From contig NZ_CP084061.1 of assembly GCF_020215665.1 (NCBI RefSeq), positions 930,001 to 994,000 on the forward strand: a stretch of DNA of 64,000 bases. The letters are read 5' to 3'. The notes beneath the pieces are model-generated. The model saw nothing but the letters and a program-made list of their open reading frames with translations. It made no database searches and was not told the DNA's origin. Each line of letters starts with the position of its first letter. Position 1 is the first letter of the stretch. Shown here in pieces: positions 1 through 64,000 of this stretch. The translations under genes and the position numbers were made by a program. Source of the stretch: Blautia parvula (GTDB lineage Bacteria; Bacillota; Clostridia; Lachnospirales; Lachnospiraceae).

Positions 1-3
1 ATC

Positions 4-867
4 ATGATCAAAAATCTGAGTAAAAATTATGGGAAAAAGCAGGCTCTGAAAAATGTGGACCTTACCATCCGCCAGGGTATGTTCGGCCTTCTGGGACCTA
101 ACGGTGCCGGCAAGACGACGCTTATGAAAATCATAGCCACTCTGCTGCAGAAGACAGAAGGAGATGTGCGCGTATGCGGCATTGATATTAACAATGACAG
201 GGAAATCCGGCGGATCATCGGGTATCTGCCCCAGGACTTTTCCATGTACGGAAACATGTCCGTGTACGAGGCCATGGATTATCTCGGCGTATTGTCCGGG
301 CTGTCCAGGCAGCAGAGAAAGGATCGAATACCGTCTCTGCTTGAACAGGTGAATCTGACAGATGATGTAAAAACAAAAGTGCGCGCCATGTCAGGCGGGA
401 TGCGAAGAAGACTCGGCATTGCCCAGGCGCTGATTCATGATCCTAAAGTGCTGATCGTGGATGAACCCACTGCGGGACTTGACCCGGAGGAGCGGGTGCG
501 TTTCCGCAATCTGCTCAGTGAGACGGCAAAGGACAGGGTGGTCATCCTGTCTACACATATTGTAGGGGATGTGGAGGCTACCTGTGAGGATATCGCCGTT
601 CTGAACCGGGGGTGCGTGCTTTTCCAGGGGACAGTCACAGAGCTTCTGGAGGAAGCCAGCGGCAGGATATACAGCGCCCAGGTGTCCAGAATGGAACTGG
701 AGAGTATCCGGAACAATTATACAGTCACCAGTATAATGATGCAGGGAAATCATGCGTATGTCCGCCTGATCTCTGATGAAAAACCTTTCGCTGATGCACA
801 GATATGCGATGCCAATGTGGAGGATGCCTATATGTATCTGATGCAGGAGGAGAGGAGGGGAAAATAA
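4..867 (+). CDS. ABC transporter ATP-binding protein
   Basis: This is the ATPase of an ABC exporter acting at the membrane with the next two genes. The sequence shows Walker A GPNGAGKTT near residue 33, signature MSGGMRRRLG near 128, Walker B VLIVDEP near 149 and the switch histidine in STHIVGD. At 287 residues it is the usual length for the DrrA/CcmA-like group. The first ATG lies three bases from the window edge and related proteins often begin two or three residues earlier, so the true start may be just outside. Its stop overlaps the next start by one base, which indicates translational coupling. The substrate cannot be read from sequence. Confidence 0.9.
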   Translation: MIKNLSKNYGKKQALKNVDLTIRQGMFGLLGPNGAGKTTLMKIIATLLQKTEGDVRVCGIDINNDREIRRIIGYLPQDFSMYGNMSVYEAMDYLGVLSGLSRQQRKDRIPSLLEQVNLTDDVKTKVRAMSGGMRRRLGIAQALIHDPKVLIVDEPTAGLDPEERVRFRNLLSETAKDRVVILSTHIVGDVEATCEDIAVLNRGCVLFQGTVTELLEEASGRIYSAQVSRMELESIRNNYTVTSIMMQGNHAYVRLISDEKPFADAQICDANVEDAYMYLMQEERRGK

Positions 868-2123
868 TGTTTTTTAAACTCTTTGCCAAAGAATGCGGAC
901 AGATGTTAAAAAGCCTGATCTATTACCTGTTTCTGGCTGCAGTCGTGTTCTTCTATGTAAGTCAGGTGGGAAGCTTTACCACCTATTCGGAACCTTTAAA
1001 GGGACAGGAGGAGAGCTATGGTATAAAAGCAAGTTCTGATAAGCAGCAGATCATGGGAGCCACGCTGGCCTTACTTGCGGGAGAGTATGAGGCGAACAGT
1101 TACACGGCTTATCCGGTGGGATTTTATAAAAATGTAGTTCTGACAAAAGAAAAACAGGAGAAGATTCATCAGATTCTCATGGACTGTACCGGTCTGGAAG
1201 AAGGCTACACAGATGCCATACGTGAGTCATCAGAGGAGGCGCCGCAGACAGAGGACAGTTCTTATATACAGATCGCAGGAATCAATCCGCCGCTTCTGCC
1301 GCCCGCAGAGGATCTGTCCTATGACAGGTTTTTGAGATATATGACAAAAGCGGATAAGATCATCGGAGGAGGTTCCAGCTACGCTTCTGATAATGTGAAA
1401 AATAATGCCAAGACGTATGCCACATACGAGGATGCGAAAAAAGTATATGACGCCAGCCTGTACACGGACCGTATTTCCAGAGGAAAGGCAAGGCTGTTCT
1501 GTGATTATATGGGCATTGTCCTGGGACTACTCCCTGTATTTCTGGCGGTTACCAGAACACTCCGTGACAAACGTTCCATGGCACAGGAAGTGATCTATGC
1601 CAGGAGAGCGTCCTCTGTGACCATTATCGCGGCCCGGTATTTTTCAGCCATGTTCTTGACGATCATGCCGCTGTTTCTGCTGTCTTTGACACCTATGCTG
1701 CAGTGTATCTACTATGGACACCAGCTTGGTGTGTCCGTGGATGTGCTGGCCTTTGGAAAATATATTCTGGGATGGCTTCTTCCGGAAACCGCCTTTGTAC
1801 TGGCCTGCGGATTCTTCCTGTCTGAGTCAGTGGGAGGGCCTGCAGCCATACTGGTGCAGGTGGTCCTCTGGATGGTGAGCATCAGCACAGGCGGAACCAA
1901 GCTTGTCGGCACGGTAGGATGGAATCTGATACCCAGGTTTAACAATGACCAGGCCACAGATGTATGGCTGTCCGTGTTCGGGCAGATGGTCAGGAACCGG
2001 CTTCTGTATGCCGGGCTTGCTCTGCTTTTTATGGCAGGTACGGTGTTTATTTATCACATGAAGCGGAAAGGAGTGCTGGGCGGACGTGGAAAGAATTTTA
2101 TCCATAGAAATAGAACACTTTAA
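867..2123 (+). CDS. ABC transporter membrane subunit
   Basis: A 418-residue membrane protein. One hydrophobic segment lies near residues 15-35, then a long hydrophilic loop of about 180 residues, then five or so hydrophobic segments in the C-terminal half ending in a basic tail. This is the plan of ABC-2-type permeases with a large external loop. I chose the ATG at 867 because it overlaps the upstream stop and follows GAGGAGAGG; an in-frame start at 804 lies inside the ATPase gene. It probably forms the transport channel with the proteins on either side. Substrate unknown. Confidence 0.8.
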   Translation: MFFKLFAKECGQMLKSLIYYLFLAAVVFFYVSQVGSFTTYSEPLKGQEESYGIKASSDKQQIMGATLALLAGEYEANSYTAYPVGFYKNVVLTKEKQEKIHQILMDCTGLEEGYTDAIRESSEEAPQTEDSSYIQIAGINPPLLPPAEDLSYDRFLRYMTKADKIIGGGSSYASDNVKNNAKTYATYEDAKKVYDASLYTDRISRGKARLFCDYMGIVLGLLPVFLAVTRTLRDKRSMAQEVIYARRASSVTIIAARYFSAMFLTIMPLFLLSLTPMLQCIYYGHQLGVSVDVLAFGKYILGWLLPETAFVLACGFFLSESVGGPAAILVQVVLWMVSISTGGTKLVGTVGWNLIPRFNNDQATDVWLSVFGQMVRNRLLYAGLALLFMAGTVFIYHMKRKGVLGGRGKNFIHRNRTL

Positions 2124-2706
2124 AAACCATTATGCGGGGCATTTGGCAGCAGCTCTTCTGCTTAGTCTGCTGGCTCCCGTGATCATGGGAATGGAGGCGC
2201 TGAACCAGTATCAGGCAGGCCAGATTCTGGATGTGTACTTTTCCCTGCTGGGGATCGTGCTTCTGACACCGCTTTTTATGCCGGAGCAGAATAAGGATAT
2301 CCGGGATCTGCTGGCGAGCAGGGAGTATCCGCTGAGAAACATCCAGCTTCTGCGCCTGCTGCAGGCAGTTGTCATTCTGGCAGTGCTGAACCTGCTGGTC
2401 TTATTTCAGATGAAACTGGGGGAGTGCACCTTTCCTTTTGGAACTTATTTTTGGTGCGCCATGGCGAACTGTCTCTTTCTGGGGGGCCTTGGCATCTTCA
2501 CTTACGGGATCACGGACCATCTGGTGATTGCCTATATGATACCGGTATTTTATTATATCTGCTGCTACGGCGCAGGACAGAAATATCTGGGTAAATTTTA
2601 TCTGTTCTCTCTCATGACCGGTGATCTGGAAAATAAGATATGGCTGGGGACAGCAGGCATTTTGCTGACTGCAGCAGGTATTGTGATAAGAAACAGAAAG
2701 AAATAG
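2086..2706 (+). CDS. Small ABC-2-like membrane protein
   Basis: A 206-residue protein with about six hydrophobic segments and a basic C-terminus (RNRKK). It starts at a GTG inside the end of the previous gene, with AAAGGAG at 2067-2073 as ribosome binding site, so it is the third cistron of the ABC operon. It is probably a second membrane subunit. I do not recognise a closer family. A strong terminator follows within a few bases. Confidence 0.7.
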   Translation: MERILSIEIEHFKNHYAGHLAAALLLSLLAPVIMGMEALNQYQAGQILDVYFSLLGIVLLTPLFMPEQNKDIRDLLASREYPLRNIQLLRLLQAVVILAVLNLLVLFQMKLGECTFPFGTYFWCAMANCLFLGGLGIFTYGITDHLVIAYMIPVFYYICCYGAGQKYLGKFYLFSLMTGDLENKIWLGTAGILLTAAGIVIRNRKK

Positions 2707-2712
2707 AACTGT

Positions 2713-2757
2713 AAAAGCCGCTTCTGACAGGCTAATCCTGTTGGAATGCGGCTTTTT
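2713..2757. terminator. Bidirectional intrinsic terminator
   Basis: AAAAGCCGC (2713-2721) pairs with GCGGCTTTTT (2748-2757), with an inner CAGG/CCTG stem. It ends the ABC operon on the plus strand. It overlaps the stop codon of the convergent XRE/S24-like gene, which it can also terminate. Confidence 0.85.
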
Positions 2758-3478
2758 CTGTTGTCAGTTCAGGGACATCCATACATCCTACATAGCGGCC
2801 TACGCGGCGGTATTGGTAATAATCTGTGACCGAAATATCGTCAATTGTCCCGTTTAAGGATTTCAGGAGGACATTTTTATGATTTTTATAAAATCTTCCG
2901 ATGAACAGCAGGCCGTTATGGAGCACCATCCATATTTCGCCGTTTTTGGGGCGGAGGCAGTCATTGCGGTGGAAGCCTAGGACAGAATTTCTGAAGAATT
3001 TAGGCTCCAGCAGATCGGTTCGTATCCAGACAAGAAAGGTGCAGTCCTCTGTCAGCGGATTTTTATCTACCGTCACGTTATGCGTCTTAACACTGTCAAA
3101 TTCGGCCCAGCCGTTAACAATATTGGTGAATTCATAACACCTCAGGGTCATCTTTTCATTGGTTTTCAGACGTGTCATACGGTCGTATTCCAGATCAATG
3201 ACATATTTGATATATTCCTTCTGACAGACGGGCAGTTGTTTGAAACGGCGGAGATATTCTTCGTAATCATAGGGAATGGTGACAGGCCGCCCTGAAAATT
3301 CATCCAGTGAGCAGTTGAGGGCCGTGGCTATGGCAGACATGGTTTCAAATCCCGGATTGGCGGTGATGCCGCTTATGATTTTTGAAAGTGTTCCCACAGG
3401 GATATTACTGATAAGGGACAGCATCTCAATGGTATAACCCTGTGCCTTCATGATTTCTTTGATTTTTTTATTGTTCAT
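2732..3478 (-). CDS. XRE regulator with S24/LexA-like C-terminal domain
   Basis: The first 65 residues form a lambda-repressor-type helix-turn-helix (YTIEMLSLISNIPVGTLSKI). The C-terminal 100 residues resemble the S24/LexA sensor fold (segments NGEIWMVLHNG and LFIGRFYK). This suggests a DNA-binding repressor that might respond to stress. The start at 3478 (MNNKK) was preferred over an upstream ATG at 3559 because AAGGA lies 8 bases before it and the HTH begins there. I cannot confirm the Ser/Lys self-cleavage pair, so it may be a non-cleaving sensor. It faces the Spo0A-C gene divergently. Confidence 0.75.
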   Translation of the reverse strand: MNNKKIKEIMKAQGYTIEMLSLISNIPVGTLSKIISGITANPGFETMSAIATALNCSLDEFSGRPVTIPYDYEEYLRRFKQLPVCQKEYIKYVIDLEYDRMTRLKTNEKMTLRCYEFTNIVNGWAEFDSVKTHNVTVDKNPLTEDCTFLVWIRTDLLEPKFFRNSVLGFHRNDCLRPKNGEIWMVLHNGLLFIGRFYKNHKNVLLKSLNGTIDDISVTDYYQYRRVGRYVGCMDVPELTTEKAAFQQD

Positions 3479-3610
3479 GTTCCGTTCCTTCCAAATATGG
3501 AATAATATGGCAGCAAGCTGCGTTGACAAGTATATGCCGGTTTCATATAATAGAAACATTCGTGTTTTACTGAGCCACTGAGAAATATTCTATTTGGGAG
3601 GAAATATACC

Positions 3611-4102
3611 ATGAATCGTGAAAATTTTCAAGAACTGATGTCTGAGGGAAGGCTGCTGGAGATAGCTCTGCAATATCTGCTGGAGTCAGAAACCCAGGAG
3701 AAAAAGGAAAGGCATACAGAACATATAACCGGTTACATTCAGGAACGAATGGAAAAGGATGTGGGGGCATGTACAGGGGTCCTGCTGAACAGGCTGGGTA
3801 TCACTCCGAATCTGAAAGGGCATACATATCTGAGGAAAGCCATCGAACTGGAGGTGGAAAGCAACAGCAGCATGGAGGGTATGATGAAATGTCTGTATCC
3901 CCAGGTAGCTGCTGACTGCAACGCGTCACCAGCCAGTGTGGAGCGGAATATCCGCCACGCCATAGAGGTGATGTGGGAGCGGGGCAACCAGGAGCTTTAC
4001 CGGGAAATTACAAACCATTATGTGCAGAAACGTCCCAGCAACGGACAGTTTATCACTTCCATTGCCGCATATTTCCGGGACGGACGGATATTTATACACT
4101 GA
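3611..4102 (+). CDS. Stand-alone Spo0A C-terminal-like DNA-binding protein
   Basis: A 163-residue protein. Its second half (about residues 60-150) resembles the Spo0A effector domain: helical segments with LYPQVAADCNASPASVERN and an HAIEVMWERG stretch like the recognition region of sporulation regulators. No receiver domain with a phosphorylatable Asp is present. The N-terminal 55 residues are charged and helical, of unknown role. Ribosome binding site GGAGG at 3598-3602. Probably a sporulation-type transcription factor not controlled by phosphorelay. It stands alone between a divergent regulator and the VanRS-like operon. Confidence 0.75.
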   Translation: MNRENFQELMSEGRLLEIALQYLLESETQEKKERHTEHITGYIQERMEKDVGACTGVLLNRLGITPNLKGHTYLRKAIELEVESNSSMEGMMKCLYPQVAADCNASPASVERNIRHAIEVMWERGNQELYREITNHYVQKRPSNGQFITSIAAYFRDGRIFIH

Positions 4103-4178
4103 AAGACAAAAACTTAGTATAAACTTAATAAATTCTCAACGATTTCCTGGTATGATAGCGAAAGGAGGAGGATTAGAA

Positions 4179-4874
4179 ATGACAGAAAAGATACTGGTAG
4201 TGGATGACGAGAAAGAGATTGCTGATCTGGTAGCGCTTTATCTGGAAAATGAGAATTATCAGGTCTATAAATATTATACAGCAGAGGAGGCAGTGGCCTG
4301 TATTGAAAGGGAAAAGATAGACCTGGCCCTGCTGGATATTATGCTTCCCGGTATGAGCGGTCTGGAAATATGCAGAAAGATCAGGGAAACATACACATTT
4401 CCTGTGATCATGCTGACCGCAAAGGGGGAGGAACTGGATAAGATCACCGGCCTGAGCCTCGGAGCTGACGATTATATCACAAAGCCATTCCGGCCTCTGG
4501 AGCTGGTGGCAAGAGTGAAGGCCCAGCTCCGCAGGTATAAGAGGTACAACTCCGGTTATGAAGCGGATGCAGATATTCTGGAGCATTCCGGCCTTGTGCT
4601 GAATATCAGGACACATGAATGTACACTGGATGAAAAACCTCTTTCCCTGACACCTACAGAATTTTCGATCCTGCAGATTCTGTGCAGGAAGAAGGGAAAA
4701 GTGGTGAGCGCGGAGGAATTGTTCCATGAGATCTGGGGTGATGAGTATTTCAGCAAGAGCAATAATACCATAACAGTGCATATCCGCCACCTGAGGGAGA
4801 AGATGAATGACTCTTTTGAGAGTCCGAGATATATCAAGACAGTCTGGGGGTATGGATATAAAATTGAAGGATAA
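4179..4874 (+). CDS. VanR-like response regulator
   Basis: An OmpR/PhoB-class regulator of 231 residues. The receiver domain has acidic DDE near the N-terminus, phospho-Asp in LLDIMLPG near residue 53 and Lys in ITKPF near 102; a winged helix ends in VWGYGYKIEG. The N-terminal half is strikingly close to VanR of enterococcal VanA-type clusters as I remember it (LYLENENY, YYTAEEA, ITGLSLGADDYITKPFRPLEL). The start at 4179 follows AAAGGAGGAGG; a longer start at 4020 overlaps the preceding gene. The kinase gene overlaps its end by 23 bases. It probably controls the carboxypeptidase downstream. Confidence 0.9.
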   Translation: MTEKILVVDDEKEIADLVALYLENENYQVYKYYTAEEAVACIEREKIDLALLDIMLPGMSGLEICRKIRETYTFPVIMLTAKGEELDKITGLSLGADDYITKPFRPLELVARVKAQLRRYKRYNSGYEADADILEHSGLVLNIRTHECTLDEKPLSLTPTEFSILQILCRKKGKVVSAEELFHEIWGDEYFSKSNNTITVHIRHLREKMNDSFESPRYIKTVWGYGYKIEG

Positions 4875-6012
4875 GATTTTGTTTCTTTTAAAAATTATCA
4901 TTGGCGCCTGTGTGATATTTATGATATGTTTCGGTATTTTTTATGTTGTGGATATTTACGGGAACGGCCTGGTGCTGGACTGGATCGCTGACAAATTTGT
5001 ATCCACTTCCGTGCAGACCAATACAACGACAGGAGCGGAGTTTTACAAACAGGAGATTTCCTGGTTCGCGGTGAAAGATTTTCTGCTGAAGTGTTTTTGT
5101 ATCGTTTCGCTATTTATTTCAGCAGTTATCTATTTTACCATTCATTTCTATACAAAGCGTAAAGTGGCAGACACAGAAAAAGAAGCGGGAAAGCTGATCC
5201 GCAGGTATATGGATACTGAAAATGCCCGGGCGGAAGATGTGTTTGCACAGCAGTACGCAGAGATCGGAACGGAGATGGAGCGTGTAAAGTCGGTCATGCG
5301 GCATCACGAACAGGTATTGAAAGAGGAAAACAGGCGCAAGAGCGATCTGCTGACATATCTGGCCCATGACCTGAAGACTCCGCTTACCTCTGTGATGGGG
5401 TATCTGAGCCTACTTAACGAGGCGCCGGATATGCCGGAGGCACAGAAGGAAAAGTATGTGGGGATTGCTTTTGACAAGGCCTGCCGTCTGGAAAGCCTTT
5501 TAAATGAGTTTTTTGAGATCACCCGCTACAACCTACAGGAGATACCCCTGGAAAAAGAGACCATTGACCTGTATTATATGCTGGTGCAGATGATGGATGA
5601 ATTTTATCCGATTCTCACTGCCCACGGAAATACAGCAGAGCTGCGCGCAGATGAGGAACTGAAACTGTACGGAGATTCGGAAAAGCTGGCAAGGGTCTTT
5701 AACAATATCCTGAAAAACGCTGTGGCGTACAGCTATCCGGACACAGTGATCCGGATCACTGCCCGGGAGGCAGGGGAAAATATGGAGATTTCTTTTGCAA
5801 ATAGGGGAAAAACCATACCAAAGCAGAAGCTGGAATCCATCTTTGAGAAATTCTTCCGTCTGGATGAGGCTCGGGGCAGCAACACAGGAGGCGCAGGGCT
5901 GGGACTGGCGATCGCAAAGGAGATCGTGGAACAGCACGGAGGAACCCTGCGGGCAGAAAGCAAAGATGAACTGACGGTATTCTATGTGTCACTCCCTCTT
6001 CGCCAATCCTGA
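4852..6012 (+). CDS. VanS-like sensor histidine kinase
   Basis: A 386-residue membrane kinase. Hydrophobic segments near residues 8-32 and 75-100 flank a short external loop, followed by a coiled linker, H-box YLAHDLKTPLTS, N-box NNILKNA, and G-boxes ending GGAGLGLAIAKEIVEQHGG. The catalytic half closely recalls VanS of the VanA type (YLSLLNEAPDMP, FFEITRYNLQ, DLYYMLVQMMDEFYP). I chose the ATG at 4852, within the regulator gene, because MDIKLKDK matches the VanS N-terminus. It is expected to sense peptidoglycan or a glycopeptide and phosphorylate the partner regulator. No vanHAX genes are nearby. Confidence 0.9.
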   Translation: MDIKLKDKILFLLKIIIGACVIFMICFGIFYVVDIYGNGLVLDWIADKFVSTSVQTNTTTGAEFYKQEISWFAVKDFLLKCFCIVSLFISAVIYFTIHFYTKRKVADTEKEAGKLIRRYMDTENARAEDVFAQQYAEIGTEMERVKSVMRHHEQVLKEENRRKSDLLTYLAHDLKTPLTSVMGYLSLLNEAPDMPEAQKEKYVGIAFDKACRLESLLNEFFEITRYNLQEIPLEKETIDLYYMLVQMMDEFYPILTAHGNTAELRADEELKLYGDSEKLARVFNNILKNAVAYSYPDTVIRITAREAGENMEISFANRGKTIPKQKLESIFEKFFRLDEARGSNTGGAGLGLAIAKEIVEQHGGTLRAESKDELTVFYVSLPLRQS

Positions 6013-6066
6013 AAAATGGCAGCATCTTAGGATTTTCTTAGGAAAATATCAACTGAATATTAAAGT

Positions 6067-6116
6067 AAAGAACTCCCCGGACAGATATAATGTCATTAAG
6101 AACAGGGGAGTTCTTT
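6067..6116 (+). terminator. Long hairpin between VanS-like and carboxypeptidase genes
   Basis: AAAGAACTCCCC (6067-6078) and GGGGAGTTCTTT (6105-6116) form a perfect 12-bp stem. The second arm is followed by an A/T-rich run rather than a clean T tract. The loop holds TATAAT (6085-6090). It may terminate the kinase transcript or attenuate read-through into the carboxypeptidase gene 30 bases on. Confidence 0.6.
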
Positions 6117-6146
6117 ATATATACGCAGAGAGGAAGTGCTGACCTA

Positions 6147-7109
6147 ATGGAAAAGAGAGAGAAGACGGCCAAAAGGATGACAAAAAGACAGAGGAGGAGA
6201 AGGCAGAGAAGGAGGCGGATACTGGCGGCAGTGATGCTGTCCGTGGTTTTGTTAGGCTTTTCTGCATATTTTGTTTTGGGACAGGACAAAGGGGAGATGT
6301 CTTCATGGACAGAGCAGACTGATACAGAAAGCCTGAAAGGGATCAACAGCAGAAATGCCATTCTGGAGGAGCTTAAGACAGGGAAGATATTGGCGGATAA
6401 AGGGGCAGATGACAGAATCTATCCGGCATCCCTGACCAAGATCATGACAGCGGTTCTGGCAATCGAAAATATTCCGGATCTTAAGGAGAGCATAACAGTC
6501 CCGGAGAGCATATTTCCCGGCCTCTACGCGGAAGGGGCGTCCATGGCCGGGTTTTGCCCGGGGGAAGAGGCTGTGGGGACAGATCTTCTCTACGGGGTGC
6601 TGCTTCCCTCAGGTGCGGAATGCTGCCTGGCTTTTGCCGACCGAATCGCCGGTTCGGAGGAGGATTTTGTGAAAATGATGAATGATAAGGCCGGAGAGCT
6701 GGGAATGGAGCATACGCATTTTACCAATTCCACGGGGCTTCAGGATGAGAACCATTATTCCACAGTGAGGGACATCTCTGTACTGCTTCGGTACGCTCTG
6801 GAATCGGATACCTTCCGCCGGGTATTTACCAGCAGCAGCCACAGCACCAATCCATCGGCATGCCATCCGGATGGATTTACCTTTGTCAGCACCATGTTCC
6901 GGGAGATGAACAGCGCGGCAGTGTCAGGCGGCGAGATCCTGGGAGGAAAGACAGGATACACCAAAGACGCGGGACTCTGCCTTGCCAGTCTCGCAGTCAT
7001 AGACGGAAAAGAGTACATTCTTGTGACGGCTCATGCAAGGGGAGACCATGAGACGAAGCAGTATCATGTGGAAGATGCGGTGAAGATATACAGTCAAATA
7101 GGGAAATGA
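6147..7109 (+). CDS. Serine D-alanyl-D-alanine carboxypeptidase
   Basis: A PBP5/DacA-family enzyme predicted to trim the terminal D-Ala of peptidoglycan stems outside the membrane. A very basic N-terminus leads into one hydrophobic anchor (about residues 25-45). The catalytic S-x-x-K is in PASLTKIMTA and K-T-G in GGKTGYT. The middle motif reads SGA, not the usual SGN, in LLPSGAECC. At 320 residues it lacks the C-terminal PBP5 stalk. Start 6147 has AGAGGAAG about 10 bases upstream; a start at 6090 lies inside the hairpin. It follows the VanRS-like pair in the same direction and is the likely effector. Confidence 0.88.
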   Translation: MEKREKTAKRMTKRQRRRRQRRRRILAAVMLSVVLLGFSAYFVLGQDKGEMSSWTEQTDTESLKGINSRNAILEELKTGKILADKGADDRIYPASLTKIMTAVLAIENIPDLKESITVPESIFPGLYAEGASMAGFCPGEEAVGTDLLYGVLLPSGAECCLAFADRIAGSEEDFVKMMNDKAGELGMEHTHFTNSTGLQDENHYSTVRDISVLLRYALESDTFRRVFTSSSHSTNPSACHPDGFTFVSTMFREMNSAAVSGGEILGGKTGYTKDAGLCLASLAVIDGKEYILVTAHARGDHETKQYHVEDAVKIYSQIGK

Positions 7110-7130
7110 AGTATGGTTCCCAAAGTGCAG

Positions 7131-7164
7131 AAAAAATCAGAGAGTGTAAATTCTCTGATTTTTT
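7131..7164 (+). terminator. Intrinsic terminator
   Basis: A 13-bp stem AAAAAATCAGAGA / TCTCTGATTTTTT with an 8-base loop and T-run, ending the VanRS-carboxypeptidase unit. Confidence 0.9.
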
Positions 7165-7187
7165 CTGCATTTCATAATTAAATAAAT

Positions 7188-7254
7188 ATGGAAAGTAAAC
7201 TTGACATTGTGGGAAAGAGTGCTATAATTAATGCATGGAAAGCAAACTTTCCAT
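7188..7254 (+). promoter_or_regulatory. Promoter and operators of the small XRE gene
   Basis: -35 TTGACA (7201-7206) and -10 TATAAT (7223-7228), 16-bp spacer. The sequence ATGGAAAG(T/C)AAAC occurs just upstream of the -35 (7188-7200) and again just after the -10 (7235-7247). The second copy continues as an inverted repeat TGGAAAG-caaa-CTTTCCA. The placement suggests autorepression by the XRE protein encoded just downstream. Confidence 0.75.
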
Positions 7255-7268
7255 ATTGAGGTGATAAC

Positions 7269-7472
7269 ATGAAAAACCGGCTGGAAGAATTGAGAAAACA
7301 AAGGGGAATCAAACAGGAAGAACTGGCGGAGGCAGTGCAGGTATCCCGTCAGACAATAGGTTCTCTGGAAAATGGACGATATAATCCGTCTATCCTGCTG
7401 GCATTTAAGCTGGCAGGATATTTTGGAGTCACAATTGAAGATATTTTCATATATGAGGAGGATGCAGAATGA
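7269..7472 (+). CDS. Small XRE-family regulator
   Basis: A 67-residue single-domain Cro/CI-type regulator (KQEELAEAVQVSRQTIGSLENG), of the kind that sits with small membrane proteins in Firmicutes. It lies 3' of two matching operator-like repeats and overlaps the next gene by four bases (ATGA), so the two are coupled. It probably represses its own promoter; a wider role is unknown. Confidence 0.88.
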   Translation: MKNRLEELRKQRGIKQEELAEAVQVSRQTIGSLENGRYNPSILLAFKLAGYFGVTIEDIFIYEEDAE

Positions 7473-7900
7473 CGAAAAAAGAAAGAAACAGACATTTTAT
7501 TAACATTTCAATCGGATGTGTTCTTTTTATCCTCGGAATTACCGGAATATCGGATGAATATTATGCGTTAATGGCATGTGTCGGGGGAGCCACATTTTTT
7601 GCAAACGGAGTACTTCCCTTTTTTTCAAATTTTTATTATCGGTCGCCGAAGCGAAGAAAGAAGTATGAAGAACGGCTTCATAAAAGAAAGATTAACTACA
7701 TTGACGAACGTAAAAAGTTTCTTCGTGACAAAGCAGCCCACGTGTCGTATATGTTCATGTGGATGATTTTACTTCTTCTGGCCTTCATACTCACTCTGTT
7801 GAAGGTGGAATGGTGGGTGGCGGCAATGCTGGCAGGGCTCAGTGTACTGCAGTATCTCATTGCCAGTGTGGCCTTTTTCTATCTGGAGCGAAAAATGTAA
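7469..7900 (+). CDS. Small membrane protein paired with XRE regulator
   Basis: A 143-residue protein with two pairs of hydrophobic segments (about residues 10-50 and 85-140) separated by a very basic loop (SPKRRKKYEERLHKRK). The arrangement resembles the DUF-type membrane partners of small XRE regulators. Its start overlaps the regulator stop. It may influence the regulator or act in envelope stress. I do not recognise a defined function. Confidence 0.75.
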   Translation: MTKKERNRHFINISIGCVLFILGITGISDEYYALMACVGGATFFANGVLPFFSNFYYRSPKRRKKYEERLHKRKINYIDERKKFLRDKAAHVSYMFMWMILLLLAFILTLLKVEWWVAAMLAGLSVLQYLIASVAFFYLERKM

Positions 7901-7908
7901 AGAAAGGC

Positions 7909-7937
7909 TTGAAATGTATATCCGGCTGTGATATGCT
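7909..7937 (+). promoter_or_regulatory. Promoter of the ABC-F leader
   Basis: -35 TTGAAA (7909-7914), 17-bp spacer, -10 TATGCT (7932-7937). Transcription would start near 7944, giving an untranslated leader of about 345 bases before the ABC-F gene. Confidence 0.5.
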
Positions 7938-8011
7938 GTCACCAGTATATAAAGAGAGGTGCTACGATGAGAAAATAATCTATTTTTTAAAAACATGCGG
8001 AACTGGAAGAA

Positions 8012-8128
8012 CGATACCATGGGTATCGGAGGTTTGTCATGTTATCAGAAGATAGATTATATTCATCCAATACAAGCTTAGCTGCAGTGACAGCAGGAGA
8101 GAAATCGATACTCTTACTGTCTGCATAA
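8012..8128 (+). CDS. Leader peptide with upstream hairpin (ABC-F attenuator)
   Basis: The reading frame is 8039-8128 and encodes 29 residues: MLSEDRLYSS, then NTSLAAVTAGEKSILLLSA. It has an excellent GGAGG at 8028-8032, six bases before the ATG. A perfect hairpin, CGATACC-atg-GGTATCG (8012-8028), abuts that site. A terminator lies 75 bases further on, followed by the ABC-F gene. Drug-inducible ABC-F and erm genes are commonly controlled by ribosome stalling on such short peptides. The role here is inferred. Confidence 0.55.
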   Translation, partial: RYHGYRRFVMLSEDRLYSSNTSLAAVTAGEKSILLLSA

Positions 8129-8203
8129 GGTTATGCTGCGCGCCTTTTTAAGATGTGGTCATATTCCGTAAATTGATTGAGCGTGTATGGAAAGCATGGA
8201 TAT

Positions 8204-8234
8204 AAAAAATCGTCTGGTAACAGGCGATTTTTTT
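8204..8234 (+). terminator. Attenuator terminator upstream of ABC-F gene
   Basis: A 13-bp stem (one G-T pair), AAAAAATCGTCTG (8204-8216) and CAGGCGATTTTTT (8221-8233), loop GTAA, ending in a T-run. No complete gene lies immediately before it, and it ends 56 bases before the ABC-F start. It therefore looks like a conditional terminator in the leader. Confidence 0.8.
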
Positions 8235-8290
8235 ATGGCGGCAGAATGGCAGAGAGCAGCATTCTGCGCCCACTGGGAGAGTGATCTATT

Positions 8291-9814
8291 ATGGCAAAAA
8301 TAAGCGCATCGGGATTGACTTTTTGTTACGACGGAAGTTATGACGACATATTTTATGAGGCATCCTTTATCATGGATACCAATTGGAAACTTGGCCTGAT
8401 CGGACGAAACGGCAAGGGCAAGACCACACTGCTCAGGCTTTTGATGGGGCAGTATTCCTACAGGGGAAGTATCAGCAGTTCGGTTTTATTCGATTATTTT
8501 CCTTTTCAAATACAAAAGGAGGATATGGAGCGTGATACGATAGAAGTGATCGAACGCATACAGCCTGACTATGAGCTGTGGAGAATCTGCAGGGAACTGG
8601 AACTTCTGCATGTGGAGGCAGATATTCTCTACCGTCCGTATCAGACACTGAGCCACGGAGAGCGAACAAAGGTCATGCTGGCAGTGCTTTTTTCCAGGGA
8701 AAATTATTTTCTGCTCATTGATGAGCCGACGAATCACCTGGATATGGAGACCAGAGAGCTGTTGTGTGCGTACCTGAACAGGAAGAAGGGATTTATACTG
8801 GTATCCCATGACAGATGGCTGCTGGATTCCTGTATTGACCACGTGCTGGCCCTGGAGCGGAATCAGATCGAGGTGGAAAAAGGAAACTTTACTTCCTGGT
8901 GGGAGAATAAGCAGAGAAGAGACCAATATGAGATATCAGAAAACGAAAAGCTGAAACAGGAGATCAAAAAGATGGAGGAATCCGCCAGAAAGGCTTCTGC
9001 CTGGGCAGAGAAGGCGGAAAACACCAAGATTGGTTTTAATCCTTTGAAGGAACATGACAGGTTCCTGGACACAAGAGCTTACATCGGGGAAAAAGCCAGG
9101 CGCATGCAGCAGAGAAGAAAGAACCTGGAGCGCAGGCAGCAGACTGCCATCAGAGAAAAGGAACAGCTTTTAAAAAATCTGGAGCAGCCCGCACAGCTCA
9201 GACTGACACCCCTTACCCATCACAAGGAGACCTATATCAGAATAAAGGATGCTTCTGTTTCTTACGGCAGCCATCAGGTGATCCGAAACTTCAGTATGGA
9301 GCTGAAACGTGGAGAACGCATTCTGCTGCAGGGAAAAAACGGCTGCGGAAAATCCAGTATTCTGAAAATGATCCTGCGCGACGCAGGCATGCGCCTTCCC
9401 GGGGAAAAGGATTTCTGTGTACAGGGACAGCATGAGCTGGCAGCGGGGCTGGAAATTTCTTATATCAACCAGGATACTTCCTTTTTAAGGGGCAGTCTGG
9501 ATGCGTATATAGAGCGGGAATCCCTGGACGGCAGCCTTTTCAGGGCAATTCTGCGGAAGCTGGATTTTGAAAGGATACAGTTTGAAAAGCCCATGGAGGA
9601 GTATTCAGAAGGCCAGAAGAAGAAAGTCCTCATAGCCTCCAGCCTTCTGAAGCCGGCCCATCTCTACATTTGGGATGAACCTATGAACTACATTGACATA
9701 TTTTCCAGAATGCAGATTGAGGAACTGATCCTGGAGTATGAACCAACCATGCTGTTGGTTGAGCATGACAGGGATTTTGGAAACCGCTGTGCCACGCAGG
9801 TGGTCACAATCTAG
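8291..9814 (+). CDS. Lsa-type ABC-F ribosomal protection protein
   Basis: A 507-residue cytoplasmic protein with two ATPase domains and no membrane segments. Walker A sites are GRNGKGKTT (about residue 42) and GKNGCGKSS (about 350). Signatures are LSHGERTK and YSEGQKKK, and Walker B motifs LLIDEPTNHLD and YIWDEPMNY. The charged linker (about residues 190-290) is the arm that reaches into the ribosome. MDTNWKLGLIGRNG, the IWDEP.NY.D ending and the overall length match Lsa-family proteins. These dislodge lincosamide, streptogramin A or pleuromutilin drugs. Ribosome binding site GGGAGAG. It converges on and shares CTAG with the next gene's stop. Confidence 0.85.
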   Translation: MAKISASGLTFCYDGSYDDIFYEASFIMDTNWKLGLIGRNGKGKTTLLRLLMGQYSYRGSISSSVLFDYFPFQIQKEDMERDTIEVIERIQPDYELWRICRELELLHVEADILYRPYQTLSHGERTKVMLAVLFSRENYFLLIDEPTNHLDMETRELLCAYLNRKKGFILVSHDRWLLDSCIDHVLALERNQIEVEKGNFTSWWENKQRRDQYEISENEKLKQEIKKMEESARKASAWAEKAENTKIGFNPLKEHDRFLDTRAYIGEKARRMQQRRKNLERRQQTAIREKEQLLKNLEQPAQLRLTPLTHHKETYIRIKDASVSYGSHQVIRNFSMELKRGERILLQGKNGCGKSSILKMILRDAGMRLPGEKDFCVQGQHELAAGLEISYINQDTSFLRGSLDAYIERESLDGSLFRAILRKLDFERIQFEKPMEEYSEGQKKKVLIASSLLKPAHLYIWDEPMNYIDIFSRMQIEELILEYEPTMLLVEHDRDFGNRCATQVVTI

Positions 9815-10773
9815 AGCCTGAGATTCAGCTCGGCAAACTTTTCTGTGAGTATTCCTGTGGACCAGTCGTACATCTGGGTGGTTTCATACTGCCTGTAGGT
9901 GTACTCCTGGGCAACCAGTACCATCAGATAGATATCATACCAGAGGGCCCGGAGCTGTTCCTCTGGTGTTAAGCATTCCTTACCGTACCCCTGAAGAAAA
10001 TCCGGGTCCTGTCCGTAGGTGCGGAAGCCCACTTCCATAAGCGGGTCAGCCCAAAGACTGCGTTCCCAGTCAATGAGGCCGGAAATCCTGCCGTTTTTCA
10101 CGAAGATGTTGCCGTCCCATAAGTCCCAGTGAACCAGGCAGGGTACCGTAACCTGTTCAAACAGGGACCTGCTGTTTTCAAGAAAGCTTCTGAGGGTTGG
10201 GACGGGGATTTTCAGATCCACAGACATGGCCTTGGCGTCGGAAAAGGCCATGTCCATCATGCGGCAGAAGACCGTGTACCAGTCGTTGCCCTGCATTTGG
10301 GGCTGGCCGATATAGCCGAAGGACTCCCCGGTGATGCTGTTTATTTTGCGGTTGAGCATTCCGGTATCCCTGCGAATCTGTTTTTTGACGGATTCCGGTA
10401 CGGAATCTGCCAGGGAGAAGAGACTGTTTCCTTCCAGTTTTTCCATGAAAAAATAGGGGGAGCTGCACAGGGTGAGACTGTCATCAAAAAAGAAGATTTT
10501 TGCCACAGGCACATCTGTTTTCTCGGCGGCAAGTCTCATAGCAGCCACTTCACTGTACATGATATTCTTTTCGTAGGACATGATACAGGCATCCCTTGGG
10601 GGTGCTATTTTTAAAACGGATTCCCGTCCGCTGTCAAAACGCAGAAGATAAGCCACATTAAAATATCCTTCCGTAAGTTCCAGAATCTCTGTACAGGTTT
10701 CACCGGGAAAGGCTTTTTGTGCCATTTGATTCAGCGTTTCAGCGGACTGTGTGTTTTTTGTCATACTTTTCAT
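9811..10773 (-). CDS. APH/choline-kinase-fold phosphotransferase
   Basis: A 320-residue small-molecule kinase fold. The catalytic loop is HWDLWDGN (about residue 221), the metal-binding Asp is in LIDWERS, and a nucleotide lysine is in ESVLKIAPP. The family includes aminoglycoside, macrolide and metabolite kinases, and the substrate cannot be assigned. Its start overlaps the MATE gene stop as ATGA, so the two are one operon, with GAGGT as ribosome binding site. Its stop and that of the convergent ABC-F gene share the bases CTAG, leaving no intergenic space. Confidence 0.8.
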   Translation of the reverse strand: MKSMTKNTQSAETLNQMAQKAFPGETCTEILELTEGYFNVAYLLRFDSGRESVLKIAPPRDACIMSYEKNIMYSEVAAMRLAAEKTDVPVAKIFFFDDSLTLCSSPYFFMEKLEGNSLFSLADSVPESVKKQIRRDTGMLNRKINSITGESFGYIGQPQMQGNDWYTVFCRMMDMAFSDAKAMSVDLKIPVPTLRSFLENSRSLFEQVTVPCLVHWDLWDGNIFVKNGRISGLIDWERSLWADPLMEVGFRTYGQDPDFLQGYGKECLTPEEQLRALWYDIYLMVLVAQEYTYRQYETTQMYDWSTGILTEKFAELNLRL

Positions 10774-12095
10774 ATTGATACCTCACATTTGTTTTTTTGG
10801 TATATCCGGACGGCCCAGGCAGCAGTCACAAGATCACCTGCCGCGCATGCAGCCCAGAGAACGGTTATATTTCCTAAAAAGCCGGCAGCAAGCAGGATGG
10901 GAAGCTGGATCAGGCAAATACTTCCGATGGAAAGAAGGAAGGCCGTCCTTGCATTTCCGGTTGACTGGAAATAAGCTGCGGCTGTCTGGACAAAGCCTTT
11001 CACACAAAAGGAAAGGCTCATGATCCGCAGAGCCTGCATTCCGATCCTGCGGATTTCTTCCTGGTCTGTGAAGAAGCGGAAGATAAGGCCTGCTCCGGCC
11101 AGGGAAAGCAGGGTGATGGCAAGGCCATAGAAAAAGTCAGCCTTCAGGGCACACCGGACCGTATCCCGGACTCTTTTGTAGTTTCTGTCCCCGTAATTGT
11201 AGCCGATAATGGGCTGGATGCCCTGCATGATACCGGTAAACGGTGTGAAGAGGACAGAGGTGATGCGGCTTAAAATAGAGTAAGCGCCAAGGGCCATGGC
11301 ACCGCCTGCTGCAACCAGCATATGGTTGAATACGGCAATGATAAAGCTGCTGCCCAGGTTATTCAGAAAGGAGGGCAGGCCCACAGAGACGATTTCCCCT
11401 GCCAAAGCTCTGTGAAAGCGGATATGGCGTAGGGAAATCCTGCAGGGTGTCTTCTTCCGTATAAAGAAATAATACAGGCTGGTAAGCATGGAAACAGCCT
11501 GGGAGGCCAGAGTTGCCAGGGCAGCTCCGGATATTCCCATATGAAAGACATAGATGAAAAGCGGGTCCAGCACCATATTCAGCAAAACAGGTAGAGACCA
11601 CTGCAGGGTGGAATAGGAGATGTCTCCGTTGGCCCGCATTACGCCGGAAAATCCGGTGCTTATAATGGTTCCTGCCAGCAGAATCCTGCCGTAGTCACGT
11701 ATGTAGGGCAGAATCTGCCCGGAGGCGCCCAGAAGTCTGACCAGAGGCTCGAACAGGCCAAGGCCCGCAAGCGTGACCAGCCCGGCGCAGATGAGCCAGA
11801 GAAAGAACATGCAGCCAACAGCGTCGGCAGCCTTCTCCTTTTCCTTTGCACCAAGCTTTCTGGACAGCACAGAGCCGGTTCCTGAGCCGACTGTGGTGGT
11901 GATGCCCCCGATCAGGACGGTCACAGGGGAGAAGACGCCGACGGCTGCGCTTGCATACCCGCCCACACCCCGGGACACATAGAAGGCATCGGTCAGGCCG
12001 TACATGCTGTATAAGATCAGGGAAAATGTGGTCTGGGAGCACATAGTGAGCAGCAGGCTTTTCAGCGGCTGCTGTCCCAAACGGTTTTCTGTCAA
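10770..12095 (-). CDS. MATE family efflux transporter
   Basis: A 441-residue protein with about twelve hydrophobic segments in two repeats (GVGGYASAAVGVFSPVTVLIGG and GGAMALGAYSILSRI), typical of Na+ or H+ coupled MATE drug exporters. The start is a TTG at 12095, preceded by AAGGCGG with 8-base spacing. A nearby ATG is out of frame. It forms an operon with the downstream kinase-fold gene and is divergent from the UvrA-like gene. Confidence 0.88.
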   Translation of the reverse strand: MTENRLGQQPLKSLLLTMCSQTTFSLILYSMYGLTDAFYVSRGVGGYASAAVGVFSPVTVLIGGITTTVGSGTGSVLSRKLGAKEKEKAADAVGCMFFLWLICAGLVTLAGLGLFEPLVRLLGASGQILPYIRDYGRILLAGTIISTGFSGVMRANGDISYSTLQWSLPVLLNMVLDPLFIYVFHMGISGAALATLASQAVSMLTSLYYFFIRKKTPCRISLRHIRFHRALAGEIVSVGLPSFLNNLGSSFIIAVFNHMLVAAGGAMALGAYSILSRITSVLFTPFTGIMQGIQPIIGYNYGDRNYKRVRDTVRCALKADFFYGLAITLLSLAGAGLIFRFFTDQEEIRRIGMQALRIMSLSFCVKGFVQTAAAYFQSTGNARTAFLLSIGSICLIQLPILLAAGFLGNITVLWAACAAGDLVTAAWAVRIYQKNKCEVSI

Positions 12096-12264
12096 TCATA
12101 TCACCGCCTTAATAGGATTTTTTGTAACTGTTCAGCCAGGTCTGCGCATTTACTGCGCTGACCGTGTATAAGACCGGTTACGTTCTCTTTATGGTATCAG
12201 TATACAGAAAAATATTTAAAATAGCTATAGCCTGTACAACCAATCTGCAAAAAAGGAGGTATTC

Positions 12265-14712
12265 ATGAATACGATCAAGATAACAGGCGCCTGGGAGGGC
12301 TGCCTGAAAAACATTTCCCTGGAAATACCGAAGAATAAACTGGTGGTTTTCACCGGATTGTCAGGATCCGGAAAATCCACGCTGCTGATCGATGTCCTGT
12401 ACAATGAATGTCAGAGACAGTATCTGGAAGCCATGGCCTTTCAGGGAATAAACAAACCGAAAGTGGAGCGCATACAGGGCGCGTCCCCCGCCATTGTGAT
12501 ACAGCAGACAGCCTCAAACCGCAATCCGCGCTCCACAGTGGGAACCATGACAGATGTCTATACTGACCTGCGGATGATCTATGAGAAGCTGGGGGTCAGG
12601 ACTTGTCCCCACTGCGGCAGCGTGATCTCCTCCTCTTCATGTAAGGAGGAGACTGAGAAAAAAGGAAATGATTTTTATGTTTATATGTACTGCAGTACGT
12701 GCGGCAGAAGGATGGATAAGATCACACGCACCTATTTTTCTTTTAACACCAGGGAGGGCGCATGCCCGGCCTGCGAAGGCCTGGGGAAGATACATTCCAT
12801 AAAAAAGGAACGGGTGACAGACGAGTCCCTGTCCCTGGAGGACGGAGCGGTACGTTTTTTTGAAAAACAATATGGAAAATACCAGTGCTCTGTACTGAAA
12901 AAGGCCTTTGCCCACTATGGGCTTGACCAGGACTTAAGTGTACCTGCAGAGCGGTTTAGCCGGGAACAGAAAGCGGTTTTGTACGAGGGAGCTGACAGCA
13001 GCGCGGTAAAAGCGCTTTTTCCGGACCGCGAACCGCCGAAAAGTGTCACGCAGGGCAGGTTTGAGGGGATTTACCCTATTTTGTGGAGACGTCTGGCAGA
13101 AAAAAACGGAGATACAAAGCAGCTCGGGGAATATTTTGACGTGGTGGAGTGTCCCCGGTGTAAAGGAGAAAGGCTTGGAGAGATCAGCCGGAAGGTGACT
13201 GTGCGGGGCATCCGTCTGCCGGAGCTTTCCCTCTTTTCCCTGGAAAAATTATACGGATGGGTGCAGGAGCTGCGGAGTTTACTGACAGAGCATGAAAAAG
13301 AATTTGTAGATGCCTATCTGCTTGATATAGAGACAAAGCTTGGACGTTTTATGAAGGTGGGGCTTGGATACCTGTCCTTAGATAGGCAGATCCTTACACT
13401 GTCCGGAGGGGAGATGCAGCGTCTCCGGCTGGCTGCAGCGCTGGATTCGGAGCTGTCCGGTATTCTATACATTCTGGATGAACCCACTGCAGGACTGCAT
13501 CCGAGAGATACAGAGGGGCTGCTGGCAATCCTGAAAAGGCTCCGTGATATGGGAAATACGGTGCTTGTCATAGAACATGATGTGGATGTTATGGCAGGCG
13601 CGGACTATGTGATGGATATGGGTCCGGGTTCAGGGAAATACGGCGGGGAGGTGATCGCCGCAGGTACTATCGCTGAGATCATGCAGCAGAGCGCCTCTGT
13701 GACCGGAACCTATCTGCAGAACCCCCAGCCCGGGAAGATGAGATTCAGGGCGCCTGACGGAGCTGTCCGGATCGAGAATGCGGATATTTTTAATCTGAAA
13801 CATGTGTCTGTGGAGATTCCCACAGGGTGCCTGGTCTCCGTCACCGGCCCTTCAGGTTCGGGAAAATCCACGCTTATCTTTCAGGTGCTTGCAAAGGGGA
13901 GAACCGATGCGCAGCAGAACCGTGTCACAGGGCTTGAGCAGTTTGACAGGATCGTGGAGACGGACCAGTCGGCACTTGCCAGAATGAAACGGTCCAATGT
14001 GGCAACATTTTCAGAGGTTTATACAGAGATCAGGAATGTTTTCGCCGGCACGGAGGATGCAAAAAAGGCCGGTTTCTCAGCAAAACATTTTTCCTTTAAC
14101 ACACCGGGAGGCAGATGTGAAAACTGCGGAGGGATGGGATATGTGGAGAATAACATGCTGTTTTTTGCTAACACGGAAGTGGTCTGCCCGGTGTGTAACG
14201 GCAACCGGTTTGACAGGGATGTGCTGGCTGTGACTTACCGGGGATATTCCATTAAGGATATTCTGGATATGTCCGTAGATGAGGCGCGCCATGTCTTTGC
14301 AGACCATAAAAAAATCTTAAGGATATTGGCGCTGCTGCAGGATGTGGGGCTTGGTTATCTGCAGCTTGGGCAGTCGCTGACCACCTTGTCCGGCGGCGAA
14401 GGGCAGCGGCTGAAGCTGGCTAAGGAGCTGATCGAAAACCGTGGGAATAACCGGTGTCTGTATTTAATGGATGAGCCTACTACTGGGCTTCATCCGAGAG
14501 ATATTGAACATTTTTTGGTACTTTTAGAACGGCTGACAGATGCCGGGAATACTGTCGTTGTGGTGGAGCATAACCAGCAGCTCATCAGAAACAGTGACTG
14601 GGTGATCGACCTTGGGCCGGAAGGCGGGGAAAAGGGCGGATTCGTGATTTTTGAGGGAACGCCGGAGGCCATGAAAGCCTGTGCTGCCAGTGTTACGGCA
14701 AAATATCTCTGA
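12265..14712 (+). CDS. Short UvrA paralogue lacking the UvrB-binding domain
   Basis: 815 residues against about 940 for UvrA. Walker A sites are GLSGSGKST (near 31) and GPSGSGKST (near 530). Signatures are TLSGGEMQRL and TLSGGEGQRL, and Walker B motifs ILDEPTAGLHPRD and LMDEPTTGLHPRD. Zinc-type cysteines are in TCPHCG, CSTCGRR, CPACEG, CENCGG and CPVCNG. Between CPHCG and CSTCG there are about 35 residues where UvrA carries about 150 including the UvrB-binding domain. It should bind DNA and ATP but not load UvrB. Such paralogues (UvrA2/DrrC-like) are linked to tolerance of DNA-binding drugs. GGAGG precedes the ATG. Confidence 0.88.
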   Translation: MNTIKITGAWEGCLKNISLEIPKNKLVVFTGLSGSGKSTLLIDVLYNECQRQYLEAMAFQGINKPKVERIQGASPAIVIQQTASNRNPRSTVGTMTDVYTDLRMIYEKLGVRTCPHCGSVISSSSCKEETEKKGNDFYVYMYCSTCGRRMDKITRTYFSFNTREGACPACEGLGKIHSIKKERVTDESLSLEDGAVRFFEKQYGKYQCSVLKKAFAHYGLDQDLSVPAERFSREQKAVLYEGADSSAVKALFPDREPPKSVTQGRFEGIYPILWRRLAEKNGDTKQLGEYFDVVECPRCKGERLGEISRKVTVRGIRLPELSLFSLEKLYGWVQELRSLLTEHEKEFVDAYLLDIETKLGRFMKVGLGYLSLDRQILTLSGGEMQRLRLAAALDSELSGILYILDEPTAGLHPRDTEGLLAILKRLRDMGNTVLVIEHDVDVMAGADYVMDMGPGSGKYGGEVIAAGTIAEIMQQSASVTGTYLQNPQPGKMRFRAPDGAVRIENADIFNLKHVSVEIPTGCLVSVTGPSGSGKSTLIFQVLAKGRTDAQQNRVTGLEQFDRIVETDQSALARMKRSNVATFSEVYTEIRNVFAGTEDAKKAGFSAKHFSFNTPGGRCENCGGMGYVENNMLFFANTEVVCPVCNGNRFDRDVLAVTYRGYSIKDILDMSVDEARHVFADHKKILRILALLQDVGLGYLQLGQSLTTLSGGEGQRLKLAKELIENRGNNRCLYLMDEPTTGLHPRDIEHFLVLLERLTDAGNTVVVVEHNQQLIRNSDWVIDLGPEGGEKGGFVIFEGTPEAMKACAASVTAKYL

Positions 14713-14717
14713 ATTAA

Positions 14718-14764
14718 AAAAATCCCCTGAAAGCCGGTAGAATACAGCCGGTTTTCGGGGGATA
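14718..14764. terminator. Convergent terminator
   Basis: AATCCCC-TGAAA-GCCGG pairs with CCGG-TTTTC-GGGGGAT between the UvrA-like gene and the convergent ABC permease gene. A-run on the left, so it works best leftward. Confidence 0.7.
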
Positions 14765-14771
14765 TGGTATG

Positions 14772-15422
14772 TCAGAATTCTGCTTTTTTAAAGATGCCGA
14801 AGCTTATCCGGTACATGGCTGCCGTCCACAGAAGGAGGACAAGAGGAGAAATGCAGGTGAGCAGAAGGACAACGCTGTCTGTAAGCTCAATACCAAAACT
14901 TCTCAGAAGATAATACAGTCCCAGGCAGAGCAGTACGGGAAGCAGAAAGGCGGCGAGCATAAGTGTGCGGGCTTTTTCCGCTCCGAATTTAAAAAGCAGG
15001 GGAATGACAAGACTGCCGAGAAAGAAGGAAATCGCCACGCCCGCAAGGCAGACTGCCAGCAGTTCCTGCCATTCAGATGCGGAGGTGATATGAAATCTGC
15101 CGATTATGGCGCTGCCTGCGATTCCCAGGACACCGCCGAATACCGTGCCAAACAGACAGAAGCAAAGAAGGATCACAAATTTGCTGAGGACCAGGTCTTT
15201 TCTTGAGATTGGCATGATCATGGCGTATTTTTCCCATTTGGCGTTCTCATCGAAGCTGAATGTGGTGACAACCATCATGGCGCAGAGGATGCAGCATGTG
15301 ATGACATAGGCCGCGGCGCCGCCCTGCGGGATCGTGATGAACAGAAAGATAAAGAGCATCAGGACCAGGGCTTTCATATTATGCATGATATTGTATATAT
15401 CTTTTAAGATCAGACTCTTCAT
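14772..15422 (-). CDS. ABC-2 transporter permease
   Basis: A 216-residue protein with six hydrophobic segments (for example MKALVLMLFIFLFITI and LMLAAFLLPVLLCLGL) and the MKSLILKDIYNI start common to small ABC-2 permeases of YtrA-type operons. Its ATG overlaps the ATPase stop as ATGA. It is the membrane part of the exporter encoded by the GntR-ATPase-permease operon. Substrate unknown. Confidence 0.85.
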   Translation of the reverse strand: MKSLILKDIYNIMHNMKALVLMLFIFLFITIPQGGAAAYVITCCILCAMMVVTTFSFDENAKWEKYAMIMPISRKDLVLSKFVILLCFCLFGTVFGGVLGIAGSAIIGRFHITSASEWQELLAVCLAGVAISFFLGSLVIPLLFKFGAEKARTLMLAAFLLPVLLCLGLYYLLRSFGIELTDSVVLLLTCISPLVLLLWTAAMYRISFGIFKKAEF

Positions 15423-16282
15423 GACAGGACATCCCCCTTTACATACAACAGAAGTATATCATCAATAGTTGCGTTGTCTATGACAAAATCTTTATATCTG
15501 CGCGCAGCTTTCTCTCTGTCGGCAACCAGTACATCCCACTGGTAATCCTTCTTTCTGCAGGCTAAAATGTCTTCTTTATCCAGCTTTTCAAACTGGGAGG
15601 AGCTGCAGCGGATGATACCGTAACGGTAGATCAGTTCGTCCTTTTCTTTGTCGAAAATAATTTTCCCGTTGTGTAAAAATGCAATATAGTCAGCCACCTT
15701 TTCCAGGTCCGTGGTAATATGGGAGGACATGAGAATGGAATGGTTCTCATCCTGGACAAAATCCAGGAACACATCCAGGATATCATCCCGCATCACCGGG
15801 TCAAGACCGCTTGTGGCCTCATCCAGAATGAGGAGTTTTGGGTCATGGGAGAGGGCGGCTGCGATGCTGAGCTTCATTTTCATTCCTTTTGAAAAGGTTT
15901 TGATCTCCTTATCTGCAGGGAGGGCAAACTGTTTCAGGTAGTCATGGTAGGTTTGGGTATTCCATTTTTTATAGGCGGCTGCGGAAATTTTTTCAATCTT
16001 GGCCGGTGTGAGGGATTCGTGGAAATGGATTCCGTCAAATACAACCCCGATATCTTCTTTCATGTCTTTTCTGTCTTCCGTCAGCTCTTCTCCGAAGAGG
16101 CGGACGGTTCCGTCATCCTTTCGGATCAGATCCAGGATCCCTTTCAGAGTGGTGCTTTTTCCCGCGCCGTTTTCTCCGATCAGCCCCACAATGGTTCCCC
16201 TTGGAACCGAGAATGATATATGGTCCAGCGTAAAATCAGGATACTGTTTTGTCAGATTCTCCACTTGTAAAATTGGCTTCAT
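15419..16282 (-). CDS. ABC transporter ATP-binding protein
   Basis: A 287-residue ATPase with Walker A GENGAGKST (about residue 38), signature FSKGMKMKLSIA (about 131), Walker B LLILDEATSGLDP and switch histidine in MSSHITTD. The start follows GGAGGAGGAA. It sits two bases after the GntR gene and overlaps the permease gene, so the three are one operon. This arrangement (YtrA-YtrB-like) is often induced by cell-wall drugs in Firmicutes. Confidence 0.9.
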   Translation of the reverse strand: MKPILQVENLTKQYPDFTLDHISFSVPRGTIVGLIGENGAGKSTTLKGILDLIRKDDGTVRLFGEELTEDRKDMKEDIGVVFDGIHFHESLTPAKIEKISAAAYKKWNTQTYHDYLKQFALPADKEIKTFSKGMKMKLSIAAALSHDPKLLILDEATSGLDPVMRDDILDVFLDFVQDENHSILMSSHITTDLEKVADYIAFLHNGKIIFDKEKDELIYRYGIIRCSSSQFEKLDKEDILACRKKDYQWDVLVADREKAARRYKDFVIDNATIDDILLLYVKGDVLS

Positions 16283-16284
16283 AG

Positions 16285-16662
16285 TTATTCCTCCTCCTCA
16301 TAAAAAATAGATAAAAGTTCGGTCAGTTTGTCAAGCGGGATCCCGCTTGTGCGTCCGATATCCGCGGCAGCCTTCAGGTGTTCCTCTGCCTGGCGCTGCT
16401 GTTCTTCCTGATAAAAATCTTTGTTTCTGGCGGACACAAAGCTTCCTCTGCCTACCGTTGTCTCAATAAAACCGTCTCTTTGAAGATCTTCATAGGCTTT
16501 CTGAACCGTAATGACACTCACATGCAGAGATTTCGCCAGTGCCCGCATGGAGGGGATCGGCTCGCCGGTCTCTAATTCCCCGCTCATGATCAGAGCTTTT
16601 ATCTGGGAAGTAATCTGTTCATAGATGGGCTTGCTTGTATTGCTGCTGATAATGATCTCCAT
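16285..16662 (-). CDS. YtrA-type GntR family regulator
   Basis: A 125-residue short GntR protein. The N-terminal winged helix (IYEQITSQIKALIMSGEL, then MRALAKSLHVSVITVQKAYEDL) is followed by a short helical tail. It has no ligand-binding domain, as in the YtrA subgroup. It heads the ABC operon and likely represses it. AAAGGA lies 8 bases before the ATG. Confidence 0.92.
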   Translation of the reverse strand: MEIIISSNTSKPIYEQITSQIKALIMSGELETGEPIPSMRALAKSLHVSVITVQKAYEDLQRDGFIETTVGRGSFVSARNKDFYQEEQQRQAEEHLKAAADIGRTSGIPLDKLTELLSIFYEEEE

Positions 16663-16732
16663 GTATCAGGTCCTTTCTGTTTTATAGTGTACTTGTTGTA
16701 TAAGTACATTATAGACACATGATAACATACTG

Positions 16733-17617
16733 TCAAGCATTTTCTGAATCGGACGCAATACAGGATAGAAGCGCTTTCTGGGGTGCAGGCAGAAACTTGT
16801 CCCTGTGCCATACAGCAAACAATTCATTTTCCAGAGAAAGCCCATCTACGTGAAGAGGAATCAGGGTACCCTTTTCCAATTCATCCCTTACCAGAAGATC
16901 GGGAAGGACCGTGATGCCAAGCCCGGCTTTAGCCGCTTCTATGAGGGCAGGGGAATTGACGCTTACCCACAGAGGGTGTACGGAATGGCCCAGGAGCAGG
17001 AGCGTGCTGTCCAGCACATCGCGGATGGCACTTCCCTTTTCTCGCAGAAGCAGATTTTCTGAACAGAAGGTTTCCATATCCATGGAGGTATGTATACAGG
17101 GATATTGGGGAGCGCAGACGATCTGAAGCGGGTATCTGTCAAAAGAAACGTGGGAAAATGGCCCCTGGGGAACAAAGCCTTCCAAAAGAGCCAGGTCCGC
17201 CTTTCCGCTTCGCAGAGTCTCCAGTGCGTTGGCAGCGCTCACCACCTCCACCTGTACCGTCACATCGGGCCACTGCTTCCGGAAGGAGGCAAGGATGGAC
17301 GGAAGCCAGTGGATCGCAATGGTGATGCTGGATACCACATGGATGGGAGCCTGTTTTTCCAGGCTTTTTATGCGGCTGTCCAGGGACTCACAGGCAGCCA
17401 GTACTGGAAGGATTTCTTCCAGAAGCAGTTCTCCGCTTCTGGTGAGCTGGACACGTTTGGAGAGCCGGTCAAAAAGTGCGGTCTGGGCGTATTCCTCTAA
17501 CTCCCGGATGGCGTGGGAGACGGCGGACTGGGTGATGTATAGTTTCTGTGCGGCTTTTGTGAAATTTTTTGTTTCGCATACAGTCTTGAAGATGTAGAGA
17601 TGGCGCAGTGTCATCAT
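16733..17617 (-). CDS. LysR family regulator beside chromate transporter
   Basis: A 294-residue LysR-type protein. The HTH spans residues 1-65 (FTKAAQKLYITQSAVSHAIRELE) and the effector-binding domain residues 90-290. The start at 17617 has GGAGG 8 bases upstream. It is divergent from the two-gene chromate/ion transporter, with about 110 bases between, so it is the likely regulator of that operon. The ligand is unknown. Confidence 0.9.
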   Translation of the reverse strand: MMTLRHLYIFKTVCETKNFTKAAQKLYITQSAVSHAIRELEEYAQTALFDRLSKRVQLTRSGELLLEEILPVLAACESLDSRIKSLEKQAPIHVVSSITIAIHWLPSILASFRKQWPDVTVQVEVVSAANALETLRSGKADLALLEGFVPQGPFSHVSFDRYPLQIVCAPQYPCIHTSMDMETFCSENLLLREKGSAIRDVLDSTLLLLGHSVHPLWVSVNSPALIEAAKAGLGITVLPDLLVRDELEKGTLIPLHVDGLSLENELFAVWHRDKFLPAPQKALLSCIASDSENA

Positions 17618-17677
17618 AAAGTGTTCCTCCCTGTTTTATCATGAATAAAATTAATGATTATGACAATATTATATCGT

Positions 17678-17706
17678 TTTACAGATTGCTGTACAAGGGT
17701 TATACT
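17678..17706 (+). promoter_or_regulatory. Promoter of chromate-transporter pair
   Basis: -35 TTTACA (17678-17683), 17-bp spacer, -10 TATACT (17701-17706), directly before the ribosome binding site GGGAGG. The A/T-rich stretch upstream would hold the LysR site. Confidence 0.6.
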
Positions 17707-17729
17707 GTCTTCTTAGGGAGGATTTCAGT

Positions 17730-18299
17730 ATGAGAGAGAAAATAAAACTATGGCTGTGGCTGGCCTGTATCAATCTGTTTATCAGCGCCTTTACCTTTGG
17801 AGGCGGATATGTGGTCGTGCCCATGATAAGAAAATATTTTGTTGAGAAAAAGCATCTGTTTGATGAGGAGGAGCTGATCCGCATGGCTGCCATTGCCCAG
17901 TCCACCCCGGGGGCGATCGCAGTCAATATGGCTTCTCTGGCGGGATACCGGGCGGCAGGGATGGTAGGGCTTGTCATCAGCGGTATCTGCTCTGTTATTC
18001 CGCCTCTGGTCATTTTATCGGTCGTCTCAAAATGGTATGCGGCGGTGGCAGCCAATACCGTCATAGCTGCTGTACTGAAAGGAATGCAGGCAGGTGTTGC
18101 CGCTCTTATTGTGGATTTTGTGGTGGATATGACACGGGCGGTGCTGAAGGAGCGTTCGCCGCTTTTGAGTACCATGACCGCTGTGGTATTTGCCATAAGC
18201 TTTCTGACAGATACCAATATTGCGGTGATACTGCTGGTGTGCTGCGGCCTTTGTGCCGGGCGTGTATGGTTCCGGAAGAGGGGTGAGATATATGGGTAG
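17730..18299 (+). CDS. Chromate transporter family, first half (ChrA-like)
   Basis: A 189-residue membrane protein with the CHR motif FTFGGGYVVVPMI near residue 22 and STPGAIAVNMASLAGYR near 65. Split CHR proteins of about 190 residues are encoded in pairs with opposite topology and act together. The physiological substrate may not be chromate. It overlaps the second half by 8 bases. Confidence 0.85.
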   Translation: MREKIKLWLWLACINLFISAFTFGGGYVVVPMIRKYFVEKKHLFDEEELIRMAAIAQSTPGAIAVNMASLAGYRAAGMVGLVISGICSVIPPLVILSVVSKWYAAVAANTVIAAVLKGMQAGVAALIVDFVVDMTRAVLKERSPLLSTMTAVVFAISFLTDTNIAVILLVCCGLCAGRVWFRKRGEIYG

Positions 18300-18855
18300 A
18301 CTTCTGCAGCTTGCAGTGACATTTTTCCAGATTGGGCTTTTCAGTATCGGAGGCGGCTATGCCATCATTCCGCTCATACAGGAACAGGTGGTAGAGCGGT
18401 TCGCATGGGTTTCCCAGAAGACATTTACTGATATCATCACCATATCCCAGATGACACCGGGACCCCTGGCTGTAAATACATCCACATTTATCGGCATACA
18501 GATAGCCGGTATACCGGGAGCGGTTCTGGCAACCTTTGGGTGCGTGATTTCCGGCATCAGCATTTCCGCCTTTTTGTACCGGCTGTTTCAGCGCTATCAT
18601 AAATCAGAGTATATTATGGAGATACTAAACGGACTGAAGGCGGCTTCTCTGGGACTGATCATCTCTGCCGCCCTGACCATCCTTCTTCTGTCCTTTACCG
18701 GTACATCAGTTATATCAGAAATAAAAACAGCGGACTGGACAGCAGCGGTAATCTTTCTGTGTTCCTTTTTCGTGCTGCGCAAATGGAAGGCAAACCCCGT
18801 AGCAGTCATGATCGGAACGGGAATCGTGGGAGGCGTAATCTATACACTTTTCTAA
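18292..18855 (+). CDS. Chromate transporter family, second half (ChrA-like)
   Basis: A 187-residue partner of the preceding protein, with matching motifs FSIGGGYAIIPLI and MTPGPLAVNTSTFIG and about five hydrophobic segments. The ATG at 18292 was preferred to one at 18253 because AGAGGGGTGAG precedes it and the overlap with the upstream stop is short. The pair probably forms one anion transporter. Confidence 0.85.
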   Translation: MGRLLQLAVTFFQIGLFSIGGGYAIIPLIQEQVVERFAWVSQKTFTDIITISQMTPGPLAVNTSTFIGIQIAGIPGAVLATFGCVISGISISAFLYRLFQRYHKSEYIMEILNGLKAASLGLIISAALTILLLSFTGTSVISEIKTADWTAAVIFLCSFFVLRKWKANPVAVMIGTGIVGGVIYTLF

Positions 18856-18894
18856 TGCCGGGAAGAATTTTCAGACACACGCTGACGCAAGTAT

Positions 18895-19028
18895 GATATA
18901 ATGACAGCAACGAGCCAAGTGGGAGCTCGCTCACATTTGGCGACTGCGACAAGATCGTGATGCAATCACGATATAATGACAGCAACGAGCCAAGTGGGAG
19001 CCTGCTCACATTTGGCGACTGCGACAAG
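18895..19028. repeat. Tandem structured repeat, two 59-bp copies
   Basis: Copies at 18895-18953 and 18970-19028 differ at two adjacent bases (GAGCTCG versus GAGCCTG). They are separated by a 16-bp spacer that contributes to a perfect 8-bp inverted repeat, ATCGTGAT-gca-ATCACGAT (18954-18972). Each copy holds a foldback, GCCAAGTG with CACATTTGGC, around a GAGC/GCTC core, and starts with GATATAATGACAG. It lies between the ChrA pair and the FAD protein gene, ending 22 bases before that start codon. Confidence 0.85.
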
Positions 19029-19049
19029 CGTTAGCAAGGGAGGCAGAAT

Positions 19050-20501
19050 ATGGATAAAAATTATGATGTGATCATTATCGGCGCAGGCCCTTCGGGAATC
19101 TTCTGTGCCTATGAATTAAAGCGCCAAAATCCGCGGCTCAAGGTCCTGATGATCGAAAAGGGAAGATGCATAGAAAAACGCCGCTGTCCCAAACGGACCA
19201 CCAATGTCTGCGCAGGCTGCAAACCCTGCTCCATCACAACAGGGTTTGCCGGAGCAGGGGCATTTTCAGACGGTAAGCTCTCCCTGTCACCGGATGTGGG
19301 CGGCACGCTGCCGGAAATCCTGGGCTATGAAAAGGCGGAGAAGCTGATCCATGAGGCGGATGAGATCTACCTGAAGTTCGGAGCGGACAGGAAGGTATAC
19401 GGAATAGATGACCAGGCAGCCATATGGGATATCCGTACAAAAGCCATCCGCGCCAATTTAAAGCTTATAGAATGCCCCATCCGCCATCTGGGTACAGAGG
19501 AAGGCTATAAGATCTATACACGCCTGCAGGAGCATCTTCTGGCGGAAGGCGTGGAAATTCTGTTTATGACCATGGTAAAGGATATTCTCATTGAGGACGG
19601 GAAAGTAAAAGGTGTGGTGACAGACAAACAGGAGACCTTTTACGCGCCCCAGATCGCAGCCGGTGTTGGCCGGGAAGGTTCGGAGTGGTTTGCAGGTGTC
19701 TGCAGCGGACATCACATAGAGACGAGAAACGGTACCGTGGATGTGGGTGTCCGTGTGGAAGTCCGGGATGAGATCATGAAGGAATTAAATGAAAAGCTGT
19801 ACGAAGCGAAACTGGTCTACTATACCCCAACCTTTGATGACAAGGTGAGGGTTTTCTGTACAAACCCCTCCGGTGAAGTTTCAGCGGAATACTATGAGAA
19901 CGGCCTGGCCGTGGTCAATGGTCATGCGTACAAATCCAAGGACAAAAAGACGCACAACACAAACTTTGCCCTGCTGGTTTCCAAGAATTTCACAGAGCCT
20001 TTCCGCTCTCCCATCGAGTACGGCAAGCACATTGCACAGCTCGGCAACATGTTAAGTGACGGAAAAATCCTGCTGCAGAGATACGGAGACTTTAAGAGAG
20101 GCAGGAGAACGACCGCTGAGAGGCTTACAAGAAACAATATTATCCCCACACTGAAGGATGCGGTTCCCGGGGATTTATCTCTGGTACTTCCCCACAGGAT
20201 CATGGTGGCAGTGGTGGAGATGATCGAGGCGCTGGATAAGGTGACACCGGGGATTGCAAGCGATGAGACTCTGCTCTATGGGGTGGAAGTCAAATTCTAT
20301 TCCAACAAAGTCCTGGTCAACACAGAATTTGAGACAAATATCAAAGGGCTGCGTTCCATGGGAGACGGCGCATCCATTACAAGAGGACTGATGCAGGCAT
20401 CTGCCAACGGTCTGAGTACAGCGCGTGCCATATTAAAGACATTTGGGGAGCAGCAGGAAGGAGACAGGGCCAATGATGAGACTTCTGATCGCGGAAGATG
20501 A
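19050..20501 (+). CDS. FAD-dependent oxidoreductase (COG2509-like)
   Basis: A 483-residue flavoprotein with the dinucleotide-binding motif IIGAGPSGIFCAYEL at the N-terminus and a cysteine-rich segment RCPKRTTNVCAGCKPC near residues 46-61. That Cys cluster could be structural or bind a metal. The GDGASITRGLMQASANG ending is typical of the second FAD contact in this group of uncharacterised dehydrogenases. Ribosome binding site GGGAGG. Its last 29 bases overlap the next regulator gene. The substrate is unknown. Confidence 0.8.
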   Translation: MDKNYDVIIIGAGPSGIFCAYELKRQNPRLKVLMIEKGRCIEKRRCPKRTTNVCAGCKPCSITTGFAGAGAFSDGKLSLSPDVGGTLPEILGYEKAEKLIHEADEIYLKFGADRKVYGIDDQAAIWDIRTKAIRANLKLIECPIRHLGTEEGYKIYTRLQEHLLAEGVEILFMTMVKDILIEDGKVKGVVTDKQETFYAPQIAAGVGREGSEWFAGVCSGHHIETRNGTVDVGVRVEVRDEIMKELNEKLYEAKLVYYTPTFDDKVRVFCTNPSGEVSAEYYENGLAVVNGHAYKSKDKKTHNTNFALLVSKNFTEPFRSPIEYGKHIAQLGNMLSDGKILLQRYGDFKRGRRTTAERLTRNNIIPTLKDAVPGDLSLVLPHRIMVAVVEMIEALDKVTPGIASDETLLYGVEVKFYSNKVLVNTEFETNIKGLRSMGDGASITRGLMQASANGLSTARAILKTFGEQQEGDRANDETSDRGR

Positions 20502-21141
20502 TGAGGTGCTCAGAAGAGAGTTGTCCAGGGACCTGGAAAGCCATGGATATGAGACGGCGGTGCCTGAGCGCTTTGAAGATGTGGAGGATATTGTAAAAGA
20601 AGGGAAGGTCCATCTCGTTCTCCTGGATGTAACGCTTCCGGGAAGGGACGGATATGAGATATGCAGAAGTATCCGGCGCTTTTCCAGAATCCCCATTCTC
20701 TTTCTGACCAGCAGGGATACGGATATGGATGAGCTGTACGGCATGACCATGGGCGGGGATGACTTTGTCCGCAAGCCTTATAAAATGCCCATACTGCTTG
20801 CCAGAATTGAAGCCCTTATTCGCCGCAGCTACCCGGATGCGGGGACAGAGAGAGAAATCCTGTGGCAGGACTTCCGCTTACTGCCCGCCAAGGGAAAACT
20901 GTGCAGGGGAGAGCGGGAGGTCATACTGACCAGGCAGGAGACACTTCTCTTATCCTGCCTTTTTGCCCGTCCCGGTGAAGTGATCCGGAGAGTGGATTTT
21001 ATAGAGGAGCTGTGGGACAACCAGGTTTTTATTGATGACAATACGCTCAGCGTCCATATGACCCGGCTCAGAGGGAAATTAAAGGAACTGGACGCAGGAG
21101 ACCTGATCGTTACCCGGTACGGGCAGGGGTATTTGATATGA
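20473..21141 (+). CDS. BceR-like response regulator
   Basis: A 222-residue OmpR-class regulator: EDDEVLRREL, phospho-Asp in LLDVTLPGRDG, Lys in VRKPY, and a winged helix ending YGQGYLI. The GGDDFVRKPY form is typical of BceR-type regulators that control peptide-antibiotic ABC transporters. AAGGAG lies about 10 bases before the ATG at 20473. Its stop overlaps the kinase start (ATGA). It heads the first of two Bce-type modules in the window. Confidence 0.9.
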   Translation: MMRLLIAEDDEVLRRELSRDLESHGYETAVPERFEDVEDIVKEGKVHLVLLDVTLPGRDGYEICRSIRRFSRIPILFLTSRDTDMDELYGMTMGGDDFVRKPYKMPILLARIEALIRRSYPDAGTEREILWQDFRLLPAKGKLCRGEREVILTRQETLLLSCLFARPGEVIRRVDFIEELWDNQVFIDDNTLSVHMTRLRGKLKELDAGDLIVTRYGQGYLI

Positions 21142-22148
21142 GCGGGCGTATGTATTGGCGGCAGCAGGCAGTACCTGTATTGGTGCAGGTGCTCTGCCTG
21201 TGTGCTGCCTCTTTGTATCTGCGGGCCCTTGGTCTTACATGGCTGCAGCTCATCCCTCTTGCAGGGGCCTATATGGGTGGTATTGTGCTGTGGAACCTGC
21301 TGCATTTTTTGAGAAAACGAAAGTATTTTCATAAAATGGCAGTTTTAATGGAAAGCCTGGATAAAAAGTATCTCTTTCCCATGGTATGGAAGGATGCGGA
21401 TACCTGGGAGGAGGCAGGCTATTACTGTCTGATGAAAGAATGTACGAAATCCATGCTGGAGGAGACAGAGGAGGCCCAAAGGCTGCAAAAGGAATACCGG
21501 GAACGGCTGGAAACCTTTGTCCATGATATGAAGCAGCCTATTTCTGTAGTCTCTCTCATTGCGGGAAGGGAAAAGACGCAGGATAACAGGGCCATACTTC
21601 TGGAACTGGAAAAAATGAACCACCTCTCAGAGCAGATCCTGTATTTCGGGCGCAGTGAAAGCTCCCACTCGGACTTTCGGATACAGAAGGTGGATACAGG
21701 GGCGGTAATCCGGGAGTGCCTGTCCATGAACAAGCAGCTTCTGATACAAAACCGGGTTTCTCTGGATATTCCGGAGGACATACCAAAAGTCTATGCAGAT
21801 GAGAAGGCACTTTTATTTGTTTTAAACCAGATCGTTTACAATGCGGTCACTTATAAAAAGGCAGGGGAGGTTCCCAAAATAGCCTTCTCCTTTCTCGCCG
21901 CCGGAGACAATAAGCTGCTCCTGCACATCCGGGATAACGGCTGCGGCATTTCTTCGGAAGACCTGCCCAGGGTTTTTGAGAAAGGATTTACAGGAAAAAA
22001 CGGCAGGGAGAATCGCCGCTCTACAGGTATGGGGCTTTATCTGTGTAAAAAAATATGTGACGGGCTCGGCATTGGCCTTAGTGTCTGTTCCGAGGAAGGG
22101 GTCTATACCCGGTTCACCATCTGCCTTTCGATTCTTACGGAAAAGTAA
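21138..22148 (+). CDS. BceS-like intramembrane-sensing histidine kinase
   Basis: A 336-residue kinase with two N-terminal hydrophobic segments (about residues 10-60) and almost no external loop, as in BceS. The H-box is FVHDMKQPISVV, an unusual form with Lys-Gln after His-Asp-Met. The N-box is NQIVYNA and the G-box STGMGLYLCKKIC. Such kinases do not bind peptide themselves but read the state of the partner ABC transporter. The stop overlaps a BceR-type palindrome. Confidence 0.9.
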   Translation: MSGRMYWRQQAVPVLVQVLCLCAASLYLRALGLTWLQLIPLAGAYMGGIVLWNLLHFLRKRKYFHKMAVLMESLDKKYLFPMVWKDADTWEEAGYYCLMKECTKSMLEETEEAQRLQKEYRERLETFVHDMKQPISVVSLIAGREKTQDNRAILLELEKMNHLSEQILYFGRSESSHSDFRIQKVDTGAVIRECLSMNKQLLIQNRVSLDIPEDIPKVYADEKALLFVLNQIVYNAVTYKKAGEVPKIAFSFLAAGDNKLLLHIRDNGCGISSEDLPRVFEKGFTGKNGRENRRSTGMGLYLCKKICDGLGIGLSVCSEEGVYTRFTICLSILTEK

Positions 22149-22193
22149 GATTTCCGCAAGAATGTAAGATACATTGAAAAAAGCAGATATGAT
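22135..22193 (+). promoter_or_regulatory. Putative BceR-type box and promoter of module 1
   Basis: TTAC-N6-GTAA (22135-22148) has the same length and arms as the consensus-like box before module 2. A second palindrome AATGTA-aga-TACATT is at 22161-22175, and a -10 TATGAT is at 22188-22193. The likely function is activation of the ABC genes by the module's response regulator. Which palindrome is used is uncertain. Confidence 0.45.
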
Positions 22194-22216
22194 ATTCTGT
22201 ACCTGAGGTGATAAAT

Positions 22217-22984
22217 ATGGAACCATTACTGAATATTACACACGTCTCCAAATATTATGGGGAGAACGCAAATGTGACCAAGGCATTGGATGATGTCTGC
22301 TTTACGGTGGAACCCGGCGAATTTGTGGGGATTATGGGGGCCAGCGGCTCCGGAAAGACCACCATGCTCCAGTGTATCTCCACACTGGATGAGCCAACCG
22401 GCGGACAGATCCTGCTGGACAAAAAAGATATTACAAAGCTGACAGAGCGGGAGATCGCGCATTTCAGAAGCAAAAACCTGGGCTTTGTATTCCAGGAGTA
22501 CAATCTTCTGGATACCCTGACTTTGGGGGAGAACATTGAACTGGCCCTGACCATACGCAGAGCGCCGAAGGAAGAGATCGGAAAGAAGGTGGAGGCGGTT
22601 GCCGGCAAGCTGGGAATCCTCTCTGAGCTGAACAAATTCCCCTATGAGGTTTCCGGAGGACAGAAGCAGCGCTGTGCCTGTGCCAGAGCCCTGGTCAATG
22701 AACCACGCCTGCTGCTGGCAGATGAGCCTACCGGGGCCCTGGATTCCGCATCCAGCGCCATGCTTTTGGAGACCATGGAGGAACTGAACCGGGATATGGG
22801 GATCACGATCCTCATGGTTACCCACGATGCATTTACAGCCAGCCACTGCAGCAGGATCCTTTTCCTTCGGGACGGGCGGATCTTCACAGAGATGCGGAAG
22901 GGGAAAAAAGACAGAAAAGCATTCTTCCAGGAAATCCTGGATGTGATGTCCATGTTAGGCGGTGATGTTGCCCATGTACGCTAA
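22217..22984 (+). CDS. BceA-like ABC transporter ATPase
   Basis: A 255-residue ATPase of the MacB/LolD/BceA type: Walker A GASGSGKTT, signature VSGGQKQRCACARAL, Walker B LLLADEPTGALD, with the FVFQEYNLLDTLT Q-loop common in BceA. Start 22217 follows GAGGTG with 6-base spacing. It should power the adjacent large permease to remove peptide antibiotics such as bacitracin-like agents from their lipid targets. Confidence 0.92.
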   Translation: MEPLLNITHVSKYYGENANVTKALDDVCFTVEPGEFVGIMGASGSGKTTMLQCISTLDEPTGGQILLDKKDITKLTEREIAHFRSKNLGFVFQEYNLLDTLTLGENIELALTIRRAPKEEIGKKVEAVAGKLGILSELNKFPYEVSGGQKQRCACARALVNEPRLLLADEPTGALDSASSAMLLETMEELNRDMGITILMVTHDAFTASHCSRILFLRDGRIFTEMRKGKKDRKAFFQEILDVMSMLGGDVAHVR

Positions 22985-25013
22985 ACTGGCTATACGAAAT
23001 GTAAAACGGAGTATGGGGGACTATGCCATCTATGTGCTGACCCTTGTCCTGAGCATCACCCTGATCTTTGCCTATAACTCCCTGCTGTTTTCCGATGCCA
23101 TAAATTCCTTCAGCAAGCTGATGCGGCCTATGATGTCCATTCTCGTATGCGTGACGGTGATGGTGGTGCTGATTCTGGGATGGCTGATCACTTACATCAC
23201 TCATTTTATCTTTGAGCAGAGAAGCCGGGAATTTGCCTGTTATATGACCATGGGGATGGAGCGTCCGGCCATGAGCCGCCTTTTTCTCATTGAACAGCTT
23301 TTGATCGGCAGTGCGGCGCTGGCAGCAGGCATTCTGCTGGGAAATGTCTTTTATCTGGCACTTAGCCAGGTGATTTTTAAAATGTTTGACAGATCCTATT
23401 ATATGGACCTGTCCTTTCAGTTCCCGGCGATTGGTCTGACAGTCCTGTGCTTTTTTCTTATGTTTGTATTCTGCCTTTTCAAGCAGAACCGGATTCTTAA
23501 AAAAGTGAAAATAAAGGAACTGATGAATTACAGCAGGCAGAATGAAGGCGGAGGGGCAAAAAGCGGAAAACACATCCGATTAAAAATGACAGGAGCCGTG
23601 GCCCTGGGATTACTGGGCCTGATTTGTCTGTATGTGGCGTTTACTGTAAGAATTGATGTATTTTCAGGCTTTGCCAACATGTTTCTTATGGCAGCAGGTA
23701 TTATTCTGCAGGGGGCAAGTCTTATGCTTTTTTACCGGCATCTTGCCAACTGGATACTGCTTCGGTATAAAAAGAGCAGAAAGAGGCTGCATCATCTCAA
23801 TATCTTTTTCTACCGCCAGCTTACGGCCCGTCTGAACACCAACGGCAGACAGTTGGGGGTCCTATCCATTTTGCTGCTGTTCACCTTTATGGGGCTGGGA
23901 GGCGCCTCCTTTATGGCAAATGCCTATGAGGACGCCCTGGAGAAAACGGTGCCCTTTGACGTGGAAGTTACACAGCATTACGGCAGACTGGATGCAGAGA
24001 CATGCCGGAGTTTTGTGGGAAAACACAGCGAGATTACAGAAGACCTGGCCTATGACATCTATCAGATGGAGGACAGCACCATCATCGTGGAAATGCTCGG
24101 CCGCAAGCAGGAGGAAGTGGAGGGATTCGAGGATTGGGCGGCGGAGACCAATATGGACCGCTGCATTCGATTATCGGATTACAACAAACTCAGGGAACTG
24201 CTCGGGAAGAAGCCCATCTCTCTTTCTGAGGATGAATACGCGATCCAGACCCAGGAAACCTATTATAAAAAGAAGCTGGAGAAGGCAGAACGCACCCTTT
24301 TAACAGGGGGCAGAAAATACCGTCTAAGCGAAGTGCTGGAAGGGCCTTTTGCGCAGGCTAATATGAATGAGAGCGGATTCGGCACGAGCACTATTCTGAT
24401 TCTGCCGGATGCTGCCTGTGCTTCCATGACACATTCCAGAGGATGTTATGTGGCAATGGTAAAGGACAGAGAGGACACGGATTATCAGGATGCCCTTCAG
24501 AAAACCATAGAAAAGACCGCAGGCCACGACGGCCCCAGCTTTATTATGGCGTGTACCTATAAAGGCCAGAAGCAGGAGCTGCAGTCTATCTATATGATGA
24601 CAGCCTTCATCTGCTGTTATGCTGCATTTATCTGCATCTTTATCTGTGCCACAATTCTGGCAGTACAGCTTTTGAGCAGCAGCAGGAAATACCGTTATCA
24701 GTATGACCAGTTAAGAAGAATGGGGACCACAGACACCGAGATCCGAAAACTTACGGTAAGGCAGAGCGCCGTGTATTTCTTTCTTCCCATGGCACTTCCC
24801 CTGTTTTTCCTGTTTCTCTATATGGCCGGCATCGGTTTGGCCTTTCCGGTTCAGCGTAGTATGCTCATTGCCTCCTTTGGGGCAGCAGTGGCGATCTTTC
24901 TGGTGGTGTACGGGTGTTATCTGCTGGTCACCTGTCTGCAGTACCAGAAAAATGTGCTGAAAGGCACAAAGCAGTACCACCTCCGTGATTTTGTTCTGAA
25001 TGACAGGAAATAG
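22974..25013 (+). CDS. BceB-like ABC permease
   Basis: A 679-residue permease of the ten-segment BceB plan. Four segments lie in the first 200 residues, two further pairs follow, and a large external domain of about 200 residues (about 325-535) precedes the last three segments. This external domain is the presumed peptide sensor. The start is ambiguous among GTG 22962, ATG 22965 and ATG 22974. I prefer 22974 (MYAKLAIRNVKRS) from ribosome-site spacing and from the parallel module at 51.7-53.7 kb. Confidence 0.88.
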   Translation: MYAKLAIRNVKRSMGDYAIYVLTLVLSITLIFAYNSLLFSDAINSFSKLMRPMMSILVCVTVMVVLILGWLITYITHFIFEQRSREFACYMTMGMERPAMSRLFLIEQLLIGSAALAAGILLGNVFYLALSQVIFKMFDRSYYMDLSFQFPAIGLTVLCFFLMFVFCLFKQNRILKKVKIKELMNYSRQNEGGGAKSGKHIRLKMTGAVALGLLGLICLYVAFTVRIDVFSGFANMFLMAAGIILQGASLMLFYRHLANWILLRYKKSRKRLHHLNIFFYRQLTARLNTNGRQLGVLSILLLFTFMGLGGASFMANAYEDALEKTVPFDVEVTQHYGRLDAETCRSFVGKHSEITEDLAYDIYQMEDSTIIVEMLGRKQEEVEGFEDWAAETNMDRCIRLSDYNKLRELLGKKPISLSEDEYAIQTQETYYKKKLEKAERTLLTGGRKYRLSEVLEGPFAQANMNESGFGTSTILILPDAACASMTHSRGCYVAMVKDREDTDYQDALQKTIEKTAGHDGPSFIMACTYKGQKQELQSIYMMTAFICCYAAFICIFICATILAVQLLSSSRKYRYQYDQLRRMGTTDTEIRKLTVRQSAVYFFLPMALPLFFLFLYMAGIGLAFPVQRSMLIASFGAAVAIFLVVYGCYLLVTCLQYQKNVLKGTKQYHLRDFVLNDRK

Positions 25014-25090
25014 ATTGTATTTTCTGCGGAAAAAAGTTATAATGAATCTGTAGTATGTTAAATTAATGACAAACAGGAGGTATGTAAGAT

Positions 25091-26188
25091 ATGGCAAAAA
25101 TATTGAGCAGTCCCGGAAAATATGTGCAGGGCGCAGGAGAGCTGAAAAAGCTTGGCACCTATGCGGAAGGTCTTGGGAAAAACGCGCTTATATTGATCAG
25201 TAAGGGCGGCTATAAAAGAATCGGCAAAGAGATTGAGAAGAGTTTTGCGGATGCTGACTGTACCCTGTATTTCGACTATTTTAACGGGGAATGCTCCAAA
25301 AACGAGATCAACCGTCTGAAAAAGATCATGGAAGAAAAAGGCTGTGACCTGGTCATCGGTATCGGCGGAGGCAAGATTTTTGATACCGCCAAAGCTGCCG
25401 CGTATTATGAGAACACGCCGGTGATCATCTGCCCGACCATTGCCTCCACAGATGCGCCCTGCAGCGCATTGTCAGTGATCTATACAGATGAAGGGGTATT
25501 TGAGGAATACCTGTTCCTGCCAAAGAACCCGGACATGGTGCTGATGGATACAGAGGTCATCACAAAATCCCCGGTGCGCCTGACCGTAGCCGGCATGGGA
25601 GATGCCCTGGCTACATATTTTGAGGCCCGTGCCTGTGCCGCAAGCGATGCCCAGACCTGTGTAAATGGCAAATCCACAGGCGCAGCCATGGCTCTGGCAA
25701 AATTATGCTTTGACACACTGATGGAGGAAGGCGTGAAGGCTAAAATCGCTCTGGAGGCAGGTGCCTGCACAGAGGCAGTGGAAAAAGTCATTGAGGCGAA
25801 CACACTGCTCTCCGGTATCGGTTTTGAGAGCGGCGGACTTGCAGGCGCCCATGCCATCCACAACGGATTTACCGTACTGGAAGAATGCCATTCCATGTAC
25901 CACGGGGAGAAGGTGGCTTTCGGCACCATCACACAGCTTGTGCTTGAAAACATCCCTGCAGAGGAGCTGGAGATGATCATTGACTTCTGCATCGAAGTGG
26001 GCCTGCCTGTCACCCTGAAAGAGCTGGGCGTCAAAGAGGTGACTCCTGAAAAAGTCATGGCAGTGGCGGAGGCTGCCTGCGCAGAGAACGATACCCTCCA
26101 TAACATGCCTTTCCAGGTAACACCGGAGACCGTGTCCGCTGCGATCCTGGCAGCCGATGCCTATGGACGCTATTTCCTGGGAGAGTGA
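25091..26188 (+). CDS. gldA: Glycerol dehydrogenase
   Basis: A 365-residue iron-alcohol-dehydrogenase-fold enzyme converting glycerol to dihydroxyacetone with NAD. The sequence shows the nucleotide motif GIGGGKIFDTAK, TIASTDAPCSALSVIY, and zinc ligands in GMGDALATYFEAR (Asp), GLAGAHAIHNG (His) and MYHGEKVAFG (His). The length and motifs match GldA. AGGAGGT precedes the start. It stands alone, and the convergent AraC gene begins one base after its stop. Confidence 0.92.
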   Translation: MAKILSSPGKYVQGAGELKKLGTYAEGLGKNALILISKGGYKRIGKEIEKSFADADCTLYFDYFNGECSKNEINRLKKIMEEKGCDLVIGIGGGKIFDTAKAAAYYENTPVIICPTIASTDAPCSALSVIYTDEGVFEEYLFLPKNPDMVLMDTEVITKSPVRLTVAGMGDALATYFEARACAASDAQTCVNGKSTGAAMALAKLCFDTLMEEGVKAKIALEAGACTEAVEKVIEANTLLSGIGFESGGLAGAHAIHNGFTVLEECHSMYHGEKVAFGTITQLVLENIPAEELEMIIDFCIEVGLPVTLKELGVKEVTPEKVMAVAEAACAENDTLHNMPFQVTPETVSAAILAADAYGRYFLGE

Positions 26189-27397
26189 TCAGGAGGTAAA
26201 CTGCCGGACACCGTATGTGTTCCGGTACTCACTGAGGGTGAAGCCGGTGAGCTTTTTGAACTGCTTTCCAAGGTGGCTCTGGGAGGAAAAACCCAGGTAT
26301 GCGGCAATTTCGATATAGGAATATCCGGAATAGGTCAGCATATTTTTAGCCAGACCGATCTTCTCACGCAGAATAAAATTTTTGATGGACATTCCCTCGC
26401 ATTTATGGAACAGTTCAGAGAGATAGCCCGGGTTCATGCCCAAAAAGTCAGCTATCTCCTGTATAGTGATCCTGTCGTGCAGATGGGAAAAGATATAATC
26501 TTTGCAGCGGCGGACATGGGGATTCTTTTCTTTGTTCCCTGTGCCGCTTAGCTGCTCTTTCTGTTCTCTCACCATATTGGTATACTGGTACTCAGCCTGC
26601 CGCAGCAGATGGGTGATGGAAGCCATATCAGAAGCCTCCTCCACTTTATTGATATAAATATCACTCAGGGAAAAGGAGATTTCAGGCAGGATGCCGCCGC
26701 GTATGGCCGCCCGGCTTGCCAGGGTGATCACCACGATACCGATATTTTTCCAGTTGCGCAGCTTGTCTTTTGCCAGAACACCGACATTTCCCGTGTAATC
26801 CTCAGCCCAGCTTTTTTCCAGCTGTTTTACATCTCCGTTCTCAATGCTGGAGAATTCCCGCAGCTCCTGGTCATAGGGGTTATGTCCTATGGAAGCCTCC
26901 TGATTCTCAAACAGCAGATCTGAAAAATGTCTCTGAATCTCTGTATCCAGGGTTTCGTCAATACAGTTAAATACGATCAAATCCCGCTCATTCAAAGTCT
27001 GTTCCCAGAAAAGATTATGTATAAGAAGAATATTTACCGATAACTCCGCAAAGTCACAAAACGGCACCGTATCCAGGAAACTCTCATCATAGACAGGCTG
27101 TTTATCACAGTGGATGAGACGCACCGGTGTCTTGAGCTTAACCGGGCCGATGATAAACCGGTGTCCCGGAACCGTAACTTTCGCATAGACCAGTTTATCT
27201 CCGGCAGACAACAAAAGCGGCAGCGTCCCGGAATCCCCAAAGAGCAGATATTCTTCCAGAGAACCTTCATAAAAACTGCTGTCCGTAAAGTCAGGACGTC
27301 CGCAGAATCTCTCCGTCACTTCCTCTTTTTCCCCGTAATCCCGCACGATGGTGTGCAGGCTGTATGAAACGTGCCGCATCAGATAAGGGATATTCAT
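26189..27397 (-). CDS. AraC family regulator of the glycoside operon
   Basis: A 402-residue protein. The C-terminal 100 residues carry two HTH motifs (ITIQEIADFLGMNPGYLSELF and SYIEIAAYLGFSSQSHLGKQF). The N-terminal 280 residues are an unassigned sensor region. The start at 27397 is set by GGAGGT 8 bases upstream; the frame stays open much further but crosses the intergenic promoter region. It is divergent from the GH5-symporter-GH43 genes and is the obvious candidate to switch them on by sugar. Confidence 0.85.
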   Translation of the reverse strand: MNIPYLMRHVSYSLHTIVRDYGEKEEVTERFCGRPDFTDSSFYEGSLEEYLLFGDSGTLPLLLSAGDKLVYAKVTVPGHRFIIGPVKLKTPVRLIHCDKQPVYDESFLDTVPFCDFAELSVNILLIHNLFWEQTLNERDLIVFNCIDETLDTEIQRHFSDLLFENQEASIGHNPYDQELREFSSIENGDVKQLEKSWAEDYTGNVGVLAKDKLRNWKNIGIVVITLASRAAIRGGILPEISFSLSDIYINKVEEASDMASITHLLRQAEYQYTNMVREQKEQLSGTGNKEKNPHVRRCKDYIFSHLHDRITIQEIADFLGMNPGYLSELFHKCEGMSIKNFILREKIGLAKNMLTYSGYSYIEIAAYLGFSSQSHLGKQFKKLTGFTLSEYRNTYGVRQFTS

Positions 27398-27547
27398 AAC
27401 AAAGTACCTCCTGTATGGGAATCTATATCCATTATAACAGATAATCCGGGAAAAGTGATAAAAAACCGAAAAAAGTGATATATAAACCGCTGATTTTGTC
27501 ATAAAATCAAGGCAAATAAAGACAAAGTCCGAAAAGGAGAATGGATT

Positions 27548-28717
27548 ATGTATGTAAAAGGCGTAAATCTGGGAAACTGGCTGGTACTGGAAAAATGGAT
27601 GAGTCCGGCGCTTTTTGAGGGAACCACAGCGGAGGATGAATACTATCTTCCCAGGCAGCTCTCCAAAGAGGTATATGAGGCGAGAATAAAGATCCACCGT
27701 GCGGAATATATCACGGAGAGGGATTTTACAAGGATCAAATCCATGGGGATGGATGCGGTCAGGATTCCGGTGCCGTATTTTATCTTTGGCGACAGGGAAC
27801 CTTTCATCGGCTGTGTAGAGGAGCTGGACAAAGCATTTTGCTGGGCAGAGAAATACGGGCTGCAGATATTGATCGACCTGCACACTGCGCCGGACAGCCA
27901 GAACGGATTTGACAACGGGGGAATCTCCGGTGTCTGCAAATGGTCCCAAGAGCCGGACGAGGTGGGATTTGAGTTAAGCGTTCTGGAACGGCTGGCGAAG
28001 CGCTATGGAACCAGACCGGGTCTGTGGGGCATTGAAATTCTCAATGAGCCCATCCTGGAGGATATGTGGACGACCATGGATGTGGCAAACCGCTATAAAC
28101 CGGCCGACCCGGAAAAGGCGCGGGGCAGCAGGCCGAACACCATGGAATTTATCCGCAGCTTCTATCTGGAGGCATATGACAGAATCAGAAAATACATGCC
28201 GGATGAAAAATATGTGGTGATCCATGACGCCTTTGAGTTAAAAGCCTGGAAAGAGTTCATGCGCGAAGACAAATACAAAAATGTGGTGCTGGATACACAC
28301 CAGTATCTGATGGTGGCGGAGGCCCTTGGCTGTGAACAGACCGTGGAATCCTACACTGCCTACATCCGCGGGACACTGGCAAAAGACATAGAGGAAATGC
28401 AGCAGTATTTTCCGGTCATCTGCGGAGAATGGTGTCTGTTCAACTCTCTTGCCTGCGGTTGTGACACAAAGGGCGGCCAGAGTGTGTTAAACGGTGTGGA
28501 AGGAGCACCTGCGGAGGTTGTAAGCCCGGAGGAAAAAAAGCGTATCTACAGTGCGCTTGCCAAAGAACAGTTAGATGCCTGGAAAAAAGGCTCCGGATAT
28601 TTTTATTGGAGCTATAAGCTTCTGGTGGATACCGTGAACGATGCCGGATGGATCGGATGGGACAGCTGGGATTTCGGAAGATGTACGGATTTCGGATGGT
28701 TTCCTAAGGAAGGATAA
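27548..28717 (+). CDS. Glycoside hydrolase family 5-like glucanase
   Basis: A 389-residue TIM-barrel enzyme without a signal peptide, so cytoplasmic. GVNLGNWLVLEKWM at the N-terminus recalls exo-beta-1,3-glucanases. The acid/base Glu is in WGIEILNEP (about residue 165) and the nucleophile Glu in VICGEWCLF (about 297). Family 5 covers many beta-glycans, so the exact substrate is open. It is the first gene of a sugar operon with a symporter and a GH43 enzyme. This suggests import of short oligosaccharides for internal cleavage. Confidence 0.82.
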   Translation: MYVKGVNLGNWLVLEKWMSPALFEGTTAEDEYYLPRQLSKEVYEARIKIHRAEYITERDFTRIKSMGMDAVRIPVPYFIFGDREPFIGCVEELDKAFCWAEKYGLQILIDLHTAPDSQNGFDNGGISGVCKWSQEPDEVGFELSVLERLAKRYGTRPGLWGIEILNEPILEDMWTTMDVANRYKPADPEKARGSRPNTMEFIRSFYLEAYDRIRKYMPDEKYVVIHDAFELKAWKEFMREDKYKNVVLDTHQYLMVAEALGCEQTVESYTAYIRGTLAKDIEEMQQYFPVICGEWCLFNSLACGCDTKGGQSVLNGVEGAPAEVVSPEEKKRIYSALAKEQLDAWKKGSGYFYWSYKLLVDTVNDAGWIGWDSWDFGRCTDFGWFPKEG

Positions 28718-28762
28718 GCCTTTTGGATAAAATAAAATGCAGTTAAAGGAGAAAAACAGATT

Positions 28763-30160
28763 ATGAAGACAGATATGAATCCCAATGCAAAGTTGTCATT
28801 TGTGGAGCGGTTTGGTTACGGAGTGGGAGATTATGCGGGGAACCTGGTGTACTCAGCTATCAGTGCATTCCTGCTTGTGTATTATACCAATGTAGTGGGT
28901 GCAAACGCGGCGGCAGCGGCTTCTATCATTGCTATATCGAAAATATTTGACGGGATCTCAGACCTGGTCATGGGATATATCATTGACCATACACACAGCA
29001 AATGGGGCAAGGCCCGCCCCTGGATCGCAAGACTCTGTATTCCCCTGGCGGTCTGCACGGTCCTCATGTTCAGTGTGCCTTCCTCCTTTGTGGGAAAAGC
29101 ACAGCTTGCCTATATGTTTTTGACTTATAATCTGGTTTCCACCATTTTCTATACCGGAATCAACGTGCCTTATGCCACCATGAACGGCCTGATGACTACC
29201 AACCAGTATGAGAGAGGGCTTCTGGGCAACTTCAGGATGCTGCTGGCAACAGCAGGGACCATGACCATCAACACAGTGGTACTGAAACTGACCACAGCCT
29301 TCGGCGGCGGTGACGCTTACAGCCAGAAGGGATGGACACTGACCTTTGTGCTCTTGATGCTGGTATTTGTAGGGCTGAACCTTTTCATGTTCGGTGTCTG
29401 CAGAGAACGCGTGGTGGAACAAAAGAAGACAGAGCAGGCCGAAAAGGAGCAGGTGTCTTTTGTAAAAGGGCTGGCAGGCCTTGTGAAGAACAAATACTGG
29501 GTTTTACTTGTCATTGCCCTGTTTGCCATGTATTTCATGATGTCAAGCTTCTTTGGCTCCGCTGTATACTATGCAAAATACAATATGGGGGATGAGAGCT
29601 ATTATGCGTCCATCTCCAACTGTCTGTCTGTGGCGCAGATCGCCACCATGTTTGTGACGCCTTTTATCATGAAAAAGACAGGGAAACGCAATGTGTTTCT
29701 CATGGGCATGCTCATATCCATGGCAGGTTTCCTGCTGACAGGGTTTACCACGGATCTGACGCTGGTATGTGTGCTTTCCGTTGTAAAAGGAATCGGGTTC
29801 GGGTTCGGCGCCGCCACTATGTTCGGTGCCCTGCAGGATGCCATCACCTACGGGGAGTGGCTGAACGGCTACGGAACAGCCGGCATGGGAAATGCAGCCT
29901 CCTCCTTCTGTATGAAGGTGGGCTCCGGTTTCGGAACCGCGGTTCTCGGATGGGTGTTAAACGCCGGCGGATTCAAGGCGGAGGCAGCCGTACAGTCTGC
30001 GGCATCACAGTCCGCGATCACCTGGTCTTTTGTATGGATACCCGCTGTATCCGTCCTGATCGCAGCCATCTGCCTGTGTTTCTTTGACCTGGATAAAAAG
30101 TACGAAAAGGCAGTAACAGACCTGGCAAAAGGAATACATAAAAGTGATTATGAAAAATAG
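28763..30160 (+). CDS. GPH-family glycoside/cation symporter
   Basis: A 465-residue carrier with twelve hydrophobic segments and GPH (MelB/XynP-like) features: FGYGVGDYAGNLVYS at the start, DLVMGYIIDHTHSKWGKARPW in the first loop, and GVCRERVVEQKK at mid-protein. It imports glycosides with Na+ or H+. AAAGGAG precedes the ATG. Position between GH5 and GH43 genes indicates a xylo- or gluco-oligosaccharide substrate. Confidence 0.9.
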   Translation: MKTDMNPNAKLSFVERFGYGVGDYAGNLVYSAISAFLLVYYTNVVGANAAAAASIIAISKIFDGISDLVMGYIIDHTHSKWGKARPWIARLCIPLAVCTVLMFSVPSSFVGKAQLAYMFLTYNLVSTIFYTGINVPYATMNGLMTTNQYERGLLGNFRMLLATAGTMTINTVVLKLTTAFGGGDAYSQKGWTLTFVLLMLVFVGLNLFMFGVCRERVVEQKKTEQAEKEQVSFVKGLAGLVKNKYWVLLVIALFAMYFMMSSFFGSAVYYAKYNMGDESYYASISNCLSVAQIATMFVTPFIMKKTGKRNVFLMGMLISMAGFLLTGFTTDLTLVCVLSVVKGIGFGFGAATMFGALQDAITYGEWLNGYGTAGMGNAASSFCMKVGSGFGTAVLGWVLNAGGFKAEAAVQSAASQSAITWSFVWIPAVSVLIAAICLCFFDLDKKYEKAVTDLAKGIHKSDYEK

Positions 30161-30171
30161 GAGGGAATGCT

Positions 30172-31806
30172 ATGATCCAAAATCCCATACTTCCCGGATT
30201 TCATCCGGACCCCTGTATCTGCAGAAAAGGGGATGATTACTATCTTGCGGTTTCCACCTTTGAATGGTTTCCGGGTATTCCCGTATACCATTCAAAGGAC
30301 TTAAAGCACTGGGAACTGCTAACACACGTATTGACAGATGATGAGAAAGTGGATTTGAAAAAACTGCCCTCGGCAAAGGGCATCTGGGCACCCTGTCTGA
30401 CTTACTGTGAAGCGGAGGACATGTTCTATGTGGTCTACGGGGTGATGAACTCCATGAATGCCAGGTACTTTGATGTGGACAATTACCTGATCTGTGCCAG
30501 GGACATAGAAGGACCCTGGAGTGAGCCGGTCTATCTGCACTCCGCCGGTTTTGACGCTTCTTTGCTGCACGATACGGACGGGCGCAAATGGATCGTCTCC
30601 CTGGAGTGGGAGACCAGAGAGGGCTATGAGAAACCGGGCGCCATCTGTCTGGCAGAGTATTCCCCGGAAAAAAAGGCAGTCATCGGTTATCCAAAACGTA
30701 TCTGGAACGGCGGGACAGACAGGGGATGTATCGAAGCGCCTCATCTTACAAAAAAAGACGGGCGGTATTATATCATGTGCGCGGAGGGCGGCACGGGATA
30801 CAATCACTGTGTGACTATGGGAAGGGCAGAGAATGTCTGGGGACCTTATGAGAAAGATCCTGAAAATCCCATTGTGACCTCCGCTCCCGGTGTATCCAAT
30901 GAGCGTCATGACCCGGACCACTTAAAGCCCCAATACTATAACCCGGATTCCGTACTGCAGAAATCAGGTCACGGAAGCTATGTGGAGACCCCAAATGGGG
31001 AAGTGTATCTGGTGCATCTGACCGCCAGGCCGTTTGTACCGGAGCTTCGCTGCACACTGGGCAGGGAGACGGCTGTCCAGAAAATGGTATGGACAGAGGA
31101 TGGCTGGCTTCGCATGGCTGACGGCGGCAGGCTGGCAAAGATGCAGGTGCCTGAGAGCGGCCTTCCAAAGTGTGAGATGCCGAAGATACCGGATTACGAC
31201 GACTTTGATGCGGACACCCTTGGAAACTGGTATTACGCACCCAGGATCATGCCCCAGTCCTTTGCGGATGTGACAGCCAGGCCGGGATATGTGCGGCTGA
31301 GAGGCCAGGAATCCAGAACCTCCTTAAACCGCGTCAGCATTCTGGCAAGAAAGCTCACCTCCCTTCACGCGCGCATCACCACGAAAATGGAGTTTCATCC
31401 TGAGATTTACCAGCACAGCGCAGGTCTTATCCTCTATTATGACAATATGAACTATATCAATCTGAGAAAGTATTACAGCCAGACCCTGGGACAAAGTGCC
31501 CTGTCTGTTATTTGCCTGGAGAACGGGGAGAAGATGGAATTTACAGATACCAGAACACCTGTGGGGGAAGGACCGGTCTATCTGCGGCTGTATGTGGAGC
31601 AGAGGAAGACATGGTTTGAGTGGAGCTGTGACGGAACGGAGTTTCAGAAGATCGGCCGGGTATTCGATACCTCCCATTTTTCTGATGAATACTGCAGGTA
31701 CGGGGAATTTACCGGAACCATGGCAGGTCTGACCTGTGCGGACAGGATGTTTCACAGACATTACGCGGATTTTGATTTCTTTGAATACACGGAATCCTAT
31801 TCCTGA
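30172..31806 (+). CDS. Glycoside hydrolase family 43 beta-xylosidase-like
   Basis: A 544-residue, signal-less enzyme. The five-bladed propeller begins NPILPGFHPDPCICRKGDDYY (base Asp in HPDP), with the pKa-setting Asp in GFDASLLHD and acid Glu in CIEAPHL (about residue 186). Residues 345-540 form the beta-sandwich domain seen in XynB-type xylosidases. It should release xylose or arabinose from imported oligosaccharides. AGGAGGG lies before the start, 12 bases after the symporter gene. Confidence 0.9.
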   Translation: MIQNPILPGFHPDPCICRKGDDYYLAVSTFEWFPGIPVYHSKDLKHWELLTHVLTDDEKVDLKKLPSAKGIWAPCLTYCEAEDMFYVVYGVMNSMNARYFDVDNYLICARDIEGPWSEPVYLHSAGFDASLLHDTDGRKWIVSLEWETREGYEKPGAICLAEYSPEKKAVIGYPKRIWNGGTDRGCIEAPHLTKKDGRYYIMCAEGGTGYNHCVTMGRAENVWGPYEKDPENPIVTSAPGVSNERHDPDHLKPQYYNPDSVLQKSGHGSYVETPNGEVYLVHLTARPFVPELRCTLGRETAVQKMVWTEDGWLRMADGGRLAKMQVPESGLPKCEMPKIPDYDDFDADTLGNWYYAPRIMPQSFADVTARPGYVRLRGQESRTSLNRVSILARKLTSLHARITTKMEFHPEIYQHSAGLILYYDNMNYINLRKYYSQTLGQSALSVICLENGEKMEFTDTRTPVGEGPVYLRLYVEQRKTWFEWSCDGTEFQKIGRVFDTSHFSDEYCRYGEFTGTMAGLTCADRMFHRHYADFDFFEYTESYS

Positions 31807-31976
31807 TAAAGATAGATTCACTGCCACATGGGCGTCCGGTCTGCCGGGCGCCTTTTGACGGTTTTCTTTTGACTGTGTGTAAGGTATTCATTGTAATTAC
31901 AGAATAATTATATTATAATAATATCATATTTTTTGGTAATGCGCGCGGTGGAGAAAGCGTATGTTGGAGGTTTTAT

Positions 31977-33272
31977 ATGGAGGCAAAAGCAGTAGTCAAC
32001 AGTAATAATATCAGCGGTCTGATCGAACGGACGCTGAACTATGTGGACCCGAGGCTGGTGGACCACGGAAAAAGGGTGGCATCCCTGGTCTACGGAATGC
32101 TGGCAGTGCAGAAAAAGTATTCTGCAAAAGATATCCAGGACATTTGTATCCTTGCCATGCTGCATGATATCGGCGCTTACAAGACCGAGGAGATCAACCG
32201 GATGGCCCAGTTTGAATCCGAAGATATCTGGGAACATTCCATCTACGGATATGTGTTTCTTGATAATCTCTCTCCCTTAAAAAACTGGGCCAGGGCAGTC
32301 ATGTTTCATCATGTGGCAGCAGTCCATCTGCCGGATACGCTGGAAGACAGAATAAGGGAAGCAGCCCAGATGATCAGCCTTGCTGACCGAGTTGACATAT
32401 ACCTTCAGGAACATCCGGATTCCCATAACCTGTTTGGATATCTTGATCGGGTAAGAGGAAGCAAATTTGACGGCAGCATTCTGGATCTGTTTTATGAGGC
32501 GGATAATCAGTTCTCTATGCTTGCATGTCTGGATGAGGAGAAAGACTTTCATAAAATCCTTCCGGATGTCCGTCTGTCAGAGCAGGAATGTGAAGATTAT
32601 TTGAGAATGATGATATATGCCATTGATTTCAGGAGCCAGCATACAGTGACCCACACCATCACAACGACACGCATAAGCTGCTGTGCTGCCAGACATATGG
32701 GACTGTCAGAGGAACAGATACATAATATTTTCTATGGGGCGCTTCTGCATGATCTGGGGAAGATCGGAATCCCGGTGGAGATACTGGAGTACCCGGGAAG
32801 GCTGAGCAATCAGGCTATGGCTATCATGCGGACCCATGTGGACCGGACGGAGGAAATCCTGGGAGGCACCATAGAGGAAGGGATAACAAGAATCGCCCTC
32901 AGGCATCACGAGAAGCTGGACGGAAGCGGATATCCCAGAGGGCTTTGCGGGGAGGAGCTGACCATAGAGGAGCGGATCGTGGCGGTATCGGATATTGTCA
33001 GTGCGCTTTTGGGGACCCGCAGCTACAAGGAGGCATTTTCCAAGAACAGGACTCTGTCTATTATAGAGGAGCAGGCCCGGGAAGGAAAGATTGACAAAAG
33101 TGTGGTGGAGGTTCTGAGGGAAAACTTCGATGTGGTTCTGGAGGAAGTGGAAGAAAGCTGCAGACCGATTCTGGATACCTATTACGGCCTGCGAAAGGAA
33201 TACCAGTATCTGCTTGGAAAATATCTGTATGACGGTGCCAAAACCGCAGATAAGGGCAGGAAGGAGTCATAA
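31977..33272 (+). CDS. Two-domain HD / HD-GYP phosphohydrolase
   Basis: A 431-residue cytoplasmic protein with two HD domains. The first has DHGKRVASL, LAMLHDIGAYK, EHS and HHVAAVHL (residues 25-130). The second has the fuller HD-GYP pattern HTVTHT, LLHDLGKIG, MRTHVDRTEEIL and RHHEKLDGSGYP (residues 220-345). HD-GYP proteins often hydrolyse cyclic di-GMP or related signals; activity is not proven for this group. No receiver or PAS domain is attached. Confidence 0.88.
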   Translation: MEAKAVVNSNNISGLIERTLNYVDPRLVDHGKRVASLVYGMLAVQKKYSAKDIQDICILAMLHDIGAYKTEEINRMAQFESEDIWEHSIYGYVFLDNLSPLKNWARAVMFHHVAAVHLPDTLEDRIREAAQMISLADRVDIYLQEHPDSHNLFGYLDRVRGSKFDGSILDLFYEADNQFSMLACLDEEKDFHKILPDVRLSEQECEDYLRMMIYAIDFRSQHTVTHTITTTRISCCAARHMGLSEEQIHNIFYGALLHDLGKIGIPVEILEYPGRLSNQAMAIMRTHVDRTEEILGGTIEEGITRIALRHHEKLDGSGYPRGLCGEELTIEERIVAVSDIVSALLGTRSYKEAFSKNRTLSIIEEQAREGKIDKSVVEVLRENFDVVLEEVEESCRPILDTYYGLRKEYQYLLGKYLYDGAKTADKGRKES

Positions 33273-33325
33273 TGCATTGGGACAGGACATAGAATATACT
33301 ATTCAGAGAGAAGGAGGCACTGCCC

Positions 33326-33481
33326 ATGTCCGTAAATTATAAAGTATCTTATTTTCTCGACCGCTTTGATTTCCCGGTTCCGCAGCAGCTTGTGGAGAAG
33401 TATTACAGGTATAAACTGGGACACCCCTGTTTTCTGATGAAACAGAACGGAAGATGGACGATCGTGCCTGTCCGGCAGTAG
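33326..33481 (+). CDS. Small 51-residue protein after the HD-GYP gene
   Basis: The frame begins MSVNYKVSYFLDRFDFPVPQ and ends NGRWTIVPVRQ. It has a perfect AAGGAGG at 33311-33317, eight bases before the ATG, and is followed within 12 bases by a strong terminator. No hydrophobic segment. It is rich in aromatic residues (YYRYK). I do not recognise it. Gene signals on both sides support translation, probably as the last cistron with the HD-GYP gene. Confidence 0.65.
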   Translation: MSVNYKVSYFLDRFDFPVPQQLVEKYYRYKLGHPCFLMKQNGRWTIVPVRQ

Positions 33482-33492
33482 CAGACAAAAAC

Positions 33493-33517
33493 GGGAGACA
33501 GCCATCAGCTGTCTCCC
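33493..33517. terminator. Intrinsic terminator
   Basis: A perfect 10-bp stem GGGAGACAGC-catca-GCTGTCTCCC between the small ORF and the convergent BlaI-like gene, followed by TTAAAATACTTTATTTTT on the plus strand. Confidence 0.75.
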
Positions 33518-33527
33518 TTAAAATACT

Positions 33528-33911
33528 TTATTTTTCATGTAAAGACCGCTGTGCCAAAAGCTCCTGGAGATTTTCAATCTCCTGTTCGCTTAATCGGTCT
33601 TTTTCGATAAAATTGGCTAGCATGGAGGACAGGCTTCCGTTATAAAATCGTTTTAAAAAGGAACTGTTCTCATGATCCAGATATTCGTCCTTCTGAACCA
33701 GCGGTGTGTAGACAAATACGCGTCCTTCCTTTACATATGTCAGAGCACCTTTCTGGACCAGCCTTTTGATCAGTGTCTGGATGGTTTTGGGGCTCCAGCT
33801 TGTAGTCTTTAACAGCATTTCTGTGATTTCATTGGTGTTAATGGGAGCATTCTTCCACACAACCTTCATAACTTCATATTCGGCCTCAGATATCTGGGGT
33901 AAATCTTTCAT
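33528..33911 (-). CDS. BlaI/MecI family repressor
   Basis: A 127-residue winged-helix repressor: ISEAEYEVMKVVWKNAPINTNEI at the N-terminus, then SWSPKTIQTLIKRLVQKGAL, a dimerisation tail, and the region around FVYTPLV-NSSFLKRFYNG where family members are cleaved. It should bind the operator before the BlaR1 gene and be removed after BlaR1 senses a beta-lactam. It has its own consensus promoter between the two genes. No beta-lactamase or PBP2a gene is adjacent. Confidence 0.92.
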   Translation of the reverse strand: MKDLPQISEAEYEVMKVVWKNAPINTNEITEMLLKTTSWSPKTIQTLIKRLVQKGALTYVKEGRVFVYTPLVQKDEYLDHENSSFLKRFYNGSLSSMLANFIEKDRLSEQEIENLQELLAQRSLHEK

Positions 33912-33947
33912 GGTTCAGCCTCCTGGTTTGATAAAGAGATTATAAAT

Positions 33948-33976
33948 ATTATATTCTTACGGCATAAGCTTGTCAA
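33948..33976 (-). promoter_or_regulatory. Promoter of the BlaI-like gene
   Basis: On the minus strand, TTGACA (33971-33976), 17-bp spacer, TATAAT (33948-33953). A near-perfect sigma-A promoter 37 bases before the BlaI-like start, inside the short space after the BlaR1 gene. Confidence 0.8.
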
Positions 33977-34005
33977 TCGCAGACGCGTATGGCGATCCTG
34001 CCCTT

Positions 34006-35799
34006 CTAATCCGGCAGAAGCTGCATCTGAGCCAGAATCTCAAGGGCGATCCTGCTGGCAGTTGCCCCGTCAGCGTGGTCTTCCCCCCGGATGTTTACGG
34101 CAAAGAAGCTTGGAACACCATGGGTCTCCACATAGCCTGTGAACCAGCCGTTTTTGTCTTTGCCATCAATATTGCCGGTCCCCGTTTTCCCGTAGAGCGT
34201 ATAGCCGTTTTCCTCTGCAATACACAGGGCATCCTTCACTGCCTGTATGGAGGATTCCTGAAATCCGAATGTATTGTCATAGAGATCAGCAAGCAGTCTG
34301 ACCTGCTCAAGGGGTGAGATTTTCAGGGAGGATTCCATCCAGAAGGTTTTGGGACCTGCCGACACATCGCTGTTTCCGTACCCGATCTGATCTAAAAAGC
34401 CCTGTATGGAAGATAGACCGGCTCTGCTGTCTAACTCCTGAAAATACCAGTTGACTGAATTTTTCATAGCAGATTTTAGATCCTGGTCCTGATTCCAGCT
34501 CTCAAAAGGATACACCTCTTCCTTCCAGGGCAGGATTGAAGAATCCGGGGTGATGGTTCCTTTTTCAAGGGCGAGCAGCGCGCTGTATATTTTGTATGTG
34601 GAATCCGGAGATATACGTGTACGGCTTTCTTCCTCCCCATAGATGCTCCAGGTATCCGAGGAGGGCTGATATAGCACGAAACTGCCTGCATAGCCTTCAA
34701 AGAAAGTATCCAGTTCCAGGGCTTTCGTTTTGCCCTTGGGGGATGTGGAAACGGTCTCTCCCCATGTGGTCACAGACAGGAAAGGCGTGTTTGCCAGTAC
34801 AAGTATGGCTGCCAAAAATAAAAAGGCAGTGTTCTTTATCCGGACGGTTCCTGTTTCTTTTCGATAAGTGACAATGCCCAGGATTCTTTTCTTCATCTGC
34901 TTTTGATTCTCCGCGAATCCGGTGGTCATGGAATATTCAGAGCGGGAGGCATTTGCCGTGTGATGTAAGAGCACAGAGCCATATTCCCGGTAACACCCCT
35001 CCTGCAGGATTCCCAGCACGGACGCATCGCAGGCCAGTTCCCTGTCCGCCCGCATCTTCCTGCCTGCCAGCCATACTGCGGGGTTAAACCAGTAAATGAT
35101 ACAAAACAGATTCATAAAAAGATTTACCGCGTGATCCCTGCGGCGGCAGTGCTGGATCTCATGCAGCAGGATATAAGAAAGCGCTTTTGAATCTTCCTCT
35201 GACAGATACGCCATGGGAAGAATGATACAGGGGCGAAAGGCCCTGGCAGATACAGGAGATTGGATAAAAGCGCTGGCAAGCAGAGGGAACGGCCTTTTTT
35301 GGCCGCATTGCTTCAGGCATTTTTTATAAAGCGTGCGTACCGCCTTATTTTGCACAGGGAGGGCGGTTTTGAAAAGCTGATGCAGCTTTTTTGCTGAACG
35401 TGCTGTATACCAGAGTATCAGGCACGCACCCAGGAGCCAGACAGCAGATAAAACCAGCAAAAGCGTACTCCCACCGGATTTTTCTGCCTCCAGCGCGTAA
35501 TCCTGTATCTGCAGGGTGCTTTTTGCTGCAGGCGCGGCAGCGGCAGTCAGAGATTCCACAGCTCTGCCTGCATTTGAAGATAATCTGTTCAGAAAGCCTG
35601 CCGGGAAAAAGGTCCGGTTCCGAAATGGCAGAAAAGGAATCGTGAGCATTATAAGATAGATGATCCAAATCTGATATTGTCCCCGTGCCGGAATCTGCTT
35701 TTTAAAAAGGCGTTTCATAAGGAAAAAGACCAGGGTGACCAGCATAATGATCACATTGCTGAGCAGAAAACGGAAAATAAATGCCTGTGATATCACCAT
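34006..35799 (-). CDS. BlaR1/MecR1-type beta-lactam sensor
   Basis: A 597-residue integral sensor-protease. Four hydrophobic segments are split around a zinc-protease domain with LLHEIQHCRRRDH (HExxH, about residue 218). After the last segment (about 330) comes an external class D-type penicillin-binding domain with STYK, SVN and YGKTGTG motifs. Start 35799 (MVISQ) is fixed by AAAGGAG 7 bases before it. A beta-lactam acylates the serine of STYK, the protease is activated, and the BlaI-like repressor is lost. All key motifs are intact. Its output gene is not obvious here. Confidence 0.93.
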   Translation of the reverse strand: MVISQAFIFRFLLSNVIIMLVTLVFFLMKRLFKKQIPARGQYQIWIIYLIMLTIPFLPFRNRTFFPAGFLNRLSSNAGRAVESLTAAAAPAAKSTLQIQDYALEAEKSGGSTLLLVLSAVWLLGACLILWYTARSAKKLHQLFKTALPVQNKAVRTLYKKCLKQCGQKRPFPLLASAFIQSPVSARAFRPCIILPMAYLSEEDSKALSYILLHEIQHCRRRDHAVNLFMNLFCIIYWFNPAVWLAGRKMRADRELACDASVLGILQEGCYREYGSVLLHHTANASRSEYSMTTGFAENQKQMKKRILGIVTYRKETGTVRIKNTAFLFLAAILVLANTPFLSVTTWGETVSTSPKGKTKALELDTFFEGYAGSFVLYQPSSDTWSIYGEEESRTRISPDSTYKIYSALLALEKGTITPDSSILPWKEEVYPFESWNQDQDLKSAMKNSVNWYFQELDSRAGLSSIQGFLDQIGYGNSDVSAGPKTFWMESSLKISPLEQVRLLADLYDNTFGFQESSIQAVKDALCIAEENGYTLYGKTGTGNIDGKDKNGWFTGYVETHGVPSFFAVNIRGEDHADGATASRIALEILAQMQLLPD

Positions 35800-35847
35800 A
35801 ATTTCACTCCTTTCGGGGTGCCCGTAAATCATAACGGAATCCTGTTA

Positions 35848-35905
35848 TATTACATTCGTAATAATAAATCTGACTCTATTATAATATAAATGCCGGAAAA
35901 GTCAA
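35848..35905 (-). promoter_or_regulatory. BlaR1 promoter with BlaI-type operator
   Basis: Minus-strand promoter: TTGACT (35900-35905), 16-bp spacer, TATAAT (35878-35883). Just downstream lies TATTAC-attc-GTAATA (35848-35863), a perfect 6-bp dyad resembling the TTACA-centred operators of BlaI/MecI systems. Its position after the -10 fits repression of BlaR1. Confidence 0.75.
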
Positions 35906-36011
35906 ACGGCATCTGCGGCCAGGTGTTTTTTTACGGTTCAGTGCCCTCACAGTTACAGGCAGTCATCCATGCAAAACGCCCTGGTGCCATGGGATGACAG
36001 CTACACCTTTT

Positions 36012-37202
36012 CTACTTAAAACATCGAAAGAGTTTAAAGCAGACAGAGATGGTAAGAACCAGAGCGCCTGCGGCCACAAGAAGATACTGTACCGGAACAT
36101 AATCTGCCAGAGGGCCGAAAAAGGCCATACCCAGAGGCAGCGCGCAGGAAGTGGAGATCTGCATGAAACTGAAAATCCTGCCATGCATGCCTGGTTCCAC
36201 TTTTTCCTGGATGGTTACATTGATGGGGGTGTTGTAGCAGGGGGAGGTAACGCCTATCATGGTATTCATGACCAGGTATATGAAAAATACAGGCGCCGTC
36301 CCCAGACCAATCATGATCGCCCCGTACACACCTCCGGCCAGAAGAGTGGTCTGCAGATGGTTTTTAAATCCGCCCCAGGAGGCGATGAGGATGCCGCCCA
36401 GGACCATGCCGAGGCTGTAGGTCATTTCACTGACCGTGAGCCGCCATACCTCCGGTCCGAAGGTCCTGCTCACCATAAGAGGTGTGAGGAAGGCGGAGGG
36501 GCTGATCAGAAACAGGATGATGATCTGAAACAGCATCAGTCTTCTGATAAAAGCATGGTTCTTGATGTAGGAAATACCGCCTGTTATTTTCTGCAGACTG
36601 GATTCCTCCCCGGCAGATGATTTTGCGTAGGGCGGTATTTTAATGGTAAAAGTGATACTGATGCCGATCATGGCTGTGATCACGTCAATAAAAAGTGCCG
36701 CCTCCAGAGGCGCTGCGGAGAGAACGGCACCTCCGGCTGCCGGTGATAAGAACATCATGAAGGAGGACAGGGTACTGTTGATTCCGTTCATCCTCATGAG
36801 ATGTTCTTTGGGAACAAGCTGCGGAAAGATGGCGTTCACCGCAGGTGTCTGGATTCCGGTGCCGGCTGAACGGATGATCAGCACAGCAAACAGAAACCAG
36901 ATGTTCTTATGCCCTGACAAAAAAGCCAGAGCCAGTATAAGCGTGGAACAAGCAATAACGCCGTCTGAGAGCATGATCAACAGCTTCCTGTCATAGCGGT
37001 CAATCCATACCCCCGCAAAAAGGGAAATGATGATCTGGGGAAGGAAGCCGCAGAGGGTGGAGATGGTGAGCATTTTTCCTGAAGATGTTGTCAGTGTAAT
37101 ATACCAGACGATCGCGTACTGAACCAGGGAGGAACCGAACAGGGAGATAGTCTGGGCTGTTAAAAATCGAAAGGTCTTTCCTTTCCATGTATTCAAATTC
37201 AT
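36012..37202 (-). CDS. MFS efflux transporter (Mef/Tet-like)
   Basis: A 396-residue carrier with about twelve hydrophobic segments. GVWIDRYDRKLLIMLSD is the cytoplasmic A-motif loop, and GTGIQTPAVNAIFPQLVPKEHLMRMNG is typical of the Mef/YfiS-type drug exporters. Start 37202 (MNLNTWKGK) follows AAAGAGG. A 390-base leader with a short peptide and several hairpins precedes it, as is common for inducible antibiotic exporters. Macrolide or tetracycline export is possible but not shown. Confidence 0.83.
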   Translation of the reverse strand: MNLNTWKGKTFRFLTAQTISLFGSSLVQYAIVWYITLTTSSGKMLTISTLCGFLPQIIISLFAGVWIDRYDRKLLIMLSDGVIACSTLILALAFLSGHKNIWFLFAVLIIRSAGTGIQTPAVNAIFPQLVPKEHLMRMNGINSTLSSFMMFLSPAAGGAVLSAAPLEAALFIDVITAMIGISITFTIKIPPYAKSSAGEESSLQKITGGISYIKNHAFIRRLMLFQIIILFLISPSAFLTPLMVSRTFGPEVWRLTVSEMTYSLGMVLGGILIASWGGFKNHLQTTLLAGGVYGAIMIGLGTAPVFFIYLVMNTMIGVTSPCYNTPINVTIQEKVEPGMHGRIFSFMQISTSCALPLGMAFFGPLADYVPVQYLLVAAGALVLTISVCFKLFRCFK

Positions 37203-37284
37203 ATTGTAAATACCTCTTTCTGTAAATGATAAAATCTGCTGCCACCCGCATACGGGTACTGTACAGATGCCTCTGCCGGGCAGC

Positions 37285-37362
37285 AAAAAAGGCAGAGGAC
37301 ATCATAAGCCTCTGCCTGTCAGTCTGCAGACAAAAGGCTGCGGCGAACACATCGCCGCAGCC
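37285..37362 (-). terminator. Two successive leader terminators before MFS gene
   Basis: On the minus strand, stem GGCTGCGGCGA / TCGCCGCAGCC (37336-37362, loop 5) is followed by TTTTG. Then GGCAGAGG / CCTCTGCC (37291-37316, loop 10) is followed by TTTTTT. A third copy of GGCAGAGG (37270-37277) lies just beyond and can pair alternatively with the CCTCTGCC arm. Both stand between promoter and MFS gene, so they are attenuator elements. Confidence 0.75.
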
Positions 37363-37377
37363 AGATACAGAACAAGG

Positions 37378-37516
37378 GTATTCACGGAAAACAGGTACAC
37401 AAACAAACCCATCAGATAATCCGATACGCACCATACCTGTTTCCCGGTGAATACAGCAGCTCTGCCGCTATCTGAACTCCGTACAATGTTTCACCGGAAA
37501 CGTTATCTGTACGGAG
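37378..37516 (-). ncRNA. Structured leader RNA hairpins before MFS gene
   Basis: Stem CTCCGTACA / TGTACGGAG (37477-37485 with 37508-37516) encloses GTTTC/GAAAC and lies inside the leader-peptide frame. A long, nearly perfect stem pairs 37378-37397 (GTATTCAC...ACAGGTA) with 37434-37454 (TACCTGT...GTGAATAC). A ribosome stalled on the leader peptide would open the first stem. The alternate folds are inferred by eye. Confidence 0.6.
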
Positions 37517-37557
37517 CTGATTCGTCTTCTCAATTTATCAGTCAAAATAAAGTTCAT
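37468..37557 (-). CDS. Putative 29-residue leader peptide of MFS gene
   Basis: Frame MNFILTDKLRRR, then ISSVQITFPVKHCTEFR. GAGGTGG is at 37563-37569, five bases before the ATG. It lies about 35 bases after the predicted transcription start. It overlaps the first leader hairpin and ends before the long stem. The layout is that of peptides controlling inducible resistance genes. Confidence 0.5.
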   Translation of the reverse strand: MNFILTDKLRRRISSVQITFPVKHCTEFR

Positions 37558-37598
37558 AAAAGCCACCTCATTGGGATGATTTGCTTGTCCTAATGATT

Positions 37599-37652
37599 AC
37601 TATAGCATGTAAAAAAGTTCCTTGTCAATGAAGAGTTCGTATATGTTATAAT
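37599..37652. promoter_or_regulatory. Divergent promoters with overlapping -35 boxes
   Basis: Leftward (MFS leader): TTGACA (37623-37628), 18-bp spacer, TATAGT (37599-37604). Rightward (AraC gene): TTGTCA (37622-37627), 19-bp spacer, TATAAT (37647-37652). The two -35 boxes occupy the same bases, so polymerase can serve only one direction at a time. Confidence 0.65.
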
Positions 37653-37742
37653 GGACGAAAACGGACACCAGGTGTCATATCGTTCAAGATTTCTTTTTTC
37701 CGAAATGCTACAATAGTGAAAATGAAAGGAGGAGGACAAGAA

Positions 37743-38606
37743 ATGCACGCGGAACAAGAACAAAGGCATGTGTATTATGACCATGACCTGGGAATCGAAG
37801 CATATAATTTGAGCGGGATTGTCCAGAAATTTCCAAACCATTTTCATGATTATTATGTGATTGGGTTTGTGGAGGGAGGAAAGAGGCATCTCTGGTGCAA
37901 AGGAATGGAGTATGACCTGAATGCCGGAGATTTGATCTTGTTTAACCCCAGAGACAATCACTTCTGTGCGCCCATCAATGGTGAAATTTTAGATTACCGT
38001 GCGGTCAATATTAATATGGATGTGATGCAGAGAGCTGTTAAGGAAATTACGGGAAAGGATTTTATCCCGCATTTTACTGAAAACGTGGTATATCAAAGTG
38101 ACATTACGCAGTCCATCGGAGATCTGTATGATGCCATTCTCGCTCACGAACCCAAACTGAAAAAGGAGGAGGCATTTTTCTTCCTTCTGCAGCAGATCCT
38201 GCAGGAACACGCAGCGCCTTTTGACGAGGCGGATATATCAGAGCCGAATCAGCAGATCAAGACGCTCTGCAGTTATATGGAGGAGCATTTTTCGGAAAAT
38301 ATCACGCTGGATGATCTGCTCTCCATGACCAGTTTCGGAAAATCGTACCTGCTGCGTTCTTTTACCAAACAGGTGGGAGTTTCTCCGTACCGCTATCTGC
38401 AGACTGTGCGCCTTAAGAAAGCCAAGGAGTTCCTGGAACAGGGTGTGGCACCCATTGACGCGGCAGATATGGCCGGTTTTGCGGACCAGAGTCATTTTAC
38501 TAATTTTTTCAAAGAATTTATCGGATTGACACCAAAACAGTATCAGAAAATCTTTACAGATAAACCGCTGCCTGTCACTCCGGCAAAGGAGTGGCCGAAT
38601 GAATAA
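37743..38606 (+). CDS. AraC family regulator with cupin-type sensor domain
   Basis: A 287-residue regulator. The N-terminal cupin-like ligand domain (NHFHDYYVIGFVEGG, LNAGDLILFNPRDNH) is followed by two HTH motifs (ITLDDLLSMTSFGKSYLLRSF and APIDAADMAGFADQSHFTNFF). Start 37743 follows AAAGGAGGAGG. Its end overlaps the EamA transporter start by 8 bases, so both are one operon and the regulator may respond to that transporter's substrate. Confidence 0.9.
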   Translation: MHAEQEQRHVYYDHDLGIEAYNLSGIVQKFPNHFHDYYVIGFVEGGKRHLWCKGMEYDLNAGDLILFNPRDNHFCAPINGEILDYRAVNINMDVMQRAVKEITGKDFIPHFTENVVYQSDITQSIGDLYDAILAHEPKLKKEEAFFFLLQQILQEHAAPFDEADISEPNQQIKTLCSYMEEHFSENITLDDLLSMTSFGKSYLLRSFTKQVGVSPYRYLQTVRLKKAKEFLEQGVAPIDAADMAGFADQSHFTNFFKEFIGLTPKQYQKIFTDKPLPVTPAKEWPNE

Positions 38607-39522
38607 GACAATACATGGGCATATAGCAGCCTTTCTTACCATTTTGATCTGGGGAACTACGTTTATCTCCACAAAAGTGCTTCTTATAAGTTTTAAACCG
38701 GTGGAAATATTATTTATCCGTTTTATGATCGGGTATTTTGCGCTCTGGTGTGTCTGCCCCCGCAGGCTGAAGGTACGCAGGAGAAAGCAGGAATGGTACT
38801 TTGCCGCAGCAGGACTCTGCGGTGTGACACTGTATTATCTGTTTGAAAATATTGCGCTGACCTATACGCTGGCCTCCAATGTGGGTGTCATCATCTCTAT
38901 TGCGCCTTTTTTTACAGTGATTTTTTCCTGTCTGTTTCTGCATGACAGGAGGCCGAATATACGGTTCTTCGCCGGGTTTTTGATTGCCCTTGCGGGTATC
39001 TTTCTGATCAGTTTCGGAGGGGAGAAGAACCTGCAGTTAAATCCTGTGGGAGATTTGCTGGCTGTGATAGCGGCAATGATCTGGGCTGCGTTTTCGACGA
39101 TCACGAAAAAGATCAGTGGGTTTGGATATAATACCATTCAGACTACAAGGCGTACGTTTTTCTATGGGCTTATCTTTATGGTCCCGGCCTTGCTTCTGAT
39201 GGATTTTCATATGGAACTTCAGCAGTTTGCCAGCTTGAAAAACGTGCTGAATCTGCTGTTCCTGGGATTCGGAGCTTCTGCGCTCTGCTTTGTGACCTGG
39301 AATCTTGCGGTTAAGATTCTGGGTTCCGTGAAGACCAGTGTCTATATTTACATGGTTCCTGTCATCACGGCAGTGACGTCGGCTCTTATCCTGCATGAGA
39401 AATTAACACGGACGATCGTCTCAGGCATTGTCCTGACACTGATCGGCCTGTTCTTATCTGAGGACAGAAAAACTGAGAAGAATACAGCAAAGGAGTATAA
39501 GGCATATGCAGGCACAAAGTGA
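38599..39522 (+). CDS. EamA/DMT family transporter
   Basis: A 307-residue permease with ten hydrophobic segments and two EamA repeats (ILIWGTTFISTKVLL at the N-terminus, and AAMIWAAFSTITKKI at mid-protein). Family members export amino acids or other metabolites. It is coupled to the AraC regulator upstream and overlaps the DUF2000 gene downstream, giving a three-gene operon. Confidence 0.9.
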   Translation: MNKTIHGHIAAFLTILIWGTTFISTKVLLISFKPVEILFIRFMIGYFALWCVCPRRLKVRRRKQEWYFAAAGLCGVTLYYLFENIALTYTLASNVGVIISIAPFFTVIFSCLFLHDRRPNIRFFAGFLIALAGIFLISFGGEKNLQLNPVGDLLAVIAAMIWAAFSTITKKISGFGYNTIQTTRRTFFYGLIFMVPALLLMDFHMELQQFASLKNVLNLLFLGFGASALCFVTWNLAVKILGSVKTSVYIYMVPVITAVTSALILHEKLTRTIVSGIVLTLIGLFLSEDRKTEKNTAKEYKAYAGTK

Positions 39523-39928
39523 TAAATGCGTCATGGTACTGGACAAGGACCTGCCCCTTGGCATTCTGGCCAACACAGCGGGAATCATGGGAATCACACT
39601 GGGAAAACACATCCCGGAGACAGTGGGGCCGGATGTGATGGATAAAAGCGGGAAGGAACATCTTGGGATCATAGAGCTTCCTGTTCCGATTCTGAAGGCA
39701 GATCAGGAGAAGATCAGAGAGATCAGGGAGCAGCTCTACCGGCCGGAATACGCGGACCTGGTGGTGGTGGATTTTTCAGATGTTGCGCAGAGCTGTAACG
39801 TCTATGAGGAGTATATAAAAAAAGCAGCAAGTGTGGCAGAAGAGGAAATGACTTACTTTGGCATCGGTATCTGCGGTGCCAGGAAGCTGGTCAATAAACT
39901 GACAGGCAGTCTGCCGCTGCTGAGATAA
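39506..39928 (+). CDS. DUF2000 family protein
   Basis: A 140-residue soluble protein. CVMVLDKDLPLGILANTAGIMGITLGK, the VVDFSDVAQSCNVYEEY stretch and FGIGICGARKLVNKLTG match the DUF2000 family (peptidyl-tRNA hydrolase-like fold, function unknown). AAAGGAG is upstream within the EamA gene. Last gene of the AraC-EamA operon. Confidence 0.85.
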   Translation: MQAQSDKCVMVLDKDLPLGILANTAGIMGITLGKHIPETVGPDVMDKSGKEHLGIIELPVPILKADQEKIREIREQLYRPEYADLVVVDFSDVAQSCNVYEEYIKKAASVAEEEMTYFGIGICGARKLVNKLTGSLPLLR

Positions 39929-39947
39929 ATAGAAGACAGAAGATAAT

Positions 39948-39976
39948 GAGCCGGTCACGTCTGCGCGGACCGGCTC
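39948..39976. terminator. Terminator hairpin at the intron insertion site
   Basis: A perfect 9-bp stem GAGCCGGTC / GACCGGCTC. Before the intron arrived it would have ended both the AraC-EamA-DUF2000 operon and the convergent HelD-like gene. The intron begins nine bases after it. Confidence 0.75.
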
Positions 39977-40045
39977 GTCTGTTATGTGCGCCTGGCGGCG
40001 CACGTTTCCAACGAGTGAAAGTCTCGAATCCGCCCGGTAGCCTGC

Positions 40046-41457
40046 AAAGAAAAAGTCAATAGTTATTTTTAAAATAAGTTATATTAAAAAATTGGTATCA
40101 CAATAAAGCCGCCAATTATTGCCGGCTGAAAAGGGAAAGATGAAAAACTACTATTAAGAAGTCAATGATGAGAGGTATTCATTGACTCGTCCGTAATAAA
40201 TACGGAGAAATTTGTTTGCACCAGCGGTCATATAAACGTAATAATCTTTGCCTTGAGCACGTTTTTTCATCATAAATCCGTATACCGGATCATCTGGAGG
40301 TGCCAGTTTCATAAGTGAGTCCATAATTAGAAATAAGGTTTTTCTGAGTTGTGGAGCTCCTCGCTTTGATGTTCGAACACTTTGTTGCTCATAGTCACCA
40401 GATTGATTGGCACCTGGATCAACCCCGGCATAGGCAGTTAGAGCACCTTTATGAGAAAAACGGGATAGATCACCGATTTCAGCTATCAGTTGCGGGCCGA
40501 GTGTAGTTCCTACCCCAGCCATATCAAGTACTATTGGGTATTCTGGAAGTTTAGCGGCAGTCTGGTTCATAAGGAGACGAAGTGATTCCACATTTTTTGA
40601 GGCTATATTTAGCTGATCAACTGCTTGCTGAATCAAAAGTTTCGTTACATTATCTTTTGACAGTGTTGCGATAAGATCGTGACTAAATTCATATATATCG
40701 TTAGGCTTTTGGGACTGAAAATTATATTTTTTCTTTTTACACCAAGATTGATACCGCTCAGAGAACGAAGAAATAGAATGTCTACGTACACAGTCAACGT
40801 GCCAGAAGATAGTGACAAAATCCACCCATTTTTGGCTTCCATCATTTCTTGCAGGGCTGTCAAAGAAGGTATTTATACCTGGAAATGTTTCATCAAGAAG
40901 AGCAATAAGATTATTCTTCATGGCTGTTTTCTGTTTCATGTAGAAATCAAACTGGCGGTTCATGTTTTTCAGTTGTCGGCGTAATTCATCCGTGTTGTTG
41001 TATGGTTTAAGTTCACACCAGTTATCAAGAGTGTAGCGTGCGATTTTTATTGCATCAGCTTTGTCTGTTTTTACTTTACGTAATGTATTATTACCAAAGT
41101 CTTTTATTAGTTTAGGATTAATGGCACTTACGAATAAACCAGCGTCTGATAACCACTGCGCCATGGGCTCATAGTATCGGCCAGTATGTTCCATAACAAT
41201 TCGAGTATCGCCATTTAAGCTTTTCAACTGGCTAATTAGATATGTTATGTCAGAAGATGTGTGTTTTACATCAAATGGTTTAGCAACAATCTCTCCGAAT
41301 GGGCGGAGGATAGCGATTGTACTTTTGTTTTTTGATACGTCAATACCTACTGCATTCATTGTATTCTCCTTGTTTTGTATTTTGCCAATGGTAAGGTCGG
41401 CTTTACTCATTGCTTATTCTAACTACTGGCTGACACGAACGTAATAGCTCTACCTGC
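40046..41457 (-). mobile_element. IS110-family insertion sequence inside the intron
   Basis: About 1412 bp, bounded by the shared sequence CCTGC (40041-40045 and 41453-41457). It carries one recombinase gene on the minus strand with short non-coding flanks of about 94-108 bases. No terminal inverted repeats are seen, as usual for IS110. Boundaries rest on restoring the intron helix and could shift by a few bases within the CCTGC repeat. One flank may encode the bridge RNA. Confidence 0.75.
40154..41359 (-). CDS. IS110 family transposase/recombinase
   Basis: A 401-residue DEDD-type recombinase. The RuvC-like domain shows GIDVSKNKS (Asp), VMEHTGRYYE (Glu) and KVKTDKADAIKIA (two Asp). The C-terminal Tnp domain shows MAGVGTTLGPQLIAEIGD, FSHKGALTAYAGVDPGANQSG and the Ser-containing RTSKRGAPQLRKTL. 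All catalytic motifs look intact. Start 41359 (MNAVGIDVSK) follows AAGGAG by 6 bases; a longer start at 41410 is possible. Such enzymes are guided by an element-encoded bridge RNA. Confidence 0.92.
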   Translation of the reverse strand: MNAVGIDVSKNKSTIAILRPFGEIVAKPFDVKHTSSDITYLISQLKSLNGDTRIVMEHTGRYYEPMAQWLSDAGLFVSAINPKLIKDFGNNTLRKVKTDKADAIKIARYTLDNWCELKPYNNTDELRRQLKNMNRQFDFYMKQKTAMKNNLIALLDETFPGINTFFDSPARNDGSQKWVDFVTIFWHVDCVRRHSISSFSERYQSWCKKKKYNFQSQKPNDIYEFSHDLIATLSKDNVTKLLIQQAVDQLNIASKNVESLRLLMNQTAAKLPEYPIVLDMAGVGTTLGPQLIAEIGDLSRFSHKGALTAYAGVDPGANQSGDYEQQSVRTSKRGAPQLRKTLFLIMDSLMKLAPPDDPVYGFMMKKRAQGKDYYVYMTAGANKFLRIYYGRVNEYLSSLTS

Positions 41458-42014
41458 GTAAAACGAATGCTGCGAATGAGGGCAGGCTGACATTCTACCG
41501 GACGGACGCGAAGTCCAAGTGGGAAGCAGTCATACCATTGTTCCCTTCATTCTAACAGCTTGAGCAATAAGAAGGATATGGACATGGTTGGTTGTCATGT
41601 ACCTTATCCATAATTCTATTGTAGTAGTGGGAAGGATATAGCCGAAAGCAAGGGTGTCCGCCGTGAGACGGAATCGGAAGGAAGCTGGATATGGGGAACA
41701 TACTAACCCATGGGCAAATCTCCGGTCTGACGAACAGAAATCACATAAAAGGTTATGCATGAGGGTAAGGCTGCATAACAAGTCGAAGCCCAATAACTAC
41801 ACGGAATCATGCATGATAAATGTGGCAGATAGATGGAGAGAAGGAAACGTGTGGTACCCAGGGAGGTCTGTGTGGAATGCTCTGAAAGGAGTAACCATAA
41901 CTGTAAGGTTATGCTGAACGCACAGAAGTCAGCAGAGGTCATAGTAGTCGAAAGATGAAGGACCGAATCAATAGGAGCCTTGAGTATGACCGAGAAAGGG
42001 AGGAATGACTTACA

Positions 42015-43406
42015 ATGACAGAAAACATGAACAATGGCTGTTCGCAAAGAGATAGTGCGGAACATGAAGGGTATGCGAAAGCGTCTAGGTCGTTCAATCG
42101 GATATGGAAAGAAAGAGACAGTGCACAGCCGAAACTCTTAGAGGCGATACTGTACAAGGGCAACATGAACAGAGCGTACAAAAGAGTAAAGGCAAACAAG
42201 GGAGCGGCGGGAATTGACGGAATGACCGTTGAAGAAGCACTCCCATATTTAAGGGAACATCAAAAGGAGTTGACAGACCGAATATTAAGAGGGAAATATA
42301 CTCCGTCTCCAGTAAGGAGAGTTGAAATCCCAAAAGCAGATGGTGGTGTGCGAAAGCTAGGCATACCGACAGTGATAGACCGAACCATACAACAGGCAAT
42401 AGCACAACAGCTAATGCCAATCTATGAACCACTCTTTAGCGAAACGAGTTACGGATATCGCCCGAACAGAAGCGCAAAAGACGCAATCCTTAAGGTAAAA
42501 GAGTATGCAGAACAAGGCTATACCTATGCGGTATCGCTGGATTTATCGAGATATTTTGATACGTTAAATCATGAACTGTTATTAAACCTTTTACGCAAGA
42601 ATGTAAAAGATGAAAGAGTAATCCAACTCATAAAACGATATCTGAAAAGTGGTGTAATGGAAAATGGAGTGGTAATGGAAACGGAAGAAGGTTCTCCGCA
42701 AGGTGGAAATCTTTCGCCGTTACTGGCAAATATCTATCTGAATGAGTTTGACCAAGAGTTCTTTAAGAGAGGTGTGCCTTGTGTCAGATATGCTGATGAC
42801 ATAGTGTTGTTAGCAAAGAGCAAGCGAGCATCAGAAAGACTGTTGGAAAGCAGTACGAAATATCTCGAAGAGAAACTGAAACTAACAGTGAACAGAAAGA
42901 AAAGCCGTACTGTCAGTGTGTTTGCAATCCGAAAATTTAAGTTCCTTGGCTTTACGTTGGGAAGGAATGGTAGTGGCATATATGTCCGAGTTCATCCAAA
43001 GTCATGGAAGAAATTTAAGTCAAAACTGAAAACCTTATCTTCCCGTAAGAAGTGTCAGAGCATAAAACCGAGTCTTGAAGAGATAAAGGTGTATGCTAGG
43101 GGCTGGCTGAATTACTACGGAATGGCAAGCATGAAGAACAACATAGAAGATATCAACGGATGGCTCTATCACAGAATACGCATGTGTATATGGAAACAGT
43201 GGAAGCTGCCTAAAACGAAAAAGAGAAATCTAATCAGAATGGGAATTCCAGAATACTATGCACATATAGCGGCTAACAGTCGAAAAGGACATTGGTTCTC
43301 TTCAAATCTTACGACAGTAAAGAGAGCTATGTTAAAAGAAAGACTGATAAACAGTGGCTTTTATGATTTAGCCACAGCCTATCAGTCTGTGCATGTCAAC
43401 TATTGA
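42015..43406 (+). CDS. ltrA: Group II intron reverse transcriptase/maturase
   Basis: A 463-residue RT. RT motifs are NKGAAGIDGMTVEE, RRVEIPKADGGVRKLGIPTVIDR, SYGYRPNRSA, VSLDLSRYFDTLNH, EGSPQGGNLSPLLANIYL and catalytic VRYADDIVLL. A maturase X domain follows (about 330-420: YARGWLNYYGM). There is no HNH endonuclease domain after it, as in introns that enter single-stranded or terminator targets. Complete frame, GGGAGG at 42000-42005. It can function only if the IS-split ribozyme does, or in trans. Confidence 0.93.
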   Translation: MTENMNNGCSQRDSAEHEGYAKASRSFNRIWKERDSAQPKLLEAILYKGNMNRAYKRVKANKGAAGIDGMTVEEALPYLREHQKELTDRILRGKYTPSPVRRVEIPKADGGVRKLGIPTVIDRTIQQAIAQQLMPIYEPLFSETSYGYRPNRSAKDAILKVKEYAEQGYTYAVSLDLSRYFDTLNHELLLNLLRKNVKDERVIQLIKRYLKSGVMENGVVMETEEGSPQGGNLSPLLANIYLNEFDQEFFKRGVPCVRYADDIVLLAKSKRASERLLESSTKYLEEKLKLTVNRKKSRTVSVFAIRKFKFLGFTLGRNGSGIYVRVHPKSWKKFKSKLKTLSSRKKCQSIKPSLEEIKVYARGWLNYYGMASMKNNIEDINGWLYHRIRMCIWKQWKLPKTKKRNLIRMGIPEYYAHIAANSRKGHWFSSNLTTVKRAMLKERLINSGFYDLATAYQSVHVNY

Positions 43407-43473
43407 AACCGCCGTGTACCGAACGGTACGCACGGTGGTGTGAGAGGACGGGAGCTAGTCACTCCCTCCTACT

Positions 43474-45501
43474 CTATTTCGGAAGGAAACAACAGGGTTC
43501 TTTTGTATGGAGGAGTGTAAGACTGTGCATGGCTCTTGTGCAGGCAATATAGAGCAGGCTGCGGTCGTATTCCGAAAAATACGTTTCCTTTCCCGCATCC
43601 GGTATGAGGACCGCGTCAAATTCCAGCCCTTTTGACATGCGCACAGAGGTGATGGATATCCCGTTTTTAAAGCTTGTGCTGTGGGGGGATATCAGCTCTA
43701 CAGGGTATGTGGGATGCAGGTGTTTAAAGAGCGCTTCAGCGTCTTTGTCCGTCTTCAGGATTATGCCCATGGAGGCGTCTCTGCCTTGTAAAAAATTTCG
43801 GATCTCCGATTCTATTTTCAGGAGTTCTTCCCCGGGAGTCTGACAGAAGATGACAGACGGAGCCTTTCCATGGCGCTTTACAGGCCGGATTTTTGTATCT
43901 TTCAGGATGGATTTGGCAAAGTTCATGATTTCCCAGGTGGAACGGTAACTGGTGTTCAGCTCGGTAAATTCTGCCTTTTCATACATGGCCCGCAGGTCAT
44001 CCAGAGTATGGCTGTGGTTCGGGTTCAGTATCTGTCCGAAGTCGCCCAGAATGGTTTTGGAACACGGAAAAAGCAGATTTATCACTGCGTACTGGATGGG
44101 AGCGTAGTCCTGCATCTCATCAATCACCAGATGTCTGGTGATCCTGCTCTCTTTCAGGCCCTCAAAGGCAGCGTGAAGGTAGAGAAAGGGATATACGTCT
44201 GCCCATTCCAGTGTCTTTTTGGAAGGCATGACAAACAGATGAGGGATGCCGGAGTCTTGGCAGAATTTTTTATATAAGGCCAGTGTGCTGCGGACGGCAA
44301 GCATGGAGGTGAGGCTTTTTAGGATGGCACGCGGCTGCGGCAGTTCTTGTTCCATGATATTATCATCCTCAAAGCTGCGGCATATATCATCTGCAATCAT
44401 GGGAAGCCTCTGTTTTATGGGATAGTTTCCATAGGCTGCAAAGCGTTTTGCAATCCAGTCTCTGTCTGCTTTGAAAGGACCGAACGTGTAGTCAGAAGGA
44501 AGAAAAATTGTGTCATTCAGCTTTTCTATATAGGAGTCCAGCATTCGTACAAATTCCAGCGTTGATTTAAAGCGGACTCTCCGGGACCATTTTTCATCCG
44601 GAACATCCGGAGGACTGCTTTCTTCCTCAAAACCAATAATACCTTCCAGCTGAATCTCTGCAATATCGGAAAAGCTGAGTTCATAGATAGGCTCCTCCCC
44701 AAGTTCCGGAATGACATTGGAAATGTAATCCCCAAACACTTTGTTCGGGGAGAGAATCGTCACATTTTGGGAAGAGAGACGGTCTTTGAAGCGGTAGAGC
44801 AAAAATGCGATCCGGTGCAGGGCGATGGAAGTTTTGCCGGAGCCGGCAGCGCCCTGGATGATCAGTGTGCCTGTATTTTCATTCCGGATAATTTTGTTCT
44901 GCTCCTTCTGGATGGTGGAGATGATGGATTTCATCTTCTCGTCGGAAGTGTGGGAAAGTTCTTTTTGAAGCACATCATCCTGGATATTGGCAGCGCTTTC
45001 CAGGGCATATTCCATGATGCAGTTTTTGATCTTAAACTGTCTTTTTCTGGTCAGATATCCCTCAATCCTTCCGGCAGGGGCATCATAGCCCGCCGGGCCT
45101 GTTTCATAGTCGTAAAACATACCGGATACAGGGGCGCGCCAGTCATAGATCAGCATTTCACCCCTGCAGCGGAAGGTAAAGCGGCCGATGTATACAATCA
45201 TTTCTTCCCCGTCATCGCATTTAAAATCAATCCGGGCAAAATAAGGGGAGTCTTTTAGTTTTGCCAGCCTATCCCTTGAGGCTGCGGCAATGGTGCCGGT
45301 GTGGTCTGTCTGCTTTAATAGCAGTTCGTTTTGAAACATTTCATGGGGATCTAATTCGCCCCGGTACTGTGCCATATAACGTTTGGCATTCTTATAGTCT
45401 GTGTCAATCCTCTCCACATCCGCGTCGGCTTCCTGTAAAGCGGCATCCAGTTTCTGGAGGATTTCTGCAAGGTGGGCTGTTTCATCAGGAAATGGATGCA
45501 T
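43474..45501 (-). CDS. HelD-like UvrD/Rep-type helicase
   Basis: A 675-residue superfamily 1 protein: N-terminal coiled coil, Walker A GAAGSGKTSIALHRIA (about residue 220), Walker B VIDEMQDYAP, motif III GDFGQ and C-terminal SVRMSKGLEFDAVLI. The early segment PYFARIDFK and YIGRF match HelD, which frees stalled RNA polymerase and in some bacteria removes rifamycins. Start 45501 follows AAAGGAGGG; it overlaps the upstream gene by 17 bases. Its TAG stop uses the last bases of the group II intron; the ancestral stop was probably TAA. Confidence 0.87.
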   Translation of the reverse strand: MHPFPDETAHLAEILQKLDAALQEADADVERIDTDYKNAKRYMAQYRGELDPHEMFQNELLLKQTDHTGTIAAASRDRLAKLKDSPYFARIDFKCDDGEEMIVYIGRFTFRCRGEMLIYDWRAPVSGMFYDYETGPAGYDAPAGRIEGYLTRKRQFKIKNCIMEYALESAANIQDDVLQKELSHTSDEKMKSIISTIQKEQNKIIRNENTGTLIIQGAAGSGKTSIALHRIAFLLYRFKDRLSSQNVTILSPNKVFGDYISNVIPELGEEPIYELSFSDIAEIQLEGIIGFEEESSPPDVPDEKWSRRVRFKSTLEFVRMLDSYIEKLNDTIFLPSDYTFGPFKADRDWIAKRFAAYGNYPIKQRLPMIADDICRSFEDDNIMEQELPQPRAILKSLTSMLAVRSTLALYKKFCQDSGIPHLFVMPSKKTLEWADVYPFLYLHAAFEGLKESRITRHLVIDEMQDYAPIQYAVINLLFPCSKTILGDFGQILNPNHSHTLDDLRAMYEKAEFTELNTSYRSTWEIMNFAKSILKDTKIRPVKRHGKAPSVIFCQTPGEELLKIESEIRNFLQGRDASMGIILKTDKDAEALFKHLHPTYPVELISPHSTSFKNGISITSVRMSKGLEFDAVLIPDAGKETYFSEYDRSLLYIACTRAMHSLTLLHTKEPCCFLPK

Positions 45502-46345
45502 CGGGTCCCTCCTTTGGCAGGATAAAACGCTGGGTGGGATAGCCGAATTCCACCAGCAGTTCCGCTTCGGCAAATCCCAGATTTTTGATCTCCCTGCGGT
45601 GCCCGGTATCGGCCCGGTCCCCCTCCCGGTATGTTGTTATGCTGATCTCTTTACCAGCGGCAAGCTCCTGCATTACCTTATCCAGAAACGCTTTGGGAAT
45701 GCCTTTTTTCCTGTATAAAGGATGGGTGCCCATAAAGTCTATGCTTCCTGTCTCCCTGGAAAAAAGCAGGATGCCGATGGCGGTTTCTTGGTCCTTCAGG
45801 ATAAGGGCCTGTCTGTCGGCAATGCTTTGTTTCAACACCTGTAAGTAGTCCTCTTCCCTGAGATGCGGAAAACCGTCTATGACCAGCCGCACAAGATCCA
45901 TCCAGCACGGAATGTCGGAATCCTGGGCAAATGTGATTTTTTCTGAGGCATTTTCATAACTGTCCAGCATGTGATAGCTCCCTTCTAATTCAAATTTTAA
46001 CTGCAGGGGGTAGAATTTCTCATTCTCCCGGTATCTGCTGGGAGGCTGCTTGTACATGGCGGTGAATATTTTGGTAAAAGCCTGCTGGCTTTCATATCCG
46101 GCCCCAAGCGCAATGTCCAGAACCGGTCTGTCGGAGAAAACAAGAAGCTTGGCAGCCTCTGTCAGACGACGGCGCAGAACATATTCATGTATGGTCATAC
46201 CCACAGTATTTGTGAACATGCGGTGCAGATGGTATTTGGAATAGTGAAGTGCTTCCGCAACCGTATCCAAATCTGTTTTTTCCATCAAATGTGTTTCAAG
46301 ATATTGAATGGCTGCGGTGATTTTTTCTATGGTTTGATTTGGCAT
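45485..46345 (-). CDS. AraC HTH fused to GNAT acetyltransferase
   Basis: 286 residues. Residues 1-110 form an AraC double HTH (TDLDTVAEALHYSKYHLHRMF and PVLDIALGAGYESQQAFTKIF). Residues 130-275 form a GNAT-like domain with IGILLFSRETGSIDFMGTHPLYRKKGIPKAFLDKVM, holding the acetyl-CoA loop in the form YRKKGI. The order is reversed from typical AraC proteins: DNA-binding first, ligand domain last, as in Rob/SoxS-with-effector fusions. AAAGGAGG precedes the start. It is translationally coupled to the HelD-like gene. Confidence 0.82.
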   Translation of the reverse strand: MPNQTIEKITAAIQYLETHLMEKTDLDTVAEALHYSKYHLHRMFTNTVGMTIHEYVLRRRLTEAAKLLVFSDRPVLDIALGAGYESQQAFTKIFTAMYKQPPSRYRENEKFYPLQLKFELEGSYHMLDSYENASEKITFAQDSDIPCWMDLVRLVIDGFPHLREEDYLQVLKQSIADRQALILKDQETAIGILLFSRETGSIDFMGTHPLYRKKGIPKAFLDKVMQELAAGKEISITTYREGDRADTGHRREIKNLGFAEAELLVEFGYPTQRFILPKEGPDASIS

Positions 46346-46413
46346 GGTGAACCTCCTTTCAGACAGCTATTATATCCTTTCCGGATGGATCATGTTTAAT
46401 CGTTCTTGCGGTT

Positions 46414-46533
46414 TTATACTGCGTTGCGTTTGTTCTTGAAATCGCACTTAAGGTCTTGTAATTTCTTAAATTCTATGGCGCTGACTTTTCGGTTGGCGCT
46501 GTCTGTCTTTGATTTGTTCCCATGATAACATCC
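46414..46533 (-). pseudogene. Possible short gene remnant
   Basis: A minus-strand open stretch of 39 codons ending TAA at 46414-46416, with coding-like content (KVSAIEFKKLQDL and CDFKNKRNAV) but no start codon or ribosome site. It lies in the 300-base space between the AraC-GNAT and TetR genes. It could be the 3' end of a lost gene or chance. I do not recognise the protein. Confidence 0.25.
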
Positions 46534-46571
46534 GCTCTATGGATTGTGAAGAAAAATATTTCCTGTTTTGG

Positions 46572-46627
46572 TTGACAGAACCCGCAGGGGATGATAGTAT
46601 GAACATATACAGACAGACAGTCGGTCT
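46572..46627 (+). promoter_or_regulatory. TetR-gene promoter and palindromic operator
   Basis: -35 TTGACA (46572-46577), 17-bp spacer, -10 TAGTAT (46595-46600). AGACAGAC-a-GTCGGTCT (46611-46627) is a palindrome with one mismatched pair, set between the -10 and the ribosome site GGAGGG. It is the likely site for autorepression. Confidence 0.65.
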
Positions 46628-46645
46628 ATAGGAGGGAAGAATGGT

Positions 46646-47287
46646 ATGCGGGTAGTAAAAGAAGCAAATGAGAGAAAAAATGAGATATTAGACGCAGCAG
46701 CAATGCTGTTTGCAGAGAAGGGTTTTGATAATACCAGCACAAATGAGATCCTGGAGGCGGTAGGGATTGCCAGAGGAACGCTTTACCACCATTTTAAATC
46801 AAAAGAAGATATTATGGACGCGATTATAGACAGACAGAGCGGGCGGATGCTGGCACGGGCCCGGCAGATTGCAGAGGATGACAGTATCCCTGTTGAAGAA
46901 CGCATGATTCGTGTTGTTATGGCTCTTCGCCTGGAAGAGACGGAAGGAGCGGGAGGGAAAGACATGATTGAACATCTGCACCGGCCTCAGAACGCATTGA
47001 TGCATCAGAAGTCAAAAAGGATCATTATGAATCAAGTGCCGCCTATTCTGGCGATCGTGTTGGAGGATGGCATCAAACAGGGACTTTTTGACACGCCCTA
47101 TCCTCTGGAATGTATGGAGATGGTGGTGGCGTATCTGAACACTATATTGGATGACGGTCTCGTTGTACTGACAGAGGAAGAGCGTCTTATGCGGATAGAA
47201 GCATTCATTTTCCATATGGAAAGGCTTCTGGGCACAGAGAAGGGGCATCTTGATTATATTGTAAAAATGTTTGAAAGCGGGGAATAG
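46646..47287 (+). CDS. TetR family regulator
   Basis: A 213-residue repressor. The N-terminal HTH (ILDAAAMLFAEKGFDNTSTNEIL and GIARGTLYHHFKSKEDI) is followed by a variable ligand domain. Start 46646 has GGAGGG nine bases upstream; an ATG at 46641 is out of frame and stops at once. First gene of a four-gene operon with an MFS pump and an FtsX-type ABC system, which it probably controls through the palindrome in its promoter. Confidence 0.93.
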   Translation: MRVVKEANERKNEILDAAAMLFAEKGFDNTSTNEILEAVGIARGTLYHHFKSKEDIMDAIIDRQSGRMLARARQIAEDDSIPVEERMIRVVMALRLEETEGAGGKDMIEHLHRPQNALMHQKSKRIIMNQVPPILAIVLEDGIKQGLFDTPYPLECMEMVVAYLNTILDDGLVVLTEEERLMRIEAFIFHMERLLGTEKGHLDYIVKMFESGE

Positions 47288-47288
47288 C

Positions 47289-48581
47289 ATGAAACAGACA
47301 GACAGCTCTTTCAGAAAGTTTCTGACACTCTGGGCAGGGGATTTTATCTCCTCAGTAGGAAGCGGGCTGACATCCTTTGGTCTGGGTGTCTATATTTTCC
47401 AGCAGACAGGGAAGGCGTCCTATATGGCGCTTGTCACTCTGCTTGCGTTTCTTCCGTCTCTTTTGCTGAGTGTACCAGCAGGCGTGCTGGCGGACCGGTA
47501 TGACCGCAGGATACTGATGGTACTGGGTGACAGTCTTTCCGCAGCCGGACTGCTGTTTATTCTGGCCTGTCTTATGGACGGGGAGGCACAGGTGTGGCAG
47601 ATTTGTGTGGGTGTGACGATCAGTTCGGTATTTACTTCCCTGTTAGAACCGGCATACAAAGCCACCATCACGGATCTGCTGCGGCCGGAGCAGTACAGCA
47701 GAGCCAGCGGCATGGTCCAACTGGCAGGTTCGGCGAAATATCTGATCTCCCCGGTGCTGGCAGGATTTCTCCTTGGAATCGCGGATATCCGCCTTCTGTT
47801 ACTTTTAGATATGGGTACCTTTTTCGTGACAGTGGTGACGACTCTGGCGGTGCGCAGAGGAATCGAAAGCCGGGTGTCCGGAGGACGGATATCATTTCTG
47901 CCGGAAATCAAAGAAGGATGGAAGGCCCTTACGGGCAGAACAGGAATGCCTGCCCTTGTTTTCATGGGCGCACTGATTACGTTCTGTCTTGGGATGATCC
48001 AGACTTTAGCGTCCCCCATGGTGCTCAGCTTTGCAGACAGTACATCCCTTGGGACACTTATGACAGTCATTGCTTTCGGAATGCTGGTATCCAGTATGAT
48101 ATTGGGAGGCTTCTCCATAGAAAAAGGGTATGTCAGGCTTCTTTCCGCGTCTTTGTTCGGGGCGGGGATTTTTATGGCACTGTTCGGACTGCGTGAAAAT
48201 ATGGTATGGATCGGAGCGGCCGGATTTTGTTTTTTTGCCATGCTTCCCTTTGCCAATACCTGTCTGGACTGCCTGATACGCGGTAATATAGACAATAAGA
48301 TACAGGGCCGCGTGTGGGGGCTTGTGGGACTGATCTCCCAGCTTGGATATGTGGCTGCCTATGCCGTTTCCGGTGTATTGGCAGATTACCTTATGACCCC
48401 GCTGCTGCTGCCCGGAGGGAAACTGGCAGGGAGTGTGGGGAAGATACTCGGAACAGGCGACGGCAGGGGAATCGGATTGCTGATCATACTGTCAGGACTG
48501 CTGCTCTGTGTGACAGCGGCCCTTCTTCCCGGTATAAAATCTATTCGTCTGCTGGAAAACAGAGGTGTATATGAATCGTAA
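47289..48581 (+). CDS. MFS transporter in TetR operon
   Basis: A 430-residue carrier with about twelve hydrophobic segments. FISSVGSGLTSFGLGVYIFQQTG at the N-terminus and ADRYDRRILMVLGD as A-motif place it in the DHA3-like drug exporter group. The ATG at 47289 follows the TetR stop by one base; a TTG at 47271 is less likely. It overlaps the next gene by 11 bases. Confidence 0.87.
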   Translation: MKQTDSSFRKFLTLWAGDFISSVGSGLTSFGLGVYIFQQTGKASYMALVTLLAFLPSLLLSVPAGVLADRYDRRILMVLGDSLSAAGLLFILACLMDGEAQVWQICVGVTISSVFTSLLEPAYKATITDLLRPEQYSRASGMVQLAGSAKYLISPVLAGFLLGIADIRLLLLLDMGTFFVTVVTTLAVRRGIESRVSGGRISFLPEIKEGWKALTGRTGMPALVFMGALITFCLGMIQTLASPMVLSFADSTSLGTLMTVIAFGMLVSSMILGGFSIEKGYVRLLSASLFGAGIFMALFGLRENMVWIGAAGFCFFAMLPFANTCLDCLIRGNIDNKIQGRVWGLVGLISQLGYVAAYAVSGVLADYLMTPLLLPGGKLAGSVGKILGTGDGRGIGLLIILSGLLLCVTAALLPGIKSIRLLENRGVYES

Positions 48582-50889
48582 AATTATTCAAAGAGACATT
48601 GCAGGAAATAAAGCAGTATCCTTTCTTACCGTATTATTTATTACCGCCGCGGCTATGCTTTTGTCCCTGGCCGGAATCCTTGTCACCAATCTTTTCGGTT
48701 CTATTGACCGGCTTATGGCGGATGCGAAGACGCCGCATTTTATGCAGATGCATACAGGAGATGTGGATTTTGAAGAGCTGGAAGCATTTGCGGAGGGAAA
48801 CAGCGCAGTAGAGGATTTTCAGGTTCTGGAGTTTTTAAATGTGGGCGGAGAAAAAATCAGGCTGGGAGAAAATTCCCTGGCGCTAAGTGTTCAGGACAAT
48901 GGATTCAGCGTACAGAGCAGCCGCTTTGATTTTTTGCTGGATGAGAACAACAGGCCCGCACAGCCAAAAGACGGTGAACTCTGGGTCCCGGTCTGCTATA
49001 ACAGGGATTATACCGTACAGGCGGGGGATAAGGCTGTCATAAACGGAAAGACCTTTGTGGTAACCGGCTTTGTCCGGGATTCCCAGATGAATTCCACACT
49101 TGCCTCCTCCAAGCGGTTTGTTGTAAGTGCGGGAGATTATGCGCAGTTAAAAGAAGTGGGAAGCGTGGAGTATCTGATAGAATTCCGTCTGAAGGATTTG
49201 TCAGACTTAAGTGAGTTTGAGAGTGCCTACAGTGCATCCCAAATGCCGGCCAACGGGCCGACTCTTTCCTGGCCGCTGTTCCGGATGATCAGCGCGGTCT
49301 CCGACGGGATTATGATCGCTGTGATCCTGCTGGTCAGCGTGATCGTTATACTCATAGCCCTGCTCTGCATCCGGTTTACCCTGCTTGCAAAAATAGAAGA
49401 TGACTACCGGGAAATCGAGGTTATGAAGGCAGTGGGAATCCGTGTGTCTGACATACAGAGTATTTATCTGGCGGTCTATGCCGTTCTCGCCGCAGCCGGA
49501 TGTATCATGGGATTTCTTCTGTCACTGGCGCTGCGTGGTCCGCTGCAGGAGAGTATACGCGCTAATCTGGGGGAAAGCGGGAATGATGGGCTGTCTTTCC
49601 TTCTTGGTATGGCAGGAACCCTGCTTCTGTTCTTTTTTATCCTATTCTTCATCAGACGGATCCTGAAAAGATTCCGCAGGATATCACCGGTGCAGGCAAT
49701 CCGCCAGGGAAGCGAACAGGAAAATGTCCGCGGAGGAAAAAGCCTCAGGCTTTCAAAGAACAGATGGTTAAGCGCCAACCTGTTTCTGGCTGTGAAAGAT
49801 ATAGCTGCGCGGAAGCGTCTCTATTTAACCATGCTGTTTGTGATCATTCTGGCGTGTTTTATCATGGTGGTGCCTCAGAATCTGTATCATACGATCTCGG
49901 ACAGCAGTTTTGTCACTTATCTGGGTGTGGGGCGCTGTGATCTGCGGATGGATATACAGCAGACAGAGGAGCTGGAGGAAAAGGCAGGCAGTGTGGGAGA
50001 ATATCTGAAACGGGATTCAGCGGTTGAGACGTATGCTGTTTTCGTAACAGAACTTTTTGACCAAGAGCAGGAAGACGGAACGACAGAGCAGATCAAAGTG
50101 GAGCTTGGGAATCACGGTGCTTTTCCCCTTCAGTATGTGGACGGAAAGCTGCCTTCCCGTGACAGTGATATTGCATTGTCTGTGTTATACGCAGAGGAGA
50201 TGGACAAAAAAGTCGGTGATAAAATGATTCTGCTTACGGACAAAGGGGAAAAACAGCTCACAGTCTGCGGTATTTACTCAGACATTACCAATGGAGGAAA
50301 AACTGCAAAGGCGGCCTTCCAGCCGGGTACCCGGGAAGCCGCCTGGAGCACGGTCTGTGTGAATCTGAAACAGCCCGGTGTGCTGGCGGAAAAGACAGAA
50401 GAGTACAGCCGAAAGTTTCCGTATGCAAAGGTTTCCGGTATGGAAGACTATGTGACACAGACTTTCGGACAGACGCTTCGCGCAGTTCGGACAGCGTCGG
50501 TGGGAGCCGGTTTTGTGGCTGTTGTTGTGACACTTTTGGTCATATTGCTTTTTATGAAACTGCTGACAGCAAAGGACCGGTATTCCATAGCTGTGCTTAA
50601 GTCTGTTGGATTTACCGGCTCTGATATTTCCAGGCAGTATATATGGCGTTCGGTACTGGTTGTGATCCTGGGGATTCTTCTGGGAAGCGTACTTGCCGGG
50701 ACGCTTGGAGAAAGGATAGCGGGAGCTGCCATTTCCTCTCTGGGGGCAGCAGCCTTTCAATTTACAGAAGACCCTCTGTCTTCCTTTGTCCTGTCACCGG
50801 TTGTTCTGCTCTTTACCGCGCTGGCGGCAACCATAGCAGGAACGGCAAAAGCGGGGAACCTATGTATATCACAATCAATAAAGGAGTAA
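48571..50889 (+). CDS. FtsX/MacB-type ABC permease
   Basis: A 772-residue permease with one segment near residues 18-42, an external domain to about 240, three segments to about 370, a second external domain, and three final segments. That is two FtsX domains, as in MacB-like or lipoprotein/peptide exporters. RKIIQRDIAGNKAVSFLTVLF is a typical start. ATG 48571 follows GAGG with 5-base spacing. It works with the ATPase encoded next. Confidence 0.87.
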   Translation: MNRKIIQRDIAGNKAVSFLTVLFITAAAMLLSLAGILVTNLFGSIDRLMADAKTPHFMQMHTGDVDFEELEAFAEGNSAVEDFQVLEFLNVGGEKIRLGENSLALSVQDNGFSVQSSRFDFLLDENNRPAQPKDGELWVPVCYNRDYTVQAGDKAVINGKTFVVTGFVRDSQMNSTLASSKRFVVSAGDYAQLKEVGSVEYLIEFRLKDLSDLSEFESAYSASQMPANGPTLSWPLFRMISAVSDGIMIAVILLVSVIVILIALLCIRFTLLAKIEDDYREIEVMKAVGIRVSDIQSIYLAVYAVLAAAGCIMGFLLSLALRGPLQESIRANLGESGNDGLSFLLGMAGTLLLFFFILFFIRRILKRFRRISPVQAIRQGSEQENVRGGKSLRLSKNRWLSANLFLAVKDIAARKRLYLTMLFVIILACFIMVVPQNLYHTISDSSFVTYLGVGRCDLRMDIQQTEELEEKAGSVGEYLKRDSAVETYAVFVTELFDQEQEDGTTEQIKVELGNHGAFPLQYVDGKLPSRDSDIALSVLYAEEMDKKVGDKMILLTDKGEKQLTVCGIYSDITNGGKTAKAAFQPGTREAAWSTVCVNLKQPGVLAEKTEEYSRKFPYAKVSGMEDYVTQTFGQTLRAVRTASVGAGFVAVVVTLLVILLFMKLLTAKDRYSIAVLKSVGFTGSDISRQYIWRSVLVVILGILLGSVLAGTLGERIAGAAISSLGAAAFQFTEDPLSSFVLSPVVLLFTALAATIAGTAKAGNLCISQSIKE

Positions 50890-50892
50890 GGT

Positions 50893-51651
50893 ATGGAACA
50901 GTTATTAGACGGAAAAGAAATCGTAAAATCATATGGGGAGGGCAGGGAAAAGCAGTTGGTGCTTGACCATGTATCTCTGGAAATGGAGAGAGGAGGCTTC
51001 GTTTCCGTGATGGGGCCTTCCGGGTCCGGTAAATCCACCCTGCTCTACACACTGAGCGGCATGGATTCTGATTACAGCGGAACCGTAGTTTTTGACGGCA
51101 GCACCATGTCCGGTCTTAAGGAGGAAACTCTGGCGGACCTGCGCAGGACCAAAATGGGATTTGTCTTTCAGCAGCCGGCCTTTTTAAAGAATCTGAACCT
51201 TCTGGACAATATCATTCTGCCTGTCATGCGGGAAAACAGAAAGAATGGAAAAGCGATAACCGTAAAAGCCAGGGCGCTTATGAAAAAGGTGGGAATAGAA
51301 GGACTGGAAGAGCGGGATATCGCCCAGGTATCAGGGGGGCAGCTTCAGCGCGCGGGCATATGCAGGGCGCTTATGAGCGAACCGGAGATTATTTTCGGGG
51401 ATGAACCCACAGGTGCGCTGAACTCCAGGTCTGCTCAGGAGATCATGGAGCTTTTAAAAGAAATCAATGAGGAGGGCACTGCGGTCCTGGTGGTTACCCA
51501 CGACGCGAAAGTGGCAGCAAAAACAAAACGTGTGCTGTTTATGCAGGATGGGAAGATAGTCAGTGAGCTGGTATTCGGAAAAGAGGAGGGGGATGACCTG
51601 GATATACGGGCAGAAAAGGTTATGCGGCGGATGCGGCAGATTGGAATTTAA
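50893..51651 (+). CDS. LolD/MacB-type ABC ATPase
   Basis: A 252-residue ATPase: Walker A GPSGSGKST, signature VSGGQLQRAGICRAL, Walker B IIFGDEPTGALN, switch VVTHDAKVA. It starts three bases after the permease stop with GGAG upstream. Last gene of the TetR-MFS-permease-ATPase operon. The system likely exports a toxic compound or peptide that the TetR protein detects. Confidence 0.92.
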   Translation: MEQLLDGKEIVKSYGEGREKQLVLDHVSLEMERGGFVSVMGPSGSGKSTLLYTLSGMDSDYSGTVVFDGSTMSGLKEETLADLRRTKMGFVFQQPAFLKNLNLLDNIILPVMRENRKNGKAITVKARALMKKVGIEGLEERDIAQVSGGQLQRAGICRALMSEPEIIFGDEPTGALNSRSAQEIMELLKEINEEGTAVLVVTHDAKVAAKTKRVLFMQDGKIVSELVFGKEEGDDLDIRAEKVMRRMRQIGI

Positions 51652-51684
51652 AGGCATAGTTTCCATTGGAATGATGGATTTTGC

Positions 51685-51720
51685 ACAGGTGCACTTCTGC
51701 TGTATAGGAAGTGCACCTGT
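51685..51720. terminator. Bidirectional hairpin between convergent operons
   Basis: A perfect 13-bp stem ACAGGTGCACTTC / GAAGTGCACCTGT with a 10-base loop, between the TetR operon and the convergent second Bce module. It has no T-run of note but is long enough to stop polymerase in both directions. Confidence 0.65.
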
Positions 51721-51724
51721 CATG

Positions 51725-53656
51725 CTAGAACGTGTTTTGCCGGCAGCCAACATAAGTAGCTGTAAAATATAAAAGGTAAATCAGCAGAAACAGTCCCAAC
51801 CCGATGGATACGGAGGTCCAGAAAACGGCAGTCGTAATCATTTCCAACAGGATATTCTTTACACAGGCAGCAATAAATACGGACAACGGGATGGGCAGCA
51901 GCAGCGGAATTCCGAAATAAAGAAGAAGCTGACGAAATATCAGTTTATGGATCTTTCTGTCGGATACGCCTAAGTTGGACAGAATCTTATAGCGGAAGCG
52001 ATGTTTGGATGCTTCGCTTAACTGCTGGACTGCCAGTATGGTTGCCGCGGTGCAGACAAAGATCAGACCAGTATAATACAGACAGAAACCAAAAATCAAA
52101 ATAGAAGCACGGCTGTCAGAGACGATTTTTCCCTTCGTGTTCCAGTTGTTAGCTCTCCGATTTTGAAAATCTTCGTCACTGCTATACAGAGAGGTCAGAT
52201 AGTCATAGTCCTCCACAGTTGTCTCTTGTTCTGTTTCAATCACCAGAGTGGTTTGATCTGTAGGAAGCCCGTCGATAAGATGGTCCGGGAGAACAATAAT
52301 ACAGCCGATACCAATGTTCCCGCTTTGTGAAAGTGGAGAATCATATACGGCCTGAAGGTCCAGGGTAGTGCCGTTTATGGTGTAGGGCAGGCTGTCTTTG
52401 GTATCCACGATTTTTTTGATGTTGGAATATGCGTGGATGATGTAATGGCCGTCTGTAAGGTTTACCGGTTCATATCCAAGCATTTTGCGGAGTCCGGCAT
52501 AGTCACTGTAGGAAATGGCGTAATCGTCAACGGCATAGGACTGCTGGTCTAATGCTTCATACAGCGCCATCTGTCCGCATTGGTAAATGGGAACCTGCAG
52601 ACTGGATTTTATTCCGCGTGTCTTCTTGAAATAATCTGCGGCTTCTGTGAGCACAGCCGGGTCCTCTGCCGACACCTGGGCATCGAAGGTACAGCGGTTT
52701 AAGGCGGAAAGTTCAAAAAACTTGTTGAAAAGCATAGCGCTTTGAATACAGGCCAGGGTGAGGGTTAAAAGCATAGCCAGCGTTCCCATGGTAAAACTCA
52801 TGGTTTTCAATTTGGCGGATAGATTCCGATAGAGAAAGAGAGTATCCTTTTTAAATTTCCGTTCATTTTTTCCAAGGAATATTTTGATCAGGAAACCCGC
52901 CAGTGTAATATAAGCTCCATAGAGTCCGATGATGACCAGCAGAAAGCCGGCAAGGAGCAGGAACGGTGAAAAATTGGAGGTATTATGGAAAATAACGTAT
53001 AAAATAATGCATCCGGCTGCCAGCAGGCCCACTGAGGCAGCACAAAATACCCAATGGCTTTTCTTGTTGGAGATGATCGCGGCTTCATTTTGCTTCTCAG
53101 CGTACATGAGATCGTATATTTTAGTCTTTTTCAGTTTCTTTCTCATCCGCAGCATGGAGAAAGTATAGATCAGGATAACATAGAGTAAAGTTAACAGGAC
53201 AGCAGGAAAGGAAATATCAGCCTTGACAGAAAAACGTACTTCAAAGAGATTCATGATGATCAAGGTAAGAATCTGATAGATAAAAGTTCCTGCAAGCAGG
53301 CCGGCCAGAAAAGCGGCTGTTCCCATTATGCTGTTTTCCAACATGATCATCCGGGAAATCTTACGGCTGCTGATACCCAGAAGCATATAAGTGCCAAGCT
53401 CCCGGCTTCTTTTTTCCAGCATGAAGCAGTTCATATAATGGACCAGCCATTCGATCACGGCGATCACGATCACAGAGATGAATGAGATCATGATTGGCAG
53501 ACTGTCCATCATCTGGTTAAGGCTTTTGATATCCTTAGAAAATACGACCATATTGAAAGCGTACATAAGGGAAAAGGAAATACTCACAGTGAGGAGATAG
53601 ACGGCATAATCCCTCATGGAGCGTTTGGCATTGCGCAGAGCCAGTTTACTGAGCAT
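51725..53656 (-). CDS. BceB-like ABC permease, second module
   Basis: A 643-residue permease of the same ten-segment plan as the one at 23-25 kb: MLSKLALRNAKRSMRDYAVYLL at the start, four segments, two pairs, an external domain of about 200 residues (about 310-505), and three final segments. I start it at 53656 because GGGAGG lies 11 bases upstream; ATG 53665 would sit only two bases from it. The external domains of the two copies appear to differ more than the membrane parts, suggesting different peptides. Confidence 0.88.
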   Translation of the reverse strand: MLSKLALRNAKRSMRDYAVYLLTVSISFSLMYAFNMVVFSKDIKSLNQMMDSLPIMISFISVIVIAVIEWLVHYMNCFMLEKRSRELGTYMLLGISSRKISRMIMLENSIMGTAAFLAGLLAGTFIYQILTLIIMNLFEVRFSVKADISFPAVLLTLLYVILIYTFSMLRMRKKLKKTKIYDLMYAEKQNEAAIISNKKSHWVFCAASVGLLAAGCIILYVIFHNTSNFSPFLLLAGFLLVIIGLYGAYITLAGFLIKIFLGKNERKFKKDTLFLYRNLSAKLKTMSFTMGTLAMLLTLTLACIQSAMLFNKFFELSALNRCTFDAQVSAEDPAVLTEAADYFKKTRGIKSSLQVPIYQCGQMALYEALDQQSYAVDDYAISYSDYAGLRKMLGYEPVNLTDGHYIIHAYSNIKKIVDTKDSLPYTINGTTLDLQAVYDSPLSQSGNIGIGCIIVLPDHLIDGLPTDQTTLVIETEQETTVEDYDYLTSLYSSDEDFQNRRANNWNTKGKIVSDSRASILIFGFCLYYTGLIFVCTAATILAVQQLSEASKHRFRYKILSNLGVSDRKIHKLIFRQLLLYFGIPLLLPIPLSVFIAACVKNILLEMITTAVFWTSVSIGLGLFLLIYLLYFTATYVGCRQNTF

Positions 53657-54413
53657 TGGAAACATCACCTCCCAGCAGAGTTACTATGTCCAGGATCTCA
53701 GTGAAAAAAGCACGTCTGGCTTTGTTTCCCCGTGACAGTTCGCTGAAAATTTTTCCGTCCCGCAGAAAGAGGATTCGGCTGCAGTAGCTGGCGGAAAAGA
53801 TGTCATGGGTAACCATTAAGATGGTTGCCTGCATTTCCCGGTTCATCTGGGTGAAACATTCCAACAGCATACCTGCGGATTTGGAATCCAGGGCACCTGT
53901 AGGTTCATCAGCCAGTATAAGGCTGGGGTGGGCGATCAGAGCCCGGGCGCAGGCACACCGCTGACGCTGCCCGCCGGATACTTCATAAGGGAATTTGGCG
54001 AGGATATCCTGTATGCCGAGACGGGCGGCCACATTTTTTACCTCGCCGGCGATTTTTTTGGGGGAGGTCCCCTGGATCACAGGTGCCAGGGCAATGTTCT
54101 CTTCAATGGTCAGGGTATCTAAAAGATTAAAATCCTGAAAAACAAAGCCCAGGTTCTTTTGGCGGAACTCTGCCAGTTTATCTTCCTTTAGCCCGGTGAT
54201 ATCTGTATCCCGCAGGTAAATGTGTCCTGCTGTTGCGGTATCTATAGTGGAAATGCAGTTGAGAAGAGTAGTCTTGCCGCTTCCCGAGGCTCCCATGATG
54301 CCCAGGAATTCTCCTTTTTCCACCGAAAAGCTAATATTGTCCAAAGCTTTTGTGATGAGTGTCTTTGCTCCGTAGTATTTTTCCAGTTCTTCGATTCTGA
54401 GCAGAGTTTCCAT
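53646..54413 (-). CDS. BceA-like ABC transporter ATPase, second module
   Basis: 255 residues: Walker A GASGSGKTT, FVFQDFNLLDTLT at the Q-loop, VSGGQRQRCACARAL, and LILADEPTGALD. It is very similar to the ATPase at 22.2 kb, even in the C-terminal RAFFTEILDIVTLLGGDVSNAQ tail. It overlaps the permease gene and is expected to be induced by the adjacent two-component pair. Confidence 0.92.
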   Translation of the reverse strand: METLLRIEELEKYYGAKTLITKALDNISFSVEKGEFLGIMGASGSGKTTLLNCISTIDTATAGHIYLRDTDITGLKEDKLAEFRQKNLGFVFQDFNLLDTLTIEENIALAPVIQGTSPKKIAGEVKNVAARLGIQDILAKFPYEVSGGQRQRCACARALIAHPSLILADEPTGALDSKSAGMLLECFTQMNREMQATILMVTHDIFSASYCSRILFLRDGKIFSELSRGNKARRAFFTEILDIVTLLGGDVSNAQ

Positions 54414-54459
54414 ATTTTACTCCTTCTATGATGATGTTTGATTTGGTTTTTATGATGTT

Positions 54460-54503
54460 ATCATAGCAGGGGACAGGGTATTTTTGTACTTACAAAATTG
54501 TAA
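54460..54503 (-). promoter_or_regulatory. BceR-type box and promoter of module 2
   Basis: TTACAAAATTGTAA (54490-54503) is a perfect palindrome fitting the known BceR-type pattern TNACA-N4-TGTAA. The minus-strand -10 TATGAT is at 54460-54465, so the box ends just upstream of the -35 position. This is the right place for an activator of the ABC genes. Confidence 0.75.
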
Positions 54504-54507
54504 TGCC

Positions 54508-55518
54508 TTATTCTGGACGTATGTAAGTTCCGGTAGGAAAGTCAATTGTGATCTTAGTTCCCTCCCCGCATACAGAATCTGCCCGGATGGAAAGGCCCAG
54601 TTTCAGGCAGAGTTTACGGCATAGATACAATCCCATGCCTGTGGACTGCCGATTTGTGCGGACAGTGCCGGTGAATCCCTTTTCAAAGACACGGGGCAGG
54701 TCCGCGGCAGGAATGCCCCGGCCGTTGTCCTCAAGGATCAGTGAGACACTGGATCCTGTATGGGCGGCGGAGATTTTAATGCAGGCGTCCTTTGTTCTGT
54801 GGTATTTTATGGAATTGGAGAGAATCTGACTGATAATGTAAGTGAGCCATTTTTCATCTGTATAGACAATGTCATCGGTCTCTTCAATCTGCAGCGCGAT
54901 TTTTTCTTCCAGAAGCAGGGACCTGTTTTCCAGAAGGGCAGGACGGATAGCGTCAAATAGTTGAAATTCTTTGACAAAGTAATCTTTTTCCACGTTCTCA
55001 CTGCGGGCATAATACAGGGCCTGCTCCACCAGATAGTTGATTCGGGACAGTTCTTTTCCGATGCGTTTGTTTTCCGTTTCCGGATGGTTTTTGCAGATCA
55101 GGTCAATGGCAGTGATGGGGGTCTTGATTTCGTGAATCCATTCCTCAATGTATTCTTTGTACTGATACTGGGATTTTTTCAGGTGGTTTATCTTCTCCAG
55201 CATGGATTTGCAGGCTGTGCGAAGCGTTTGCTGGAAAAGCTGTTCGGAACAGGTCTTCGGTTTATCCAGCATCTCGCAGATAAGATATTTCTGGTCCAGC
55301 AGGTCTAACTGTCTGGTGATCTGTTCTGCTTTTTTCTTCTGTTTATAAAATCCGTTTCCCCAGACAATGAAAAGGATAACTGCCCAGATTATAAGTATGG
55401 GCAGGACAGAAGAGAAGCTGTTTCCGAGTAAAGCTAAATAGATCGTCATAGCGATCGCACAAAACAGATTCAGAAAAAGCAGCATCAGTTTTTCATATAG
55501 ATAGTTTGCAGGCGTCAT
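54508..55518 (-). CDS. BceS-like histidine kinase, second module
   Basis: 336 residues with two N-terminal hydrophobic segments and almost no external part. The H-box is WIHEIKTPITAI, the N-box NSIKYHR and the G-box STGMGLYLCRKLC. It lies 14 bases after the regulator gene. It should be controlled by the transporter encoded just downstream. The length is identical to the module 1 kinase. Confidence 0.92.
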   Translation of the reverse strand: MTPANYLYEKLMLLFLNLFCAIAMTIYLALLGNSFSSVLPILIIWAVILFIVWGNGFYKQKKKAEQITRQLDLLDQKYLICEMLDKPKTCSEQLFQQTLRTACKSMLEKINHLKKSQYQYKEYIEEWIHEIKTPITAIDLICKNHPETENKRIGKELSRINYLVEQALYYARSENVEKDYFVKEFQLFDAIRPALLENRSLLLEEKIALQIEETDDIVYTDEKWLTYIISQILSNSIKYHRTKDACIKISAAHTGSSVSLILEDNGRGIPAADLPRVFEKGFTGTVRTNRQSTGMGLYLCRKLCLKLGLSIRADSVCGEGTKITIDFPTGTYIRPE

Positions 55519-55532
55519 AGCAGTTTCCTTTC

Positions 55533-56219
55533 TCAGATGTTGACCATCAGTCCTTTTTTGGGGATTGTCACAATTAAATCGCCCAGGTTCAGCTCTTTCA
55601 GACGGCGGCGCAGCCTGGAAAGATTCACATTTAAAATATTCTCATCCACATAAAATTTATTTTCCCACAGATATTCGATCAATGCGTCTTTTGTCACAAT
55701 GTGCCCTTTATTTAAAAAGAGATAGTAGAGAATCTTGACCTCATTTTTGGAAAGGTCCAAGGTCTGTCCCTGGTATGTGATCTGTCCCATCAGAACATTG
55801 AGTGCGGCGCCGGACGCGCAGATGGATTCAGAAAGGGCAGTATTCCGGCGGGCCATGATTCTGCCTATGCGGGCCAGAAGTATGGGCAGGTGGTAGGGTT
55901 TGCGTATAAAGTCATCACCTCCCATGAGAATTCCGGCCAGTTCATCTTCATCGTGGGTGCGCCCGGTAACAAAGATGACAGGTACATTTGTCTGCTCTCG
56001 AATATCGCGGCATAGCTCCAGGCCGTCACAGGCGTCCAGATTGATATCCAGAAGAATAAGCTCAATGGGAGATGAGAGCAGCAGGTTCTTTACATCCGCC
56101 GTTAGTTTCTCCTGGGTACAGCAGCGGCATTCCGGGCAGATGCATGGATAGCCGTTTGCCTGAAGGTAAACAGATAGTTCCTGACGGATATTTGGATTGT
56201 CTTCTATGATTAATATCAT
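55533..56219 (-). CDS. BceR-like response regulator, second module
   Basis: 228 residues: IIEDNPNIRQEL, phospho-Asp in LLDINLDACDG, GGDDFIRKPYHLPILLARI, and a winged helix ending TIPKKGLMVNI. A cysteine-rich CICPECRCC near residue 33 is unusual for the family. AAGGAG precedes the ATG. First gene of the second module; it likely binds the palindrome at 54490-54503. Confidence 0.92.
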   Translation of the reverse strand: MILIIEDNPNIRQELSVYLQANGYPCICPECRCCTQEKLTADVKNLLLSSPIELILLDINLDACDGLELCRDIREQTNVPVIFVTGRTHDEDELAGILMGGDDFIRKPYHLPILLARIGRIMARRNTALSESICASGAALNVLMGQITYQGQTLDLSKNEVKILYYLFLNKGHIVTKDALIEYLWENKFYVDENILNVNLSRLRRRLKELNLGDLIVTIPKKGLMVNI

Positions 56220-56477
56220 GGTATCTCCTTATATAAATTTTCTTTGTTGTGAGAGTCGCCTTCTCTTAGGTGTAATGATGTTGTATGTATACCACACTCC
56301 AGTTATTCTTAACTTTCCACAAATCACAAATGTTGATTTTTAACCATTTGACAGCATATATATATTATCACTTAAAATCTACATTTAGCAAATCCAAATC
56401 TGGAATAAATGAGAAGTGGTTTGTTTATGCGTTACCATTAATGTAAAATTATTTAAAATCGAAGGAGTCATTGAAGA

Positions 56478-56523
56478 GTCCACAACTATTCGCGAAATGT
56501 CCATTTTACGAATAGTTGTGGAC
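56478..56523. repeat. 15-bp inverted repeat before XerS-like gene (possible dif-like site)
   Basis: Arms GTCCACAACTATTCG (56478-56492) and CGAATAGTTGTGGAC (56509-56523) are perfect, with a 16-base centre. A second dyad AAATGTCC / GGACATTT (56495-56502, 56520-56527) overlaps it. It lies 73 bases before a XerS-like recombinase. In streptococci and lactococci the dif site lies next to xerS. It could instead be a regulatory hairpin. Nothing else is seen in 56220-56477 beyond A/T-rich promoter-like DNA. Confidence 0.55.
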
Positions 56524-56596
56524 ATTTTCCTCCAAATGGGCTATAATCAGGCTAAATGCAACGCTTTATTACGAATCCTATTGAGGTGCAAAATTC

Positions 56597-57670
56597 ATGG
56601 AGAAAAAAAATATCAGCTATCACGAGAAAAAATATATTGATAATAATATCCGGCTCAGAAATATTCTGGCGGAGCTTCCGCCGTATGTACAGGATTTCTG
56701 CAGAGGCCGTCAGACAACTTTGAGCATGCAGACCCAGATTGCTTATTGTTATGATTTAAAGATTTTCTTTCAGTTTCTTACAACCGCAAATCCCACTTTG
56801 AAAAATTCGGCGCTCCGTGACATTTCCCTTGATGTCATGGAAAATCTTCGTCCCACAGATATTGAAGAATTTCAGAATTATCTGAAAGTTTACGAAAGCC
56901 AAAATACAGGTGAGGCAATGACAAACGGCGAAATCGGCATTTCCAGAAAGATTTCCGCTCTCAGAAGCCTTTTTGACTATCTGTATAAGCATGAAATGGT
57001 AAAAAATAACCCTACTCGTATTGTGGATGTTCCGAAAGTCCATGAAAAAGCCATTATTCAGCTTGATCCAGATGAAATTGCCATGATCTTGGATTCCATG
57101 GAGGAATTCAGCGACAATTTGACACCCCACCAAAAGGGCTACTATCTGAAAACAAAAACACGTGATATTGCTATTATAACACTTTTTCTCGGAACCGGGC
57201 TGCGTGTGTCTGAATGTGTGGGGCTGGATATTTCTGATGTCAATTTTAAAAACAGTGGTCTCCGCGTGATACGAAAAGGTGGAAATGAGAAAATTGTTTA
57301 TTTTGGCGAGGAGGTGGAAATTGCCCTGCTCAATTACCTGGAAGAAAGAGAAAACATGGAGACAAAGCCGGGCCATGAAAACGCACTTTTCCTCTCCCTC
57401 CAGGGAACCCGCCTGAGTGTCCGGGCAACAGAGAAAATGGTAAAAAAATATACACAGCCAATTATTACAAACAAGAAAATCACTCCCCATAAGCTGCGTT
57501 CTACATATGGCACGGCTCTTTACGAGGAAACAGGTGATATTTATCTTGTGGCAGATGTTCTGGGCCATAAAAGTGTCTCTACCACGCAGAAGCATTATGC
57601 GAAATTAAAGGATTCCAGAAGGCGTGCAGCCGCCAGTGCTGTCCGCCTCAGAGAAAAAGAAAGTGACTAG
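56597..57670 (+). CDS. XerS-like tyrosine recombinase
   Basis: A 357-residue tyrosine recombinase. A core-binding SAM-like domain spans residues 25-140. Catalytic residues are Arg in GTGLRVSE (about 203), Lys in RKGGNEK, HxxR in PHKLRSTYG, His in VLGHKS and Tyr in KHYAKL near the C-terminus. The length and RLSVRATEKMVKKYTQ, ITPHKLRSTYGTALYEETG pattern recall XerS of streptococci, a single-protein chromosome dimer resolvase. It stands alone, without excisionase or phage genes, so a housekeeping role is likelier than a prophage integrase. Confidence 0.85.
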   Translation: MEKKNISYHEKKYIDNNIRLRNILAELPPYVQDFCRGRQTTLSMQTQIAYCYDLKIFFQFLTTANPTLKNSALRDISLDVMENLRPTDIEEFQNYLKVYESQNTGEAMTNGEIGISRKISALRSLFDYLYKHEMVKNNPTRIVDVPKVHEKAIIQLDPDEIAMILDSMEEFSDNLTPHQKGYYLKTKTRDIAIITLFLGTGLRVSECVGLDISDVNFKNSGLRVIRKGGNEKIVYFGEEVEIALLNYLEERENMETKPGHENALFLSLQGTRLSVRATEKMVKKYTQPIITNKKITPHKLRSTYGTALYEETGDIYLVADVLGHKSVSTTQKHYAKLKDSRRRAAASAVRLREKESD

Positions 57671-57728
57671 GCAGGACAGGAAAACAGCGGCCAAAACAGC
57701 GCTTCTCTCCTCTTCTTCTGTCATATAA

Positions 57729-57899
57729 GTAATTTTTGATACAGGCCAACAGCCGGAAAAACCATACGAGGAAGACCCGGAAGATATCCGTACAATCACA
57801 ATCTCACCAAACGGGGATGCGCTTGGTGAGAACGTGTATCGTACAGATATTTTGGATATTCTAAGGCATTACGGGCCTGAAAAAATGCATTTCGTTTAA
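57729..57899 (+). pseudogene. 3' fragment of a lost gene
   Basis: An open frame of 56 codons ending TAA at 57897, with no start or ribosome site. It reads coding-like: QQPEKPYEEDPEDIRTITIS followed by NGDALGENVYRTDILDILRHY. It directly follows the recombinase gene and overlaps the ClC stop by four bases. It looks like the C-terminal end of a protein whose front was deleted. I cannot name the family. Confidence 0.4.
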
Positions 57900-59134
57900 G
57901 GCTTCTGATATCTGTTATGCCCATCCATGATCTTCTGTAACGAATAGATAGATTTGTTCAGATTAAATAAGTAGGCAAATGCGCAGACCACAAAGAAATG
58001 CGGAAGGTAGGAAAAGCCAAACACCTCCGTGCCGATCAATACCGGAGCCAGAAAGGTATTCGTCGCGCTTCCGAATACGCCTGCATAGCCCAGTGCCGCG
58101 GCAATTTCTACAGGAACACCGAGGACAGGGGCAATTACAGCTCCAAGACTTGCTCCGATAGAGAACAGGGGTGTAACCTCCCCGCCCTGAAATCCCGCTG
58201 CCAGTGTTACTATGGTAAGCAGGAATTTCAAGATCCAGTCATAGCTGAGAATATCTTCCCCGTAAAAGCTGGCGTGAATCAGATTGGTACCGAGTCCTGC
58301 ATATCTGCCTTGATATAGGAGGAGCAGGAGGACGCTTAAAATAAGCCCTATGATAAAAATACGAATTACCGGCTGCTTCCATGTCTGGGCAAATTTCTTT
58401 TTCATACATTTCAGAGTCCATGCAAATGCGCCGCCCACAACGCCGAACAGTATGCCCAGCAGGATCATTTTTCCCATATTAGGAAAATTCATATCTATTT
58501 TTCCTGTAAGCGCAAAGGAAAATTTCTCCAGTCCTAAGAACTGTGATGTGGCGCTGGCGGTAAAGGCGGCTGTGATTGCGGGAAGCAGAGCCTGGTATTC
58601 CAGGGCTCCTGCGACCAGAACTTCCATTGCAAAGAAAACAGCGGCAATGGGTGTTTCAAAAAGCCCTGCAAAACCTGCCGCCATACCTGTTACGAGAAAA
58701 ATATGGGAACTGTTTTTCAGCGGTATTTTTCTTCCGACCCAGTGGGAAAAGGTAGCGCCGATCTGCACAGCCACGCCTTCTCTGCCGGCACTTCCCCCGA
58801 ATAAATGTGTGATCCACGTTCCGGTTATAATAAATGGAATCAGTTTTAACGGAATCACTTCCTCTTCCCCATGCCCTGCTTCAAAGATCAAATTCATGCC
58901 TTTACTGCTCTTCCCTCCGAATTTCAGGTAACAAAAAGCAATAAGCGCACCTGCCAAAGCCAGAAACGGAATGAGCTGCATGGGATGCCCGTTTCTGAAA
59001 TCCGTGATCGCCAGCAGTACCCTTCCGAATACAGCATCAATCCCTCCGACAACCAGGCCAATGGGAATTCCCAGCAGTCCTAATAGCAACAGTTCCTTAT
59101 ACGTTTGAAATGTTCTCTTCACTCTTCCGTACAT
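57896..59134 (-). CDS. CLC-type fluoride/proton antiporter (CLC-F)
   Basis: A 412-residue ClC-fold protein with ten or more hydrophobic segments. The GREGP signature reads GSAGREGVAVQIG, with Val for Pro as in the fluoride-exporting CLC-F branch, and GIPIGLVVGGIDAVFG replaces the chloride motif GSGIP. QGGEVTPLFSIGASLGAV is the third anion-site loop. Start 59134 follows GGAGTAAGAG. An upstream fluoride riboswitch supports fluoride export as its task. Confidence 0.88.
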   Translation of the reverse strand: MYGRVKRTFQTYKELLLLGLLGIPIGLVVGGIDAVFGRVLLAITDFRNGHPMQLIPFLALAGALIAFCYLKFGGKSSKGMNLIFEAGHGEEEVIPLKLIPFIITGTWITHLFGGSAGREGVAVQIGATFSHWVGRKIPLKNSSHIFLVTGMAAGFAGLFETPIAAVFFAMEVLVAGALEYQALLPAITAAFTASATSQFLGLEKFSFALTGKIDMNFPNMGKMILLGILFGVVGGAFAWTLKCMKKKFAQTWKQPVIRIFIIGLILSVLLLLLYQGRYAGLGTNLIHASFYGEDILSYDWILKFLLTIVTLAAGFQGGEVTPLFSIGASLGAVIAPVLGVPVEIAAALGYAGVFGSATNTFLAPVLIGTEVFGFSYLPHFFVVCAFAYLFNLNKSIYSLQKIMDGHNRYQKP

Positions 59135-59197
59135 ATCTCTTACTCCTTCCTTTTTCGCATCCTGCATTCTCATTCGTACTTTTTCATATTTTCGCAT

Positions 59198-59290
59198 AAA
59201 AAAAGCTGATACCCCTGTTTGAAACAGAAGTCATCAGCAAACATGCGCTTTTGGAATATTTCCACGGGAGAACCTCATTCCCTTAAAATC
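59198..59290 (-). ncRNA. Fluoride riboswitch (crcB motif) with terminator
   Basis: On the minus strand, GGGAATGAGGTTCTCCC (59266-59282) and CTGATGACTTCTG (59225-59237) are the conserved pieces of the fluoride aptamer. Its 3' part GCTGAT pairs with ATCAGC before TTTTTTT (59198-59204), giving a fluoride-controlled terminator before the CLC-F gene. Confidence 0.85.
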
Positions 59291-59300
59291 CTACGCTAGA

Positions 59301-59329
59301 ATCATATCATGAGTAACGTGTCTTGTCAA
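59301..59329 (-). promoter_or_regulatory. Promoter of the fluoride riboswitch
   Basis: Minus strand TTGACA (59324-59329), 17-bp spacer, TATGAT (59301-59306). Transcription would start within ten bases of the aptamer. Confidence 0.8.
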
Positions 59330-59369
59330 TGTGCTGTTTCCGTATTTTGGCTCTAAATATACAAGTATA

Positions 59370-59383
59370 CATAGTGTACTATG
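59370..59383. promoter_or_regulatory. Palindrome upstream of LysR gene
   Basis: CATAGT-gt-ACTATG, a perfect 6-bp dyad in the 430-base space between the CLC-F and LysR genes. It is a candidate regulator site. The rest of that space holds the riboswitch and a GCCGCC-gac-GGCGGC hairpin (59532-59546) just before the LysR ribosome site. Confidence 0.35.
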
Positions 59384-59565
59384 GTGTCAGGAACAGCGTG
59401 AACTTGCATGTTTCCTTGAAAAGAAATATAATGAATTCCAGAGAAAGTCACTGCGAAAAATCATCCTCAGGGATGTTCAGTTTTCTCCGAAGTAAACAGA
59501 AGCGGAGCTATATGATACATTTAGACCAACAGCCGCCGACGGCGGCGTTCAAGGAGGAATATAAA

Positions 59566-60450
59566 ATGGAATTACGCGTACTGCAATATTTTCTCGCCAT
59601 AGCCAGAGAGCAGAGCATTGTGCGTGCTGCTGAATCGCTTCATCTCTCACAGCCCACCCTCTCCACCCAAATCAAAAATATGGAGCAGGAACTGGGCAAA
59701 CAGCTTTTGATCCGCGGGACAAAAGGTTCCAGGAATGTAACCCTTACAGAGGAAGGCATGATCCTGCGGAAACGTGCAGAAGAAATTCTCGATCTGGTGA
59801 AAAAGGCGGAAAAAGAAGTTACCTTGTCCGACAGTGTTGTAATGGGGGATGTCTATATTGGAACAGGGGAGACAGACGCGGTCCGGCTGATCGCGAAAGC
59901 AGCCCGGAGTCTGCAGCAGACATATCCGGATATCTGCTATCATATCTCCAGCGGCAATGCGGAATTTGTATTGGAACGTCTGGATAAGGGACTGATTGAC
60001 TTCGGCATTGTGTTTGGCTCCGTAGACACGGCAAAATACAATGCTCTGAAAATGCCGTCAAAAGATATATGGGGTGTACTGATGAGACGTGATTCACTGT
60101 TGGCGGAACAGGACTCTGTTTCACCGGAAGATTTGTGGGATAAACCCCTGATCATTTCCCATCAGAAAAACCAGGGCGGAGCACTGAACACATGGATGAA
60201 AAAGGAAATGTCGGAACTAAATATCGCAGCAACCTATAATCTGCTTTTCAATGCCTCACTTATGGTTGATGAGGGATTGGGCTATGCTGTCTGCTTTGAT
60301 AAGATCATCAATACGGCAGATAACGGTAATCTCTGTTTTCGTCCCCTGTCTCCCAGGCTGGAAGTGGAAATGAGTATCATATGGAAAAAATATCAGGTAT
60401 TTTCAAAACCTGCTGAAAAACTTTTGGAAAAGTTAAAGGAGACGTTCTGA
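59566..60450 (+). CDS. LysR family regulator
   Basis: A 294-residue LysR protein. The HTH at residues 1-60 (SIVRAAESLHLSQPTLSTQIKNME) is followed by a co-inducer domain beginning VYIGTGETDAVRLIAKAARSL. Start 59566 is fixed by AAGGAGG eight bases upstream; the frame is open further back to 59323 without ribosome site. A terminator follows, so it is a single gene. Its targets may be the divergent CLC-F or unlinked genes. Confidence 0.9.
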   Translation: MELRVLQYFLAIAREQSIVRAAESLHLSQPTLSTQIKNMEQELGKQLLIRGTKGSRNVTLTEEGMILRKRAEEILDLVKKAEKEVTLSDSVVMGDVYIGTGETDAVRLIAKAARSLQQTYPDICYHISSGNAEFVLERLDKGLIDFGIVFGSVDTAKYNALKMPSKDIWGVLMRRDSLLAEQDSVSPEDLWDKPLIISHQKNQGGALNTWMKKEMSELNIAATYNLLFNASLMVDEGLGYAVCFDKIINTADNGNLCFRPLSPRLEVEMSIIWKKYQVFSKPAEKLLEKLKETF

Positions 60451-60456
60451 AGATTT

Positions 60457-60490
60457 GCTCCGGGGGCGGTCAAACAGTCGTCCCCGGAGC
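60457..60490 (+). terminator. Hairpin after LysR gene
   Basis: GCTCCGGGG / CCCCGGAGC, a 9-bp GC-rich stem with 16-base loop, without a T-run. Confidence 0.5.
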
Positions 60491-60564
60491 CGGCTGTTAA
60501 ATGACTGGGCTATGCTGTAACCACTCCCCGGCAGCCAGACACCGAAAATCTTCTGTATGGCCTG

Positions 60565-60984
60565 TTATCCTATGTCAAAATTTTCAGAACTGAAATTGCT
60601 GTAAAACCGTCCTTGTTCTGCAGTAAAGCGCAACACACAGTAGTCTGGATCTGTCACGCCTTCCGGATAATACATGGTATCGCCCTCCTGCCACAGCATC
60701 TCTTTACTGGCCGGATCCTCAAGCACTTCCATGGTCCCGGTCAGCATGACACCTTTAAAGAACCGCTTATCACAGAAATAAAGGCAGGCTTTTGGATTCT
60801 TTCTGTATTGCTGTACCCGCATAGAGGATGTGTTGGTATGAAAATAAATCACCCTGATACCCTCTCTTTTCCGCGGTGCCAGCATTGCCTTTGTATTTGG
60901 CATACCGTTTTCATCGACGGAGCTTATGAAAACCACACTCTGCTTATCAAGAATCGCTCCTATTGTTTTAACCGGATTTGTCAT
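60565..60984 (-). CDS. Pyridoxamine 5'-phosphate oxidase family protein
   Basis: A 139-residue FMN-binding split-barrel protein: VVFISSVDENGMPNTKAML at the N-terminus, IRVIYFHTNTSSMRVQQYRKNPKACLYF in the core, and VMLTGTMEVLEDPASK. Members reduce or bind flavins; the substrate is unknown. GGAGG precedes the start. The end is close to the convergent LysR gene. Confidence 0.88.
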   Translation of the reverse strand: MTNPVKTIGAILDKQSVVFISSVDENGMPNTKAMLAPRKREGIRVIYFHTNTSSMRVQQYRKNPKACLYFCDKRFFKGVMLTGTMEVLEDPASKEMLWQEGDTMYYPEGVTDPDYCVLRFTAEQGRFYSNFSSENFDIG

Positions 60985-61094
60985 AATTTACCTCCCTATG
61001 TAATTTTCGGATTTTATTTTTCGCAGCAGCCTTTTGTTGCTGCTTTTATTATAAGCCTATATAGAGGTGTGGTAAATTAGTTACTTTTTGGTGA

Positions 61095-61451
61095 CTATAA
61101 AAGCCCTTTGTCTCTTAAAAAGTCCTGGCGGCCGTCCTCGATCATCATTTCTATGCCAATGCTCTGCATGATGGAAACTGCTTCAAAAAGCCGCTTTCCC
61201 CGTTCTGTGAGAACATAGTCTGATTTCAGCGGATACCCCTCACCTTTTGATTTATGGATTATGCCGCATTCCAGCAGTTCGTTTAAATGCTGTATCAGCA
61301 TTTTCTGGCTGATGCCGTTGATTGACTTTTTCAGTCCAGATAAAGAATGGCTGCCTTTATTAAGCTGCCATAGTATGATCGGCTTCCATTTTCCCCGGAT
61401 TATGTCATGGGTCATTTCCAGTGGGCATGTATATTCATTTCTCATCTTCAT
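61095..61451 (-). CDS. HxlR family winged-helix regulator
   Basis: A 118-residue HxlR protein: CPLEMTHDIIRGKWKPIILWQLNKG, GISQKMLIQHLNEL and the wing SDYVLTERGKRL. Start 61451 (MKMRN) follows GAGGCG. It overlaps the end of the upstream gene by 17 bases and is co-directional with the two genes before it. HxlR proteins often sense redox or electrophile stress. Confidence 0.9.
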   Translation of the reverse strand: MKMRNEYTCPLEMTHDIIRGKWKPIILWQLNKGSHSLSGLKKSINGISQKMLIQHLNELLECGIIHKSKGEGYPLKSDYVLTERGKRLFEAVSIMQSIGIEMMIEDGRQDFLRDKGLL

Positions 61452-61959
61452 TTTTTGACGCCTCATTGGTGAAAGCAGTGCAGCCTTCATTCCATGCTTT
61501 AACTTCGCTTAATAAGAACGACTGTATGAACGGATTGTTTTGAGGGCAGACCAAGAACATAAATGCACTGTTACGGCATTTTTGATAATGTTCGCCCTTT
61601 AACCAAAAATCATATCCCTTAGAACATCTGGGATTGCAGGCAGTTGGGTCAGCCAGACGTTTACAGATGGGGGCTTTCTGTATTGCACTGATCATTTCGC
61701 CGGGCAGTGTTTCCAGGAATTTTTCATACTCGTTTACGTGGACCCCATAGATACGGACAAGCATGCCTTTTTTCCGAAATACATAATTTGCGACAGTTTT
61801 TTTATGATAAAGGTAAGACACCATGTAGCCGCTTTTGGCTGTTTTAATTTCTATTTTACAGCCAAGTTCCATTAATTTGTTGTGCAGTTCCTTCACAAAA
61901 TCCTGATTCTCAATCGGTACAGAAGTAATAAAATCCTGAAATTCTATTTTCTTATCCAT
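61435..61959 (-). CDS. Conserved cysteine-containing protein, unknown function
   Basis: A 174-residue soluble protein. The first half is alpha/beta-like (IEIKTAKSGYMVSYLYHKKTVANYVFRKKGMLVRIYG). The second has conserved-looking cysteines (ICKRLADPTACNPRCSKGYDF, YQKCRNSAF, LVCPQNN), which could bind metal. GGAGG and AGGAT lie 7-16 bases before the ATG at 61959. It is between a GyrI-like gene and HxlR, all in one direction. I do not recognise a named family. Confidence 0.7.
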   Translation of the reverse strand: MDKKIEFQDFITSVPIENQDFVKELHNKLMELGCKIEIKTAKSGYMVSYLYHKKTVANYVFRKKGMLVRIYGVHVNEYEKFLETLPGEMISAIQKAPICKRLADPTACNPRCSKGYDFWLKGEHYQKCRNSAFMFLVCPQNNPFIQSFLLSEVKAWNEGCTAFTNEASKNEDEK

Positions 61960-61993
61960 TGTTATCCTATCCTCCGCTTTTTTCATTTTCTCT

Positions 61994-62491
61994 TTATTTT
62001 TCTCTTACGGCAATCCAGACTTCAACCCGGCCGTCTTTTTTGTAATATTCAATATCCGGTGCTCCGGATTTCATTCTGCCTGTGATGTACCCTTTATTTA
62101 ACGGTCTGTATTTTGATTTTGGCAGCCATTTTGTGATTGCCTGGGCCTCTGTTCTCCCTATGGTTTCCCGTGTGCATGGAAAGACTGCCCAGGTCATGGC
62201 CGGAACCGTGTATTCGGCAAGATCATCCGGTGCGGCGTGGTCACTTGAGACGGCTATAATATATTCAAAAATTCTGGTATCTCCCGGGTCTGTATTATAA
62301 ATATTTATGCCGAATAACCCGTCTGTCTCCCGGTCTGCCAATTTTAACAGGGATGAATCCAGATGGTTCTCCCGGAACTTTGACCAGTGCAGAGGAATCA
62401 CTTTTCTGCCCTCTCCCTTCTGGTTCGTTGTCTTGATCAAATAACCGACAACGCGAAAGCTGTCTTTTTTTTCTATACGAAAAGGTTCCAT
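61994..62491 (-). CDS. GyrI-like small-molecule-binding protein
   Basis: A 165-residue stand-alone effector-binding domain of the GyrI/AraC_E_bind type: FRVVGYLIKTTNQKGE, YIIAVSSDHAAPDDLAEYTVPAMTWAVFPC and IEYYKKDGRVEVWIAV. Such proteins bind or hydrolyse hydrophobic drugs and toxins. AGGAGG precedes the start. It probably forms an operon with the cysteine protein and HxlR genes. Confidence 0.83.
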   Translation of the reverse strand: MEPFRIEKKDSFRVVGYLIKTTNQKGEGRKVIPLHWSKFRENHLDSSLLKLADRETDGLFGINIYNTDPGDTRIFEYIIAVSSDHAAPDDLAEYTVPAMTWAVFPCTRETIGRTEAQAITKWLPKSKYRPLNKGYITGRMKSGAPDIEYYKKDGRVEVWIAVREK

Positions 62492-62668
62492 TTGTTTTTC
62501 CTCCTGCTTTTTCCTATAAGACGGTTTCGTCCTTTATTGATTATATCTTATTTGCCGGAGGAATTCCTCTCTTTTGGTGCACCGTTTGGATAGCATGACT
62601 GTATGTCTGTTATCTTGCAAAAGTCTATGGCGGAGGATTGGTGAATGATTTCTGGAATGGGGATAACA

Positions 62669-63451
62669 TCATTTTTTGCATCTTAAAAAATAATGAATCA
62701 TACCTACATCATCATAGATTCCATCTTTTTTCTCTATTTCAAAATATTGTTGTAATATATTTTCAAATTCATAAGGCAATATGTTAAACATATCGGGTCT
62801 GCCTATATATTCTTCGATTTGCATCATAATACGACCGACAGAACTATTTATATTCGGAATATCTATAACAAACTTTCCAGATGGTTTTATTATCCGGTGT
62901 GCTTCAACGATTGCCTTTTGAACAAACTCCTTTTCAAAATATTCAAGAACCCCGATACATGCTCCTATATCAAAACTGCTATCTTCAAAAAGAGTTTCAT
63001 GTATGCTACCGCAAAACAATTCTCCAATAGGCAGCTTTTTATTTTCCACATATTTATATAATAATTGAATGGTTTCTGGACTAATATCAACTCCATGGTA
63101 CAGCGAGGGCCATGTATCATATCCCTTGAACATAAGGTTCAGAGCGCAACCAAGGTCAATAAATTTTTTATCCGCGTCAGGCTTTAGATATTCTTTGATT
63201 TCAATGTATTCACTGCCTCCTTTACCACTTTCTACTGCTGCTATGTATTTGGGATAATCAGGGTTATTTGTAATGTAATCCGGCAAGTTGTCATAATTGG
63301 GGAAATCGTGTTTCCCATGTTCACGTATACTTCTGTCGTAAGATTTTGCAATTAAATCTAATTGATTTTTCATTGTATTCAGCAGTTCCTTTTTTTGAAA
63401 TATTGTATAAATAATCTCTGTTACAGTTACTAAATTCTCTCCCGGTTTCAT
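62669..63451 (-). CDS. SAM-dependent methyltransferase
   Basis: A 260-residue class I methyltransferase with motif I FIDLGCALNLMF (a Cys-Ala variant of DxGxGxG), YHGVDISPETIQLL, motif IV IGACIGVLEYFE, and RIIKPSGKFVIDIPN. The start is uncertain: 63451 is the longest, while ATG 63373 (MKNQLDLIAKSYD) starts the recognisable domain. AT content is higher than in neighbours, which may indicate transfer. The substrate is unknown. Confidence 0.78.
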   Translation of the reverse strand: MKPGENLVTVTEIIYTIFQKKELLNTMKNQLDLIAKSYDRSIREHGKHDFPNYDNLPDYITNNPDYPKYIAAVESGKGGSEYIEIKEYLKPDADKKFIDLGCALNLMFKGYDTWPSLYHGVDISPETIQLLYKYVENKKLPIGELFCGSIHETLFEDSSFDIGACIGVLEYFEKEFVQKAIVEAHRIIKPSGKFVIDIPNINSSVGRIMMQIEEYIGRPDMFNILPYEFENILQQYFEIEKKDGIYDDVGMIHYFLRCKK

Positions 63452-63607
63452 TCAGCAATCATTCCCTGCTTTCACCTCGGTCAATTCAAGTTTGTCTTAT
63501 TATACAGTATTTCAGTTCAGAAGTATAGCAATGCATATATACTTAAAAGGACTTGGCCTACAGCCCAAAGCATGCGTAAAAGAATACTGCTTATGGCAGA
63601 GCTGACA

Positions 63608-63646
63608 CAAAAAAGACTTACTTGCTTTTATACAAATAAGTCTTTT
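63608..63646. terminator. Bidirectional terminator
   Basis: AAAAGACTTA ... TAAGTCTTTT, a 10-bp stem with 16-base loop, A-run on one side and T-run on the other, between the flavodoxin gene and the methyltransferase gene (both on the minus strand). Confidence 0.65.
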
Positions 63647-63701
63647 CCACATTTAAAGTCTGTTTATCACGATAAAGAGCTGCTGGCTTTTCAAACAGGC
63701 T

Positions 63702-64000
63702 CTAAACTCTCAGACTTTCAAACCATGCTTTTATTTCTTTTTCACTCACATTTACATCAAATCTCTTACCATCCTTTAGTATCGCACCCGGACAGGAGGA
63801 CTCCAATTCAGCGTTGGTATTACCCATACCACTGCTTCCGGATGTTGCCACCGGAATAATAATCTTGTCATTCCAATCATATTGTTCCAAAAATGTATTG
63901 ATGATTGTCGGGGCTATGTACCACCAGATGGGAAAAGCGAGAATCAGAATTTTGATATTTTCTGTACTCTCCAGTTTATTCGCTATGGCCGGTCGGAATG
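63702..64000 (-). CDS. Flavodoxin, C-terminal part (runs off window)
   Basis: The frame stays open to the window end. It reads ILILAFPIWWYIAPTIINTF, then LEQYDWNDKIIIPVATSGSS, the FMN-binding and C-terminal parts of a flavodoxin_4-type protein, ending VSEKEIKAWFESLRV. The N-terminus lies beyond 64000. Members act as electron carriers or quinone reductases. A short internal start at 63890 is a TTG and not the true beginning. Confidence 0.82.
   Translation of the reverse strand, partial: FRPAIANKLESTENIKILILAFPIWWYIAPTIINTFLEQYDWNDKIIIPVATSGSSGMGNTNAELESSCPGAILKDGKRFDVNVSEKEIKAWFESLRV

What the first reader, a model, noticed from the sequence alone, without database searches (positions are those of the whole stretch)
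39986..43477. IS110 element nested inside a group II intron, splitting its domain I
The intron 5' end (GTGCGCC, GAGTGAAAGTCTC, GGTAGCCTGC) is separated by about 1.4 kb from the rest of its RNA body. Removing 40046-41457 restores a helix (GGTAG and CCTGC with GCAGG and CTACC). The maturase is intact. This is a mobile element parasitised by another. The IS is antisense to the intron. If the intron still splices, it would do so with an IS-sized insert in domain I.
Basis: partly seen in the sequence, partly recalled or inferred. Interest (0 to 1): 0.8.

Follow-up and report, generated by a model that had tools for sequence, protein, structure and literature searches.

The report
RNA-guided transposon parasitising a group II intron
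A small RNA-guided DNA transposon appears to carry a guide that matches a conserved stretch of a self-splicing mobile intron and sits in a loop of it; the same insertion seems to have arisen at least twice in related bacteria, and one genome has three copies of the combined element.

Summary
Nesting confirmed, edges corrected. An IS110-group element (40041-41627, 1,587 bp, intact transposase on -) interrupts domain I of an intact class-C-type group II intron (39986-43477). Nine of 12 relatives compared join 40040 directly to 41628. The guides match the intron at 11 of 11 scored non-core positions; over 27 family sites, guides fit their own flanks better than permuted ones (0 of 20,000). The insertion point is a predicted apical loop. 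A 97.6%-identical IS sits at the same nucleotide of a Hungatella effluvii intron only 89.8% identical; a tree rejects a common occupied ancestor (AU p 0.0003), so at least two insertions. The window genome has three composites (4 differing sites), each behind a different terminator-like hairpin, as if the composite retrohomes; three separate IS insertions are not excluded. Splicing and mobility are untested. My searches showed no printed report of an IS110 aimed at a group II intron.

The parts
39948..39976 (+). Rho-independent-terminator-like hairpin just upstream of the intron (typical class C target)
   Evidence: sequence; fold of the 60 nt upstream, -27.0 kcal/mol; different hairpins precede the two other copies
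39986..40040 (+). group II intron 5' end and first part of domain I, up to CCGGTAG
   Evidence: aligns to empty introns
40041..41627 (-). IS110-group element, 1,587 bp, counting one copy of the shared core; core AG on + (CT on the transposase strand) at 40039-40040 and 41626-41627
   Evidence: empty-site comparison; same ends in IS relatives
40041..40153 (-). IS right end, non-coding
   Evidence: CCTGCAAA..AAAAGTCAA conserved in relatives
40154..41359 (-). IS110 RNA-guided DEDD transposase/recombinase, 401 aa (MNAVGIDVSK start; an upstream ATG would give 418 aa)
   Evidence: PF01548, PF02371; NF033542 197.6 bits, cut-off 140; IS621 8wt6 E 7.9e-20
41360..41627 (-). IS left end with predicted bridge RNA (about 41400-41620; ends not determined)
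   Evidence: conserved in relatives; consensus fold of 23 distinct left ends; z -2.21 for the single sequence
41495..41501 (-). predicted right target guide (CTACCGG on +), reverse complement of intron CCGGTAG 40034-40040
41504..41516 (-). hairpin GGACGCGAAGTCC between the two target guides
41518..41526 (-). predicted left target guide (AGTGGGAAG on +), same letters as intron flank 41626-41634
41628..43477 (+). remainder of the group II intron
   Evidence: Rfam RF02001, RF01998, RF00029; 73-83% identity over the whole length to nine or more empty introns
42015..43406 (+). intron-encoded reverse transcriptase/maturase, 463 aa; Pfam finds no endonuclease domain
   Evidence: PF00078, PF08388; TIGR04416 413.9 bits; best PDB match GsI-IIC RT 6ar1 E 3.8e-108
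43407..43477 (+). domains V-VI
   Evidence: RF00029 43.9 bits, gathering 40

Best explanation
An IS110-group element whose LE-encoded bridge RNA carries target guides for a conserved domain-I sequence of terminator-seeking (class C) group II introns has inserted by guide-directed recombination at a CT core in the apical loop of a domain-I hairpin. The same guide was used at least twice, in different intron lineages. Because the insert sits in a loop and both ORFs stay intact, the intron probably still folds, splices and retrohomes carrying the IS, which would account for three composites behind three terminators in this genome. Shown here by computation: nesting, exact edges, guide-target match, independent insertions, three copies. 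Inferred: bridge-RNA activity, splicing, and retrohoming of the composite (about 0.6).
For: Exact empty site in relatives. Guides match the intron at 11 of 11 scored non-core positions (7 of 8 on the left side if two more bases are counted); over 27 sites own mean 8.19 of 11, others 5.12, 0 of 20,000 permutations; core AG 27 of 27. H. effluvii: IS 97.6% (1549/1587), intron 89.8% (48/55 plus 303/336), Fisher p 2e-10, or 1.8e-6 on non-coding IS positions only; AU p 0.000294 against one clade of occupied introns, the H. effluvii occupied intron sitting with three empty Hungatella-group introns at 99/98. The empty H. effluvii copy has GG in place of the AG core. Insertion in a predicted apical loop. 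Three composites, unrelated flanks, 4 differing positions, both ORFs open in all three.
Against: No transcript, splicing or mobility data. Only two host species with the full nested element were found. Donor-loop guides are less clear than target guides and were not scored. Some relatives fit their flanks poorly in my scoring (L078 3, L146 4, L154 4, L137 6 of 11; for L154 my pattern seems to have read the left guide two bases off). The single-sequence bridge-RNA fold is only modestly better than shuffles. The four differences among the three copies are all singletons and do not tell composite movement from repeated IS insertion.
Confidence: 0.85

Rival explanations
1. The intron dispersed first and the IS later inserted separately into each of the three introns through its guide; the composite itself does not move.
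For: The guide fits the site, an independent insertion at this site did occur in another species, and IS and intron parts of the three copies are similarly near-identical (1 and 3 differing sites).
Against: No empty full copy of this intron was found in the genome, while a perfect target in an intron fragment stands empty (L161); weak evidence only.
Confidence: 0.35
2. A single older insertion, the composite being inherited or transferred as a whole to both hosts.
For: Same site, same IS orientation, 97.6% IS identity.
Against: Intron parts are only 89.8% identical and the H. effluvii occupied intron is 96-97% identical to empty Hungatella-group introns; AU p 0.0003. Gene conversion of the intron parts is not excluded.
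Confidence: 0.05
3. A dead intron: the insertion in domain I abolishes splicing and the three copies arose by other DNA duplication.
For: Large insert in the ribozyme; no functional data; 5' intron fragments and IS scars show that introns of this kind decay.
Against: The shared part begins and ends at the intron ends (apart from a few bases that match by target), each copy after a different terminator-like hairpin, flanks unrelated; RT and maturase domains complete.
Confidence: 0.1
4. One reading: IS 40046-41457 splits a helix formed by GGTAGCCTGC with GCAGG...CTACC.
For: The complementarity is there in the sequence.
Against: Empty introns lack 41458-41627, IS relatives outside introns have it, and the guide part changes with the target in relatives.
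Confidence: 0.01

Closest known systems
IS621 and other IS110-group bridge-RNA elements (PMC11208160, passages seen)
   Same: DEDD transposase, long LE with bridge RNA, CT core, LTG for the bottom strand of LT and RTG for the top strand of RT
   Different: Target is a group II intron's domain I; bridge RNA here is predicted only
IS110-family elements that live in other repeated or mobile DNA (ISPa11, ISPpu9, ISPpu10 in REPs: PMC1525189, passages; IS4321/IS5075 in Tn21-family inverted repeats: seen only as a reference title in PMC11208160)
   Same: Site-specific use of another repeated element as a haven
   Different: Here the haven is itself a self-splicing retroelement with its own RT
IStrons (PMC4227781, abstract start and passages)
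   Same: Ribozyme intron plus IS in one element
   Different: IStrons use group I introns and the IS gives the mobility; here a group II intron with its own RT holds an antisense IS110, and the association arose more than once by insertion
Twintrons and TeI4g::ISEL2f in Thermosynechococcus elongatus (PMC2882425, passages)
   Same: A mobile element nested in a group II intron; same logic that inner copies more alike than outer ones mean separate insertions
   Different: Inner elements there are introns, or an insertion element in the maturase ORF; here a guide-programmed IS in a domain-I loop with the ORF intact
Class C group II introns (PMC4424553, passages)
   Same: No endonuclease domain, insertion after intrinsic terminators
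   Different: 1.6-kb IS in domain I

Membership tests
IS110 group (not IS1111) | DEDD_Tnp_IS110 plus Transposase_20 domains | tested here: met
   NF033542 above its cut-off
IS110 group (not IS1111) | bridge RNA in the LE, LE longer than RE | tested here: met
   LE 268 bp, RE 113 bp; predicted fold and guides in the LE; prediction only, no transcript
IS110 group (not IS1111) | target guides complementary to the target around the core | tested here: met
   11 of 11 scored non-core positions; 0 of 20,000 permutations over 27 sites
IS110 group (not IS1111) | donor guides complementary to the RE-LE junction | tested here: inconclusive
   short partial matches seen by eye on the alignment; not scored
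IS110 group (not IS1111) | circular RE-LE intermediate, bridge RNA transcript | not testable with these tools
   needs reads or PCR
Group II intron, class C | domain V and other ribozyme domains | tested here: met
   RF00029, RF02001, RF01998 above gathering
Group II intron, class C | RT and maturase without endonuclease, nearest to IIC proteins | tested here: met
Group II intron, class C | insertion after intrinsic terminators | tested here: met
   hairpin upstream of 3 of 3 copies; hairpins seen by eye upstream of many of the 34 empty relatives (not scored)
Group II intron, class C | splicing and retrohoming | not testable with these tools
   no RNA data
IStron-like composite | IS and intron move as one unit | tested here: inconclusive
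   three composites, but separate IS insertions not excluded

The most novel reading that the evidence does not exclude
A group II 'IStron': a retrohoming ribozyme and a bridge-RNA DNA transposon joined in one element that spreads two ways, by reverse splicing of the whole composite behind terminators and by bridge-RNA recombination of the IS into any empty sister intron with the AG core, with core-changed (GG) introns as resistant hosts.
Probability: 0.5. Interest if true: 0.82.

Novelty: new variant of a known kind. Interest (0 to 1): 0.62.

Why it matters
It would be a guide-RNA-directed hyperparasite of a ribozyme retroelement, and a natural test of whether a group II intron tolerates a 1.6-kb DNA transposon in domain I. 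It suggests that a bridge RNA can settle on a multicopy mobile host, and it names a possibly permissive loop in IIC introns that can be tested directly.

Tried and rejected
Rejected: IS right edge at 41457. Rejected: an intron helix across the insertion. Looked for nested copies elsewhere: viral contigs, exact pattern, 0 hits; plasmids and phages, 3 and 2 records, all 60-80% identical; genome contigs, exact 18-letter pattern with one Y, 8 hits, of which 1 full nested copy, 2 scars and 5 without similarity to IS or intron beyond chance; an exact pattern misses diverged cases. In 397 family genomes 56 had a match and 2 spanned the junction; in 392 order genomes 24 had a match and only the window genome spanned it (the two sets overlap). 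In those two calls only two candidates per genome were scored, so further copies in a genome can be missed. IS relatives at E 1e-50 or better were in 23 of 397 family genomes; apart from the window genome and G453 all listed matches were at 65-71% identity (same limit). The tblastn part used a wrong-frame transposase translation and gave nothing; it is not used. The script printed an empty consensus string, so I mapped the hairpin by hand from the printed structure and the window sequence. The promoter and terminator scan was at chance level.
Full report
What was checked. The stretch 39500-44000 was read, ORFs of 38000-46000 listed and the window scanned with Rfam. A group II intron is there: Rfam domains at 41657-41853, 41892-41963 and 43407-43477, an intact 463-aa reverse transcriptase/maturase (42015-43406; RVT_1 and GIIM; TIGR04416) whose nearest solved relatives by sequence are GsI-IIC RT (6ar1, 3.8e-108) and a group II intron RT/maturase (7uim, 1.4e-103). 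Its 5' end GTGCGCC at 39986 is cut off from the rest by an antisense IS110 transposase (DEDD_Tnp_IS110 and Transposase_20; NF033542 'IS110 family RNA-guided transposase' 197.6 bits against a cut-off of 140; IS621 8wt6, 7.9e-20).

Edges. In 195 related genomes empty introns align with q1-55 and then from q1639 onward. Of the 12 intron-bearing loci compared, nine join 40040 to 41628 with no extra base (L021-L026, L030, L031, L039); L027 has three extra bases (TAG again); L028 has another IS just upstream but is continuous at the site itself; L035 lacks most of the 5' part. So the IS is 40041-41627 with GTAG shared by both sides, and not 40046-41457. The 170 bp from 41458 to 41627 are conserved in an IS110 relative in the same genome (L016) and in a remnant (L017), neither of which has an Rfam group II match at gathering score nearby.

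Bridge RNA and target. On the transposase strand the empty target reads LT CTTCCCA, core CT, RT ACCGG. The left end holds the two matching guides around a hairpin (41495-41501, 41504-41516, 41518-41526; [quoted passage not shown] A consensus fold of 23 distinct left ends gives a 5' stem-loop and two further arms with internal loops; the window sequence alone folds with z -2.21. I collected 30 insertion sites of this IS family from loci held; three were dropped for missing flank (L143, and L080 and L081, which repeat window and H. effluvii). On the 27 left, scoring 5 right and 6 left non-core positions, guides fit their own flanks at 8.19 of 11 on average and those of others at 5.12; none of 20,000 permutations reached the observed sum (221; best 181), and the core was AG (CT) in 27 of 27. 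The sites are not all independent: seven share one guide (G008 five, G325 two), two in G064 share another, the window and H. effluvii elements share a third, and one element is truncated (L070). Some fit badly: L078 3, L146 4, L154 4 (there my pattern seems to have read the left guide two bases off), L137 6 of 11. The window element fits 11 of 11, and 7 of 8 on the left side if two more bases are counted.

Where in the intron. The consensus fold of 31 empty introns (first 300 nt) and the fold of the window's own joined flanks show a hairpin ATCC-G-CCCG(GTAG)TGGG-AA-GGAT. The IS lies directly after GTAG, at the apical loop, so no predicted helix is broken.

Two independent insertions. An exact 18-letter pattern of IS left end plus intron found 8 places in genome contigs. 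One is a full nested copy in Hungatella effluvii (L065), two are intron fragments with only about 60 bp of IS left end (L059, L060), five are unrelated. In H. effluvii the IS is 97.6% identical (1549/1587), but the intron parts that can be read before the contig ends are 48/55 and 303/336 (4 gap columns left out), together 89.8%. The difference is significant, also on non-coding IS positions only (8 of 381 against 40 of 391). In a tree of 28 introns (2 occupied, 26 empty: those of at least 380 nt among the distinct ones held, L161 left out) the H. effluvii occupied intron falls with three empty Hungatella-group introns (99/98), and holding the two occupied introns together is rejected (AU p 0.000294). 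Only 5 of 25 inner branches are well supported and two rows have long branches, so I use only this one result. The H. effluvii genome also has an empty intron, with GG for the AG core. Of 54 distinct empty sites held, 32 have the exact 14-base target and 16 the GG form, 15 of these 16 in two Hungatella-group genomes. So many introns with a perfect target are empty, as expected where this IS is absent.

Three composites. The window genome has three copies of the whole composite. They differ at four positions in all: 40468 in the IS, 42619, 42842 and 43124 in the intron; both ORFs are open in all three, flanks are unrelated, and each sits behind a different terminator-like hairpin with TTAT before the intron. 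Class C introns are known to insert after intrinsic terminators (PMC4424553, passages). No other full copy of this intron was found in the genome; one intron fragment with a perfect target is empty (L161). I read this as probable retrohoming of the composite, but three separate IS insertions would leave the same pattern.

How rare. The junction spans in 2 of 397 family genomes (56 with a match) and 1 of 392 order genomes (24 with a match), with two candidates scored per genome. A genome of the Hungatella genus (G064) that holds only 68-69% relatives of this IS had 18 intron matches, none running into the IS left end.

Literature. Searches for IS110 with group II intron (28 papers), bridge RNA with group II intron (4), IStron with group II intron (6), nested-insertion terms (29, 25 listed) and interrupted-intron terms (13) were run, besides two on IS621 and on class C introns. 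I saw passages of PMC11208160, PMC1525189, PMC4424553, PMC4227781, PMC11376236 and PMC2882425 and only listings of the rest. Known are an insertion element in the maturase ORF of TeI4g and twintrons (PMC2882425), IStrons with group I introns (PMC4227781) and IS110 elements in REPs (PMC1525189). None of what I saw reports an IS110 aimed at a group II intron; most subscription papers are missing from that library.

Host. The H. effluvii genome (G489, which by size and coordinates is G453) is listed as the same family as the window genome.

Noticed in passing
L050 1494-4304 (G004:C1:1456000-1463500): A different IS, with three ORFs that look like IS66 tnpA/B/C (label from memory, not scanned), sits in the same intron within 14 nt upstream of the IS110 site, flanked by an 8-bp repeat AATCCGCC.
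   Followed up: partly
L059 6859-6921 and L060 6934-6990 (minus strand): Two intron fragments hold only about 60 bp of the IS left end, joined directly after CCCGGTAG. In both the join falls at an AG, as if recombination used the core and a second AG inside the left end.
   Followed up: partly
IS relatives listed: Relatives of this IS with other guides often sit just upstream of a Shine-Dalgarno-like stretch and ATG (11 of 25 non-intron sites, counted by eye), so the subfamily may often be programmed to ribosome-binding sites.
   Followed up: partly
L161 (G000:C1:3618291-3618304, minus): A short 5' fragment of the intron (about 75-90 nt by eye) behind a terminator-like hairpin, with the exact IS target unoccupied; no Rfam match.
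   Followed up: partly
L017 3038-3718: An IS110 left-end remnant overlaps the end of a 159-aa ORF that looks like the start of another transposase (by eye only).
   Followed up: no
G064, 18 places: One genome of the Hungatella genus has 18 matches to this intron; the 14 copies held as loci and read all carry GG in place of the AG core.
   Followed up: partly
window 59218-59291 (-) and 37476-37526 (-): Fluoride riboswitch and uup RNA matches; both reach their gathering scores.
   Followed up: no
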